Under the pieces are notes generated by a model, which saw nothing but the letters and a program-made list of their open reading frames with translations, was not told the origin of the DNA and did no database searches. Below are positions 1-64,000 of a DNA stretch of 64,000 nt, one piece after another. The DNA lies in the NCBI GenBank assembly GCA_021399445.1, contig JAJTUQ010000003.1, positions 6,324,001 to 6,388,000 on the forward strand, given 5' to 3'. How positions within the stretch are numbered: position 1 is the first letter of the stretch; every line of letters starts with the position of its first letter. The DNA comes from Xylogone sp. PMI_703 (lineage: Eukaryota > Ascomycota > Leotiomycetes). The position numbers and the translations under genes are program-made.

Positions 1-1177
1 ACCTAACACAGAACCGATAATCAGGGAGATACCAAGGCAAGCACCAATAGGGCCGCTCTTAAGATGATACTCCTTTGTGTATATGGTTGCAAGAGAGATG
101 GCAGGTACGATATTAATGAACGACCAGGACCAAATGTAGTACCAGAAGGTGAAGCTGACTGAAGGATATTTCAGCATGTAGAAAGAGTGCATGAAATCAT
201 CTGCGCGTAGTTTACGGCCGGGAATTAGATTGCCACGGAAATTGAAGAGCATCTCCCAATAGGTGCGTTCGTGTGTTCGAGATGCTAGGAATTCGGGGTC
301 TCTGGAGAAGAGGGTTTCAGGAAACAAAAACAGCGCAACGGTGAATGAACCAGCAACCACGATAGCGCCTAACCAGTAGTCCCATTGCCATCCTGCTGCT
401 TGACCAAGAAAGCCGCCGATAAGTGCGGCTACGTGCGCCCCGTTGGTGACAAAGATGACATACACACCTGTTTTCTCTCCTCTTTCATGGAGAAAAAATA
501 TGTCGTTGACAACGGCAGTACCGACGGACATCATCCCGCCAAATCCAAATCCTGAGATGGCACGTGTTCCCACCAACGGCCCAAAGCTAGGTGAGCAGGC
601 TGATCCAATGCTGCCGACTATGGTCATCAAACAGGCCATCAGCGTAATTGGGCGACGGCCGTAAACGTTGGTCAATGGAGTCCAGATAAATGACTGGTTC
701 TACTATTAGCTACAAACACGTACTTTGATCTTATGTCTGTAAAGACATACCGAGACGCCTCCCATAATAATTGCCGTGGTGGTGCTGTAAGCAGCCACTT
801 TCGAGTTCTTATGCATTGCTTCGCTGAGAAGCACCAAACTTGGATTGATTACAGCTGCATTGAAGGGGCCGAGGAAGGCCATGAAGCCAACCTGAACAAG
901 AACTGCCCATTTCAACCACTTTGGCCAATTCTATACCGAGTCAAAATCGGCGCGTAAACCATGCTGTGCTCTGCAAACTTACCAGAGGGTCATCCTTGAA
1001 GTTGCTAGGCTGCGGTACTAAAGGCAATCCGTGCTGGTCTACCCTAAGGGCGACGTCGCTCTTGGAGCTGCTGTTTTCTTCATCTTTCTCAAACGCGGAA
1101 GGCTGCAGATCCTTTTCATCAAGCCCCGGCTGCGACTCTGCGTGCTCGACCTCGGGTTTACCGATATCCATAGACAT
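1..1177 (-). CDS. MFS transporter, DHA1-like (3' end beyond window)
   Basis: The first 358 residues of a major facilitator transporter are visible; the gene runs off the left edge. Exons are about 1177-983, 930-751 and 699-1, joined at GT-AG introns that restore frame (DPL then NWPKWLKW; GGVS then NQSFIWTP). A hydrophilic acidic N-terminus of about 60 residues precedes the first membrane segment (WAVLVQVGFMAFLGPFNAA). The signature loop (NVYGRRPITL) and the segment GTAVVNDIFFLHERGEKTG are typical of fungal DHA1-type permeases that sit in catabolic or secondary-metabolite clusters. It is divergent from a Zn2Cys6 regulator and near a flavin monooxygenase, so uptake or export of that cluster's compound is a fair inference. 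The substrate cannot be told from sequence. Confidence 0.9.
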
Positions 1178-1753
1178 AGGAGTTGAATTACACAGCTAAG
1201 GTCTGATTGAAGATGAGAAGAAGAGAAAAGAGGAAAAAAGAAGGTAACGAAGGGGATGTTGTGATACAGCCAGCTGGTGAGGTTGGCAGATCGATCTACC
1301 CCGTTACTTGATATAACCCCCTGCTGAAGCTCGCCCGGCAGGCTGCTTCCCCAGAGTAGACGTCGTACAATGATGCACGCAAAGAGCCCGGGTACATGCT
1401 TCCACCGTGGCGGCAGGTCTTTATGCCGTTTAGCCCCCGTTTAGAGTTCTCACGCAGGGAATCTAACAGCGTGCCAGCGACCAATGCTAGATGCAGCAGG
1501 ACGAAGTTATTTCCCCGCGTTTGTGGAGATGAGAGGAAGCGGAGCCCCGGGCGGCCAATCTCTTCTCCACAGTGTTCCGCCACGCTGTGCAACTGCCGGT
1601 AATCCAGTAACAGTAATCAGCATCATACACGAGCCCTGCCTCAACGGCTCAACAGTGAGATCTCTTCTCTGCTGAGATTGCTGCTGTTGCATTCTTCCGA
1701 ATCTCGACTTCCATCTACATCTGGATCGCCCTCGACATATCCCCCCTGGATGC
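1178..1753. promoter_or_regulatory. Shared divergent promoter region, MFS / Zn2Cys6 regulator
   Basis: This 576-bp interval separates two divergent start codons, so it should contain both promoters. Short ORFs cross it, but none has a recognisable domain. I see no clear operator motif. Confidence 0.5.
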
Positions 1754-4237
1754 ATGCCCCCGCGGCCGACCGGGTTATCGCCGTCCATGGATCTTGTTGA
1801 TAGCAAGAAGAAGAAGCGTCGGATTCCCCCAAACCTTCGCAGGCGTGCGCTCGTTAGTTGTGACCGCTGCAAACAGCGCCGCGTTCGATGCATTCGTCCT
1901 GGAGAGACCGACGAGAGTGAGGAGCCTTGCCAGAACTGCGTCGAGAGTGGCGTCAAGTGTGAATCGACACTGCCGCGGAAGCAGCGCATCTATGGCAGCG
2001 TAGAGAACCTCAGTGTGCGCTACCGAGTGCTTGATGCTATCGTCAGGGGTCTCTACCCCGACCGCGATACCAGTGATCTCGAGACCTTATTCTCCATAGC
2101 AGAAGCAAACAACATACCTTTACCTCAAACTACTGGACAAAGTTCTAATGAACATGCTCTATTTCAACCTTCATCACCCGTTGATAGACGAGCTACTGGT
2201 GTTCTGGATTCTCCCAGCGCCCCGTCAACGGGAAATGACAATGTCAATCCGTTCGAAAGTCATCCAACCAGGGTCGTAGAGGAGAAGCTCGTTCCGGCAC
2301 CACACGGTGCTTCTCATTATATTGGGCCCTCAAGCTCCTTTAACTTTGTAGTCATGGTAAGAAACATGGTTGCAGAGTATAACGCAGCTTCTCGGACACA
2401 TGAACCAAATGACGAGCAAGTATCTTTGCGAGCGGACTTTGTGCGGCTTCGAGCAAGTAAAGCACTCGAACCTCATGCTGTCAGCGTAGAAGATCAAACT
2501 GGAAATCAGAAACGACAGGATCGGTATTATCTCAATGCGCCTGGAGATGTGGCCCAGAAAAAAGCAAAAGATGCTATCCGAACATTTCTTCCAACCAGAG
2601 ACGTTGCTGACGCATTGGTTGAGGCATACTTTGATCGGGTGCACCCAAACTACATGATCTTCCACCGAGGAGCCTTTCAGATCCGGTACGAGTCACTCTG
2701 GGCCGACGAGAAGAAGCCGATACAGGAATTTGAGACAGGGTTAATATGCAGTGTGTTCATGATGTTTGTCTTTGGAGCCCAAGCGCTTGAGCATCATGAT
2801 GAGCAAAAGTCGATACAGGTGCAGCGACGATACCTGGATCTCGTGCAGTGCCGGACATACCAACTTCTTCATACCACTAGTCTCCTTAACGTGCAAGCCC
2901 TCCTTCTGCTTCAGCTACACCAGCACAATGCTACGGAGAGAAATACATCATGGATGCTTCTCGGATGTGCTTCGCGCATGGCAGTCGCTCTTGGTATGCA
3001 TCGTGAAGGAGCCACGGGTGGATTTGATTCTATTGAAAGGGAAGTCCGGCGCCGCGTATGGTGGACAATATACATCTTTGAACAGAATCTGTGTACTATC
3101 CTCGGCAGGCCCTCTGCAATCGACGATTCCGAAGTCACTATCACATTACCCAAGGAAAACATCTTAGATGGAGGTGATTGTGTCCCTCCAGGATATATAG
3201 ACTACGCACTCCGTTTGGCTAAGCTCACCGCTGAGATCAAACGGAAGGTATACGCTGCTTCAAGTAATATGACAGTTGCCGAGACGCCCGATACCTCCAT
3301 TGCAAATCATCTCCTAGCAAAATTGGAATCTTGGAACCACAGTCTACCTCCATATATACAACTTGAATTCCTTTCTCCCGTCCCTAAACAACGTCGGGCA
3401 GTGCTTCTACTTCACATCCAGTACCATCACGCACAATCTCTTATTACCCGGCCTTTCATTTTGCGAAAAGCGAGGATCCTGGTAGCCCGCCAATCAGGTA
3501 AAAAGGTCAGGTCTTCAGAACTTGATACTGGTGAACTGGAACTCAGTTATGCTTGTGGCACATCTGCTCGGAAGGTCGCCGTTCTCCTGCAGCAGCTTGC
3601 CACAGGTGGTATGTTCGAAGGTATTGCATGGATAGATGCATATTATCTCTACCACTGTATACTTGTCTTATCCCTTGAATTCTTAGCTCGTCCAGCAGGT
3701 CAAAGGGATACATTAGAAGATGCAGCTCGCAAAGAAGCTGTTCGCGATGTAGTCGATGCGATTCGGAACATAAAGCTCTGCTCCACTTTTAAGATCCTGA
3801 CGCAGGTGGCTATGCAGTTAGCCAAGATTGTTGGCATCTTTGATGACGCTACCACAGATAATTACCAGGAAGCTGAAGCCACCGGTAGTAGGGCCTCCCA
3901 ACACCAGCAAATCCCGGCAACTACAGACCCAAGGCAGCAGGGCGATGTCGACAATATGATTAACCAATGGTTCCAAAACGAGAGCATGAACCACTTGCCC
4001 TGGGACATCTTTGGGGATGATAACTATGGGATATTCAACGATTTATATAACCCTGATATGCCAATGACGAGCACATTGAGTGGTTATGTAGCACCAATTG
4101 AGGGTGACTTTACAAGGAGGCCTTTCACGGGTTCACCAAGTATATATCCGGGATGGAGTTCTGTTGAAGAGTCGTATACACAGTCTAATAAGAGTAGCAG
4201 TGGCGGATTCAGTCCAACTAATAACACGAAGGGATAA
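1754..4237 (+). CDS. Zn2Cys6 fungal-specific transcription factor
   Basis: Single-exon gene, 827 residues. A basic stretch (SKKKKRR) precedes a Zn2Cys6 cluster at about residues 36-70 with spacing CX2CX6CX12CX2CX6C (begins CDRCKQRRVRC, ends CQNCVESGVKC). The middle third carries the fungal_trans homology region (for example VEAYFDRVHPNYMIFHRGAF, then RRRVWWTIYIFEQNLCTILGRPSAI). The C-terminus is rich in Ser, Asn and Gln, as in activation regions. The start could also be the internal Met about 12 residues downstream. It should be a nuclear DNA-binding regulator, probably of the adjacent transporter, monooxygenase and hydrolase; that target set is inferred from position only. Confidence 0.93.
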   Translation: MPPRPTGLSPSMDLVDSKKKKRRIPPNLRRRALVSCDRCKQRRVRCIRPGETDESEEPCQNCVESGVKCESTLPRKQRIYGSVENLSVRYRVLDAIVRGLYPDRDTSDLETLFSIAEANNIPLPQTTGQSSNEHALFQPSSPVDRRATGVLDSPSAPSTGNDNVNPFESHPTRVVEEKLVPAPHGASHYIGPSSSFNFVVMVRNMVAEYNAASRTHEPNDEQVSLRADFVRLRASKALEPHAVSVEDQTGNQKRQDRYYLNAPGDVAQKKAKDAIRTFLPTRDVADALVEAYFDRVHPNYMIFHRGAFQIRYESLWADEKKPIQEFETGLICSVFMMFVFGAQALEHHDEQKSIQVQRRYLDLVQCRTYQLLHTTSLLNVQALLLLQLHQHNATERNTSWMLLGCASRMAVALGMHREGATGGFDSIEREVRRRVWWTIYIFEQNLCTILGRPSAIDDSEVTITLPKENILDGGDCVPPGYIDYALRLAKLTAEIKRKVYAASSNMTVAETPDTSIANHLLAKLESWNHSLPPYIQLEFLSPVPKQRRAVLLLHIQYHHAQSLITRPFILRKARILVARQSGKKVRSSELDTGELELSYACGTSARKVAVLLQQLATGGMFEGIAWIDAYYLYHCILVLSLEFLARPAGQRDTLEDAARKEAVRDVVDAIRNIKLCSTFKILTQVAMQLAKIVGIFDDATTDNYQEAEATGSRASQHQQIPATTDPRQQGDVDNMINQWFQNESMNHLPWDIFGDDNYGIFNDLYNPDMPMTSTLSGYVAPIEGDFTRRPFTGSPSIYPGWSSVEESYTQSNKSSSGGFSPTNNTKG

Positions 4238-4424
4238 TGTATTTAGAATTGCTCGCCCAATGCAACCTATGACACAATAAGAAAGGATAAATGCCTGTCT
4301 GGCCCTGTACTAGAAACAAAAAAGAATTACTGATATGTTATGAAGCTTATGTTCCATATTGCTGTATGTAAATTCAGCCAGATTATATATCTAAAGACAT
4401 TCTGCTCTGGTAAACAATCTCAAC

Positions 4425-6055
4425 CTATGCTTTTAAGCTAACCTGTTCTAAGCTCGGCTTCCCAAACGCAGCACTGTCCAAATCAGTTCGCTCCTGTCTT
4501 TCCAACTTCGAAACATACTTGTCTAGCTCTGCATATGCATCATATCCAAACAACTCGTCCAGGAACTCCTTCTGGCTACGAATATTCCTGTGACCCTCCC
4601 ATATACCCGGATGGCTCAGAAGATACTGGTCCCTATCAGCTTGTTTCTCTCCGTCGGGCATCTGCGTAAAGTATCGCGATCCGATGGATGCATTGGCGAC
4701 CTTGGCTGTACGCTTGATACGGAGCTGCTCGTATGCCTTGAGTACCTTGGGGAGGGTCTCCTTGGTTGGATATCTCTCAAGAAGGCCTCCTAGGATGGCA
4801 GAATCCTCGATACCCATAGCAGCTCCTTGTGCGAGATATGGTGTCATGGCGTGAGCGGCGTCGCCGATGAGGCAGAGTTTCTGGGAAGGGTGCACCCAAC
4901 TTGGGAGCTCTTCGTGAGTGTAGAGCTAGATTCACATTAGTAAGACAAGCAAAAATTAGGGAGGTTTCAACTGACTCTCCATTCTAAAACTTCATCGACA
5001 TACTCCAACATCTTGTCGATTCTATGCAGCGTCAGTTCGGGTGCTAATAGAGGGATGTGGCTTCCAAACAAACCTTGGGTCCCAATTTTTGAAGCTAGCG
5101 CGGACTTCATGGTTATCTCCAATCTTCTGATTAACTCCGTCGGGCATGTTAACATCGCATCTATACCTTGTCAGCATCTACTCGTTCAAGTATAGATGTC
5201 TTCGTTACATACGTAAAGACAAAATTTATAAGCGTCTCCTCAACTCCCTCTAGAAGATAGGAAAGGATTGTCCCATAAGGACCAATCCAATGGTTGTTTC
5301 GGGGAACCGTAATCAGTTCCTCAAGCTCTGGAATTCCTTCCAACTTTTTCACCGGGAGAGTAACCCGATAGACCATCTGTCCAGTTGGAACTGGAGGGCC
5401 AGGTCTTCCCATAACTATCTCACGCGCCATCGAGTGAAGGCCTTATATTGTTAGCACGGTCAACGCAACTGTGTATAGACTAACCATCTGAAGCAACGAT
5501 CAAATCACCAGCGAATACATCCCCGTTTTTAGTGGTAAGTGATGGTGCGGAAGGATCGATCTTTACGACTCTGCTGTCTAAGTGGATCTTACAGCCATAT
5601 TCCGTGGCAGCTTCAAATAAGCCTCGGTGGAGATCGGCGCGGTGAATGTGCCTATACTCGTAAGCTTTTGAAAAGTGATAAGAATAGTATTGGAACATCC
5701 AAACTCACCAGTATGGTGACATATACTCTTTATGAGCTGGTTCTTTCAACGGACACTCCACCAAAATTTGACCATTCTGCCAGCGCATCATCCGCAAGTC
5801 CACCGGTTCAGTACAATACTTTTCAATGTATTGGTCGACGCCGAGCTTTCGTAGAATTCGAGACGAGTTTGGTGAAACCTGGATACCAGCACCGATATAT
5901 GATATGGCAGGAGCGCTCTCGATAATTTCCACAGTGTGCCCTGCCTTGGCCAACGCGATGGACACTGTGAGGCCAGCCAGGCCACATCCAATAACAAGAA
6001 TATGCTAATTCCATGTCAGTAATGTATAGGTCTAGCTATAAGTCCAGTATACCAT
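4425..6055 (-). CDS. FAD-dependent aromatic-type monooxygenase
   Basis: Multi-exon gene of the salicylate hydroxylase / 6-hydroxynicotinate monooxygenase group (group A flavoprotein monooxygenases). Motifs seen: the N-terminal dinucleotide fold (ILVIGCGLAGL), the DG motif (LIVASDG) and the FAD-ribityl GD motif (CLIGDAAHAMTPYLAQGAAM). Frame and splice sites give exons near 6055-6053, 6004-5709, 5651-5485 and 5441-5213, a short exon ending FKNWDPR, then RIDKMLEYVDEVLEW and the large 3' exon. The proposed first exon is only the ATG codon before a GTATAC intron with a CTGAC branch point, so the 5' end is less certain. The enzyme would hydroxylate an aromatic or heteroaromatic substrate with NAD(P)H and O2. 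The nearby dienelactone-hydrolase-like enzyme fits a ring-degradation route. Confidence 0.88.
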
Positions 6056-6658
6056 TGTGCCGGAAAACTTCAAGTTTGTCTCTGAAATTCTGTGAACTAC
6101 AAAGTACTTTGAAATTGTAGTATGAAGATGGAAGTTTGCCAAGTGCCAGGTTAATAATCCGACAATCACAGACGTCTAGTGTTATATCTCCGCAGAAGCT
6201 GCCGCATAAACGCAGGTCCATCCCTGCTGGTGCCACGGATCGATGCATTCGAGACAATGCTTTACGATCTGTACTCAGAAAGTCAACCTCGAATACTCGG
6301 CCTAGCAAACCCCTCAATATCCGAATAACTCTGGGCAGTTTCCATGGAACGAAGCTGCATCTCATGGTGCAGAGTGCAGCGGGAGGGTTACTTTAGTGGG
6401 GGCAGGAAGCATGTATTCCTGTGCACATTGGTACCGGAAGCATGCTTTCGTCTGGCGATTGGTCCGCAGCTCATGCCGCCACATTCCCAATAGGAGCCCC
6501 AGCTTCCTCTTGTACGAACATCAGTAGGTCCAACTGCTCTCAGCTTAAAATAATACAGTTGCCTGCCTAGGTATATAGATTATGCATACTGAAAGGTCTC
6601 TTTACTAGTTGATTTCTTGCTATCTACTACCGCTTTTCCCAGCCAAGCTTTAAGCATC

Positions 6659-7560
6659 ATGGGGAGCCTTCCTGACCAGTGCTGCGATATTCCGCCTTTC
6701 AAATCCAACTATACACCCATTGGCAAAAGGATTACTCTTGATGTGAAAGGCAAAACCCCAATCGAGGTGTACCTAACCGGCCCTTCAGATAGGACTCACG
6801 CAATTATCGGCCTCTATGGTTTGTCAAATGTATAATTCTAACAGCACTAACATTAGTTAACGTCCTTTAGATATTTTCGGCATGCACAGTAACACCCTGC
6901 AGGGTGCTGACTATCTTGCCAAACAATCCGGATACCAAGTGGTTGTACCAGATTTCTTTCGAGGGTGGAGTTGGGATGTCGACAACATACCACCCCGGGA
7001 AGGGAGACCATTCTTAAACGCCAGGATCCAAGAGCGTGGGTCTTGGGATCTGGTGAAGCCTGATTTACTAGAAGTAATCAAATATCTTGAATCACAGGGC
7101 AAAACATCCCTTGGCGTAAGAAAACTCTTAATATGAGAACCGTAGGCTTAACTAACACAATAAAGGCATACGGACTCTGCTTTGGCGCCAAGAAGATTGC
7201 CCAAGGCGCCCACCTTCAGCTTTTCAAAGCAGTGGTGTGTGCTCATCCGTCTTTCTTTGTGCCAGAAGATGCGGATAACATTTCTGTTCCCATTGCTCTA
7301 TTGCCCAGCGATGGGGAGGATAAAGTCGTGATGGATGAGTTTTGGGCTCGAATACAGAAGAAATCATTTGCAGACAAGTGCTATCGAGAAAATTTTGTAA
7401 GTGCATAATTCATGTGATATATGCATCGACTAATTCGGAGAAGCATGATGTTCATCACGGATTTGCCTCGGCTCGATCGAACTGGGACGATCCGCGACTT
7501 GCGCAGAGAGCCCGGGATGCATATAACATCATGACAAAATTCTTCAAGGAGAGGCTATAG
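6659..7560 (+). CDS. Dienelactone hydrolase family protein
   Basis: Four exons (6659-6818, 6871-7115, 7166-7396, 7441-7560) give 251 residues in frame. The family core is clear: LYDIFGMHS after the first intron, the nucleophile elbow GLCFG (Cys in place of Ser, typical of DLH), an Asp in LPSDGEDK and the C-terminal His in HDVHHGF. These would form a Cys-Asp-His triad of an alpha/beta hydrolase. DLH enzymes open lactone or ester bonds of ring-cleavage products, which suits the neighbouring flavin monooxygenase. An in-frame ATG 14 codons upstream exists, but MGSLPDQCC is the usual start in fungal relatives. Confidence 0.9.
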
Positions 7561-8049
7561 ACACATGCTATGTATCAAAAATAAAAAGTTTCACACGTTA
7601 GAATTGTCCGATTATGTTGTCTAAGGCATTATTTGCAGATGATTAATCCAAGTACTCGACCCAGAGCAGCTTCAGACCGTCAACATATCCTACAATTCAT
7701 CATACTTAAATTGTCTTGGAATCTGGGAATAGCTCACATAAATAGCTAGCCATGTAGTGATTATAACCATAGGGTGGGACATGCAGTAGTTTACTCTGCA
7801 CTGATCATAGGCCCATAGAGGATGACCACGAGGTAGGAAGCTGGCCACTTAAGAATCATCTAACCACCATTCATAATGTGATCTTTATGATAATCACAAG
7901 TAGATTGAATATATACAGGGTGTATGATATATTAGAAACACTCCAAGCAATTAGACTAAGGTTTTCAAAGCTAGACTACTTTCTAATCAGTGTTTGTCAT
8001 GTCTACACATATCTATCTTGGATATCTAAGAATTTCAGGACTTTCTGCC
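7561..8049. other. Intergenic, no gene seen
   Basis: AT-rich spacer between convergent genes. It probably holds both 3' ends; no ORF here looks coding. Confidence 0.5.
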
Positions 8050-8856
8050 TCAGTTCTGAACAAGTTGATATATAATTTCAGTCTGTCGTAGGAACGACGC
8101 TCCATCATCTGCTCCATCTCTCCACGGTTCCCAACACTCACCAGAAGAGCCACGACGTTCTGCTGAAATCCGGCAGGTGGTGATTTGTGCTGGATTTTCA
8201 TCTGCATTCTCAGCGTTACTCTCAGCTATCCAGTCCACTTCAAGCAACTCCTGCCACTCCAAACCGGCTCTTTCGACAGTGATTTCATCCATAGCAGCAA
8301 GAATAGACTGTGGCTCTTCATCGCCATACAGTCGTTCCACTACCGTTAGGAAGTGCGCCCAATCAATCCCAGGTGGCAAGTAGATCATATAAAGCCGACG
8401 CTTGAGCGGGCAACCGAAATGTGAGTAGAGGCTTCGTGAATGGTTGCCAGAGTCTGAGGTAATGCCGAAGAGCAAATACGTTTCTTTGGTTTCGTTATCC
8501 CCGTAGACTTTGTCGTGATATTCGTCCTCTCCCTCCCATTCTTCATCCCATTTAATCGGCCAGTCTGGAGGAAACCATTGGGGGTGCTTTTGGTAGAACT
8601 TCACACTACAACTCCACTGGGATTTCTTATCCTGAGTCTGCGCATGATGGTGTCTTTCATCTTCTTCTCTATTCTCTTTGTGAGATTTCAACACTACTCT
8701 TTCCAATTCTTGCACATTTAAGACTGTTTCAGCGGCGTCATCTTTTATTGAGAGGGTAGAAGGCGAAATTAAACCTTGACGGAAGACCTGCTGTCCTTGT
8801 CGATTGACTAACAATATTCCGTTAGAAGGAACGATGTTTTTGGAGTCCGCTGCCAT
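8050..8856 (-). CDS. Hypothetical protein, unrecognised family
   Basis: A single open frame of 268 residues from ATG at 8856. Composition looks coding: a hydrophilic His/Asp/Glu-rich stretch near residues 60-80 (EEDERHHHAQ), a Trp- and acid-rich centre (WFPPDWPIKWDEEWEGEDEY), then LYMIYLPPGIDWAHFLTVVERLYG. No signal peptide or membrane segment is seen. The last 30 or so residues may be altered by an unnoticed intron. I do not recognise the family, and the neighbours give no functional clue because the gene lies between two clusters. Confidence 0.6.
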   Translation of the reverse strand: MAADSKNIVPSNGILLVNRQGQQVFRQGLISPSTLSIKDDAAETVLNVQELERVVLKSHKENREEDERHHHAQTQDKKSQWSCSVKFYQKHPQWFPPDWPIKWDEEWEGEDEYHDKVYGDNETKETYLLFGITSDSGNHSRSLYSHFGCPLKRRLYMIYLPPGIDWAHFLTVVERLYGDEEPQSILAAMDEITVERAGLEWQELLEVDWIAESNAENADENPAQITTCRISAERRGSSGECWEPWRDGADDGASFLRQTEIIYQLVQN

Positions 8857-9942
8857 TTCTAAGCAATACTCTCCTTTGCTTCAATGATAGCTTCCTTGAA
8901 AATTTATCAGACAGTTGGCAATACACCTGTTTATGTTTTTTACTATTCAATCGCTACTCTTCTGAAAGATGACAGCGTAAAGTTCTAGATTTGATAAAAT
9001 TGGCGCATAATTACGCCGTTCTTACGAACAGGCGGTCTAAAATTAATTAAATGGCTTACTATTCCACCGGGTGCATCTTTAGTTTTCACCGCTATATAGC
9101 TAAAACTGCTTACCAAGCTCGCTATTATTACCTCCTTAATTGTATCATGCAGGCGTATTTCGGGGGCTAGGGGCCATTGTCCGTTCCAAACTTTAATGCA
9201 AATAAGCGTTTCCAATGGGGTCAAAGTGGGCATATAGGTATGTGGATAGAGCTTGAATTGAAGATTTCAGTTTATGTGCAGAGGCTGCAGATTATTTTTT
9301 ATTAAAGTTGACCATCTGACACTCACTCGGAAACTCTCGCCTTTCTTGAATTAATATATTATTGATTTAACAAATTTTCGAATATCTAGCTATTTTTTAT
9401 ATATCTAACTACCTTATAATAGCCAGACTGTATGATAATTTATTTAAATATAACTAGCCCAAAACAAGGAGGTAAACAGTGGCTAAAGATCGTGGCCCTA
9501 TGTGCCTGAGGCCTTAAAAAGCTGAAGCATGTAGCCTGTAGATAGAGTGCTCTACAGGCCACAGAGGCCAGGCTAGATTAAGTTAATAGTTGAATCGCAT
9601 TGCTAGGTCTCTTCCTGTAGTACTAATAAATTGTATGCGACTGTGAGGTGAAGTCATACGAATTATGCGGGGTGGGGTCCGGAAACCAGAGGTTGCTGGT
9701 GCCCATAGATAAAGTGCCAGTGCCTTTAGCTCTGGCCATTTTTAACTCACTGTATGATTTCTCCGATTGCCGACTATTAGTTATCACTCCATCCCATTAT
9801 GGTTCAACAGAAAACCGAAGCGCCTCATGCTGTCGGTTATATAACGTGGTCAATCAAGAAGCATCTTTCTGCCTCCAGAGTACGTATTAATCACTGTCTG
9901 CGCTTAAGTGAACTCGACTGAGCTGCATCAAATTGTATGACC
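8857..9942. other. Intergenic with AT-rich tract
   Basis: About 1.1 kb without a supported gene. Positions 9300-9470 are strongly AT-rich with many TA-rich repeats and stops in all frames, as in RIP-degraded relics. A short perfect hairpin lies at 9534-9559. The ORF at 9648-9890 shows no domain. Confidence 0.5.
9534..9559. repeat. Perfect 9-bp inverted repeat
   Basis: Arms GCCTGTAGA and TCTACAGGC are separated by 8 nt. It lies in noncoding DNA. It could be a chance hairpin or a remnant of a small mobile element. Confidence 0.5.
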
Positions 9943-10014
9943 ATGGATACAAATCGCTCCAGACAAAAGAAAACGCGATCCAGGACCGGCTGTCTTACGT
10001 GCCGAGCGAGGAAA
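9943..10014 (+). pseudogene. Orphan first exon of a Zn2Cys6 transcription factor
   Basis: ATG at 9943 opens 24 codons ending TGCLTCRARK, directly followed by a good donor (GTGAGT). This is the typical N-terminal half of a Zn2Cys6 cluster with an intron after the RK. I searched the next 530 bp of the plus strand by eye and found no VKCDE-like second half with the other four cysteines and no fungal_trans domain. I read it as a 5' remnant of a deleted or rearranged regulator. It lies about 530 bp upstream of the decayed GH79 gene. Confidence 0.55.
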
Positions 10015-10546
10015 GTGAGTTAATAGGTCTCTCTTGAGCAGCTAAGTCGTTGAAAGCTCCTCGACTTACTTCTGAAAAATTATTAATATCGCGCTGTTGA
10101 CCTAACATCAGCCGTTTTCTTAAGAACTGAATTATGGATGTAATAGTTGGATATACAACCTCGGGTAGTATCAGGACAGCATCGCTCTGGAGGATTATCA
10201 TTATAGAAATCGGTTCGGCGAACTTGATATAGCCGATCTTCGCGAGAAGCGGTACTACCCCTGAAATTAATAGAACACCTCTGGGACATTGATCGACTAC
10301 AGAGAAGCCCGCTAAAAGATCCATTCCCCACATTCAATTGCATTTTCACACAAATGCGGGGAATATGGGAAGTCTGGGGCAGATCGGGGTATCTCTCAGC
10401 GAGTGATGGTCAACAATGTAGATCCCCGCAGCGGTCAGCACTCCCACAGAAAACTCTAAATCAAATGCCCTTGCTGCCGTGATTACACCTACTAACTCTT
10501 CAACGTCCTCTTAGGTGTCATACACCTTTATTCAACAGTTCTGAAA
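10015..10546. other. Spacer downstream of TF remnant, upstream of GH79 gene
   Basis: No continuous coding frame consistent with the upstream Zn2Cys6 exon. A minus-strand ORF (9995-10333) has no recognisable domain. The region presumably contains the old GH79 promoter. Confidence 0.4.
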
Positions 10547-12518
10547 ATGGTGATACTAGGAAGTTTGAAAAGTAGTTGTGCCAGCGTGGCTTTAGTCTTG
10601 CTGGCATCTCCATCTTTTGTTCAGCCCTCACATTTATCAACAACCAAGATCATACCACCGAAGCAACTACCTTTTGGAGCTTCGCATCCAGTGGCACATG
10701 ATTACGGATCCTTCTCCTGGCCGATCCACTTCTTTGCCGAAATTGCAGGTAAATCTTCACCATTGAACTAGCCCAGGCCATGATTCACAGTCTGAAATTT
10801 TTGGTTAAAGGTAACCTCAGCTCTCCAAATCACTTCTCTCAAGACATTGTTCGGCTTCTGTATAATCTTACGGGTGCTTGGCCACATGTTAGAATCGGCG
10901 GAACCTCTTCGTAAGTCATGGCCAAGACGTCGACAAACTCTGTATATCCGCCTGACTGAAAGCCACTAGAGATTACGTGACATATAACACATCACAGGAA
11001 ATCTCTTTCCTTGTCACTGGCCAGTCATATAACGGGATTCCAATCGGGGTGACAATTGGCCCGGCCTTTCACGAGGGGATTTCAAATTTTCCTGGTGTCA
11101 AGTGGGATATTCAGGTTCAATTCACGAATGACACTGCTGCGGGAAGGGCAAATGGCGTGGAGTATGCCAAATCTGCTCTCCTCCATGCGAAAGAAAACTT
11201 GTACTCGTTTGAAATTGGCAATGAGCCAGATCTGTACCCTGGTCAAAACAAACCTGCTAACTGGAGCGTGTCTAACTATATTGCGGAATGGTTACCATAC
11301 GCAGATCAAATATCCAGGGAAGTTTTAGCGGATAATCCTTATGGTCTAGACCACTGGAGACACTTCCAGGCTCTTACATATGCGGAGCCCGGAGGTCCCG
11401 GATACGACAATCCATGTTGCGCCGAACGTGCAATGATCAATGGATTCAACGTGTAAGTCCGTATAAGCGTCCTTGAAGATAGCAAGAAAATTTATTTAAT
11501 GAACCTAGAGGCAACACCTTAAATAGAGGCATTGACGCTACTGGACATGTTAAGAGTGTCTCTGTCCACCAGTATGCCCAATTGTGTAACATCTCGAGTG
11601 GTTAATTCTAATCATATTCTAGCTATACAGTTGGAGAGGGATGGCAAAGGCTTCAGGGTATTATCGACTCCACTCTGTTCTTCTGTGGCTGACGCATACA
11701 CTCTGTTCTTCAAAGGGTCACTTATGAATCACCCTGCGGTTATTGCTAATCTCTCCCAATGTGTTCCTCAATTGGAGAGCCTGAGAAGGTACAATGCCAA
11801 TATTCCATAGGTATTTGGAGAAACGAATAGCGATGCCAGTAACCTAAACCAGCAACAATACTCGGGTGTGTTTGGGAGCGCTCTTTGGATGATCGACTAC
11901 TTAATGTATGGTATGGTATTGGTAAGCGCTTCCTCCTATGACCTGTCAATCATGGTTATACTTTCCAAAACAAAGGAACTGATGCAAAGAACATAGGGCT
12001 ACGATCGATTTAACCTCATCCAAGGCACGTTTTTTAGTTACACTGGTTGGGTCCCTGTAGAGTATGAAGGAAGAGCACCATACGTACGACCACCGTTGTA
12101 TGGGCATATCGTCGTTGCTGATGTAATTGGGCGGCATCCGGAAATACAAGTGACTAACATAGACCTGAACCATTGGAAATTAGATGCATATGCCGTGTAT
12201 CAGTGCAGAAAGCTCTCGAAGCTAGTGCTGATCAACCTGGATGAGTGGAATTCTACTACAACATATCCTAGGCCTTCTGAACGATTCCATCTTGAGCTAC
12301 CTTCGGTCAACAAGTACGCCACAGTCAAAAGGCTTCAGGCTAATGGTGCTAATGCTGACGATAATATCTCTTACGGTGGACTCAGCTGGAACTATACGGA
12401 TGGCCGTTTGGGTCGGTTTGGACGAAAGGCTAGTGAGATTGTACAGCGAAAGAACGGCATTTTTGAGTTAGCATTGTCCTCCTCTGAAGCTGTTGTTGTG
12501 AGGTTACATGATAAATAA
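10547..12518 (+). pseudogene. GH79 family glycosidase (beta-glucuronidase-like), interrupted
   Basis: The reading starts with a secretion signal (MVILGSLKSSCASVALVLLA) and continues over several exons: HFFAEIAG, SPNHFSQDIVRLLYN, VRIGGTSS, DYVTYN. The proposed acid/base lies in FEIGNEPD and the nucleophile in VFGETNS, both typical of fungal GH79. The C-terminal part (VADVIGRHPEIQV to the stop at 12518) is the beta domain. A TAG at 11808-11810 interrupts the conserved run NIP-stop-VFGETNS, just before the nucleophile. The only GT-AG pair that would remove it is 22 nt long and breaks the frame. The segment 11600-11715 also needs an awkward intron. The residues themselves look conserved, so the decay seems recent. 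An intact enzyme would be extracellular and release uronic acid from glycans. Confidence 0.75.
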
Positions 12519-12714
12519 AACTAAACTACACAATACATGTCACAAGTCTACCTCTATTTTTATCTCACTGAGTAGATAGAGATAACACGACTCAGTAGCT
12601 TAGATTAGGGAATCGCAGATTGATTACAACTATCTTTAACACCGAAATTTTCGTCTTCTATCGAACAGCTACCTCAGGGCTTCGATTTCCGAGCTTGCTC
12701 CATGTTCTCTCTCT

Positions 12715-13908
12715 TTAGTCGATAGGGCAAATAATCTTGCCCATGATTTTGTTACTCTCTATAAGCTTGTGTGTATCACTGATTTCCCCCCAGGGAAAGA
12801 CCTTCCCAATGAAGACCTTAAACTTTCCCTCCTTAAACTGAGGGAGGCCGTGCTTGACAAGTTCATCGCGCAGTTTGCGCTGGTAAGGCTCATCCCTACT
12901 CCTAAGGGTTGAGCCTTCATACCTGAGTCGTTTAAAGGCCAGCAGCCGCAAATCAACGTCATCCGTCACCATGAATCCACTCATCAAGCCAATGAGCACA
13001 ATTCTAGCATCCGTTGCCCCTATTTTTATATTTCCCGAAAATACTGACGGTCCGATGAGATCTACAATGATATCCACTCCCTTTCCACGAGTTACTTCTA
13101 GGATCTGGTCTGTCCAATTTGGATCATTTGTGTTGAAGGCAGCTGTAGCTCCGAGATTATTGACACAAAAATCGCATTTGGCTTGCGAGCGTGCAGTGGC
13201 GTATACAGCCGATGCCCCGTTGGCAATTGCTAGCTGAATGCCGCTGATAGATACGCCAGAGGTCCCCGCATGCCAGAGGATTGTCTTCCCAGGAGCAAAG
13301 CTGCCTAACGGGTACATGACTTTTACAGCAGTCATCCATGTCTAGTTAGAGTTCCATCGGCATATCTCTTTTTGCGGCCGGTATTGATGTCTCACCTCAG
13401 GAATACCTGCACACTCCACCCACGAAATATTTTCTGGTTTGTGAATCAACATGTGCGTTGAAACACAAATATATTGGGCGTAAGATCCTAAAAAGCATTA
13501 TTAGTGCGTCCCACAATGACGATCCTTGAGAACTACCTCCATACGCCAAACCAAACACCTCATCACCAAGATTGAAGCTGTGATCATATTCATCCCCAAA
13601 ACCCTCGATTATCCCAGAAAATTCGACTCCCATAATTCTGCCGCCTTGGGGAGGAACTGGATACTGGCCTTCGCGTTGCATGATGTCTGTTTGGTTTATG
13701 CCAAACGCCTTAATCCGGATCAGTGCTTAGGCGCCCACGGGCACTGGCTTGGGGAAGTCGGTGAAGTAGAGGTCATCAGCCGTTCCTATACCCCCTTTAA
13801 TATCTGAGTAGGCATATCAGTAAAGCGCTGTAAATGTTATGTCACTATCGTCAAAGTTGCGGGCAACGCGGACTTACCGATAACGCGCATCGTTTCCGGC
13901 ATTTTCAT
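12715..13908 (-). pseudogene. Quinone oxidoreductase-like MDR protein with in-frame stop
   Basis: The exons assemble to MPETMRVI, DIKGGIGTADDLYF, then the GroES-like domain (GVEFSGIIEGFG, LGDEVFGLAYGG), the linker AGIPETWMTAVKV and the Rossmann region (ILWHAGTSGVSISGIQLA) through to the stop at 12715. This matches zeta-crystallin/QOR-type medium-chain reductases (TP53I3/PIG3 group), with no zinc-site cysteines. A TAA at 13727-13729 lies inside the conserved stretch PVPVGA-stop-ALIRIKAFG. CAA is a likely ancestor, that is a C-to-T change. No intron signals surround it. Translation would end after about 33 residues. The rest of the frame is well preserved, which suggests a young pseudogene or a strain-specific nonsense allele. 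Confidence 0.75.
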
Positions 13909-14751
13909 AGGAAGCAGGGCTACGAATAATATGAGATTTCAAGAATTGGAGAGTAGTGAGGGAAGGGTAGACGTGGTAGCCATGTTTCCTATCTACTCTA
14001 CCAGCCAGCCCGCTCATCGTCAGCGTTGTAACGGGGCAGCAAATTGGTGTCGGTCTTTATCTTCGGCTTAAAGTATCATTTGACACACACAGTAGAGCGG
14101 GAGGATGAAAAGAGGCTGTGTTGTTTGACGTTTTCTTATTTGAGTTAGTATAATTTGCTAGTCTGATTAATAATTATGTTCTACTTGCGCCAGCTGGATT
14201 GTGTGCGGATCAGGATTATGCTCAGGCATTGCGTCTTGGTGCAGCCAATCATTACAGACTGTAAGAGATGTATATTGCAGAGCCTCACGGCAATGGACCT
14301 AGAGATCAACTCCTTACAACGCTTAGTATGTTTACTGAAGAATTGGCCTTCTAGTGCTGACAGTCTGAAATACGTAGCACTACAGTACTGGACTATTAGT
14401 AGCAACATTGATTTCTTAGCTCAAGGTTCGTTGCCGTGAGACTAATCAATACAGCACGTCTAGCATATGCAAGTGTAGGGGTTTATTTCTACAATTTGAG
14501 TTAGCGTACCGTACGTGTACATGCACGTATAATATTATATTAAAAGTTTTTAAACTTTTAACATTCCCCTAAATGTATTATTCTCTGTAAAAGTAATTAA
14601 TTACTTCAATCTTTTTTCCCTCAAGACTGTTCTTAACATATTAGATAAAGATAATATACAGTTATTCGAAGGACGTTAAGGTACATTTTATGATGAGCGA
14701 GAACATAAGCCAGTACCTAACCCATTTGCCATATTTCTAGGGCAATATATG
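13909..14751. other. Intergenic with AT-rich palindrome
   Basis: Upstream region of the broken oxidoreductase and 3' side of the C2H2 regulator. The ORF at 14176-14439 shows no domain. Positions 14510-14680 are AT-rich, with a near-perfect palindrome at 14540-14561. Confidence 0.5.
14540..14561. repeat. 10-bp inverted repeat in AT-rich tract
   Basis: Arms TTAAAAGTTT and AAACTTTTAA are separated by 2 nt. Similar TTAAAAGTTTAA-like words occur in the AT-rich tracts near 42.4 kb and 51.7 kb, so it may be a relic of one degraded repeat family. Confidence 0.45.
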
Positions 14752-17607
14752 TTACACTCCGCTACTTTTCTCAATTAGCTCGATGCAGTTCGTAAGCAGC
14801 TCTGCTGCTTCACGAAGTAGTTCCCACTCTGCTTGTAAAAGGATATATCGTATAACTTTTAGCAGGCCACCACATCCATTGAGTCTATGATGAATTAATT
14901 CATCAGGAGACACAATTCTGTCTACGCGTAGTAAAAACGCGTTCATATCATTGATGTGACTTTTCAATGAGGTACCAGACGGCGCCAGAGCGGTCATTGG
15001 ACCGTCCACAGCATAGCTGAAACACCAGACCACCAGAGCGGCAGAGTACAAAACCCAGCATCGGCTGGGGATTATGCTTTTCCTTGCTGCATAATCTGGA
15101 ACAAAGTCATGTCCAGGGGGATATACTTCTCTAGGCGAACCCTTTGGCAGCAATACGGTACACAGATAGCGTATGGAATAAAATACAGCAGCTCGAGCAT
15201 CTGTAGTTGGAGCCCATATATCTTGAATCCGCCTTCGAGCACTTCCAAAGTCCAATTTCGAAATAGCCCTCCCCAAGACTCGTTTTGCACCAGCAAATAT
15301 TTGGCACTCTACAATGTCAGCATACATGCTGATCTGAGCAAGATGATATAACGCGATTCTGCTCTCTAGCACTAAATCTTTGTCAAGCTTGTATCCCAGC
15401 GAATCATGGCTGGTGCTAACTGCTTCTTTTTTGTATGACTGCTTCCATATATCAAAGGCTCGTGCTATCGATTTGCCCCATTTCCTGCCGGAGCTGGGTG
15501 CTTCGGGATCTATACCAAGAGATTTAATCTGCAAGTCTCGTTGGTTCATGTACCAGCTTACACTGAGCAGTCCGCACATTAATATATTTTTTCCAAAGTC
15601 GTTAGTAGGTACTTCCTGTCCATTCAAAATTCTCTGCAACCCCTCGAGAAATGAAATTGGCTTAATATGATTGGCATGAAGAGCCGACTTAATTCTTGCT
15701 ACTTCAGTTGCACTTGTCGCAAACCATAGAGCGTCGTCGCATGGTAGCATGCATCTGATTTCATGGGTTACCATAATTGTAGAGTGTCCGAACATGGCTG
15801 CATGAGTTGCATCGATCATGAATGCTGCGAAAGCCACTCGCCGAGTTGCTTCTCTTGTGATCCAGTGCTCCCAAGAGTCATTAGGAGGAGATTCTAGCCC
15901 AGACTTGGAGTAGGCTGATTTCTCCTGGTATCTTGAAGGGGAATCAAGTATTGATCTCTCCGTCAACGCAATATCTCTTCTAAGCAATGTTATTGTAGTA
16001 GCATGATGAATATGTGCACGCTCGTGAAGATCCCTTGTCGAGAACATTTTCTCGTATATTTCGAGTAGAAGGAGGGCTTGGAAGACCCACAAACTCGCAG
16101 GATGGAAGTGAGCGTCACGGAATATTTCCCAGCGCAGATGCCGAGCGAGCATGTTTCCTATGTCGATACTGGCTTGAGTGATATCGGGATTGCCTCCTTT
16201 GTTAGAGCAAGATGCACCGACCATTATAATTGCAATGAGAAGCAAATTAGGTGCGCTATTGGGAGAGAACGTCGGTTTGTGCACTACAATGAAGTTAGCT
16301 CTGAGCTGTAGAACCATGGATAACCCAATCTGTGGGACTAGTCATTGATATACAAATTGGTAACTGGGGGTGAAAATTCCTCCAGAAGTTATTTATATAT
16401 TTTTGCATCATTCCTCTGTTCATGAGATTAGAGAGGTTATGTTGGTCTCTACTAATCGTAGGCTGTGCTCCAGTAGAAATACTGTGATTGACCTCGCCGA
16501 ATCCATTTTTGATCAGGTCACAAATCTCTTCATTCTTTGATTCTGACAGCATCATTAATGAATGATCTTGTTCTAGTAATTCAAAGTCAAGGAATGGTCT
16601 CTCCGAGAAATTTCTGTCATTAATTTCGTTCGCATTCCTCTTCGGTTGATACTGGTACTGCATGTTTGTGATAGGACTATGTCCGCTGTGAGCATTCATT
16701 CACAGAAGAGCTATTAGAGGAGAGAAGACTACTCACCTGGAAGTTACCTCAGGATTCAACGCCACTGGAGGCATTGTAGAGCTACTGCTAGGTATATTAC
16801 CCTCGAATAGAAACTTTATAAAATCATCGGACATTGTAAATGGTGATCGATTGTAACCTTGACCCCCAAAGTCTGGCATGCTTCCTGATAGTGCCAACTC
16901 ATCCTGCCAGAGCCCACACGTATCATATAAAGAACCATCCACATTTTGATCCGGATAGTCTGAATTAACGCTCATTGGCTGATTCTCAGTGTTATATCGG
17001 AAGCTAATATTTTGATCTAATAAAGTAGATACGCTTTGAGGAGTCGTATTAACCCGGTGTACACTTGATCCAGAATTGTAATTCCCCTCCAATACGGGCG
17101 AGACAATCGGTGTGGGTAAATCTATTTGAATATCCTGATCTGTGGTATGAAATGGTCCAGATGTTATGGAGGCGAGGGCTTCAATGTCAGTAGTAGGTGG
17201 TGGATGTGCAGGAGCAGTTAGATGCTGAGGACGGGGAGGTGACATGTCAGTAGCGGGCTGATAGTTCATTCTGAAGTTATTCTCAAGTTGCCTTTGATAC
17301 TCTTTGTCACTATTGCTATGTCGATCCTTGTGGCGAATGAGTAAGTCTTCTCGAACAAAAGTTCGATCGCAATTGCGCATATTACATCTGTAAATCTGCC
17401 GTGGATTGTGATTTAACTGATGCCGATATCTAGACCGTAGTGAGTCCCAACGCCTTGAACGAAAGGAGCAGGGTTTGACAAGCCTCAGGCTATTCAAGGA
17501 ATCTTGACTTACAAATGTTCTGCCCTGGAATAGACCCTTTCACATAGTGGGCATTTAAATGCTTTGGATGACCTTTTGCGTGCTCGATTTGAACCTCTGG
17601 ACTCCAT
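14752..17607 (-). CDS. C2H2 zinc-finger transcription factor with fungal_trans domain
   Basis: Four exons (17607-17513, 17429-16737, 16685-16354, 16283-14752) sum to 883 codons plus stop in frame. Two adjacent C2H2 fingers lie at about residues 21-70. Finger 1 begins FKCPLCERVYSR and is completed across intron 1 (C-X2-C-X12-H-X3-H); finger 2 begins YRCNMRNCDRTF (C-X4-C-X12-H-X3-H). A low-complexity linker rich in Pro, Ser and Thr follows, then the fungal-specific domain starting near NFWRNFHPQLPILHKPTF. This architecture is common among carbon and nitrogen catabolic regulators. The gene lies in the sugar-acid cluster and is the best candidate to bind the CCCCACGCTA elements found upstream of its neighbours. 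An upstream in-frame start is possible because the frame is open to 17829. Confidence 0.9.
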
Positions 17608-18359
17608 TCTATGGGAATCGAAACTACCAATAGACCCAGACACCCAACGCCTTTCAGTCGCTTCCATCCCGCAGTGTTGCATTCTCAGGAGTCGTTGCAG
17701 TGCAAAAGCTAATAGGTGATGAAGAATATAGTCGCATACTAGGGTAGTCTTGCCATTGAACACCGTCGAAATGCCACTGCATAAACACCAGCGCCTAAAG
17801 CTGCACGTGTCGTACCGCCTCATCCCCAATTACCCCATATTTCAGATCATAGTATGGGGTGCGGGATTTATGCCGGTGTCAGAAAGAGTGGGTTAATACT
17901 AGTGGCAATGATCAACCCAAAGTTCCTGCATCGGCCATCTCCCTTACACATGGCAACGTCACTTATTACTTTTGCAAATCTGAGTCCTCTTCGACAGCTA
18001 GGAATACATCCGTTGTGTCAGCTGTTATCTATGGACAAAAGGACTTGGTGTACATATATATGCTGCTGCTGTTTGATTCCGCAACCTAGCAATCATTGGA
18101 AGCTTATAAATAGTTTTAAATGTAGTACAGCAATCTTGTAACGACTCAGATTTGTCCAGAGTACCAGGATGGTATCTTTACACTGTTCAACCATTGCGTA
18201 AGAGCTTTGAAGGTAAAGCTTCTCATTTCTTAAAAGTTCACTGTTAAATTCTGCAATTAATACGAGGTTGGATTTGGATCTCGCATTAGGATTACTTACA
18301 TCCTGAACTTCCTCTTCTGCATAAACTCCCTCAAAATGGCTACCCCTCACATAGCTTAC

Positions 18360-18369
18360 TAGCGTGGGG
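18360..18369 (-). promoter_or_regulatory. Candidate operator CCCCACGCTA
   Basis: Exact match on the minus strand, about 300 bp upstream of the SDR start codon. Confidence 0.5.
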
Positions 18370-18500
18370 TGCCCCATTTTCTTCATCAGGTGTTTTGACA
18401 TAACTTGGTGAGTCTCACTGCGGGCTCGAAGATTAAGAAACCTGAAGTCAAATCCTTGCTCAAGCACAAAGAGTGGGATAGTGCCCTCCCCCTCTCACTT

Positions 18501-18510
18501 CCCCACGCTA
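18501..18510 (+). promoter_or_regulatory. Candidate operator CCCCACGCTA
   Basis: Exact match, about 160 bp upstream of the SDR start codon. The flank (CAATTACCC) resembles that of the exact site at 23551 (CATTACGCC). Confidence 0.55.
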
Positions 18511-18670
18511 CAATTACCCGACCAATATAGCGGACAAGAGTATCTACTATGGGGTAAGACAACCGGAACCAGGTTTGGCGGACAACTATAGATGATTAAT
18601 TTTATTTTGAGCCATCTGCTATACTGATGGGAAGATTCAATGCTTAGCTTTCGCCAGAGGACACGGCAGG

Positions 18671-19586
18671 ATGGCAGAGAATATTCTCACTAGACTCTTT
18701 TCTCTCAAGGGGCGCACCGCCGTTGTGACAGGCGCAACAAGAGGAATTGGAGAGCAGATGGCTATAGCCCTTGCTGAGGCTGGTGCTGATATTATTCTTG
18801 TTCAGGTATGTCCATTACCAGGTTAATCTTCTCATACAAAGATTTTTAACAAGAAATCCTCCAGAGAGATAACAAGTTCTTGGGAACTAAGAATAAGATA
18901 GAATCAATTGGGAGAAAGGCGTATATCTATACAGCGGATTTATCTTCAGAAGAAGATGTCTCAAGCTTGGCAAAGTCAATCTTAGACGATGGACACGATG
19001 TCGATATTCTGGTCAATTGTGCTGGGATCCAACGACGCCATCCAAGTCATCTCTTTCCAAAGAGTGACTGGGATGAGGTAATTCCGAAATACGTATCCAC
19101 GGCAATACTACGTTGTCACTAACCATATTTTCTATATCCTTTTAGGTGATTCAAGTCAATCTCTCCACTGTATTTACTCTCTGTCGTGATTTTGGAGCGT
19201 ACATGCTCACTCGGAAGAGTGAATCCGGCCACCGTGGTAGCATTATTAATGTTGCATCTCTTGTTTCGTTTCAGGGAGGTCTGACAGTACCAGCATATGC
19301 ATCAGCAAAAGGAGGAGTGGCTCAGCTGACGAAAGCTCTGTCGAACGAGTGGGCAGCAAAGGGCATTAATGTGAATGCAATAGCACCAGGCTATGTAGCA
19401 ACAGATATGAATGAGGCATTAATAGCAGATAAAGATCGTGCAGCGAGCATACTAGCAAGAATTCCTGCTGGACGTTGGGGTACGCCGGAGGATTTTCAGG
19501 GAGCAGTCGTGTTTCTGGCCAGTGCTGCAAGTCTGTACGTATCTGGGGAAATCCTCACCGTAGATGGAGGATGGATGGGACGATAA
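18671..19586 (+). CDS. SDR, KduD / 2-deoxy-D-gluconate 3-dehydrogenase type
   Basis: Three exons (18671-18805, 18865-19077, 19146-19586) encode 262 residues. Classical SDR signatures: the cofactor loop TGATRGIG, the structural motif NCAG, catalytic Ser in [10 protein letters not shown] and the YASAKGG active-site Tyr-Lys. The C-terminal GGWMGR and the internal [11 protein letters not shown] / [13 protein letters not shown] pattern point to the KduD/2-deoxy-gluconate 3-dehydrogenase subgroup, which oxidises or reduces sugar acids with NAD(H). The gene is next to a galactonate-dehydratase-like gene, so it plausibly handles an aldonic or 2-keto-3-deoxy acid. The precise substrate is unknown. Confidence 0.9.
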
Positions 19587-19872
19587 TAAATATAGCAATT
19601 TCTTGCAATATTTCAATTCCAAATACTATATTATACTATTATACATTTACATAAAGGCGTAGAGTGGTAAGATAGTGAGAAAAGGAGGTCATTCTACTCG
19701 CAAAGCTTGTAAAATGTAAGATGGAAATCCATTCTCAAAACGGTAATGTCTTTTGCCTCCTAACTTGAAATTTTATTAACCTCTTTAGGCTGAGGTTTTG
19801 TCATTCAATATTATGGCTTGTATATGACATTATATTGAATTAAATTTGTGAATGCTTGTTCTTTATTGTAGT

Positions 19873-21201
19873 CTACCATTCACGAATTGCTCCATCCGGA
19901 CCAAAGAAGCTCTTTGGCTGCCAAGGCTCTGTGTCCTTTGCAATTCTCCTAACCATCTCCTCGTTGATCTCAATTCCTATACCCACCCCCGTAGGTGCCA
20001 TAATATATCCCTCTTCTATATCGAATACGCCCTCATCGGCCAGATACGTGGTTAGGTCAATATCTCCTGCCTCAGTATTATAGTGCATGCCTAGGCTCAT
20101 TTCACAAATAACAAAATTAGGTGTTGATAACGCAACTTGTAGCGATGCAGCAAATGCAATTGGTCCGAGTGGGCAGTGTGGTGCAATACCGACATCGTAC
20201 GCCTCCGCCATCGTTGCTATACGACGAGTCTCGGAGATCCCACCTGCGTGCGCTATGTCAGGTTGAAGGATATCAACCGTGCCATCTTCCAGAAACCGTT
20301 TGATGTCCCACCGTGTGTAGAGTCGCTCACCAAATGCGATAGGTATCGTTGTCTGACCTGCGAGCTGTTTCAGAGCCTCTGGGTGCTCCATCAGAAGAGG
20401 TTCTTCAATAAAAAGGGGACGGTGAGGCTCAAGAGCCTTTGCCAGCTGTTTTGCCATGGGCTTATGCAATCGCCCATGAAAATCCAGCCCAGCGTCTAGA
20501 CCTAGGGATTTAACGGTTTTTAACCTCTCTATGCATGAGTCAAGTACCGATGGTGAATCGAGCCAATTGGTATCTTCTGTAGCGTTCATCTTGACACACT
20601 TGAGGCCTTGTGCAATCCGTGCCTTTCTAAATACGCTGTCAGTGAGAATATGTTCAATTATTAAGATTTTGACACTTACGCGGCTACTTCGATATCTTTT
20701 GGTCGATCTCCTCCGATCCATGCATAGACTTGAACCTTATTGCGGACTTTGCCACCGAGGAGTTGGTGTACAGGAATCTTTAAGTTGCGGCCTGAAGAAG
20801 CAAATAACCTGCTCAGTATTGTTTTTGATAATGCCAATCTCCACTTAAGCCTTGAGTATTACCTTTCAGATCCCAAAGAGCAATGTCGATTCCTGAGAGA
20901 GCAGACATAAAGACAGGCCCGCCACGATAGAATCCGTGCCTCCACATAGTTTGCCAGATGTGTTCGATATCACTGCAATATATTAGAAATTACCAAACCA
21001 AACTGGGATCTGACACCTAGCTTACTCTGCCTCAGAGCCTATGAGACGAACAATCATCTCGTCCAATGCGCCCTCCACGGCAAGTGAATGCCCCTCCAGT
21101 GTAGCTTCACCCCAGCCATATCCTCCTAGTTCGTCTCTAATGAGCACAAACAACCAGCGAGGCTTAACGCGGAAATATTCAATGCTCTTTATTCTGGCCA
21201 T
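19873..21201 (-). CDS. Galactonate-dehydratase-like enolase superfamily enzyme
   Basis: The exons begin at ATG 21201 ([20 protein letters not shown]) and include [48 protein letters not shown] and [13 protein letters not shown]. The last large exon (ending at 19873) holds the barrel residues: metal ligands in [14 protein letters not shown] and [10 protein letters not shown], the Asp in [10 protein letters not shown], and the His in [11 protein letters not shown]. This is very close to bacterial D-galactonate dehydratase (DgoD, mandelate racemase/muconate lactonizing superfamily). It would convert an aldonic acid to its 2-keto-3-deoxy form. It differs from the fungal L-galactonate dehydratase (GaaB/LGD1) and L-rhamnonate dehydratase lineages. 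The aldolase for the product lies next to it. Confidence 0.9.
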
Positions 21202-21605
21202 GGCGGAAAATGCAGAAGTGGAAAAGATGCTAAAGCAGAAGAGCGATTAGATTGAGCTCAATGAGAATGGTGATGTAAGCAACTATGAGTAAAACGACCG
21301 AACATAAAAGATGATCTTGTCAGAGAAGAGCTTAACCATGGAACCTTACCGTAAGATCTTAACACCAATCCAGCCTAGAAGGACTCCGACGTGGGGAGCG
21401 GCGGGGGATTGCAAAAGTACTCTGCATAAACATGGCACCAAATTTCATTTAAAGCCAATGGGAAATGCTGGGAGTAAAGAATGTTCATGGTCTTGTGACT
21501 CTACTCCCGAAAAGGGACAGCAGCCAGAATAACTGTGAGCATGTTCAGGAGCTTCGAGTCGCAACGTTCGTGCGGAGAGCCTGCCTCCACACTAACAATG
21601 AACCA

Positions 21606-21613
21606 CCACGCTA
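21606..21613 (+). promoter_or_regulatory. Candidate operator core CCACGCTA (variant)
   Basis: Shares 8 bases with CCCCACGCTA (context ACCACCACGCTATAAC). About 405 bp upstream of the dehydratase start. Confidence 0.4.
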
Positions 21614-21648
21614 TAACATGACCAGGAGAGACTCCACATGCTCTACCA

Positions 21649-21656
21649 CCACGCTA
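21649..21656 (+). promoter_or_regulatory. Candidate operator core CCACGCTA (variant)
   Basis: Second copy, same ACCACCACGCTA context, 43 bp from the first and in the same orientation. Confidence 0.4.
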
Positions 21657-22166
21657 ATCTTTTGTTGGCTACTATTACTTGAGCATTTCTCCATGCTCAG
21701 CCCCAGTCACACGATCTGAACAGGCCACCCGTAAATTTGAGCGAATTTGCAGAGCAACGGCTCATAGTATTCATAATCACAAATAGCTTTGTTGTGCAGA
21801 ACACAATAACTACAGTGCCTTTAACCTTAAAGACTAATATAGCTGTAAGAGAAAGAGTTGTAGGCTGTGTTAAAAGTTGTATAAGAACAATTCTTGCAAC
21901 GACGAACACTGATAATTTAGTTGGAGCTAATTGTTTGAAGAGTACATTGAGGTTGAGGCTTATCAACAACACGAAGCAAAAACAGTGATTTCACTCGAAT
22001 TAAACTCTTTATTTCCCAATTCCTTTTTATATAGTAGATGCAAATATTCACGTTATTGCGCAATGAATATGGTCTCCATCTATAGTGTTTGATGGTTATG
22101 TTAGGCTTATGATTTTGGTTATATACATTATATGATTTAAAGTTACATTTTATGGCTCTTCGCAGC

Positions 22167-23147
22167 TCAGTCCAGGCTACTTTCGAGTTCAATTAGTTCT
22201 GCCATTCCCGCCTTGATATCCTCCAAAGCATCGTTCCCAGGTACAGCACAAGGCTTTCGAGGCAAGCCCCCATAGCCGTAGAACATTTGCATTGCGCATT
22301 TGACCGCAACAAAACCTCCTTTGATAGCAATCCAGTCTCCGCGTGACACAATAGCCTGGACTTCTCGAGCCTCATCAATCTTACCCATTTTGTAAAGATT
22401 CATAACTTGAACACAAGCTTTGGGGGCAATGTTGGCAAGCCCTGCGATTACACCATCACCACCAACAACCAGTGTCTGGAGAATGAAGTCTGCAGAGCCT
22501 CCAGTGGTTAAGAAATCCTTGCTTGTCCCGGCTGCGACACGGACTAATTTGCCAGTATTCCCGCATGTAAGTTTAACGCCTACTATATTTGGGTGTCGTG
22601 AGAGTTGTAAAATTGTGTCTGAATTGAGATCTAAGCCGCTGCATGCGCCAGGGAAATTATAGATGAGTAACGGAATGGGACTTTGATCAGCTACATCTCG
22701 AAAGTACTGGAGAACCAGATCTGGAGTCAACAGTGATCCGTAGTAGCTCGGTGGTAGTACTAGGGCATAGCTTCCTCCAGAACGAGCTGCTTCAACGCAC
22801 AACTGTACTGTCTCCTTTGTCGACTGAGCTCCACAGCCAACAATTAGAGGCATATCTCTTCTGCCAATCGAGTCGAGTGCTTGACGGGTGGCAGTATTGA
22901 TCAGCATTCGTTCTCGGTGGTCTAAGTGAACGGCCTCGCCATTGCTACCGTGTGTGACAAGACCAGCAACCCCTGCTTTCGCAAGTTTAATGGCATGTTT
23001 CTCAGTAGTCTCAAGGTCGATTTCATTTGTGGTATCATTAAAAAATGCCACTATTGGGACATATATGCCGGGAATAAGAGGCCTTTCAGTGAAAGCGGCA
23101 GAAGAGCTGCCATTCCCGGAGAATGAACTGGTTGAGGTAGGAGACAT
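22167..23147 (-). CDS. DHDPS/NAL-family 2-keto-3-deoxy acid aldolase
   Basis: Intronless, 326 residues. (beta/alpha)8 class I aldolase of the dihydrodipicolinate synthase family: the GSNGEA substrate loop, the conserved Tyr in PLLIYNFPG, and the Schiff-base Lys in VGVKLTCGN. This family includes the fungal L-threo-3-deoxy-hexulosonate aldolase (GaaC/LGA1) and bacterial 2-keto-3-deoxy-aldonate aldolases. Beside a galactonate-dehydratase-like enzyme, the likely reaction is cleavage of a 2-keto-3-deoxy-aldonate to pyruvate and glyceraldehyde. 4-hydroxy-2-oxoglutarate aldolase activity is an alternative. A Ser-rich N-terminus of about 20 residues precedes the fold. Two CCCCACGCT-type motifs lie 208 and 404 bp upstream. 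Confidence 0.92.
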   Translation of the reverse strand: MSPTSTSSFSGNGSSSAAFTERPLIPGIYVPIVAFFNDTTNEIDLETTEKHAIKLAKAGVAGLVTHGSNGEAVHLDHRERMLINTATRQALDSIGRRDMPLIVGCGAQSTKETVQLCVEAARSGGSYALVLPPSYYGSLLTPDLVLQYFRDVADQSPIPLLIYNFPGACSGLDLNSDTILQLSRHPNIVGVKLTCGNTGKLVRVAAGTSKDFLTTGGSADFILQTLVVGGDGVIAGLANIAPKACVQVMNLYKMGKIDEAREVQAIVSRGDWIAIKGGFVAVKCAMQMFYGYGGLPRKPCAVPGNDALEDIKAGMAELIELESSLD

Positions 23148-23354
23148 GACTAGAAGTAAAAAAATATCAAGTTGCGATGTAATAACAATATGCCATAAAG
23201 AAATGGGATACTACTAAATGGCTAAAATGCTACCAAGTAGCAACATCCCATTATAAGCATCGAGCGGAAAGCACACAGCCGCTTACAAGGTAACAAAGCA
23301 TGTATTAGGGAAGTGATATTTCGTTCATTCTTCTAACTACACTACCACCAAGAG

Positions 23355-23364
23355 CCCCACGCTG
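23355..23364 (+). promoter_or_regulatory. Candidate operator CCCCACGCTG (9/10)
   Basis: Nine of ten bases match CCCCACGCTA; 208 bp upstream of the aldolase start. Confidence 0.45.
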
Positions 23365-23550
23365 TTTTGGCGCTTACCATAGAGCGTAAATTCTTCTTGG
23401 CAGAGCTAGAATTAGTACCAGGACTACTTCTCCACACTACTCATTGTTGAGAGGGTTCTAGCTAGAACAAGAAACTCGGTGCAAGTGCAAGAATTTTGCT
23501 ATAACCGGGCCGACAAGGGTGATCTGCCAACAAATGCCGCGTAAATCAAT

Positions 23551-23560
23551 CCCCACGCTA
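23551..23560 (+). promoter_or_regulatory. Candidate operator CCCCACGCTA
   Basis: Exact match, 404 bp upstream of the aldolase start. Confidence 0.5.
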
Positions 23561-23971
23561 CATTACGCCTCCAACTTCCCCGCATCAAAGGGGTAAAACA
23601 CCGCATTTCCTCCGCCTTGTGACATGTAGTCTCACACAAAAGGGGTGGTTTGGCTCTTGCTTATGATCCTATTTTTATCTACGAAATGATACGGACATGG
23701 TCGGTGAAACGCGGCATATCTTATAACTTGCCTTCTCCACTATAACCATAAAGCAACTGAGGAAAATTTGTAGGAACTGAGATCACATAAAGCCTTACTG
23801 TATTCAATATTTAGTATGAACAAAATGTCATATATTATAGCTACCAAATATGTATTGGACTCTCTCACGGAGGAGAATTTACGGCTGTATAATAGGTTGA
23901 TATGGGTATATAACAAGACTGAACTTTGAAGATATGAAAAGTGGAATAACTATTCTAATCTAAATCTAAAT

Positions 23972-25138
23972 CTAGAGTCGACCGTTTATAGCTGTCAAAA
24001 GTGTGTATAATGTATCTAAAACTGGAACCGGCACTTGTAACTCCCTAGCTTTACGAACGGGATAACCCAAAATGATTTCCACTTCCATTTTTCTCCCAGC
24101 TTTACGATCGGCTTGCATACTACTTCCAATCCCGGGCATAGCTAGAATCTTATTTATCAGTTGGTCAATTAAATTGTATTGTAACGGTACACCACACTTC
24201 CTGCCCACATCAATAACCTCTCTCATGAGCTCTCGTGTCATGGGCATAGCGTTTGGCGAAGATTTGAGCCAAGATTGAGTGTCGAGCAACGTCAGCGTCG
24301 TAAGAGAATTCCATGCTGCATTCCATACGACCTTTTCCCAGCGCTTCAATTGTAAATCTTCCTCCATGTCAACTGGAGTATTTCCAGCTCTCAAAAGAGC
24401 CACGAATTGATCCAATCTCTTTTGCTCTTCTTCATTTCCCCGTTTTGGATTGGGATATAAACCAATTTGTGTGTGTTCGGATTTCGTATGCTTGATAATT
24501 CCTGGGACGGCTTGACTTGCTCCAACCCACGTCTAAGCAAAGTTAGAAACCATTTCGAAGCGTAAAAGAATCAACGGAACCCCATACCACGCAGCTGATT
24601 ATAGTGCACTCTGGGAACGTTTCACGGAATGGTTCCTCGTTGCCAACTCCATTTTGAATGATAACAAGTGTTGTGCTCTCATCAACGACTGGGTTTAGCA
24701 GCTTTGGCACGGAATCTTGATCAATGGCTTTGTTGGCACACACGACATAATCGTATACACCTGCCGCTTCTGCGGGAGTTCGCACAACTTCAAATGGTCA
24801 AATTGGGGTATGTAAAAAAGCAACGTCTCATTCAAACCTTTATCAGGATAACAAGTGTGCTTTCCGTGGACTTCGCTATCTATGATAAGGCCCTACAAAC
24901 ACCTCTGATTAGGTTGACATGTTGAACTCTTACGTATATGGAAGAACGCACATTATTCTTGACAGCCTCATAATTGGAACGGGCAACAACTGTCAGCGAT
25001 ACATTATCTCCACGACTTAGTATGAAAGCATAAAATGACCCTATACTGCATAGGCAAGGTTAGCTAGCTCTATAGTAAAATTGCGGCAAGAACATACGCC
25101 CCAAGACCAAAGAGCAATACATTGGTTTTCTCTGCCAT
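23972..25138 (-). CDS. Ketopantoate reductase-like protein (ApbA/PanE family)
   Basis: ATG at 25138; several short introns. The N-terminal Rossmann motif is split by intron 1 (VLLFGLGA then IGSFYAFIL). Downstream are GLIIDSEVHGKHTCYPD, VVRTPAEAAGVYDYVVCANK (the conserved KA segment), VIIQNGVGNE and, in the last exon, the helical domain with WEKVVWNAAWNSLTTL, whose Lys and Asn match PanE. The fold is that of 2-dehydropantoate 2-reductase. Fungal genomes hold many paralogs, and those inside catabolic clusters probably reduce other 2-keto acids with NADPH. Here a 2-keto acid from the sugar-acid route is a reasonable but unproven substrate. It shares a divergent promoter with the MFS permease. 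Confidence 0.87.
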
Positions 25139-25543
25139 ATTCGGAGTGGCTAGATGAGGCGGCTTAGCTAAAGCTAGAGCCAAGCTTATAGGGACAATTT
25201 CTAAATATGAAGTAGGAAAAGATACAAAGTGACGGGCACGGATAGAGAAGTCGATGATCTTTCAAGCTGGCCGGAAGACAGCCCCGCACTAACCCCACGC
25301 TTGTTTATGCAGTACCAGCCATGGAAGGTCTGGATATTGCTGCTCATTCACCCAATCCCGAGCGAACGCTCAGGCATATACAATGCCAGAGCAAGCAGGA
25401 AGTGAGCCGTGTTATAACAGTGCTTTGCTGTATTTCAATGCATTAACATGCAGAAATCTCCGCATCTTACCGTCTGCCCATGATTCCTATCTCCTTGGAT
25501 GCATTTTTGAACTCAATCCTGAAATAAGCTACCAGGAAGCGAC
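25139..25543. promoter_or_regulatory. Divergent promoter, reductase / MFS permease
   Basis: 405-bp bidirectional region. It contains CCCCACGCTT at 25293 and a nearby CCCCGCACTA. Confidence 0.5.
25293..25302 (+). promoter_or_regulatory. Candidate operator CCCCACGCTT (9/10)
   Basis: Lies between the reductase and MFS starts, 155 and 250 bp from them, so it could serve both. Confidence 0.45.
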
Positions 25544-27241
25544 ATGAATGACAATACTCCTGCTCAGAAAGATGGATCCCAAGTGTCCCACAAAGATGGA
25601 CTGGGAAGTGATCATATTGAAGATGTTCAGCGCGGCCAAGCCCACCAGCAAGGAATCATAGTAACAAAGGAAGACGTATGCGATTTGATTTTCCGTCCAT
25701 TCATTATCTGTTATCTTATTGACTCTATCCTATAGAATAAAACTATTCTTCGAAAGATAGATAAAGCGATACTACCGGTACTTGTTTGGGTATACTTTCT
25801 CCAGGTAAGAACTTTCATCTTCATAGAGTCAACCTTTCATCTGACAAGGCGAGCGTGATAGGTTCTTGATAAATCTGTGCTTGGGTATAGCGCCGTTTTT
25901 GGTCTCCAGAAAGATACAGGTCTTGTTGGAAGCCAATACTCCCTGGTGGGCTCCATGGCTCCAATTGCACAACTTGCCTGGCTTCCTTTTTCAACTTTCC
26001 TTATTGTTAAAGTTCCCAATCGCACTTTGATGGCTTCATTAGTCTTCGGATGGGGCATTGCCTTGGCTTCAATGGCAGCCTGCCACGACTTTGCTGGACT
26101 CGCTACTACAAGATTTTTCCTTGGTCTTTTTGAAGCCGCGTGTCTTCCGCTTTTCAGTATCATTACGAGCCAGTGGTATCGTAGAGCCGAGCAGCCTCTG
26201 CGAGTTGCTATATGGTATTGCATGAATGGCATGGCAACAATAATAGGTTCAGCGCTCTCCTATGGTCTCGCGCAAATATCTTCACCAGCTCTTAAACCGT
26301 GGCAAATTATATTCCTATTTGTTGGACTTGTTACCATTGTTACGGCACCTATTGTCTACCTGAGACTCGAAAATAATATTGATACAGCCCGATTTTTGAC
26401 TGAGCGCCAGCGCGCACAAGCTACAGAGCGTCTTCGAGCAAATCAAACCGGGCTGGGTTCCGAAAAATTCAAGTGGGATCACGTTTTAGAAGGCCTTCTC
26501 GATCCGAAGACTTATGTTTGGTTCAGCATGGCGCTCCTTCTTAATACTGGAGCCGCAGTTGCTAACATCTTTGGTCCACTTATTCTGAACGGTTTGGGAT
26601 TCAATCCGAACATCACTTTGCTTCTAAACATGCCATTTGGTGCTGTCCAAGTGCTCATTATCATCATCACATCCTATATAGTTCAGAGATCTCCCATGAA
26701 GTCAGTTATAACCGCTATTCTCATACTTCCTGTGATTGCCGGTCTAGCCATACTCTATCGAGTGCCCCGTGGTCATAGCCACCAAGGGGTTCTGCTTTTG
26801 GGGTACTATTTCCTTGCATTCTTATACGGAGCAAATCCACTCCTCGTTAGCTGGATCCTAGGAAACACCGCTGGGCAAACCAAGAAATCTCTAGTCATGT
26901 GCGTTTTCAATATTGGCGTCTCAGCTGGCAATCTCGTTGGACCCCAGCTGTTTACTAGCAAAGATGCCCCTGCCTATCTCCCAGGTTTACGCGCTGTGTT
27001 AGGAATTTTCGTTGCTTTATTAGTACTGGTGTTTATTCAGCTGGCTTATCTCGTGTTCTTGAACAAAATGCAGGTACAGAAAAGGAGAGCAAATGGGAAG
27101 CAGGAGATTATTCAGGACCGCTCCATGATGATCCGGTACGCTGAAAATGATAAAAATATGGAGAGTGAGCATGTGCTTTTGAACCCAGAGGACGCAGACA
27201 TCACAGATCGGAAAAATGATGAATTTGTGTATATCTACTAG
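25544..27241 (+). CDS. MFS permease, anion:cation symporter family (1)
   Basis: Exons 25544-25675, 25736-25804 and 25862-27241 encode 526 residues. A 40-residue hydrophilic N-terminus leads into RKIDKAILPVLVWVYFLQ|VLDKSVLGY, the standard start of the allantoate/nicotinate (ACS, TC 2.A.1.14) permease group. FFLGLFEAACLPLFSIITSQWYRR and GNTAGQTKKS are family signatures, and the C-terminus (ITDRKNDEFVYIY) is the conserved tail. The family imports organic anions and includes the bacterial galactonate transporter DgoT. Uptake of the aldonic acid used by this cluster is the simplest inference. Confidence 0.93.
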
Positions 27242-27557
27242 ATTACACATCTTCTTTGGACAGAATCCTCTAGGATTGCACTGGCTGGGATGCCAAATAT
27301 GTTTATGTTACTATCTATATTCTTAATTTAAATTACCACATCATGCCAAACCAGTAACTCTAAAATATTTATCCTAGAATCCAACCATTGATCAAATGAT
27401 TGGCATATACATCGCAAATTCAGTTTCACACCTTTTCCAATATAGGGCAGCGTGCTATGGCCCCAAAGAGCAAGCCCGAGTAGAAGCTGCACTCAGGACA
27501 TTACATTTTAATTTTCATTCTACAAAGGGGTGAACGGATTATCAGACTGCTAATAAG
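27242..27557. other. Intergenic, convergent 3' ends
   Basis: AT-rich spacer between two convergent genes; nothing else seen. Confidence 0.5.
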
Positions 27558-29090
27558 TTATAATTTAACAGATCCAATAAGCTTTTGCGAAATGTCGCTC
27601 GCATTTACCATTTCTGGCACAATCTCAGCTACGTTTGTGGCCCCAACCAATGCCATATTGATGCGTATCTCTTCTTGCAATATTTCAATCATCTTCCGAA
27701 CACCACTTTCACCACCTACAGCCAATGCGTGCAGAAATGGTCGTCCAAGCCCGACCGCGTTCACGCCCAGTGCGAGTGCTTTTACAACATCTGTACCGCG
27801 GCGAATTCCACCATCGATGTAGATCTCCATTTTGTCATCGATTAAGAAGGGTGCGAACTTTCGTATTTCGAGCAAGGTGAAAATTGAAGGCTGGGCACTA
27901 TTGAGATGTCAATCAGAGAGCTGTATCATTATCCAGGGGAGTATGCATACGAGTCTTGAGATCTTCCTCCGTGATTTGAGAGTACAATTGCATCAACACC
28001 ATGCTTCTGCGCAAGCACCGCATCCTCTACGGTCTGGATACCCTTGATTACCAAAGGAAGGGATGTTTCTTTCCGTATCCACTCAAGATCAGTCCAATTC
28101 AGGCTTGACGATATGTAACCCGTTGTTGACTTTGCAATTCCACCAGTCTTAACCCCATTCTGGAGATGCAGATTAGCAGAAGATACATAATACGTGACTG
28201 GAACAGACATTTTCCTTAGCTCTTGTTCTCTCATCTCGCTCCCTCTTTCCTACGACGGGTGAATCAACCGTTAGCCAAATGGCGCTGAATCCCAACTTTT
28301 CAACCCTTCGAATGAGAGCCTTTGACTTTTCTATATCTTTATTCACATATAACTGAAAGAATACGGGCTGTGATTTATCCCTCCTAGCTGCTATAACACT
28401 TTCGGGTGACATGCTCGCTCCGGTGCTGATGACTTGAATCAAACCATCTTTGCCAACGGCAGGCGTGATAGCACATTCTCCGAGTGGGTGTGCCAATTTA
28501 TTTAGGCCACAAGGTGAAACGAATATCGGCAGAGCACTGGGTTTACCAAGGATAGTCGTTGCAGTATTGATATTATCAACATTGCGTAAAATCCGGGGTC
28601 TTAAAGCAATCTTTCGGAATGCCTTCAGATTTCTCGCTTTGGTGAATTCATCGTCCGCTGCAGATTCGAAATAAGCCCACGCTGTTGCTGTGACCTTTTG
28701 CTCAGCGGCGATCTCAAAGTCTTTGAGATTGAGCAATATAGGCTCGTTTTCACTCGTCTGTGTAGATACTACAGTAGCTTGTTGCTTGATCTTGGATATC
28801 GTGGCAGGGTCAATAGTCCCAAGAGAGGCAGCTAGTGTTTCATCCACTAAGCTTGAGGAGTGTATAGACTCGTACTCTTCAGTTATATCTTGGCCGCCAC
28901 TTCGAAGGATGACATCGGCCCCTCCGGGGTGCGAATCGAGGAACTCTATCGTGCTGCATTAGAACGACTTGTGGAATACGTATTTTATCGGACAGCAATA
29001 TATACCGGTCACATCATATACCTTGCCGCGAAGAATGACCCAGCATGAGTTTCGTCCGTTGTGTTTTGCTACCTCTTGAGCGCTGAGCAT
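27558..29090 (-). CDS. Flavocytochrome b2-type FMN 2-hydroxyacid dehydrogenase
   Basis: The N-terminal cytochrome b5 domain is joined across intron 1: [20 protein letters not shown] and the heme motif [13 protein letters not shown]. The FMN barrel follows: [20 protein letters not shown], the catalytic Asp in [17 protein letters not shown], Lys in LPLVIKGI, and His/Arg in [10 protein letters not shown]. It ends at 27558. This layout is that of L-lactate:cytochrome c oxidoreductase (yeast Cyb2). No clear mitochondrial presequence is seen, so location is uncertain. The HGGRSQD stretch departs from the usual HGGRQLD. It could oxidise a 2-hydroxy acid made from the sugar-acid products. One intron near 28170-28205 appears very short (about 34 nt). 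Confidence 0.88.
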
Positions 29091-29825
29091 GTTTATTATG
29101 TTCGTGAAGGTCTTTAATTGCAGTCTTGAGTCGCGGCCTTAGATACAAATTTGTAAAGTAATTAACAGTCTCTCAACGTGTACATTGTTACAACAAGTAA
29201 ATCGAGGAATTGTTTATTGGCTCTCGACTAGACCCAATTATTTGTCCACGGAATTATTGTGGGTCGCAAATACTGTATCATGCAGCCCCTATACCATAAG
29301 AGGAAGAGAACACAAGCTTTTGGTAAATTCAATAGACTTACACGATTTCGTTCAAGCGTGGCGGACGTGGTCACAGGCGCTTAGTGTGGGGGCAGAGGTG
29401 TTGCTGATCTTGCCATAATCCGGGGTTTACTTCCAGCTCAGCTCTTAACTCAAAGACTCATTGCTTCGTAAGTGGGCTCATGGGCTTACCAGCGTATATT
29501 CGATGTTGCAAATGGGAATGTGGAGACGGTATCTTATTCGCTCTCTACATTCCAACCCTGTCTGTCAACGGCAATTTGAGGGGAACCTGGTCATAAGGAC
29601 GATGAGTACAGTAAACTCTTTTCTCAAGGCTGCTCTTTCAGCCTAACCCGTTTTCAGGTATGGAGAGACGAATAACTGAAAGGGGTAGAGATAGGAGGGG
29701 GACAGTATAACATTACCTTAACTCTCGCCGCAATTTTCACAGAAAGAAAGGGGTATCCAGCATCTGTTATATCGCTTGGTATAACTTGTAACATCTAATG
29801 GTACGATAAGGTACTGCCAAAAGTC
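29091..29825. promoter_or_regulatory. Divergent promoter, flavocytochrome / MFS permease 2
   Basis: Bidirectional region of 735 bp. It contains an inverted CCCCACACTA at 29392-29401. Short ORFs show no domain. Confidence 0.45.
29392..29401 (-). promoter_or_regulatory. Candidate operator CCCCACACTA (9/10)
   Basis: Minus-strand variant, about 300 bp from the flavocytochrome start and 425 bp from the permease start. Confidence 0.4.
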
Positions 29826-31701
29826 ATGGCCAACGACGAACAAAAGACCTTGGGAGCGCGCAATATCAATGCTAATGCCAAACGGCTTGACCACGACATC
29901 GAACTCCGAGAGAATGTAGACCAAGTCACAATTGACCACCGCGAGGCACTATCTCCATCTTCAACACTTCCAGCATGGAAGTCGATTGTAAATCAAACTG
30001 ATGGCGATACTGCCCTCGCCCTGTTTGAAAATGTTGAGCAGCTCAACGAAGTCGTCGACACACTCGAGGAGAAAAAACTTGTCCGTAAAATTGATCTTCT
30101 GATACTGCCGTGTCTGATTGTCTGTTACACTTTCTACTATGTAAGGGTCATACTGTCGCCTAGATTCAATATACACCACGCTGAATTCAACGACAGGTTG
30201 ATAAAACCACTTTATCATACGCTGCCATATTTGGCATTCGACAAGACCTGAATCTTGTTGGGACAGAATATTCTTGGCTTTCCAGTGTCTTCTACTTCGG
30301 TTGGTTGGCGTGGGCATTCCCGACCAACTACATGCTGCAACGATTTCCACTGGCAAAATACCTCGCGATTAATATATTTCTATGGGGAGCACTTCTCATG
30401 TGCCAAGGTACCATCCTCCCCTGCGTAGTTTAACTCTGACACTTTTCGTTAACTATTTATATAATAGCTGCTGCCCAAAACTTTACTCAGCTGGCAGTTT
30501 TACGCGTGCTCTCAGGCGGAGCTGAGGGCTGCAGGTTCGTTCCACATCAACCGAAACTGGTTGAGCGCAGTCAGTGAATGTAGAACTAATATCTATCTAT
30601 AGTGACTCTGCCTTTATGCTAATTACAACAATGTGGTATACTCGTCGCGAGCAGCCAATTAGGGTCGGGATCTGGTACACTGCCAATGGGTTGGGCAATG
30701 CCGTTGGTGGGCTTCTTGGCTACGGAATAGGACATATCAGAGGTAATCTTCCGTCCTGGAAATATGAATTCCTGATAGTGGGCGCTCTCTGCTGTGTGTG
30801 GGGAATTGTCCTCTTCATTATCCTTCCGGATTCTCCAGTCACAGCCCGTTTCTTATCCCATAACGAGAAGAGAACAGCTGTTGAACGTTTACGAGAGAAC
30901 CAAACTGGAGTGGAGAATAAGCACTTTAAATTGTATCAAGTGAAGGAAGCCTTCTCCGACTATAAGACACTTTTATTTTTCTTCATAGCTACATTTGCCA
31001 ACATCCCAAATGGAGGTATAAGCAATTTTGGAACACTGATTATACAGGGATTCGGATTTTCAACCCGTACGTGCACATCTCACATCTACTAATACATTAC
31101 TGACAGATCAATAGTGGTCACTACCATAATGGCAATCCCTTATGGTGCCATCATTATAATATCAATTCTAACCTGCGTTCTAATTAACGACCGTCTCCCT
31201 CCAAATAATCGCTATCTGATGGCCATCCTTTTTCTCCTTCCCAGTTTTGCCGGCGCTCTCGGTCTTCGGTTTTTAAGTTCTGATCATAAGGTCGGCCTCT
31301 TGATAATGTATTACCTTACGGGAACCAATCAAGCAGCATTTGTTCTCATCCTTTCGATCCTCACGGGTAATACAGCAGGACACACGAAAAAGGTCATCAC
31401 TAGTGCGACACTCTTTGTAGGTGTCTGTGTTGGCAATATTGGCGGACCATTCTTCTATAAGACCAACCAGGCACCGGAGTATAGACTTGGTATCGGCTCA
31501 ATGATCGTTGGGTACGCAGTAGAAATAGGACTGGTATTTCTACTTGGCACTCTTCTTAAGAGAGAGAATAAAAAGAGAGACGCTATTCAAGGCATCGATC
31601 CTTCCTCCGGGGAATCTGAAGCTCGCAGAGATCTACTATATGCCACTGCCTTTAATGACATGACAGATCGAGAAAACCTAAATTTTCGATATGTCTACTA
31701 A
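29826..31701 (+). CDS. MFS permease, anion:cation symporter family (2)
   Basis: Five exons (29826-30140, 30197-30407, 30468-30534, 30603-31066, 31115-31701) give 547 residues in frame. A long hydrophilic N-terminus of about 95 residues precedes VRKIDLLILPCLIVCYTFYY|VDKTTLSYAA. The conserved MWYTRREQPIRVGIW, SFAGALGLRFL, LTGNTAGHTKK and the C-terminal NFRYVY place it in the allantoate permease (ACS) family. It is a diverged relative of the permease at 25.5 kb and lies at the other side of the flavocytochrome gene. Two ACS permeases in one cluster could import different acids, or one could export an intermediate. Confidence 0.93.
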
Positions 31702-32480
31702 GGTGCTTGGGCCGGTAAAGGCGCGGTTTGCTTTGATGTATTCGAATGTTAGTAAGGTACTCTGGACTTCCTCCCCTCCTTCTTTGAAGAGAGTACATAG
31801 AGAATACTTGAATTTATATATTATACACTGTGTTCACGTCACAAGGAGTCTATGCACAAATGTGTGAAGGGATGGAGTTTAGGGCCATGCTCCATATACT
31901 ATAATATCCAGCCAAAAGGTGCAAAGCAGAGTCTGTAAATAAATCTTCCTGAGGAGCTTCCTTTGTCCATGTGAGAGCTAAAACCTAAGCCTTAGGAAAT
32001 GTTTGCTAACTTGAAGTCTCTCGGTATTACTCATGAATTCAATCTCACTGCATGTCACCTGGTGTAATTTGTAGTTTATTCTGTCCTGAATATCCAACTC
32101 TGTACATTTAAGAAGAGTGTTACACATAAGTTCTTAGCTCGGCATAAGGCAACAATTTGCGACCAATAGCTGGTATACCTGTCCTGACTTACAAGGTATA
32201 AAATCTTGCAACATAAGCTAAACTAGGCATCAGTCAAGAACTAATAACTCAGCCAATGCCAGTTAATTCAAAAGACTTGCCAAGAATTGAATGTGTGTAG
32301 ATATTATAGCAAACTCGGCGATCTTATAACACATCAAACTCAAAGCGTCACATCCCCACATTTCTTGGCCATAGGCCGAACTTCATCATAAAGTTAAAAT
32401 CCATCTTTCATATCCCTCAACCTCTGCACTTATTTTATTACTGCCTTGGCTCTCATTAACATCTCATATACCAACTCAAC
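31702..32480. other. Intergenic, no gene seen
   Basis: AT-rich spacer at the right border of the sugar-acid cluster. It should hold the promoter of the next small gene. Confidence 0.45.
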
Positions 32481-33157
32481 ATGCAACTTGCAGTCTACTA
32501 CACCCACCAATTCGACGACACATCCAAGTCGGCTCTCGAATCTTCGTTGGCAGATGTCACCGAATACAACAAATATGTCTCGATGCCTTATGATGAATCC
32601 TACCGTAGACTAAGTCCCATGCAGCTCTTCCAACGACTTGGGAATACCTGGCCCGGGACTCGACACCGCTATGTTCTGATAGCAGATGAGAGAACTCTGA
32701 CGGAGATAAACTCCTCATCGCCACCAACCGTCACAGTTGCAGCCGCGATTGCTCCTGATCTACAAAACGAGATGTACCTTCAACGACATCGCGGGGTTCA
32801 AGGTCTCGAGTCGCCGGAAAATCCGCAGACAATTGCTCTAGTCCGCGATCTAGCTGAGCAGCGAGTTCGTCAGCAAGTAGAGGAGAGCGGAGACGAGTGG
32901 TTTTGGGAAGCTGATGCTGAGAGTAAAGGCCTCAATGCAGTTCTGTGGCAGGTGAAGAGCGTAAGAGCGGATATGGGAGGAGCAGAGTACATCTGCATGG
33001 TTTATAGCGTCAAAGACATCACCGATATGCACCGACATGTGAGTTTCCTCCATGCATTATTCGCATGCTTGATCATTCTACTCACTTTTATGTCGTGGAA
33101 TAGTTCAAGAAAACTGCCGAGTCAGGCGATGGTGTCTTCCACCGACCCAAATATTGA
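32481..33157 (+). CDS. Hypothetical protein, 203 aa
   Basis: Two exons: 32481-33038 and 33104-33157, joined by a 65-nt intron (GTGAGT, branch CTCAC, TAG). The spliced product ends FKKTAESGDGVFHRPKY; reading through the intron would instead add a spurious hydrophobic tail. The protein is soluble and acidic, with AVYYTHQFDDTSKSALESSL at the N-terminus and WFWEADAESKGLNAVLWQVKS near residue 140. There is no signal peptide. I do not recognise the family. The neighbours (permease, UDP-glucose dehydrogenase) do not suggest a role. Confidence 0.65.
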
Positions 33158-34348
33158 GACGCAATCATTAACTATGTATGGCTACTACGTATAATTTCCA
33201 AGCAATATAAAGGTTGAATAAGCCAACGTTGATAAACACTAAGTCACTATCCGACGAATACAATATACTGTACTTGTGTCCCACTGGGCTGGCCCTGATA
33301 ACTAAGAATTAATTCATCTCATAATTAAAATGTTTTACATCCTCCAGAATACGCTCTTCATACGGCCAAATGTGTTTCTATAAATTTATCTATAGAAACG
33401 CAATATAGAAGTCAATGGTGTCATGGTAGTCACAGTGACCAAGGTACCTGAAAAGCGTCGCGATGCAGCATCCTACAGGGCATCAGCCACCGACAAATGG
33501 TAGCGAATGGCTTTCTCAGGCACCCATGGCACCTCCAACCATCACATTCACGCCCCTCCATCGGCCGTCATTCCGATCCCAAATCATCGGCACTCAGAAA
33601 AAGTGCCAACACCAAAATAAGATATGCAACGCACTATCATGAATTCAGAATCTAACTTTTCCAAATGCGATATTAGCAACAAGAAACAGTGGAGAACAAG
33701 ACTTGATCGACCCTGCTGCCCCTTTCCAGACCAAGGAAACTCGCAGCTCGAGCGACGCATCAGTTCCCTCTTGGGAAAGAACCGATCCACTCGCCTGGTT
33801 TCAGTACACGTCGAACAGTCTTAAGCTTTCGGAAATTTTACGCCCGTCTTGCTATATATGGGAGATTGTCTTTCTTCTCTTGAATGTTTTGTGAATCCTT
33901 CGTCGTTTAAATTACGGTCTTACATTTTGTGGATGACGTTATCATCTCTTCTCTGGATGTGGAGGAATCTCTGAACCGAAAGGTGAGCATTATTAAATAT
34001 CATATCAACGAATTCCACAACATCAACATCCTCAATTATGTCAAATCAGTCAAAGCCGTACTCTAACCAATATAAATCACACAGCAGGACTCCGCTGATG
34101 CTCTTCGAGATCATAACAGTTAATGGACTAATTACAAGAAATGTATGATTCGAGGTCACGCGATCTATGACTTGTTTAATCCACGAAGATATTGAGTCTT
34201 ATCAACCCAACAAAAAACGCCCAAGATGGGGGTATACATATTCCCTGATCAAAAACTCTAGGAGAAATGCAACAAAAACGAAGAGGCACTATCCAAATGC
34301 CAGAAACCTATACCAAAATAAACATTACACGGCCCCTTCTCTCAGGGT
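33158..34348. other. Intergenic; possible small ORF and a hairpin
   Basis: Nearly 1.2 kb upstream of the UGDH 3' end. An ATG at 33463 opens a 59-codon frame (MQHPTGHQPPTNGSEWLSQA) that might be the first exon of a small gene continuing near 33703-33894, but no splice pair is convincing. A perfect 9-bp inverted repeat lies at 33374-33399. Confidence 0.35.
33374..33399. repeat. Perfect 9-bp inverted repeat
   Basis: Arms GTTTCTATA and TATAGAAAC around an 8-nt AT loop. Function unknown; chance is possible in AT-rich DNA. Confidence 0.45.
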
Positions 34349-36140
34349 TTAGTCATAATCTACCACGATCTTGCGTCCAGTTCCGGCCTTTCCAATACCT
34401 TCCACGCGGAAACCGAGTGCCTCGAGCTTCCCGACGTCCGTGATGTTTCGTCCGTCGAACACGTACATTGGTTTCTTCATGACGCTGGCAACATGCGCCC
34501 AGTCGACCTTGCGGTTGGAGTGACCGTTGACGGCGGGTGCTGACGTCAAGTCTACACCGTTCACCTTCGCGCCAACCTTTGCCGGGACGGTCTTGTTGCT
34601 GAACTCATCCCACTCCGTGACAATGACAGCGGCGCTAGCACCAATACATGCCTCATGTGCGCTGCTTACAATGGCGACCTTTTCTCGCATCAACTCTGGG
34701 ATCTCGCTGACAGCATCCAACTCAAACCAGATATGCTCTTCTGGAGCCTGTGGATCATAAACAGCAATATCTGCACCCTCGCTCACGAGCTCCTTCACGA
34801 TCGAAATCGCAGCGCTTTCTCTAGTATCCCCGGTATCCTTCTTGAAGGCAAATCCCAGGATCGCGACCTTCTTGCCACGAAGCGAACCACATAGGCGGCT
34901 CACAATTCGACGAGCGAACTTCGACTTCTGGTACTCGTTCATATCATTGACAGCTCGCCAGTAGCTTGCAACCTCGGGCAAATTCAAGGACTCAGCAATG
35001 TACGAGAGCGACAAGATATCTTTCTTCAAGCACGAACCACCGAATCCGACAGATGCCTGCAGCATCTTGGGGCCAATACGGGAGTCAAGACCACAAGCAA
35101 AAGAAACCTCGGAAATATCTGCACCAGTGGACTCGCAGATCGCGCTGAGAGCGTTGATAGAGCTGATTCTCTGCGCGAGCAAGCAGTTGGCTGCCAGCTT
35201 CGCCAGCTCTGAACTCCACAAGTTGGTGGTGATGATCTTCTCGCGGGGCACCCACGCAGCGTAGATATCCACCAGTGCAGCCGCCGCCTTAAAGCCCTCC
35301 TCCGTTGTAGCAGAACCAATCAGAATACGGTCTGGGTAGAGCAGATTCTTGATGGCGGTACCTTCAGCCAGGAACTCCGGGTTGGAAAGGATCTCGAAGT
35401 TTACTCCCGGCTTGCAGTTGGCCATGAGGACCTCCCGCATGGCCTCTGCGGTTCTCACTGGAACAGTGCTCTTCTCGACAATGATTTTATCGGACGTGGC
35501 TACTTCAGCGATGCGTCGCATGGCAGATTCGACGTAGGACAACTCCGATGCACGGCCCTTTCCGTGTCCCACCGACTTGGTGGGGGTGTTGACGGAGACG
35601 AAGATCAGGTCGGCCGCAGCGATAGCAGCATCAATATCGGTGGAGAAGAAGAGGTTGTGGGCTCGGGCGGACTGCACAATGGGGAGCAGGTTGGGCTCGT
35701 GGATCGGGAGGGAGTCGGATTGCCATGCTGCGATGCGGGGAGCGCTGAGGTCGACGATGGTCACCTCGATCTCGGGGTTCTTGCTGGCAATCACGGAACA
35801 CGTAGGGCCACCCTAGAGAAGGGGGATTGTTAGTTTCTTTTTATCGCTGGGCTTCGCTCTCACAACATGAAGGGAGGAGCTTGAATAAACAATTTGGACG
35901 TGAGACAATAGGGAACGAAGAAATCTGGGGCCATGAGGAGGGGCAGTGGTCTCAATCGAGCAGCAGGAGCTGGTGAGAAGAGGAAATCTAGCATACCACA
36001 TAGCCTGCACCGATGCAGCAGATCTTCTTGACCTTTTTGAAGTCGACATCTTGGATTGCAGCGAGCGTGCTGGCGGCTGCTGCGGCGACCACCAGGCCCT
36101 GGCCGGACTCACTGTTGGGAGAGGTCGTAGCTCCGTGCAT
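34349..36140 (-). CDS. ugd1: UDP-glucose 6-dehydrogenase
   Basis: Exons 36140-35997 and 35812-34349 give 535 residues. The NAD-binding GAGYVGGPT is split by the intron. Other family signatures: FVSVNTPTK, VEKSTVPV, NPEFLAEGTAI, the LWSSELAKLAANCLLAQRIS helix, the catalytic Cys in GFGGSCLKKD, and the C-terminal domain with GFAFKKDTGDTRESAA. It oxidises UDP-glucose to UDP-glucuronate with 2 NAD+ in the cytosol, feeding glucuronate- or xylose-containing glycans. An N-terminal extension of about 36 residues precedes the Rossmann fold. Codons are more GC-rich than in flanking accessory genes, consistent with a conserved, well-expressed gene. It is divergent from a nucleotide-sugar transporter. Confidence 0.97.
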
Positions 36141-36781
36141 GTTCGAGGCCGGTGTATGCTGTGATACTGCTTGATGTACGGAGGTAGAACGAGTGGAAAG
36201 AGTGGTGCTAGAAGAAGAGAGAGCGCGGGCGCAGCAAGGACAAAATAACACACCGGTCTTCCAAGCACCAGGCAAATCACATGGTGAGAGAAAGGAGGTC
36301 AGAGGTTGTCCCGGAGTAAGAACACTTTTATCACGCCAACAGAAAAGAGGCTTGAGAGGGCGGCAGGTTCCTGAGCGCGCACGCTGAACCCTGGGAGGCC
36401 GGGGGGGTGTCACCTACCTGTACTGTCCAGTATTTTTTTTAACCTGCTGGGCTTGGGCTCATTCTCTCTCGCTGCAACGAGCTTAGCCAGCCGCCCAGCA
36501 GCCAGTCCTGTGGCCCGTTTGAGACCTGCTGCAGAGCGACTACTGTGTCGCCGGCAGCCCTTGGCCCAAAGCGTCGTAGGTTGGTAGGGCCTGGAGAATT
36601 GATGGGCTGCTCCGTTTCTGGTGCTGCCGGTGGTTGCTGGTTGCTGGTCGCTGGACGTCGCAGAGACGAGATTACAGCCCTGGTGGGCCAACGCGGGTAT
36701 CTGATTCGCGATAGAGGAATAATGGTGGACGACGGGCCAGATTGCGCGTTTAGTCAAGGTCGCGTTGAGGCCGTGCAGTCC

Positions 36782-36900
36782 GCCGTACCAGTCTCGCTAT
36801 TAACTGTGCCGGTACTTACTTGTACAGTTCAGTACAGTCCAGTAGGGTACGGTACGGTACGGTACAGCGCGGCACAGTACACAGTACGGCACCACCGTAC
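36782..36900. repeat. GTAC-rich degenerate repeat cluster
   Basis: Many copies of GTAC, mostly as GGTACGGTAC, AGTACAG or CCGTACC, packed in about 120 bp. Similar clusters recur at 41.3-41.9 kb. Confidence 0.7.
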
Positions 36901-37404
36901 CACAGCACCGCAGCGCGCCCGGCCCCAGCAAACTTTGGGGGTGTGTGATGGCAACCTGGAATAATGCATCATGGGGCATGGGCTGGCGACGGCATGGCGT
37001 TCTGTTCTGCGCGTGTGCACCCAGCCAGCCCTTTTTAAAGTACAGTAATTAACGATCAACGCTTGAGGGTTGCAGGTTCTCTTCCCAGGGCTTTTATCCC
37101 GGGCTTCACAAAAAAGGGTGAAGGCGCTTTTAACGCTCTTACGCTCTAGTTACGCTCCTACCGGTACGCCCGTTCTTCAGCCTCTCACTGTTCCGGGTCG
37201 GAGCCGAAGGGCCTGGGCAAGCGGGTTGCTGGGGCGTGCAAATCCGAGTACGCCGCCCAGCGACAAATGCCAGCATTATTGGTAGCAGCTTAGTCCCTCC
37301 GCTCGCTCGTAGCCCAGGTCACTGCTCTAGGGTCGGGCTTGGCTTTTTCACCCAGGGGGTTAACTTGGTTGGGCCGGCAGGGTGGCCATGGCTGCCATGG
37401 GCAA

Positions 37405-37440
37405 TAGTGGTCAGTGGTCACAGTGGTCATGGTGGTCCAT
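37405..37440. repeat. TGGTCA minisatellite-like tract
   Basis: TGGTCAG, TGGTCAC, GTGGTCA and GTGGTCC units lie in tandem over about 35 bp. Confidence 0.55.
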
Positions 37441-37940
37441 CAATCACTGAAATTGTTGCGTGCGTGCCCTCTTTCTCCTCCCTACGAACACGACCCTACC
37501 TCTTGATCTTCCCTCTTCTCCTCCATCTGTCGTCATGCTTCCTGCATCGCTGTAGCTGCGCACGTTGGGATTATTCTTCTGCTTCTTCTTCTTCTTCTTC
37601 CAAAACCCACACTCTTTTGGCTGGCGGTGGTCTTGCGACGCCCCATGATATGATTTGCTCTGCTCGTTCTTTATACCCCTGATCCCACGGACATTGCGCA
37701 CGCAAATTATTAAGGTACAGTGCTGCCATCCCTTTACCGAGCGCTATTGCCCGGACTTAAACTGCAACCCGGATATTGACAGTGGGATGGAGATAGCTTC
37801 AAACCGCCGATTGTTGATCTCTTCTGCGTCCACATCGCGAGCCTGAGTCTGTCGTCGTCGTCGAGTTTGCAAAAGCCCGATACACATACCGAAACACACA
37901 ATACCAGACAAGAGTCGGGATCTGAGAAATTCGAGGTTCG

Positions 37941-39140
37941 ATGAGCAACCATCCGCGTCGAGACAGCGATGTTGAAGCTCAGAAGGGGTCTTCCACGCCT
38001 GCCGCGGGAGCCACGGAGTATGAGGTCCCGCTGCACCAGAAGCTCGTTGCGCTCTCCTTCTACTTCTTCCTGAGTTTGGGTTTGACCTTGCAGAGTAAAA
38101 TTGTGCTCCAGAAGGTGAGCTTTTTACTTGTTTGGCCTGTTCTGTCTGCTCCTCCTCCAGGGACAAAAGTTACTGACGTACACCCCGACCAACAGTTTGC
38201 GTTTCCTTACCTTCTCACGGCCTTACACACGGGTATAACAGCACTTGGATGTTATGGATTGGCGTTAAGGGGATATATCAAGCCCACCACGCTGGGGATG
38301 CGCGAAAATATGGTGTTGCTGGCGTTTTCTTCTCTCTTTACCATTAACATTGCCATCTCCAATGTTTCCTTGTGAGTTTCCTCCAAGCCATAGGGACAAA
38401 CGTCGTTCTAACAGCGTGATTCTAGGGCAATGGTGTCGGTGGCATTCCACCAGATCCTCAGATCTACGGTTCCAGTTTTTACGATTCTAATCTACCGACT
38501 GTACTACGGACGGTCGTACTCGACCCAGACCTACCTTTCACTCATCCCTATCATTCTCGGCGTGGGACTCGTGACATATGGGGACTACTACTTCACCCGG
38601 CTGGGCTTCATGCTCACGCTGCTGGGTGTGGTTTTGGCAGCCATCAAGACTGTGGTCACCAACCGATTGATGACAGGTTCCCGCAAGCTACCACCACTGG
38701 AGTTTCTGCTGCGCATGTGCCCTCTGGCCGCGGTCCAGTCTCTCCTCTACGCCTACTTCACCGGCGAGGGCGCACTCTTCATGAAATATGTGGAAGAAGG
38801 CCATCTCACCAATTACCAAATCTTCGCACTCCTCAGCAATGCCATCATCGCCTTCCTCCTCAACATCTCCTCCTTCCAGACCAACAAGGTGGCCGGTGCG
38901 CTGACCATGACGGTGTGCGGCAACGTCAAGCAAGTCCTGACGGTGCTGCTGGGAATCGTGCTCTTCAACGTCAAGGTTGGTCTCTGGAACGGACTCGGCA
39001 TGGTCATTGCACTGGCGGGCGCTGCATACTACAGCAAGGTGGAGTTGAACAAGAAGAAAGAGCAGTCGGGCGGGGCCAAGGCGAGCAGGCCAGAGAACCC
39101 ACCCGCAACACAACATACGCGTATGCCATCCAAAGCCTGA
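37941..39140 (+). CDS. TPT/DMT-family nucleotide-sugar transporter
   Basis: Exons 37941-38114, 38196-38371 and 38426-39140 give 354 residues. A 30-residue hydrophilic N-terminus is followed by about ten hydrophobic segments, starting ALSFYFFLSLGLTLQSKIVLQK. The triose-phosphate-translocator signatures are present: VSVAFHQILRSTVPVFTI, RLGFMLTLLGVVLAAIKTVVTNRLM, and MTVCGNVKQVLTVLLGIVLF. A Lys/Gln-rich tail ends the protein. Such proteins sit in Golgi or ER membranes and exchange nucleotide sugars for the nucleotide monophosphate. Head-to-head placement with UDP-glucose dehydrogenase makes UDP-glucuronate or a derivative a good candidate cargo. The TPT family also carries GDP-mannose and phosphorylated C3 compounds, so the substrate remains open. 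Confidence 0.92.
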
Positions 39141-42100
39141 GGGGTACCTATCATGGGTCTTTCCTGGCTCTTTCGGAGAGCCTGGATTTTTCTTTTATTA
39201 TTTTATGATTGTACAATTACAAGTACAGCATGCATCAAGTACCTACACAGGGCCGATCCCGTGCGGACATAATTCGGCCTCACATAGTAATGGCATGGCC
39301 AACCCGCCCTTTTCGATAATAGATAGTTCTCCAGCAGTATCGCTGGGTTCAATTCTGATGAGAATAACCAGATTCCGTCTCCTTGATCTTCTCCTTTGCG
39401 TGCATCTCTTTGCTTGTTACTTTTTACTTTTTCCCTTGCCGCCTCATCGCCTGCATCTCGCTCGGTGGCGCCCCTCCCCTATCACTGCGTACGCCACCTA
39501 ATGAGCCTGGGGACGCGCACAGGCCAGACACGACACCTACGCACACCCCACTGGGACTCTGACGGACAAACACGCAAGCCGAGCTTATTGCGGCCAAACG
39601 CTGAAAACGAGCAGAAAGCCCCAAGCAGCTCCCTCGCACCTCAACCCAAAAAAGCACCCCCCCCCGGCACACGATGCCGATACTGCACCGGGCCCCGATG
39701 CGGAGAATCTGGTCAAACACTAACCACTCTACCGGAATTAAACCTCTTTGGCTGGCTCACGGGCTGCCAGACTAATCAAGCAAAAACTACAGCCACTACG
39801 ACCTGTCCTCACACGGGCGGGAAGAGGACCCTCAAAAAAATAGGGGGTTAGGCGCATGCAAGCGACATTGGAAAAACCACGTTGCAAGAGATGGGGATTT
39901 AAAATTATCACCCAGTAGTCCTTCCAGTCCCTTACCCTACCGGCTAAAGACTTGGCGTGGGCACAGTTAGTTTCTGACTACGGAGGCAGAGAAGGGGCCA
40001 ATTCAATGCCATTATTCGCAAGCCCCCCTTTTAGGAAGCCGACTCTTGTGACGAAGCACTCTGTTGTATGGTGATCCCTCGTATCGAACGGCATCTATTG
40101 GAGCCGCTGGCAGCAGACGTTGGCTCATCCTTCCCAGCGCCGAGCCAACACCCAAGACTGCGGCCAAGCCCGTATTCTTTGCCCATCTGGTTTTTGCACC
40201 AATCTCGCGAATGCGCTGACTGGACGATGCAATGTGTGTACGGCGTGCGATGTTGGTAAACTTTCCATATATACGAGCTACGAGTGCCCTAGCCTTCCTT
40301 CGCTCAATTGCTTGCGATAACGCAGAACTTCGCTCGCAATTTCTGTCTCGATTGTTCCTCTTCCGTGCTGATCGTTCTTACCGCTGACGAGAGTGCGAAT
40401 GTCCATCGCTCTCCCCTTCCCTTATCGGACAAGCATACTCTGTGCGTGCTACTCAGCTCCACGTGGGTGAGATTATGGCCTCGTTCGGGCCTGGCTCCTT
40501 ATCTCTCTCTGCTTTTTTCCCGTCTGGCTAATTACCTCCTGGGCGCGCGTTCTTGAGCTACTGCGTCTAGGAGAAGTAATGATTGGCCTCGCTTTTCCCC
40601 TTGATTCGCCTTCGTTACGGGTAAGCCGCTTGGTCCAAAACCCTATCAGGAAATCTGTACGTGAAAGTGGGCACGTGACATTACATGAAGACCGATAATC
40701 TGGCCTGCGGCTACTTATCACATCCCCAGCCAAGATCACTGCGGCTGCGATAGTACAGTCAGCACAATTACAGTATTGCTAGGAGCGGTGAACATCCGAC
40801 CCGTTCTCGACGGGAGGTTCACTACAGTAATACGTGCCGGAGCTGCAAATGCATAGGGCCGAAACTACTGTATTGCATCGCACCAACCATGCAATTTATC
40901 ACTGGCGAGCTTTAAATAATGAGGTGAGAAAAGGCCCAATATTGAAAGATCCACAAACCAAAATATCCGAACATGCTTGTACCGTAGTAATATAAGAAGC
41001 TTTTTGTCATAATCCAGTAGACGCCATCTTGGGGCCCGGGTCCTCGCAGAGTCCATGATCATACGTGTGCATGTGGACCCGTCAATTTCTCCGTCCAGCG
41101 CCAGGTAGGTTTCACTGGAGAGTGTAGGGTCCAAGTGTTAGCTGCGGCAAGCATAACTGTAACGCCTACTGTAAAACACCAGCAAGCGAGCAAGCAAATA
41201 AAGACTCTTGGCCATATCTTTGCCATAATTACCTTTCCGCGATCCTCAGCACCTCATCACCTCATCCTCACGCTCAGCTCATCTCGCGATGCTCTTACAC
41301 AGTACAGTACGGTAATTTCCCAGAGCATTCACATACCGGGTTCCCGGTACTCCGAACCATACCGCATCAGCACAGCATATCGCGAGGAACCACCAATACC
41401 GTCGTAGCAAATGGTAAAGTTTTATACTTAGAAGTATTATTAAACATCTTGTGTAAGCCCTAGCTACGGTACGTACGTACGTACAACGCGCCATCGGTTA
41501 ACGCCGTCTATGTCATAAATAGTAAGCTGGACCAAACCCCAGGAGTACGGTACTGTACGGGTACGTGGTGTTTTTTGGGGTCATTGGCGGAAAGGGGAAA
41601 TTTTTGTTCTTTTGGGGTATTGGCTGTGAGGGTCGTTTTGCTGTGCATTGAAGTTATGATATGACTGTACTGTGCTGTACTGTACGGTACGGTACGGCAG
41701 CACAATAACATCTATGATAATCTCCCTTTTAGGGAGTCGGGGAGAGAGTTTTTCCGGCGCCGAGTTGGCTTCGTTATGGGACTTTGGATGTGCGCTTTGG
41801 ATGAAGGTCTGATGAGGCTATATTTCGTATATAGCTATACTATGGCTTTTGATATGGTTTGATTCCCTATCTGATAAGCAGAAGAAGTTGGTGCATTTTC
41901 CATATGTACAACTGTACCTCAGTACAGTGAAAGTAAGAACCATCACGTGAACTGCGTTGTCTCGGTAATACATTTATCCGATGCAGCTGCGACTCCGTCA
42001 TCACGTGGTTAGTTCTGTCGTCTTGAACATCACGGCTCCTTCACTACTTGGATCTTTTTCTGGACGGAGCTTTAAGCGCTGTAAGAGCTAATATTCATCT

Positions 42101-42949
42101 ACTTGCATCGTGATTCCTAGCCATAATATTTTCAGACCAAGAGCATCCTGGCCGGTGTTACAAGTTGACGAACTTTAGTCATAAGCCTAACATTTCAACC
42201 AAGACATTAGTTTGCCCATCTTTAGGAGGACTCGAGCATGTGTAATGCTAGCTGCCAGAGACATTAGTGATTAGTGGTGAAACATTCAGGAATGAAGGAA
42301 GTAGTTATATGTTCTAAGAGTGAATCTTGCTTTTAAACCCCTTGAATTGGTTATAATGTCCGGTTAGCTTAAAAATATTCTTAAAAATATCTTAAAAGTT
42401 TAACGTTTCTTCCCATTTATTACATAATATTGTAGAAAAAGTATAACACACTGACAACTATCTTCATAGCATTAGATTGCTGTTACCAAGTTGTTAATAA
42501 CGAAAAGCTTTTTTCTTACAACTTTGTCTATGTCTACGATATATGGTGTAAAAGCAAACAGTTCATAATGTAAGATAAAAAATGTAGCATAAGGACACTA
42601 AAGTTTAGTTGAGTAGAAAAGGCAGTTCATCATGACAGCGACGCCGGCAACCTGGTTTCGCCCTAAGGTCTCAAGCCTGTGAATCACTTAACAAGGGAAA
42701 TACAATCATAAACCTTGTTATGAGATGGGGCCGAGCATTAACTAATTCTGTAGGAGAGGTTGAAATGTCACATCCCAATCTAGTTCAGTTGCCAACTTTA
42801 AATGATTTTGAGCCCACTCTTCGTAGTGATAACCCTTATAAAGTCTAAGTTCTTCGAGATAGATTCCTGCATCTATTAGCTCCTGAGCTTATTCTGCGAA
42901 TATTTAAGTTACTATACTATCATGGGTCTTCTCCCCCTTTTTGATCCTT
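39141..42949. other. 3.8-kb gene-poor region
   Basis: No ORF with a recognisable domain. The first 1.7 kb is CT- and C-rich with low coding potential. CACGTG palindromes occur near 40461, 40674, 41946 and 42003. GTAC-rich words cluster at 41296-41345, 41466-41480, 41544-41565, 41665-41695 and 41905-41930. Positions 42340-42610 are AT-rich. It marks the boundary between the conserved UGDH block and the cell-death locus. An unannotated noncoding RNA cannot be excluded. Confidence 0.5.
41296..41930. repeat. Second series of GTAC-rich clusters
   Basis: Five short clusters of GTAC words, including tandem ACGTACGTACGTAC near 41468 and CTGTACGGTACGGTACGG near 41680. They resemble the cluster at 36.8 kb. 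Confidence 0.6.
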
Positions 42950-45926
42950 TTACTCCATCCCTCTGAGAGAGGTCGCGAACTTGAAATCACAGACGCTCCC
43001 CAAATCAAATGCTCCAAGCTCCCTAAGGTCATACTGCTGTAGATTTTCCGTTGACTTTGACTTGGGATCAAAAACTAGCTCACATCTGTGTTGTCGCCTC
43101 TTGCGCCCCAACAGCCGTTTCAACCCACTTAATTGATCAACTTCAGTATCAATCTTAACTGCAAGTTTGAATATGTCCTTGTCCTTCCTCTTCAGTAGTA
43201 CCGCCGTTCGCATCGAAATCGGAACTCCTGTCTTCGTAGTTTTATTCTCTAGCAATGTCCAACTAGCGCAGTTCGGCGGCCCCCAATTCCTCCCTATCAA
43301 ATCAATACTCCCTATAACCATCGCATGGTCACTCCTATCCTTCCTAAAATTCTTTTCCCAACGAACTGTTCCTCCCGCCATTATCCCTTCAGCCGAAGCC
43401 GTCACACTATTCGCAAAACTTTGATTGTACTCCACCTCGTATAGCGCATACCGTCCATCAGGCGCGATATTAAATACCTCCGGCCCAACCTCACCAGAAT
43501 CCATTCCCATGAACTCCATCGATATATCTGTAGACATAACCCTTCGCCTCTGTGTTTGAGTATCGAACCGAAATTGCAACACGATTAGGGAGGCGAATAG
43601 ATCGCTGCCAGAAGAAAACCATCCGTGTACTATATCGACACAAGAACAATGGACATAGAAGCCCTTATTGTGCTCGGTATAACTCATTTCTTGAGAAGCT
43701 GCCAAGGGGTAGTTTTCCGTGCGGAAGGAACCGCCTTCATCGTCCGTTTCGGAGAGCCTCATGTTGAAGGAAGGGAGATCACTATCTTCAATTGCTGCTA
43801 ACTCGTCAGGGCTGGTAGGCGTCAGCACAGAAACATTAAAAATATAAGGTAGCCCTGATAACTTACAATCCGTTCCAGTAAGCCTCGTTCAACATGGAAC
43901 GCTTCCATTGCTCTACGTCGCAATTAGGAAGTATTCTTGCCGCTTCTATCTCTACAGAATGGGCACTCTCTAAATGCCGGAAATATGCATCATCGCCTTG
44001 AGGGCTCCGTAAGTTACAAAGGGTACATATCCATTCCTTTGGCTGTTGTTTCCCACTAGACCTGACGGTATTTTGCGTATCCTGGGATGAGTGAGAGGTT
44101 TGAGACGAAAACCTACCATCACTAGATCCATCTTTGAAGTAATCATTTTGAGAAAAATAATCATTGTCGAAATGGGTTGACGGTGATGACTCTTCTTCGC
44201 TTTCTGTTGATGGTTTCCGGTCAAAATCAGAAAGCTGCAGCGATAACTCACCCTTTAGTCTTGTGTTTTTGGGGAACTCAGCGATATCTAAAGCGAGCTC
44301 ATTGCCTTCAGGATCGTTAACTATAATGACTCCACGGCTTAGGTCGAATGTTGGGACCACACTTTCAGCCCACTCAGCAATATGGGAAATATTTTCGTTA
44401 CTTTTATCATCTTTGATAATGTTAACGGCACGACTCACATCGAATGTCCCAATCGATTTGCTTAGGCTAATAGTCGGATCCGTAGGCCACGGAAGGGAAC
44501 GGAGAGAAAAGTCATGCACGTGCTGCAAAACATGTTCGACCAAGTCTGGTGAGTCCTGAGGTCCTTCGGAATCACATAAATAACATTTTGTAATTCCCAT
44601 CACATTGATTTCTGCTGCCGATAACAAGTCTCCGATATCGTCAGAAATAATATCTAGATGTTCGGACATCAGATGACCTGTGATTCCAGAGAGCGACTCG
44701 AACATGGGAGGATCGTCTTCGCAGCAAGGACATTGCCATTGAGGCGGGTGTTCATTCAGGACATGATCCTTCCATTCATTCTGTGTTACGAAGATATTGT
44801 ACGGCGTTGGACAGTTCTCGAGGATGCAGGTGTATGGACATAGATCATTCGCCACATGTTTTCTGATCTCGTTAATATCCTGTTCAAATGGTGGAAGAAT
44901 TTCTTACCTCCATTGACTGTCTTCAAGTTCAGTGGCCGGAATAGCTTGACAGCAACAAGGGCATTTGATCAATTTCTGGTCTAGATTCGACGAAGTTTTT
45001 GCTTTGGGATATTTTGCGGCAGCCGTAATGGCCGTGATACGAGTGACTGTCGATCCGGGCCGGCGCTTATTCTGAAGTCCTCCCCATTTCGAATCTAGAC
45101 CAGAGGCGGATGTCGTGGGGATAGTCGGTGTATCTTTTCTAGGGCTGTTCGCCGCTTGTTTCTGTAGCATTGTTGCAGCTACCTTCTTGTCCTGCATTGG
45201 GCTCACTTCCTGCGCTGTGTGAACTGCTGCCATTGTGATGAACTTCTGCGGGATTATAGTATGGAAAGCCTTCATGGAAGGGTCTTTTAGTCCATGAGAG
45301 TGTCTCTGGGCTTCCATAAATCGATGTCTCCGTCTTAGGTTGGCCTCGACAAGGCGTTCCTGAATTGGTTGGAGCTTCATATTTGAGAAGTAATCGGCAC
45401 TGTGAACTCCATTACTTTCATCTTTCGGTCTACCCTCCTTGGTTGGCTTCGACGTGATGACACAGGCGAGATGCGCTCTAAGCTTGCGATACCTGTCCCG
45501 ATTCTGATCAAAGGAATCATCTGCTTTTCGGAGTCGAGATTTACGGCCACTTCGCCGAATTTCAACCCCTATCAGGGCGAGGCTGTCTACAGTCGAATCA
45601 ATATTAGTGATTATATCCCGAACATCAAACTTGTTATTGGCCGCGGCAAAACATTCCTTCAAAAATCCTTGCAGCATGGAAAGGAGCTCTCGGATGAAAT
45701 AAATGTCGTCTGGCCGGTGCTGGAATCTCGAATCCAGAGAAGCCTTTGCTTGGGCCGTGGCCCCGACACTGTCAGCCCAGAGCCTCAAATCTGCAAGTCT
45801 TGTCTGTATATGGGTCTTGTATTCGCCCTCTAGTTGTTGGATACATTGTTGGAACTCCTCGAGGCATGATCTTGTCACACCGGCAGTCGAGGCTTCTTTT
45901 GAAGTAAGATCCACGGCGGAAGTCAT
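42950..45926 (-). CDS. Multi-zinc-finger protein with beta-rich C-terminal domain
   Basis: Exons 45926-44908, 44862-43867 and 43811-42950 sum to 2877 nt (958 residues plus stop); both junctions keep frame (SQWR|KHVANDLC; YWNG|FPDELAA). The N-terminal 300 residues are helical and hydrophilic. Then come repeated C2H2-like units: KCPCCCQAI, LCPYTCILENC with downstream H..H, QWQCPCC with HLMSEHL, KCYLCDSEG with HVLQHVH, and WICTLCNLR with HLESAH. This layout matches the fungal 'oxidoreductase acuF-like C2H2 zinc-finger' group. The third exon forms a separate domain (VFNIAPDGRYALYEVEY, DLIGRNWGPPNCASWTLLEN, GVPISMRTAVLLKR) that I have seen as a C-terminal module in other fungal proteins but cannot name. 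It is divergent, 353 bp away, from the S8 protease gene. A role in the same pathway is conjecture. Confidence 0.8.
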
Positions 45927-46279
45927 GGTTGGTCACCCGAACCGGTAGAATTCAGGGCGTCAAGGGCCTGATACTGTACGTTTGAGTAGTTGGCCGCGTG
46001 GCGGTCGTTATCCTTTTGGATTTCAATTTACTCTTCACAAGCTGGAATCTCATAGAGGGGTTGGGGGCTGCATTCCCTGCAGCAAAAAGGCGAGCCTGAT
46101 TTCGAGGGCCACGTAAGGCCTTGGTCAACTTGTGAACGTTTGGAGGAGGCTGAATCCTCAGCTGAATCCCAGACCCCACCTCTCTGCCAACAACAAGATG
46201 CTCCGGCAGCCTGATCTCAAAGTCATCTCCGTTGTCGGTGACATTTTTGCTCTCTTCCTTGGATCTCTCTTATGTTATT
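45927..46279. promoter_or_regulatory. Divergent promoter, zinc-finger protein / S8 protease
   Basis: 353 bp between two divergent starts. Co-regulation of the two genes is possible. An overlapping short ORF (46132-46347) is out of frame with the protease and is not called. Confidence 0.45.
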
Positions 46280-49200
46280 ATGGGGCATTCGAAAATTCAT
46301 GTCTTCGCCTCGGAGGTGCTGGCTTCGGTGGCTGGGGATGCATCTGATGTTCTCATGCCCATCGCCATCAAGCACAGGAGCGGGTTAGCGGGCGAGATCG
46401 CCACTCGACTTCGATACATCCCAGAGTATTTGTCCGCGCAGGAGCTTTACCAACTTCCCCCCGACGCCCAAATCCTTTCTTTACAGGCTCTCCAAGATCT
46501 GGTAGAAATCTGCAATGTAGGCCACGTTCCCAAGCATTAGAACAGTGAACTGAAGTAGTGGTCTAATTAGTGGCCAACGCTTTCAACTCCCGGGAGTCGC
46601 CCCCCTTTGATGAAGAACCCTCAGGAGCTGCATGATGATCTGACTCAACTATTTAAGACCAAAAGTTCAAGAGATCGAGTACAGAAATCAATTACCGAGT
46701 TTTGCAAAAAACCACCTGATACTATCAAGCCTTTCCAATCGCGCTTTGCGCAGCTTTTCGAAAAGCTCAAGAATACGCGGGAACCGCAGGACGCCTCCAC
46801 TGATATCACTAATCATTCACACTCGAAGCCTCTTCCAAGGGATGTGTATCCTAATGAAGTTCACAGGATGCTCCTCGATGCACTCAAGAGCTATGGATCT
46901 TGTAAGCCGAAATTACATGTAACGCCGGTGCCCAAGGATCCGACGGAAAATGATTGGCATCTCACCAGGCTCTGCCTTAACTCTGGATTTCGATCCGGAA
47001 ACGAACTAGCCCTTTTCGACATCATAACAGCAACATCAGAGATGGCTTATTGGCAGGAAATGACCATCAGCGTTCCAATGTAAGTTACTGTTTCTTTTCG
47101 AAAGCTGTTCCTACCCGTCAGAAGTCGTGGTCATTGGGTATATGCATAGGAGAATCCAGATTCGTGGATGTTTCTCCAGGATGCCAAAAAGCCCCAGCAA
47201 ATAAAGGGGCTAGAAATAGTGGGACCCATTTCGACAATCCCTTGATACACTTTTGATGAGTCTCGGCGAATTTTAGCATCTTGTCACTGATACAAGCTTG
47301 ACACTTCCTCTGATATCTGAGAGTTTCAGGTGCCAGTGAAATGCCCACCGCCCGATATAATACCAATGACTCATCCAGAGGCCTATCCCTCCCGTCCATA
47401 CGACGGACTTGTTTTGTCCCTAAGAAACCCTGCCGGCGCTCAGCTGGTCAAAGCTAGCTAACAAAATATAGAAAAGATCCCGAACCCAAAGATGTACAGA
47501 AACTCCAGCAAGGCAATAGAATTACCTTTGACCCTTCTAAGTTGTCCTTAATGGAGTATGGTGATATTTGCATGCGGCTTGAAAATCCAAACTATGCAAA
47601 AATTTATCTGGGTAAGCTGAAATCTCATCCTTCCCGGATTTTGATGACTCCTCTCGAATTTGAATATTTCCCATTCGAATCTCACTGTCTGGTGCTTCAA
47701 CCAGAGAAACCTTCAAGACAGGTCTCTCAAATACTAGAAAATTGGCCACTAGTTCTAATAATAGCCCATGTTTTCTCCCCAAGTCAAGACCTAGAAGCTA
47801 TACGAGAATTTTCGCATAAGAAGCGAGGATTCTCAATACATGGGGGCAAACGCTAACTTCTGGGAAATTTCCTTTCATTTATTCCATACAAAGTACTGAC
47901 TGATCAAGCCAGATTTAGATGAAAACTGCCGTCTTTTCGAACGGCCGGAAGTTGGAGTCCTCCAGGATATTATATCAGGCCGTGACATTCAACTTTCGGA
48001 ATTATTGAAACTAACCAACCTCACAGTGGAGCATAAGGTCAAATTGTCCTATGCTATTGCTCGAGCCTTTTGGCAATTTTACAATTCGGAGCTGATGAAC
48101 GCCAGATGGACAAGCGAAGACATCTTATTCATCCCTCTCCAGAAAGACACCCCGTTAGAAGATATTCCGCTAAGAGCTTTCGTTTCGTTTCCTTTTGGTT
48201 CCCGATATAAAGAATCGCCAGCTGAGTTCTACAGCGAGGGCCAATATACCCACCGGTATCCACGAATATTCTACTTGGGGATTGTTCTTCTGGAAATTGG
48301 TCTTGGCCAGGCACTGGGACTGGAGCACAACCCAAAACTTAGCTTCCTTGGACACATAAACTTAGCCTATTCCACTGCTCGGAAGAAGCTCAAGGAATTA
48401 AAGAACGAGGAGTGGGATGGCTTTCAGTGGAAAGACTACTTTATCAAAGCCGTTGAGAATTGTTTGGAACCCGTTAACTTTAAACAGATCCCAAGGCGCA
48501 CAAAATCTCGACGCCAAGGTGATTCGAAAGATGCTAATAAAGATATAAAAGATTCATCGCTCTCAGAAAGGAGAGATGCTCTGTACCGAAATGTTGTCGC
48601 CCCCTTGTTTTGGTTAGCCAAGGTGGGATTCGAGGACTCGGAAGAAATACCAATGGTCCCAATTCGGGAGAGAATACCTCCTAAATCGACATTTATCGAT
48701 AATAAGGAGCTTCAGCACTCCTGGAATGAAATTCGCGAACACCCTTCATTCCTTTGTGGTAGTTCAAGTAGTACTGAGGGGTTCCTTAGTGATCTTCAGG
48801 TGATAGCGGGGCATATAACGCGCTGTCGACGACTGGCGAAGATCACGGAGCCAATTCGAGTCGCCATTCTAGATACCGGATGTAAAATAGACCTCCCATT
48901 TTTCAAAAATTCACAAAGGCTAAACCGGCTCAAAGGCTGGAAGGACTTCACTACAGCAGGATCGAAGAGTGAAATAGATGCTTTTGGGCATGGAACATTC
49001 ATGGCACGACTGCTTATGCATGTTGCGCCAATAGTGGACATTTACCTGATTCGCGTAGCAAAGAATACAGATGACCTAGAGAACAACGAAGAAAATATTG
49101 CCAAAGTATGTGCTACGTAGCGCTTCTTAACAATGTACTGACCACAAACCAGGCAATTGAGCACGCGGGACTAGATACAGGATGGAAAGTTGATGTTATT

Positions 49201-49806
49201 TCCATGTCCTTCGGATTCCCCAATCAGTCTGGGAAGAAGTATACTGTTATTTCAGATGCCATCGAAAAAACCACAAAAAATCGTGATGGTTCCGTGCTAT
49301 TTCTTGCCAGCGCTGGGAACTCATCGCAAAGAAGGAAAGATTTCCCAGCAAGTCACCGAAATGTCATACCCATTTATGCGGTCGACCCAAAAGGAGCTTT
49401 CTTACGGTCGAATCCAGCATATACTGGAAAGGGACCTGATAAACTTGGTACTTATGGAACAGATATTCCTCTATCTATCATCAGAGAAATCCAGGATTAC
49501 TTTCCCAATGCGGATCTGAGCGCGGGAACGTCCATTGCTACTGCTATTGCAGCTGGGATCGTCTCCATGACACTCTCGTATATTGCAGCACTGCCATCTC
49601 TACTCAATTTCCAACCTGGGAAGGAAGTGTGCGCTAAAATTTACACGAAGAAAGGGATGGAGGGAATGCTGCATGCCATGTCGCTAAACACTGACCATCA
49701 AGGGCAATTTATTAGCCCAATATGGTTCTGGGGAGAGAAAAAGAGAGATCTGGACATTTTTGTTTCTGTTTCCTCCGTGGCTGAGAAAATGGATAAGGAG
49801 GAATAA
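46280..49806 (+). CDS. Subtilisin-like S8 protease with N-terminal DUF7580-like region (HET-Q2-type)
   Basis: Five exons (46280-46516, 46571-47079, 47472-47611, 47913-49105, 49153-49806) sum to 2733 nt, 910 residues. The N-terminal 590 residues match the DUF7580-type helical region common in fungal NLR-like and incompatibility proteins: DIITATSEMAYWQEMTISV, YLDLDENCRLFER, RVKL-like SYAIARAFWQFYNSE, FYLGIVLLEIGLGQALG. The protease domain follows with catalytic Asp (VAILDTGC, codon 48872), His (FGHGTF, codon 48989), oxyanion Asn (SAGNSS, codon 49318) and Ser (SAGTSIATAI, codon 49531). There is no signal peptide, so it is probably cytosolic. It is tail-to-tail with a gasdermin-like gene, as het-Q2 is paired with het-Q1 in Podospora, where the protease cleaves the gasdermin. 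The start at 46280 is inferred. Confidence 0.88.
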
Positions 49807-50441
49807 AAGACATGAATACGCCCCTATGTTTTTGTATCACAATTAGCATTTTAATCTTAAACAATGCAAGAAATATATATCTCCATGTTTCCTCGGGGGA
49901 CTGACATTTTCCAAAGGTAGTACTGATCGAAAGTGCTGAGGCTTTAGACTTAATGCCGTGTCGTATGGCTAGGGAATCAGCTGTGAAATACGTTTAGCTC
50001 TTAGGAACGACCGAACATATGGCTTTGGATACAATAAGTAGCCATGAGGAGTTAAGTAAAAACACAGTAGATAACTGATTTAAAGCCGGAACCTCGATAT
50101 AAGAATAATACAAACAAAGGCACCTAGCCCATGTAAATCGAATTTACGCTCCCTTCTTTCCGCTACTGCGCCGGAATCTGACGCCCTTAAAGCTGCTTTT
50201 TGTTGCATGATTTTCGGTGTATCATAATGGGTTGGGAGGTTATACAATATAGGTGTGCATGCCCATGGTTGTTGAAGGGCAATGGAATCACAATTATATT
50301 AGGATCATAAGAGATAGTTGAATTGAACTACTAAACTAATCATTGAATTTCGAATAAGAGTAGCCATATACAAAGGAGCAGATTGTCTCTTTGAATACTC
50401 TCAATATATTGGCCTAGAAGGTCTGAGAATTTGTTTTTTCA
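49807..50441. other. Intergenic between convergent protease and gasdermin genes
   Basis: 635 bp, AT-rich, no ORF with support. Probably both 3' UTRs. Confidence 0.5.
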
Positions 50442-51281
50442 TCATTCCTTTAGCGGTATATAAACGCACAACTCGTCTTCTCCAATCTCTGTACTTTCGT
50501 ACTCCACCTCCTCCTCCAAGTCCTCGTCGATTTCATCTTTTGTCGCTTCGACAACGATCAATGGTTCTTCCTTTGTGCCCCCGGCACCAGTTAAGAACGC
50601 GCTCTTGTGGCTAAACAGCTCTGTCTCCACTCCTGCTCTACGAGTTCGAATGACGTTTAGTTGATATGCGAACACAATCCCCGGAGCCGTGTCGTACGAG
50701 TCGGTAACTTTCTTCTCGCCTTTGTGTTTCGCTGTTCCACCGACTTCGGCCGGCACCGTCCCTGTAGGCGGCCCGGACCCTTCGACTTCAACGGTGACAT
50801 TGGAGCTGTTTTCCTGTGTTACCGTAAATGATGAGGTGGCGATGCGCAGGCCCGAGACCATGTAAACGGGACGCTTGCCAAACATGCCAGAGTCGATCTG
50901 GGCACGCACCGCTGGGAGATTTGCAATTGCGGTCACAGTGTCTGGAAGGATTGGCTCTGAGAAACGCCGGATTTCATGATCCGTTTTACTGTAGTCGATG
51001 GTACTACTCTGCCCGATTTCATTGCTGGCTGATGTAGATGCGATGCTTTCGAACTTGAACCATATGCTAAGGCTGTCGGATCGCGACTTTGAGCGACTGT
51101 GGACATGGTTCGGCTCCACAAGGGTTGTAGGAGCTGGTAGCTTGATTTCACTTGCAGTGCCCGAGCCTACAACCGCGAGGACGGAGGTAGGCTTGGACCA
51201 GTGTGAGATCACCATGCCAAGGCGGAGCGGGCCATCAGTCGTGAAGGTGAAGTCGGGGGGGAGAAACCATGTTGCAGGCAT
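50442..51281 (-). CDS. Gasdermin-like cell-death effector (HET-Q1/RCD-1 type)
   Basis: Intronless, 279 residues from ATG 51281. The start MPATWFLPPDFTF is preferred over an in-frame ATG 25 codons upstream because it matches the usual start of fungal relatives. The pattern follows the gasdermin pore-forming domain: DGPLRLGMVISHWSKPTSVL near residues 16-35, a long amphipathic strand pair (LSIWFKFESIASTSAS), KRPVYMVSGLRIATSSFTVT at about 136-155 (compare LYVVTE in animal gasdermins) and TAPGIVFAYQLNVIR at about 198-212 (compare the IPKGTVLAY strand). After AFLTGAGG (about 228-235) comes an acidic tail of about 45 residues (DEIDEDLEEEVEYES), where fungal gasdermins carry their short inhibitory end. 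No signal peptide is present. Cleavage by the adjacent protease would be expected to release the pore-forming part. Identity rests on pattern recognition, not a search. Confidence 0.75.
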   Translation of the reverse strand: MPATWFLPPDFTFTTDGPLRLGMVISHWSKPTSVLAVVGSGTASEIKLPAPTTLVEPNHVHSRSKSRSDSLSIWFKFESIASTSASNEIGQSSTIDYSKTDHEIRRFSEPILPDTVTAIANLPAVRAQIDSGMFGKRPVYMVSGLRIATSSFTVTQENSSNVTVEVEGSGPPTGTVPAEVGGTAKHKGEKKVTDSYDTAPGIVFAYQLNVIRTRRAGVETELFSHKSAFLTGAGGTKEEPLIVVEATKDEIDEDLEEEVEYESTEIGEDELCVYIPLKE

Positions 51282-52085
51282 GATGAGGTCGTGTCCTTTT
51301 TCCAAGAGCTTGAAATGGATCAAGGTATGTTCTATTAGAAGGATTGAATTATCCACGATCGCAAGATTGAATATTTGATTATTCCATAAATCCTCCTCAG
51401 CCTTAGCCGCTAGAAATCGTGGCTATACCTGGTTGGGAGGACTTGGCAGCCAGCTGATGGTTCTCAATCGTCGGGTTGATTGGTGCCATCCTGCTCAGCC
51501 ATTGTCCCCGGGAGGTAGACAAGGCTGTAGTAGTAGCTACATATACAAACCGACCCTGTAATGGGGTTTATATATTTATATTTATAGCTATTTGCGTCCA
51601 GCGCATGGTTTATACCTTAATAAAAACATTATACTTTAGATACTTAAAACTTAAAAATATTATAATAAATTTTTTTATAATACTTTAAGTTTAAGTTTTA
51701 CGGTTTAAGTCTTTAAAGTCAAGGGGTTTTAGTTATTATTTTATATAACTTTAAAAACTCTTTAAGAGAAACTTTAATAACTTCAAGTTGAAGATCTTTA
51801 AGGGGTTGACTACCTTATAACTCTTAAGGCTAAAAACATAAATCAATATATTCTCAGCTAGAGTATGGTTACCATTACTCAATAGTGTCTAATTATAACT
51901 ATTTAGGTTCCTGATTTGTCTACAGGGAGGAAAGGCTGACCGAAGGAATCACCAAATTTATGCTCTCGAGTCCGCAGTTGGAATGCTGGGGATTTCTTGT
52001 GGATACTGCCTAAACAAAGAAAGGCCCCTTTAATATACGTAACTTTGTGTGTTCAGAAAAGCTCAGAATTTGTGCGAAAGGTGGA
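51282..52085. other. Intergenic with strongly AT-rich relic
   Basis: Upstream side of the gasdermin gene. Positions 51600-51850 are extremely AT-rich with degenerate ACTTTAAA/TTTAAGT words and an imperfect hairpin near 51640-51700, typical of a RIP-degraded repeat. Confidence 0.55.
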
Positions 52086-54800
52086 TTAATATTGTGGTAA
52101 AGTATCACGCAGCCTTAATATAACCTTCACAAAACTTTCAGCAACTCCCCATACTGGTCGACGCCTTAGAATCTCAACTGTTTGTTCTAGGCTTTGGCGC
52201 CGCCCATCATCACAGCATAGCGATGATATACCCTGCAAGCTTACTTTCTGAGTTTGTCCGGTTTTAAGCCATGTCACCAGTTTAAACGATTCTTCATCAT
52301 CTTCACAGGTGCTGAGATGGTCGAGCTTTACAGCAATAAACTTCTCTGTGGAAGATATACATTTTGGTAGGAGTTTAGCTAGATAGAACAAGACGGTCCC
52401 TGCATGAAAGATGAGAAATGGTTCGATTGGTGAGTTACTTGGATAGGTCCTCGCTAGTGAGAGAATCTGCGCGCTGTGGTAGGCTGCCTCCCTTACGCTC
52501 TCAGGCTTTGCAGCGGCCCACTCGTTCAGCTGAGTGAGTGCTAAGGTAGCTCTATTGCCGTCACGGAGGAGGGGGTAGAGCCAATTCATCAATCCACCAG
52601 CTCCGTAAAGGTGAGCAACATGAACTACTTGTTGGGTGTGTATAGCTCTAGCCAATTCTACTGTTGTTAAGCTGGCACTCAGTATCCGTGATGACTGCGA
52701 GAAGAGATCAACTGCGGCTAGGAGTCGTGGTGTGCTATTCTCAGGCCTTTCTCGCATGAGGTCGCTGATAGGAGATGACATCATCTCTTTCAGAGTCCAG
52801 ATCATCCTAACTAATGTTAAGATAACTATGTATCGGTGTTCTTCCTCCTTGACCTTCTCCGTTGGATCTGGTGTATTGTTGAAGAGTGTCCGCATAGCCC
52901 ACCTAAAGCTTTGGGATTTGGGAATCTCCGAAGGCGATGGTAACATAGACAACCAGCAATGAGCAGATTCAGCATTCCAAAATTGCGATGGACATGGAAG
53001 ATCTAGATGCATATCTCCTATGCTGAGGAATGGTCGATTATTATGGAGATATGCCACCGAGGCGTCATATTTCTAGGTATTGAGGTGTTAGCGGACGAGT
53101 CATTATAGTGGAATAAAGAGATCAATACATAGACAGCCCAGCCTAGGCGGCATAGTTGTTCTTGCCGAATCCAATTCTTCCATCTTTGTTCAACTGACGT
53201 GTCGGACAACGAGTCTGATTTTGCCTCCGGCCGAGGACGGAAGAGATTTATGCACTTTGCATGGTGTACTAGATTGTTGCGAAAGGACTCACTTAGTTCG
53301 AATAATCGTTTATTGCCGCTACAGTAACCGTGTATGCCTTGCAGTAGCTGGGTCGTTAGGTATGGCTCTGTTCTTACATATCGAGGATCATATTCGGCCT
53401 GAACGGTAAATGCGATTAGCATTAAACTTTACACATGGAAGTAATGTACTTTACCAGAAATAGAAGTAGTCGGCGGTTAAGTTCAGATAGTGTATTCGAA
53501 AATGTTTTTGCCTCTGGCAAGTGAGTATAAAGAACACCAATACAAGCAACGGCAAGGGTAACAGTGAGATCTCTGGCTGGATCAAAAGTCGGTTGATGGA
53601 TGATTGGCCAAGTCTACGGATGATTAATAAGCCAATGAGCAAGAAAATCAGAGAACTTACTTGTTGAAAGTGAGCAAAATAACGATCAATACAGTGTTCG
53701 AGCTTTTCCTTCGATGGAAAGTGCTTCAAGTTGATAGGTTGCCATGGGCTTTGCTGACTTGGCATTTTAATATACTGTATTAGCGTGTCAACAGTACATG
53801 GTCGCAAAGCCCAGGTCGAGAAGAAGCGTGAGAAGAATTGGCCATCATCATTACTGTCCCCAGCACCAAGATCCGGCAGCTCTAATGGGCGATGCTGATA
53901 TTCAGCGTGCCATTCCATTGGCCATGGGTCATCAGGACTGCAGCTATCCTCCGAAAGCGGCATAGTTGGGAGCTCCAAGATGGTCGAGTTTCTACGTGGT
54001 GGTGATTTAGTATCATCATATGAGTACGTTTCTTGTGGACTTTGATCTATTAAATGCTGATGGGAATCTTCATCATCTAGGATTATATCATTTGGGAGAT
54101 ACAAATCTGTAAGGTCCACCACATCGTCACCAGGTACCGGATCAAAAAGCCAATCGAGATTGGAATTGAAGTCAGTAGCACCCAACAAATTGACAAATTC
54201 ATTTTCGAATATTCCAGATACACCCACGGTTGGTCCAATGGAAGGGAGAATATTTTCACTCATAGGTGATGTATGGATGTCATCAGTTGTTTCTATATTA
54301 ACATCTGTAGATGAGAGGGGGTCAGTAGGCTGACTCGTGCTCGGGCTCGAGTGCGGTAATGTCGGAAACGAAGTTCTTGCAATAGTGTCGTCGTGTAAAT
54401 TTCTAGGTAGGACTTTGCAGTTGGATCCATAGACACAATGTATCCCCCGTCGTAAACAAGACGTACACGAGGGTCGCTGACCTGTGCATTTGATCTTAGA
54501 TCTTGGGCTTAGTTAGTGATATACACTTAAGGATAACTGGGAGAGTGGACTATCCCACTGGGAACAACTTATACACGCCGTCCTCTTTCGTCTTTTTAAA
54601 CTTCGATGTTCCTCATGGACACGCATGTGGCGAAGCATGCTATCACTATAGAGAAGTTCCCAATCAGAAGAAATATTCATGGATCTTGGGGAGCACACTT
54701 ACGAACGACCAAAGGAACGTAAGCATTTCGGGCAAACATGTCCATTGGAATGCTGTTGTAGTTGTAGCTGTAAATCTACAGGCTGAGACATGGAGCTCAT
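52086..54800 (-). CDS. Dual C2H2 + Zn2Cys6 transcription factor
   Basis: The start at 54800 opens MSSMSQPVDLQ. A C2H2 finger is completed across intron 1: CPKCLRSFGRS|DSMLRHMRVH (C-X2-C-X12-H-X3-H). A basic linker (LKRRKRTA) leads to a Zn2Cys6 cluster completed across intron 2: ACISCSQ|SKIKCTGQRPSCTSC and ending RGIHC (CX2CX6CX6CX2CX6C). A Ser/Thr/Pro-rich and acidic region follows, then the fungal_trans domain in the 3' exons (for example KHFPSKEKLEHCIDRYFAHF, later GGLMNWLYPLLRDGN). The tandem of both finger types is a recognised fungal TF subclass, often inside metabolic clusters. It probably controls the EthD-to-monooxygenase genes to its right; that is inferred from position. Confidence 0.88.
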
Positions 54801-55686
54801 GTTAATACTCTGATAAAATTGAACACAACAGAGGTTAAAGGAGCACAGAGCTAGTGCAATATAGTTAATGTGCTGGGAGTGAGAGGTAAATGGTGGTACA
54901 GTACATTCTAGCTTGGTACCGCTAGTTTAGATATGCGGGGGGATAGTTTCGATTAGTCAACTCGATAGCTAACAATACTTTACAATACACTGTCCAAGCA
55001 ATTAAAGAGAGTCACTGGTAGCTATTCTCTCATTAGCTTCCATGGAGGAAAAGATTGTCAGAAGCTTGAACGCGCTTATAGCTAATCCTTGACCGATGTC
55101 GGAGGTTCAATGATAGCGAATGAAATGAACATCTATGGAACACCCTTAAGAGATCAACCCAATAGTAATGTAATATATCCTAGAAAGCTGCTGGAAGCGC
55201 ATGCAACAGAGATTCTAAATAACTATTCGTAATCATGGTGAGCCTCCGGAGATCTTTCCATCTCTAGGTCCAAGTACCCTTCAAGTACACCCCGCATTCC
55301 CCGGATACCAAGGTATTGGACGTGAGAGTTGAAGCGGTGATGGGCGCCACCACACATATATCCGAGCTTAGGGGATCGGGATTACGTGTGGATCGGTGTA
55401 GATGTTCATTGGTCATTTCTACCTCATGCGTACCCCATCCTCCTTATCAGGGAGGACGTCTCAAGCTGCTCACTATATGGGACCTAGGAGCTGAGCAGCA
55501 ATTCATACAATTTCTCATCGCCTCGCGTAGGTAAGGATGGATACATGATTAAAGCCATATTGAAGTTAATTATTGACTCAAGTTCCCTTAGGAATTCAGC
55601 GTTATAACAAAAGGCTCAAAATAACAACATTTTATATATTCAGAGAGTGAAACAGCTTTACTTTTATATCCAACTTATGTTTCACA
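54801..55686. promoter_or_regulatory. Divergent promoter, dual-finger TF / EthD gene
   Basis: 886 bp without a supported gene. Contains an inverted CTCCGACAT (55096-55104) and TATCCGAGC at about 55359. Confidence 0.45.
55096..55104 (-). promoter_or_regulatory. Candidate element CTCCGACAT
   Basis: Minus-strand copy between the dual-finger TF and the EthD gene, about 300 bp from the TF start. Confidence 0.35.
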
Positions 55687-56001
55687 ATGGTCTACAACTC
55701 TACAGTTCTTTATCCAAACGACGAAGATGCGACCTTCGATCTCGAATACTATGTAAAGGTTCACATGCCCATAGTTCAGAATTCGTGGGGCAAGCATGGC
55801 TTGATAAGCTACCAGCTCATCAAGTACGATACTAGTTTCGATGGTTCTAAACGTTATAACCTTGGAGCGATCCTGACGTGGAAGAGCCAAGAGAGTATTA
55901 AACAGGCTGTTGCAAGTGAGGACGCGAAGGTAGTTTTCGAAGATGTTAGCAACTTCACTAACAGAAGGGCACACTTTTTGGTGGGAGAATTCGTGCCGTG
56001 A
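55687..56001 (+). CDS. EthD-family small protein
   Basis: Intronless, 104 residues. Matches the EthD ferredoxin-like dimeric alpha/beta-barrel fold: an N-terminal strand (VYNSTVLYPN), FDLEYYVKVHMPIVQNSWGKHGL with the conserved HMP, and a C-terminal DVSNFTNRRAHFLVGEFV. Length is normal for the family. EthD proteins act as small cyclases, decarboxylases, monooxygenase partners or accessory proteins in catabolic and polyketide pathways. Position beside the MDR reductase and the regulator suggests it works on the cluster's intermediate. The exact reaction is unknown. Confidence 0.9.
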   Translation: MVYNSTVLYPNDEDATFDLEYYVKVHMPIVQNSWGKHGLISYQLIKYDTSFDGSKRYNLGAILTWKSQESIKQAVASEDAKVVFEDVSNFTNRRAHFLVGEFVP

Positions 56002-56261
56002 TCCAGGTATTACCTTGAAGGACTTACCCCTTTTGATGGGGTACCTACAAATTAGTATTTCTAAGAAAAATCTAACAATTTCAAAGAAGATGCATTCTCT
56101 AAGTAGGCTGCATAGATTGAGAACAGCAAAATCCTTAAAAAGTGCAAATTAAATATACTAAAAGCTAATTGAGCTTTAACATGAGGTTGTATGCGCAAGT
56201 GGCGTTGCAACTATATTTAAGTATCTAGTTTCATAATTCATTTCTACAAATTTTCAGTAAG

Positions 56262-57378
56262 CTAACTGGAAGCAGCCTTTGGAGTCTCCGCTATTCGGTA
56301 GACAAGTTTCTTTCCACTAACAGCACCTGACTTCATAGCCTCTAAACCCTCTAGAACTCCCTGAAGACCACCAGGACGCACATCTAAGATGTGGGTTTTC
56401 AACTTTCTATCGGCTAGAAGGTTCTCTGTCAAAGCCATGAAACTCTTTGCAAAGACATAATCTTCTGGAGTGGCAGGAAATGGAGTCCCCCTCATACTAA
56501 AGTATTCCCCAAACATCGTATACATTACCGTGCTGGTTGATGGCACATCAGATCTTGGGCATTTTGTTGGCAAAATGCATCCGTATACACAGCCAGGATC
56601 GGTTGAGAGGGCATCAGCGCATATCTGTGCCGATTGCTCCTTACCAAATGTATCCCAAGCAAATTTGAGCGAATTTTGTGTGCGTTCTCTGATTTTTGAT
56701 CCGACATCAGGATCGCGATAATCGTATGCTTCTACGGCTCCAAGGCTTTTCGCCACATCAAAGTGCTTCTTTGAACAAAGTGTGATAACTGAATAGCCAG
56801 CTCTAGCATTATATTAGTTTAACAACAACTATAGCACTAGCTTGGGGTTAATTATCTTACAGGGTTGCAAACTGAATACCAAGAGCTCCAGTAGCCGTAC
56901 CGCCTCCATATATCAATGCATAAGTCTCAGATTTGACCGGGTTACTTGGCTGGTTCAACTTGAGAGCTTTTTGAAATAGTCCTTGTCCACAAGTAATGGA
57001 GCCAAGACTAACAGTGGCTGCTTCCTCAAAACTAAGATGTGCAGGCTTTTTCATAAGGGTGTCGCCCTTGGCGACAATATATTCGGCATAAGCACCATCT
57101 TCGGGTTGCTCGGGGTTTCCCCCATGTGCCACGCCCATTACCTCGTCTCCTTTTCTAAAAGCCTTAGTAACTTTCGGACCAACAGCTTCTACGACTCCTG
57201 AGAAGTCACAGCCGAGGAGATTCCCATCACTTGCAATACCAAAGGCGGCATGCTTCCAATCTGTAGGATTGCAAGCCACAGCAACTGTTTTCACAAGAAC
57301 GTAGTCATCTCGTAGATTGGGCAATGGATGGCTGTCGACGAGGACAGGGGTCTTATCTTTAACTACAATTGCCTTCAT
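56262..57378 (-). CDS. MDR enoyl-reductase-like oxidoreductase (ToxD-type)
   Basis: Two exons joined at QFATL|AGYSVITLCSKKH (intron about 56780-56860). The GroES domain holds VACNPTDWKHAAF and GCDFSGVVEAVG; the Rossmann domain holds YGGGTATGALGIQFA. The protein lacks the catalytic and structural zinc cysteines, as in the trans-acting enoyl reductases of fungal clusters (ToxD, LovC-like) and quinone reductases. It uses NADPH to reduce an activated C=C bond. No PKS is visible here, so it more likely acts on a free small molecule. It shares an intergenic region with the MFS gene. Confidence 0.9.
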
Positions 57379-57845
57379 TGTTAAATTTAATTCTGCTGAA
57401 AGTATGGGAGCGATTTCTTGGACTTTTATTTTTATTCTTTATTCCCCTAAAATTTATGGCATATGTTTGAGGTGTCACACTGAGAGCCGATTCATTCAGA
57501 AATCTTAGCCCGATAAATCCACAGCGATCTCCGAAGGCTCGGGAATATTAACTTCAAAAGCGCCTCCTAATTTCGGGATATTGTTAGGCTCTCGTTTCTC
57601 CACAAGAGTCTAATTTAGTGAATGCGGGGGAACATAGGCCTGGGGTTTGAACGTGGAGATGATGTTCTAGAGTATTAAAGAAGTGAAAAGGACCAGGGTC
57701 AAGGTGTTAGAAAAATCCTTTGTTTTCACATCTCAGTTCCAGTATTTATCAAATCAAGAGAGAATACGTGGTACTTGGTACCTGAACTGCTGAACCTTGT
57801 TGCATAAAACCATATATGGTTTTATCGACTTAGTAACATCTGAAA
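57379..57845. promoter_or_regulatory. Divergent promoter, MDR reductase / MFS transporter
   Basis: 467 bp. Contains ATCTCCGA at 57527-57534, related to the CTCCGA words at other genes of this cluster. Confidence 0.45.
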
Positions 57846-59723
57846 ATGGTGGAATTAAAAGCTCTCGATGATATTGAGCACGTGCATGGAACATATCAGT
57901 TGATTGCCCGTTAATAGCTTCCCCCTTATATGGTATTGGTGATAAACTAATTAGTTTTTAGAGAATGGAGAACTTCAGTACAAGAAAGGTACCGACGTTG
58001 TGCTCGTCCCACAGCCGAAACTGAACGATCCGAATGATCCACTGGTAGGTTTAGAAGCATAAGTTCAGCGAGGAATACTCACTAGTTAATCCCCTAATAG
58101 AACTGGCCAATGTGGAAAAGACTCGGAGCCCTCCATTCAGTTCTCATGTTCACTAGCTTCTGTAACTTTTCCGTCATCGGGCTTGCTCCAGGCTTTGGTC
58201 AACTTGCTGAAGAATTCAATCTCAATAGCAATGAATTGACTTGGCTGATTTCTGCTCCCAATATCGGTCAGTTTCTCGGCTGCTTCGCATTTGCGCCATT
58301 AGCAAACACAGTTGGAAGGCGCCCCATTTGGCTTGGGTGCGCGTTGATATTCTTGATCGGCAATATTTGGGCCGCATCAGCCAAATCTTACGCTTCTCTC
58401 ATGGTTGCTCGAATCGTTACTGCTTCAGCCGGTGAGTGAGATATCCAGAAGATAAATTGAGCACCAGAGAATTGATTATCAATAGGAGGCGCCCCTGAAC
58501 CTCTTGGCGTGATCACATTACACGATCTTTTTTTCTTGCATGAGAGAGGTTTACAAGCGAGTATTCAAACTCAATGGTTAACACTAGGTGCAACGCTGGC
58601 TCCTGTCATCTGTGGATTCCTAGTTGAAGCTAAAGGCTGGCGCTGGTTTCACTGGCTCACTGCAATTCTAGCCGCACTGGATCTGGTTCTCATCTTCTTG
58701 TTTTCTGCCGAAACTCGATACAAGAGAAATTATCAAGATGCTTTCGACGTTGTGCATGCTCAGACTGAGACTAGTGCAGTTCCAGAATCTAAAGAAGTCC
58801 AGGCTTTAGAAATTGAAAATATCGCATCGGCCCCAATATCATCGCGAAAGAGCAATTCTGATATCCAAATAAAAGCCACATACATTGGCTCTTTAAAGCC
58901 ATGGTCTTCCATCAACAAGAAAGACAGCACAATTGCTGCTTACTACAGGCCATGGGCACTTCTGAACTTTTTTTCTGTATCGTGGGGAGTAGTCGCCTTT
59001 GCTTTGCATGTAACCTGGTATGTTCTTTGCACCCTTATTTGATGGGAAAGTTTGCATAACTCTTTCTAGTCTGGTGATTGTGACAGAAACTATCCCTTTA
59101 TACACCTCCGTGGCCCCCTACAACTTCTCAAGCAGTGCACAAGGCCTAACATTCATATCTACTACTGTCGGAACCATTATCGGTGCTTTAATCTGTGGTA
59201 AGCCCAACGACTGGCTTGGTCGGTTTTGGGCGACGCGAAACAATGGAGTTTTCGAGCCGGAAATGCGACTTCCTTTCATGCTTGTTCCCCAGCTTTTCGT
59301 CACAGTTGGCTTAGTTATCTATGGTGTCGGATTTCACAACTCTTACCATTGGATTATACCTCTTATCGGAAATGCCTTTATAGGCAGCGGAATTGCTGGA
59401 ACTGGCTCGGTCCTTCAGCCTTATCTGATGGACAGTTACCCAGCCGTTGTTAATGATGCACTGATTGTAAGTCCTAGATGTAATTTCATATATTTGTTTA
59501 TACTAGTACTAACATTTACGAGATATTCAATGGTCTAAAACAAATTATCGTCACTGGTGTCAGTTTCGCTATGGGTCCCTGGCTCGACCGTAATGGAACA
59601 GTTACTGTCTTCTGCATACTTGCTGCGTTGGTTTTTGTGGTTGATTGTGGCTGGATCGTCATCTTTTTCTGGGGAAAGAAATTAAGAAAACGTGACAGTA
59701 ATATGAAGATATTTTTCTTTTGA
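57846..59723 (+). CDS. MFS transporter, DHA1-like
   Basis: Multi-exon gene. A short 5' exon (MVELKALDDIEH) is followed by NGELQYKKGTDVVLV and NDPNDPLNWPMWKRLGALHSV, the classic entry to DHA1-type fungal permeases. Further segments: FAPLANTVGRRPIWLGCALIF (signature loop A), ITLHDLFFLHERG, a large cytosolic loop between TM6 and TM7 (DAFDVVHAQTETS to SLKPWSSINKKD), GKPNDWLGRFWATRNNG, and a last exon ending GKKLRKRDSNMKIFFF. Donor and acceptor of the first intron are ambiguous. Like the transporter at the left edge of the window it has the NDPLNWP and FFLHERG motifs. It probably imports the cluster substrate or exports a product. Confidence 0.88.
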
Positions 59724-60519
59724 GCTAGATATGTAATGCTATCGCAGTTCGACAGAGCATTAGCATACGTATGTAGAATGTTAACAGACTTGTGGAAATG
59801 ACCAAAATATGGAACCACAATCTTGAGTCATGGATGAAGATGTAGTAGTTGCAATGCATGTAGTAGACTATCTTTATACAATTCTCAAAACTCCAATCTT
59901 AGGCCACCCAACACACCTAAGGTTAGGGCGATATATTCGTGCCAGTATGCATTAAGTATTTCCCGGTCAGCAAATGTGCTTAGGCAGATGTGGTTCAGTT
60001 CCCTACATCTTAATCTACCGTGAATTTTAAGCGGTATATTTAGTAAAGTTTGCCTTGAGCCTAGTTGAACAAATTAACCAAATATTGTTTAAAGTTATTC
60101 GGCTTCTGGTTGGATGATCGAGTATTCTTTGCTTAACAAAATCATTTGCCGATATTCCGTAATTCTCGGAATTAACTATAATCGTTTGATTTTAAATTGC
60201 TCGGCTTCGAGACGGGGATATTACCACGGTGTGTTTCCAAGCTGTACCACCTTCCTACCGATGTGCACTCCACTAATATCTCCGAGCCTAATACCAGATT
60301 CGTTCAGGTGAATTATGCGGATTTCGCAGGATACCTCGATTTCAGAAACCGAATTAAAACCCACCAAAGCAAATTTACGATCGGAGTACAGTTGTGGTAT
60401 AGAGTTTGAAGCTACTAGGTAAGCAAGAAGCATTTATAAATGAGCTTGCGTGTTTGAATTCATTATTATGGTAACTGTAGCTCGAATCTTCCGCTCTACA
60501 GCTATTAGAGTTCTAGAAA
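59724..60519. promoter_or_regulatory. Intergenic, promoter of glyoxalase gene
   Basis: 796 bp, AT-rich. No supported gene. Contains ATCTCCGA at 60278-60285, about 240 bp upstream of the VOC start. Confidence 0.45.
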
Positions 60520-61233
60520 ATGGCCAATCCTAACCCAAACGCAGATTCATCGCCCTTTGAATGGGGAAAACTCAGCATAGGTGGCAATCATGACGATCCT
60601 CCCTTACCCGAAGATGACCCTACCGTTGGTATTAGAATGAATCATTGCATGCTACGGGTTCGCGATCCTAAGAAATCTCTATTCTTCTACATGAACCTTA
60701 TGGGTATGCGTACGATATTTACTATTAATGCTGGCCCCATGACAACTTATTACCTCACTCATCCACAGACACCAGAACACCGTGCAGATTTGTCCAAATT
60801 TAGCGCCGAAACAGCTTTAAGAACAGCACATACATCTGGATTATTAGAGCTCATGCATATTCACGGATCTGAAAAACAGCCAGAAGGGTATTACCAAGGC
60901 ACTGGTAACAATGTTCCTGCTCTTGGTTTTGGACACCTGGGTTTTACTGTACCGGATGTCGCTGCTACGGTAAAGCGACTGGAGGAGCATGGCGTGAAGG
61001 TTTTCAAACCTCTAGGAGTGTCGGATAGAGCCACTCTACCAATAACTGACTGGGAAATTGAGAAAGGTGTCGGATTGGGAGATGAAGCCGGCCTTGCGCC
61101 CGAATTCAATAGAATAGTTGAGACATTTGTTCACGTATTTGATCCGGTAGGTAAATTTATCGCTTTGAAGAATTCTAGCTTATGCAGGCCAAAAGGATGG
61201 GTATATAATAGAGATTATCCCACAGAAACGTGA
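60520..61233 (+). CDS. Glyoxalase I-like VOC protein
   Basis: Intronless, 237 residues. Resembles lactoylglutathione lyase: MNHCMLRVRDPKKSLFFYMNLMGM (first ligand His), TSGLLELMHIHG (Glu), GFGHLGFTVPDV (His). The position usually held by the last metal-binding Glu (DPDGYWIEI in GLO1) reads DPVGKFIALK here, so the fourth ligand is absent. An N-terminal extension of about 38 residues is rich in Asp and Pro. The protein may therefore be a VOC enzyme with a different reaction, or may use another ligand. Cytosolic by appearance. Its cluster position suggests action on a small aldehyde, thiol adduct or ring-cleavage product. Confidence 0.85.
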   Translation: MANPNPNADSSPFEWGKLSIGGNHDDPPLPEDDPTVGIRMNHCMLRVRDPKKSLFFYMNLMGMRTIFTINAGPMTTYYLTHPQTPEHRADLSKFSAETALRTAHTSGLLELMHIHGSEKQPEGYYQGTGNNVPALGFGHLGFTVPDVAATVKRLEEHGVKVFKPLGVSDRATLPITDWEIEKGVGLGDEAGLAPEFNRIVETFVHVFDPVGKFIALKNSSLCRPKGWVYNRDYPTET

Positions 61234-61979
61234 TTGGCATGAGAAAAGCTTGAGGGATGAGGGGAAATAGTGTCTCGGTTTCAAATACCGATGTCAAGGA
61301 TCATGGACACAGGATGACTTTACTCAATATCATTTGTTCACGCCTACTGTGGGGCTTACGGCAAGGCTTACGGTAATACGGCAAGCACGAACGCTTACAA
61401 TAAGCCTACATTGCAGGCCTATAAGTATGGCCTGTACTTGACCACTATGTGTAGTCAATTTACTATTTCAATTAAGATTGTCCTTCATGAAGCCGAATAC
61501 GGTTATTCCATAACTTTCCAATGTTATTATTAGACTAGAATCTCACAGCCAGACAAAAGACTATTCTTTAACATGTGCCTTCCGATCCACACTGAGTTCC
61601 GAGCCCCGGTGCATAGGCGGGGAAGCTAGGGATGCCTAGGCAAAAGGAACATGACTGAGCGAAATCAAAGATTTTAGATTGTTTATGATGTCGGAGTTGA
61701 AGGGGCTTGAAACACCCGCGCTTACTTACGATCTGAAAGCTATTGGCTGAGACTTTACAAAGAAAATAAAATAAAGAATTAGCGTCCGGCGTTAAAGCAT
61801 ACTAGTAAAGAATAAATACAAGAGATTGCATCGACAAGCTAGAATGGCGCAAGTTCGCGGTTGCATAACAAGATTCTCCTTGAATGAATTCTCTTCAATT
61901 GCCCTTCGTCTTTCAACCTGTATAGGTATTACTACGTGATTTAACCTGCCCTAACAAACTTAGAATTCAAGAAGGAAGA
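61234..61979. promoter_or_regulatory. Intergenic, promoter of SDR gene
   Basis: 746 bp; no supported gene. Inverted CTCCGACAT at 61688-61696, about 285 bp upstream of the SDR start. GGCTTACGG-type direct repeats (CTTACGGCAAGGCTTACGG) lie near 61356-61376. Confidence 0.45.
61688..61696 (-). promoter_or_regulatory. Candidate element CTCCGACAT
   Basis: Minus-strand copy upstream of the SDR gene. Confidence 0.35.
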
Positions 61980-62960
61980 ATGTCTCATCGAGCAATGTAA
62001 GTCAAGCTTCCATACAGAGGTATTTGGATAAAATAGGAGTGGATACTGATTCAAATAATAGATTTGTTAGTGGTGCCAATGGAGGCATTGGCTTCAGCAT
62101 CGTACGACAGCTTCTTGCAAAGCCTATTGAGACTGTAGCCCTCGTAGTAGCAGTAGACTTATATAATAACCATCTACGAACCCTATTACCTCAATATAGC
62201 GACAGACTCGAGATCATCACTGGAGATATCAGTGAGCGAATTATTAGTAAAAAGGGCATTGATGCTGCCATCTCCAGAGTAGGACACTTAGACTCAATTA
62301 TATTGAATGCAGGAGTTCAAGGGCCGGTAGGATCTTTACAAGATGTCGATGTAGAGGCTTGGAAAAAGTGTTTTGACATTAACTTTTTCTCACTTATTCA
62401 TACTGTAAGCATTAAAACAAGGAATTATGAGTTATAAAGCACATGAATTATTTTAGCTTTTATTATACTAACGCGATATCAGATTCAAGTCGCAGCTCCC
62501 CATCTTAAAAAATCGAAGGGTTCTATTATCATGACCACTAGCGGTATTTCTCTCGGTCCATTTCCGGAATTGGGAGCATATGGTTCTTCAAAGGCGGCGA
62601 TGAATTATCTGAATTTATGTTGGCAAAAGGAGGATCATGATATACGAAGTGTTTGCATCAGGCCTGGAATTGTTGATACAGGCATGCAAAACGACGTACG
62701 GAATGAATGTAAGTTTTGAAGTACCTTAGCTTACCCTATAATCTTGGGTAACTGATTACTAAATGGACTCAATGCCAACAGTCAGGGATGTATTGCCTAA
62801 AATGACTTACGATTGGCTAAAAAGAGTCTATGATCGAGGCGAATTACTGAAGCCGGAACAACCAGCTAAAACATTTGTACAATTCGCTGTCTATGGTATT
62901 CCCAATGACATGAAATCTACCATTGTCGATTGGAATGACGACGGAATCATTTTCAACTGA
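61980..62960 (+). CDS. Short-chain dehydrogenase/reductase
   Basis: Four exons (61980-61996, 62062-62404, 62483-62708, 62782-62960) sum to 765 nt, 254 residues. The cofactor motif SGANGGIG is completed by splicing the 17-nt first exon (MSHRA|IFVSGANGG). LNAG, catalytic Ser in IIMTTSGISLG and YGSSKAAM complete the SDR active site; RPGIVDTGM is the usual cofactor-adjacent loop. It resembles fungal cytosolic SDRs such as YIR035C/IRC24-type sepiapterin-reductase-like enzymes. The substrate is probably the small molecule handled by the neighbouring VOC protein and monooxygenase. Confidence 0.88.
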
Positions 62961-63530
62961 GAGGCCGAAATGTTTGGATCGCAAAAACTATAAAATTAGC
63001 ATAGTTAAGGGTAGCGCAATCAATTTGTCAGATCAATTAGCTGTGTGACGAATTCGGAACTATCTTGCCAAAATCGAGCGATTTAGGAATTCGTGAGAGG
63101 GCAAAACCTGTCCTCGGGCTATTCTGTGGTGTTTTCTGTTCTCTTGTTGCATGTTTCTAAAAAGAGATGGCTGTTTTTCAAGTTGGAGTTATCGGATAAT
63201 CTTGTGGATCTCCGACATGCCGAGTTCTGGACCGAGACTACGAGAGGATCATATCCGAACAGGCAGAGTAGGGTGAGACCTCTACTTGTGGCCAAAGTAG
63301 CACAAAGTTCCTAATTGTGAGCTTGGTAGAGATTCTCCGGGACTTTCAATTTAGTTTTACGTGTAGATAATAGCTTAACACTCCAGGAATAATCTAGCAT
63401 GTTGAGCTGAAAATTCTACGCCAGCTAATTTTTTCTAAGATTTATGTTGAGTGCTTGATGGTTTATGCCGGTATACTCACGAGAAGGTCGAACATAATAT
63501 TAGAGATACTTTGAACTTTAAAAAAGGCAC
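62961..63530. promoter_or_regulatory. Intergenic, promoter of monooxygenase gene
   Basis: 570 bp; contains CTCCGACAT at 63210-63218, about 310 bp upstream of the next start. The ORF at 63093-63314 shows no domain. Confidence 0.45.
63210..63218 (+). promoter_or_regulatory. Candidate element CTCCGACAT
   Basis: Plus-strand copy within ATCTCCGACATGCCGAG upstream of the monooxygenase. Confidence 0.35.
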
Positions 63531-64000
63531 ATGATGGGTTCTCTAGACAACGAAAAGAACGTATTTGAAACTCTTCCGGCTTCGTTTCCACGATCTATTA
63601 TCCCCAAAACATTTAACATAGATGACGCAATCAACTCCGTTGTTTGTCGTTTTCAATCGCTGGATGCCGACATACTTCTTGAGGATGCTATATGGCGAGA
63701 TTCGTATGCGCTTACAGGAACACTAAGAACGTTTTACACTTCCCAAACAATCATAGATGTCTGGAAACTTCTGGCCTCTAGCCATGGAGCTAAAGAGTTC
63801 AAAGCAGTACCTCGGTCTCACAATATTTTGAAACTTGGAGAAGATGTTGGTTGGGTAGAGACGCGAATTGAATTTAACACAATGAATCCTGGCACCAAGT
63901 GCTCTGGGTATTTGTCTTTGGTCCCAACTAAGGATGGTACTTGGAAAATTTGGGTTATGAGGACCATTTTAGAACAGATAGAAGGATATGGAGATGTTGA
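63531..64000 (+). CDS. Flavin monooxygenase with N-terminal NTF2-like domain (3' truncated by window)
   Basis: ATG at 63531 (or the adjacent one at 63534) opens a frame that runs to the right edge, 156 residues visible. The N-terminal pattern is that of fungal YUC/FMO-like FAD-binding monooxygenases preceded by a SnoaL/NTF2 domain: ETLPASFPRSIIPKTFNID, DAIWRDSYALTGTLRTFY, CSGYLSLVPTKDGTWKIWVM, and RTILEQIEGYGDVE. The FAD-binding GxGxxG would lie beyond the window. It should oxygenate or Baeyer-Villiger-oxidise a small substrate of this cluster. Identification is from the N-terminal domain only. Confidence 0.75.
   Translation, partial: MMGSLDNEKNVFETLPASFPRSIIPKTFNIDDAINSVVCRFQSLDADILLEDAIWRDSYALTGTLRTFYTSQTIIDVWKLLASSHGAKEFKAVPRSHNILKLGEDVGWVETRIEFNTMNPGTKCSGYLSLVPTKDGTWKIWVMRTILEQIEGYGDV

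Follow-up and report, generated by a model that had tools for sequence, protein, structure and literature searches.

A probable gasdermin, a DUF7580-subtilisin protease and a conserved zinc-finger gene form a candidate cell-death module in Xylogone sp. PMI_703

The 64,000-nucleotide stretch of the Xylogone sp. PMI_703 genome analysed here (the window) carries a locus that is very likely a compact pyroptosis-like suicide module, in which a gasdermin is gated by a protease. A gene that combines a DUF7580 region with a subtilisin-like (S8) protease domain, its catalytic motifs all intact, lies beside a gene whose homology to gasdermins is found through its relatives, and the unit recurs within the genome. 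Our comparisons also show that a divergently transcribed zinc-finger gene, overlooked by the initial annotation, is a third member conserved with the pair.

The DUF7580-S8 protease gene (46280-49806, plus strand) encodes 910 amino acids in five exons (46280-46516, 46571-47079, 47472-47611, 47913-49105 and 49153-49806), which join in frame and are separated by introns of 54, 392, 301 and 47 bp, all bounded by GT..AG. Parts of exons 1, 2, 4 and 5 find matches at another locus in this genome, L012, and the 301-bp intron is supported by the L012 open frame, which by eye runs uninterrupted across its position. A Pfam scan of the exon pieces identified DUF7580 (PF24476; E 6.7e-21, 75.7 bits against a gathering score of 27) and Peptidase_S8 (E 7.5e-10). 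The S8 domain (48842-49806, plus strand, with the intron 49106-49152 inside) retains the motifs DTG, GHGT, AGN and GTS, corresponding to D616, H655, N749 and S820, which bears out the initial annotation of an S8 protease with an intact Asp/His/Asn/Ser set; inspection by eye showed no signal peptide. The coordinates likewise agree with its placing of a 279-residue gene tail-to-tail with the protease, 635 bp from the protease stop.

The DUF7580 region (47993-48607, plus strand) had been read as a link to NLR proteins, a reading that we dropped given the kinase-fold model of a family member, L034 (predicted structure), and the lack of any NACHT or NB-ARC match at E<=1 in the five protease exon pieces, a Pfam scan that a degenerate domain could escape. 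The position of the HRD catalytic Asp, inferred by eye in alignment A5, holds an Asp in none of nine sequences, and DUF7580 looks like a pseudokinase from which the catalytic Asp is seemingly missing. The domain also occurs outside the proteases: at L033 (3770-5659) it is joined to PNP_UDP_1 (E 1.4e-10) in place of S8, with a divergent zinc-finger gene adjacent and no S8 hit on the L033 contig. A HeLo-like N-terminus suspected by eye in DUF7580-only proteins was rejected, the three pieces scanned giving no HeLo match.

The probable fungal gasdermin is a single-exon open frame of 279 amino acids (50442-51281, minus strand). A search with the window protein alone gave no gasdermin match, and its identity, which the initial annotation had proposed and which we retain as probable, comes through its relatives: a profile of this protein and its same-genome relatives (A2) reaches Neurospora RCD-1 (RCD-1-2) with E 7.8e-10. 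The relative at a third locus, L013, drives this match (E 5.6e-10 on its own), and without it the profile of the window and L012 proteins reaches RCD-1 only with E 0.014; against the HET-Q1 chain the A2 profile is weak (E 0.19). A low-confidence structure model of the gasdermin also ranks RCD-1 first, the rows marked VIA besides gasdermins (phage coat proteins and others) being taken as noise. Both structure models, of the gasdermin and of the DUF7580 member L034, are weak, with pLDDT 37 and 56 from alignments of 4 and 9 rows. The protein ends, as had been described, in a short acidic C-terminal tail (50445-50582, minus strand; 46 amino acids), a candidate autoinhibitory segment with 18 D/E and 3 K/R residues, which shares 52.5% identity over 40 positions with its L012 paralog. 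Just upstream of the gasdermin start lies an AT-rich stretch (51500-51999, GC 0.32), and farther along, at 52086-54512 on the minus strand, are frames that by eye resemble a fungal zinc-cluster transcription factor.

The 50.1 Mb genome has at least 27 S8 loci (33 search rows merged by hand) and 17 DUF7580 hits (one below the curated cut-off and one with stops), and the two domains are fused in four genes: the window protease, L012 (C19:2.148 Mb), L013 (C22:2.735 Mb) and L014 (C12:6.869 Mb). Three of these fusions, at the window, L012 and L013, have a supported gasdermin next to them. The L012 gasdermin was found by genome-wide search and that of L013 by reading the locus; the two-gene neighbourhood is repeated within this genome. 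Between the window and L012, where the copies also stand side by side, identity is 51.7% over 615 positions of the protease frame and 53.4% over 193 positions of the gasdermin core. The paralogous cluster at L012 is partly broken (3712-4482 and 7325-7522): the start frame of its gasdermin stops after 17 residues, the remainder lying in another frame, and its protease has an in-frame stop in the exon-2 region, while its DUF7580-S8 and zinc-finger frames are open. This decay fits turnover of such clusters; no frame breaks of that kind were seen at the window locus. The fourth fusion lies tail-to-tail with a 319-residue frame (L014 7021-7977) that has gasdermin-like motifs by eye only; phmmer against the PDB, a leave-one-out HMM, the genome search and hhalign (138 frames entered; rank 117 by score) gave no support, and we leave it unassigned. 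We set aside a frame at L014 2-997, which by eye looked like an NTPase and had no Pfam match. Among loci L001-L007 and L015-L037 the gasdermin profile, which is blind to divergence of the L014 level, gave no match above the inclusion threshold. A weak gasdermin match (C19:5418902-5419090, E 0.03) was noted about 5 kb from the DUF7580 hit C19:5413342.

The third gene emerged when open frames of at least 40 residues from 30 kb round L012 were compared with the whole window (E<=1e-3), the matches falling on the protease, the gasdermin and the divergent zinc-finger gene, with a 20-residue match at 22207 as the single exception. The zinc-finger gene (43866-45926, minus strand) has an N-terminal exon at 45926-44908 and a 45-bp intron at 44907-44863, the splice sites being read by eye, followed by C2H2-like fingers (about 44475-44862, minus strand); a GTAAGT donor at its 3' end suggests one or more further exons below 43866. 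Its start codon is separated from that of the protease by 353 bp (45927-46279), a candidate shared promoter. It shares 47.9% identity, over a 631-column alignment, with the gene divergent from the L012 protease, and eight paired Cys/His positions of the finger part are invariant in all eight aligned relatives; Pfam zinc-finger models gave no match above cut-off on the gene. HeLo in the N-terminus of one zinc-finger protein scored below cut-off (E 0.055).

The association extends to DUF7580 genes elsewhere in the genome. With the window finger part alone as query, 12 loci were found at E<=0.01, and with the window left out, nine of eleven have a DUF7580 hit no more than 5 kb away, in divergent orientation. 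Merging four queries, two of which came from DUF7580 loci, gives 14 loci, and at 11 of them a DUF7580 hit lies head-to-head at a distance of up to 5 kb; counting three further loci at E 0.01-0.1 (C20:6131757, C22:3041856 and C20:1422653), none of them near a DUF7580 hit, makes this 11 of 17. The naive binomial probability of such linkage is 2e-24, a figure that treats block-duplicated copies as independent, which they are not. L013 departs from the common order, its finger gene lying across the gasdermin, on the other side; upstream of its DUF7580-S8 gene a frame that by eye resembles a LINE reverse transcriptase (8588-9265) occupies the side that holds the zinc-finger gene at other loci. At L034 (1065-2546) the zinc-finger partner frame also has Annexin matches (PF00191, E 3.8e-10).

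In the mechanism that we propose, the newly made gasdermin would be a monomer kept inactive by the short acidic tail at its C-terminus. The cytoplasmic DUF7580-S8 protein would combine the roles of receptor and activator: its N-terminal part, together with the dead-kinase domain, would hold the subtilisin domain in check until a trigger is perceived, perhaps via the zinc-finger protein whose gene lies head-to-head with its own. Once released, the protease would trim the tail of the gasdermin, in the way that HET-Q2 acts on HET-Q1, and the pore domain would oligomerise in the plasma membrane and kill the compartment. Cleavage, pore formation and death are here presumed by analogy with HET-Q1/HET-Q2, and autoinhibition by the tail and a role of the locus in allorecognition are likewise what we infer; a paired sensor or regulator function of the zinc-finger protein, suggested by gene linkage, is more speculative.

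Might the two genes be neighbours by chance, an intracellular subtilisin of unrelated function happening to lie beside a gasdermin? With at least 27 S8 loci in the genome some proximity is possible, but each of the three supported gasdermins adjoins a DUF7580-S8 gene, a rare type with 4 loci, and no other listed S8 locus is within 20 kb of them. Because both genes recur adjacent to each other elsewhere in the genome, the pairing goes beyond chance, and we regard this explanation as highly improbable, the repeated neighbourhood having largely ruled it out. CHAT proteases were rejected as well: seven loci were found in the genome, and none comes closer than 600 kb to any of the three gasdermins. 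An allorecognition (het) locus proper, in which protease or gasdermin alleles would differ between strains and hyphal fusion would join an active protease with an uncleaved gasdermin, has precedents. According to the portions of the papers accessible, het-Q1/het-Q2 act in this way in Podospora (PMC12881547, PMC10989679), and the hetB incompatibility allele of Aspergillus fumigatus is a CHAT protease, for which gasdermin involvement is merely suggested (PMC11138114). The decay of the L012 cluster would also fit the pseudogenisation model outlined for such systems (PMC10197012). Nevertheless, the analysis covers one genome, and the open frames at the window locus may belong to a general receptor instead of a polymorphic het locus, and we consider a het locus rather unlikely.

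The linkage data bear on another explanation, that the zinc-finger and DUF7580 genes form a two-gene receptor of their own, with the zinc-finger protein as sensor or decoy and DUF7580 as executor, and that the S8 protease and gasdermin are one of several captured outputs. Plant NLR pairs encoded head-to-head offer a parallel for such a zinc-finger/DUF7580 pair. A divergent zinc-finger gene lies within 5 kb of 10 of the 17 DUF7580 hits, and seven of these ten have no adjacent S8 hit, one of them being L033 with its PNP_UDP_1 domain; in the available text of the respective papers, S8 and PNP_UDP_1 are both among fungal NLR N-terminal domains (PMC9815663), and zinc fingers are discussed as possible NLR decoys (PMC12258605). 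Linkage is not interaction, however, and in this one genome the other 7 of 17 hits have no divergent zinc-finger neighbour at that distance, and we hold a two-gene receptor to be possible, its chances falling somewhat short of even. More tentatively still, DUF7580 proteins may be pseudokinase immune receptors apart from the NLRs, with a head-to-head zinc-finger sensor and interchangeable death outputs: S8 protease and gasdermin, a PNP_UDP_1 phosphorylase, or other domains. If so, one receptor type could drive pyroptosis-like and other cell deaths. Which stimuli activate the putative sensors of fungal death pathways is described, in what was available of one account, as among the chief questions still to be answered (PMC12881547). 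A pseudokinase receptor whose zinc-finger partner is conserved and encoded head-to-head would be a concrete candidate sensor, and would extend the fungal immune repertoire beyond NLRs.

The protease-gated gasdermin that we favour belongs to a known kind, since gasdermin-protease pairs are already in print (PMC12881547, PMC10197012), and the initial annotation of a het-Q-type gasdermin/S8 pairing stands as such, present and repeated in this genome. According to the accessible parts of these papers, over 80% of the gasdermin genes of fungi stand in clusters with protease genes (PMC12881547, PMC10197012), S8 genes lie beside about 63% of fungal gasdermins (PMC10197012), and 18 Q2L architectures were counted, with fusions to kinase-like domains mentioned (PMC12881547, PMC10197012). 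The literature searched contains no mention of the name DUF7580 and no relevant paper on a zinc-finger neighbour of fungal gasdermin clusters, although Clave 2022 may describe this architecture or mention such a neighbour. Neurospora crassa RCD-1 is the closest solved gasdermin, both by sequence profile and by model, but is reported to act through two allelic variants, with no cleavage (PMC12881547, as far as available), whereas the protein here ends in an acidic tail and has a protease gene next to its own. Bacterial gasdermin operons, which combine a pore-former with a dedicated protease and a short inhibitory C-terminus (PMC10989679, in part), resemble the locus with its probable pore-former, adjacent protease and short, putatively inhibitory tail. 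The Q2L proteases are similar as S8 genes clustered with fungal gasdermins (PMC10197012), but the fused domain here is named DUF7580 and is kinase-like without the catalytic Asp, and the zinc-finger partner goes without mention in the Q2L accounts as available, an earlier mention in Clave 2022 being possible. HET-Q1/HET-Q2 of Podospora anserina share a short-tailed gasdermin (278 amino acids, against 279 here) beside an S8 protease; HET-Q2, however, is given as 388 amino acids (PMC10989679, partial text), against 910 here with the N-terminal pseudokinase-like part, the divergent zinc-finger gene is conserved with the protease in our case, and incompatibility is known for the Podospora pair, as against genes alone here. 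What appears to set this locus apart from the known pairs is a protease joined to a dead-kinase-like domain, together with a zinc-finger gene that travels with the pair.
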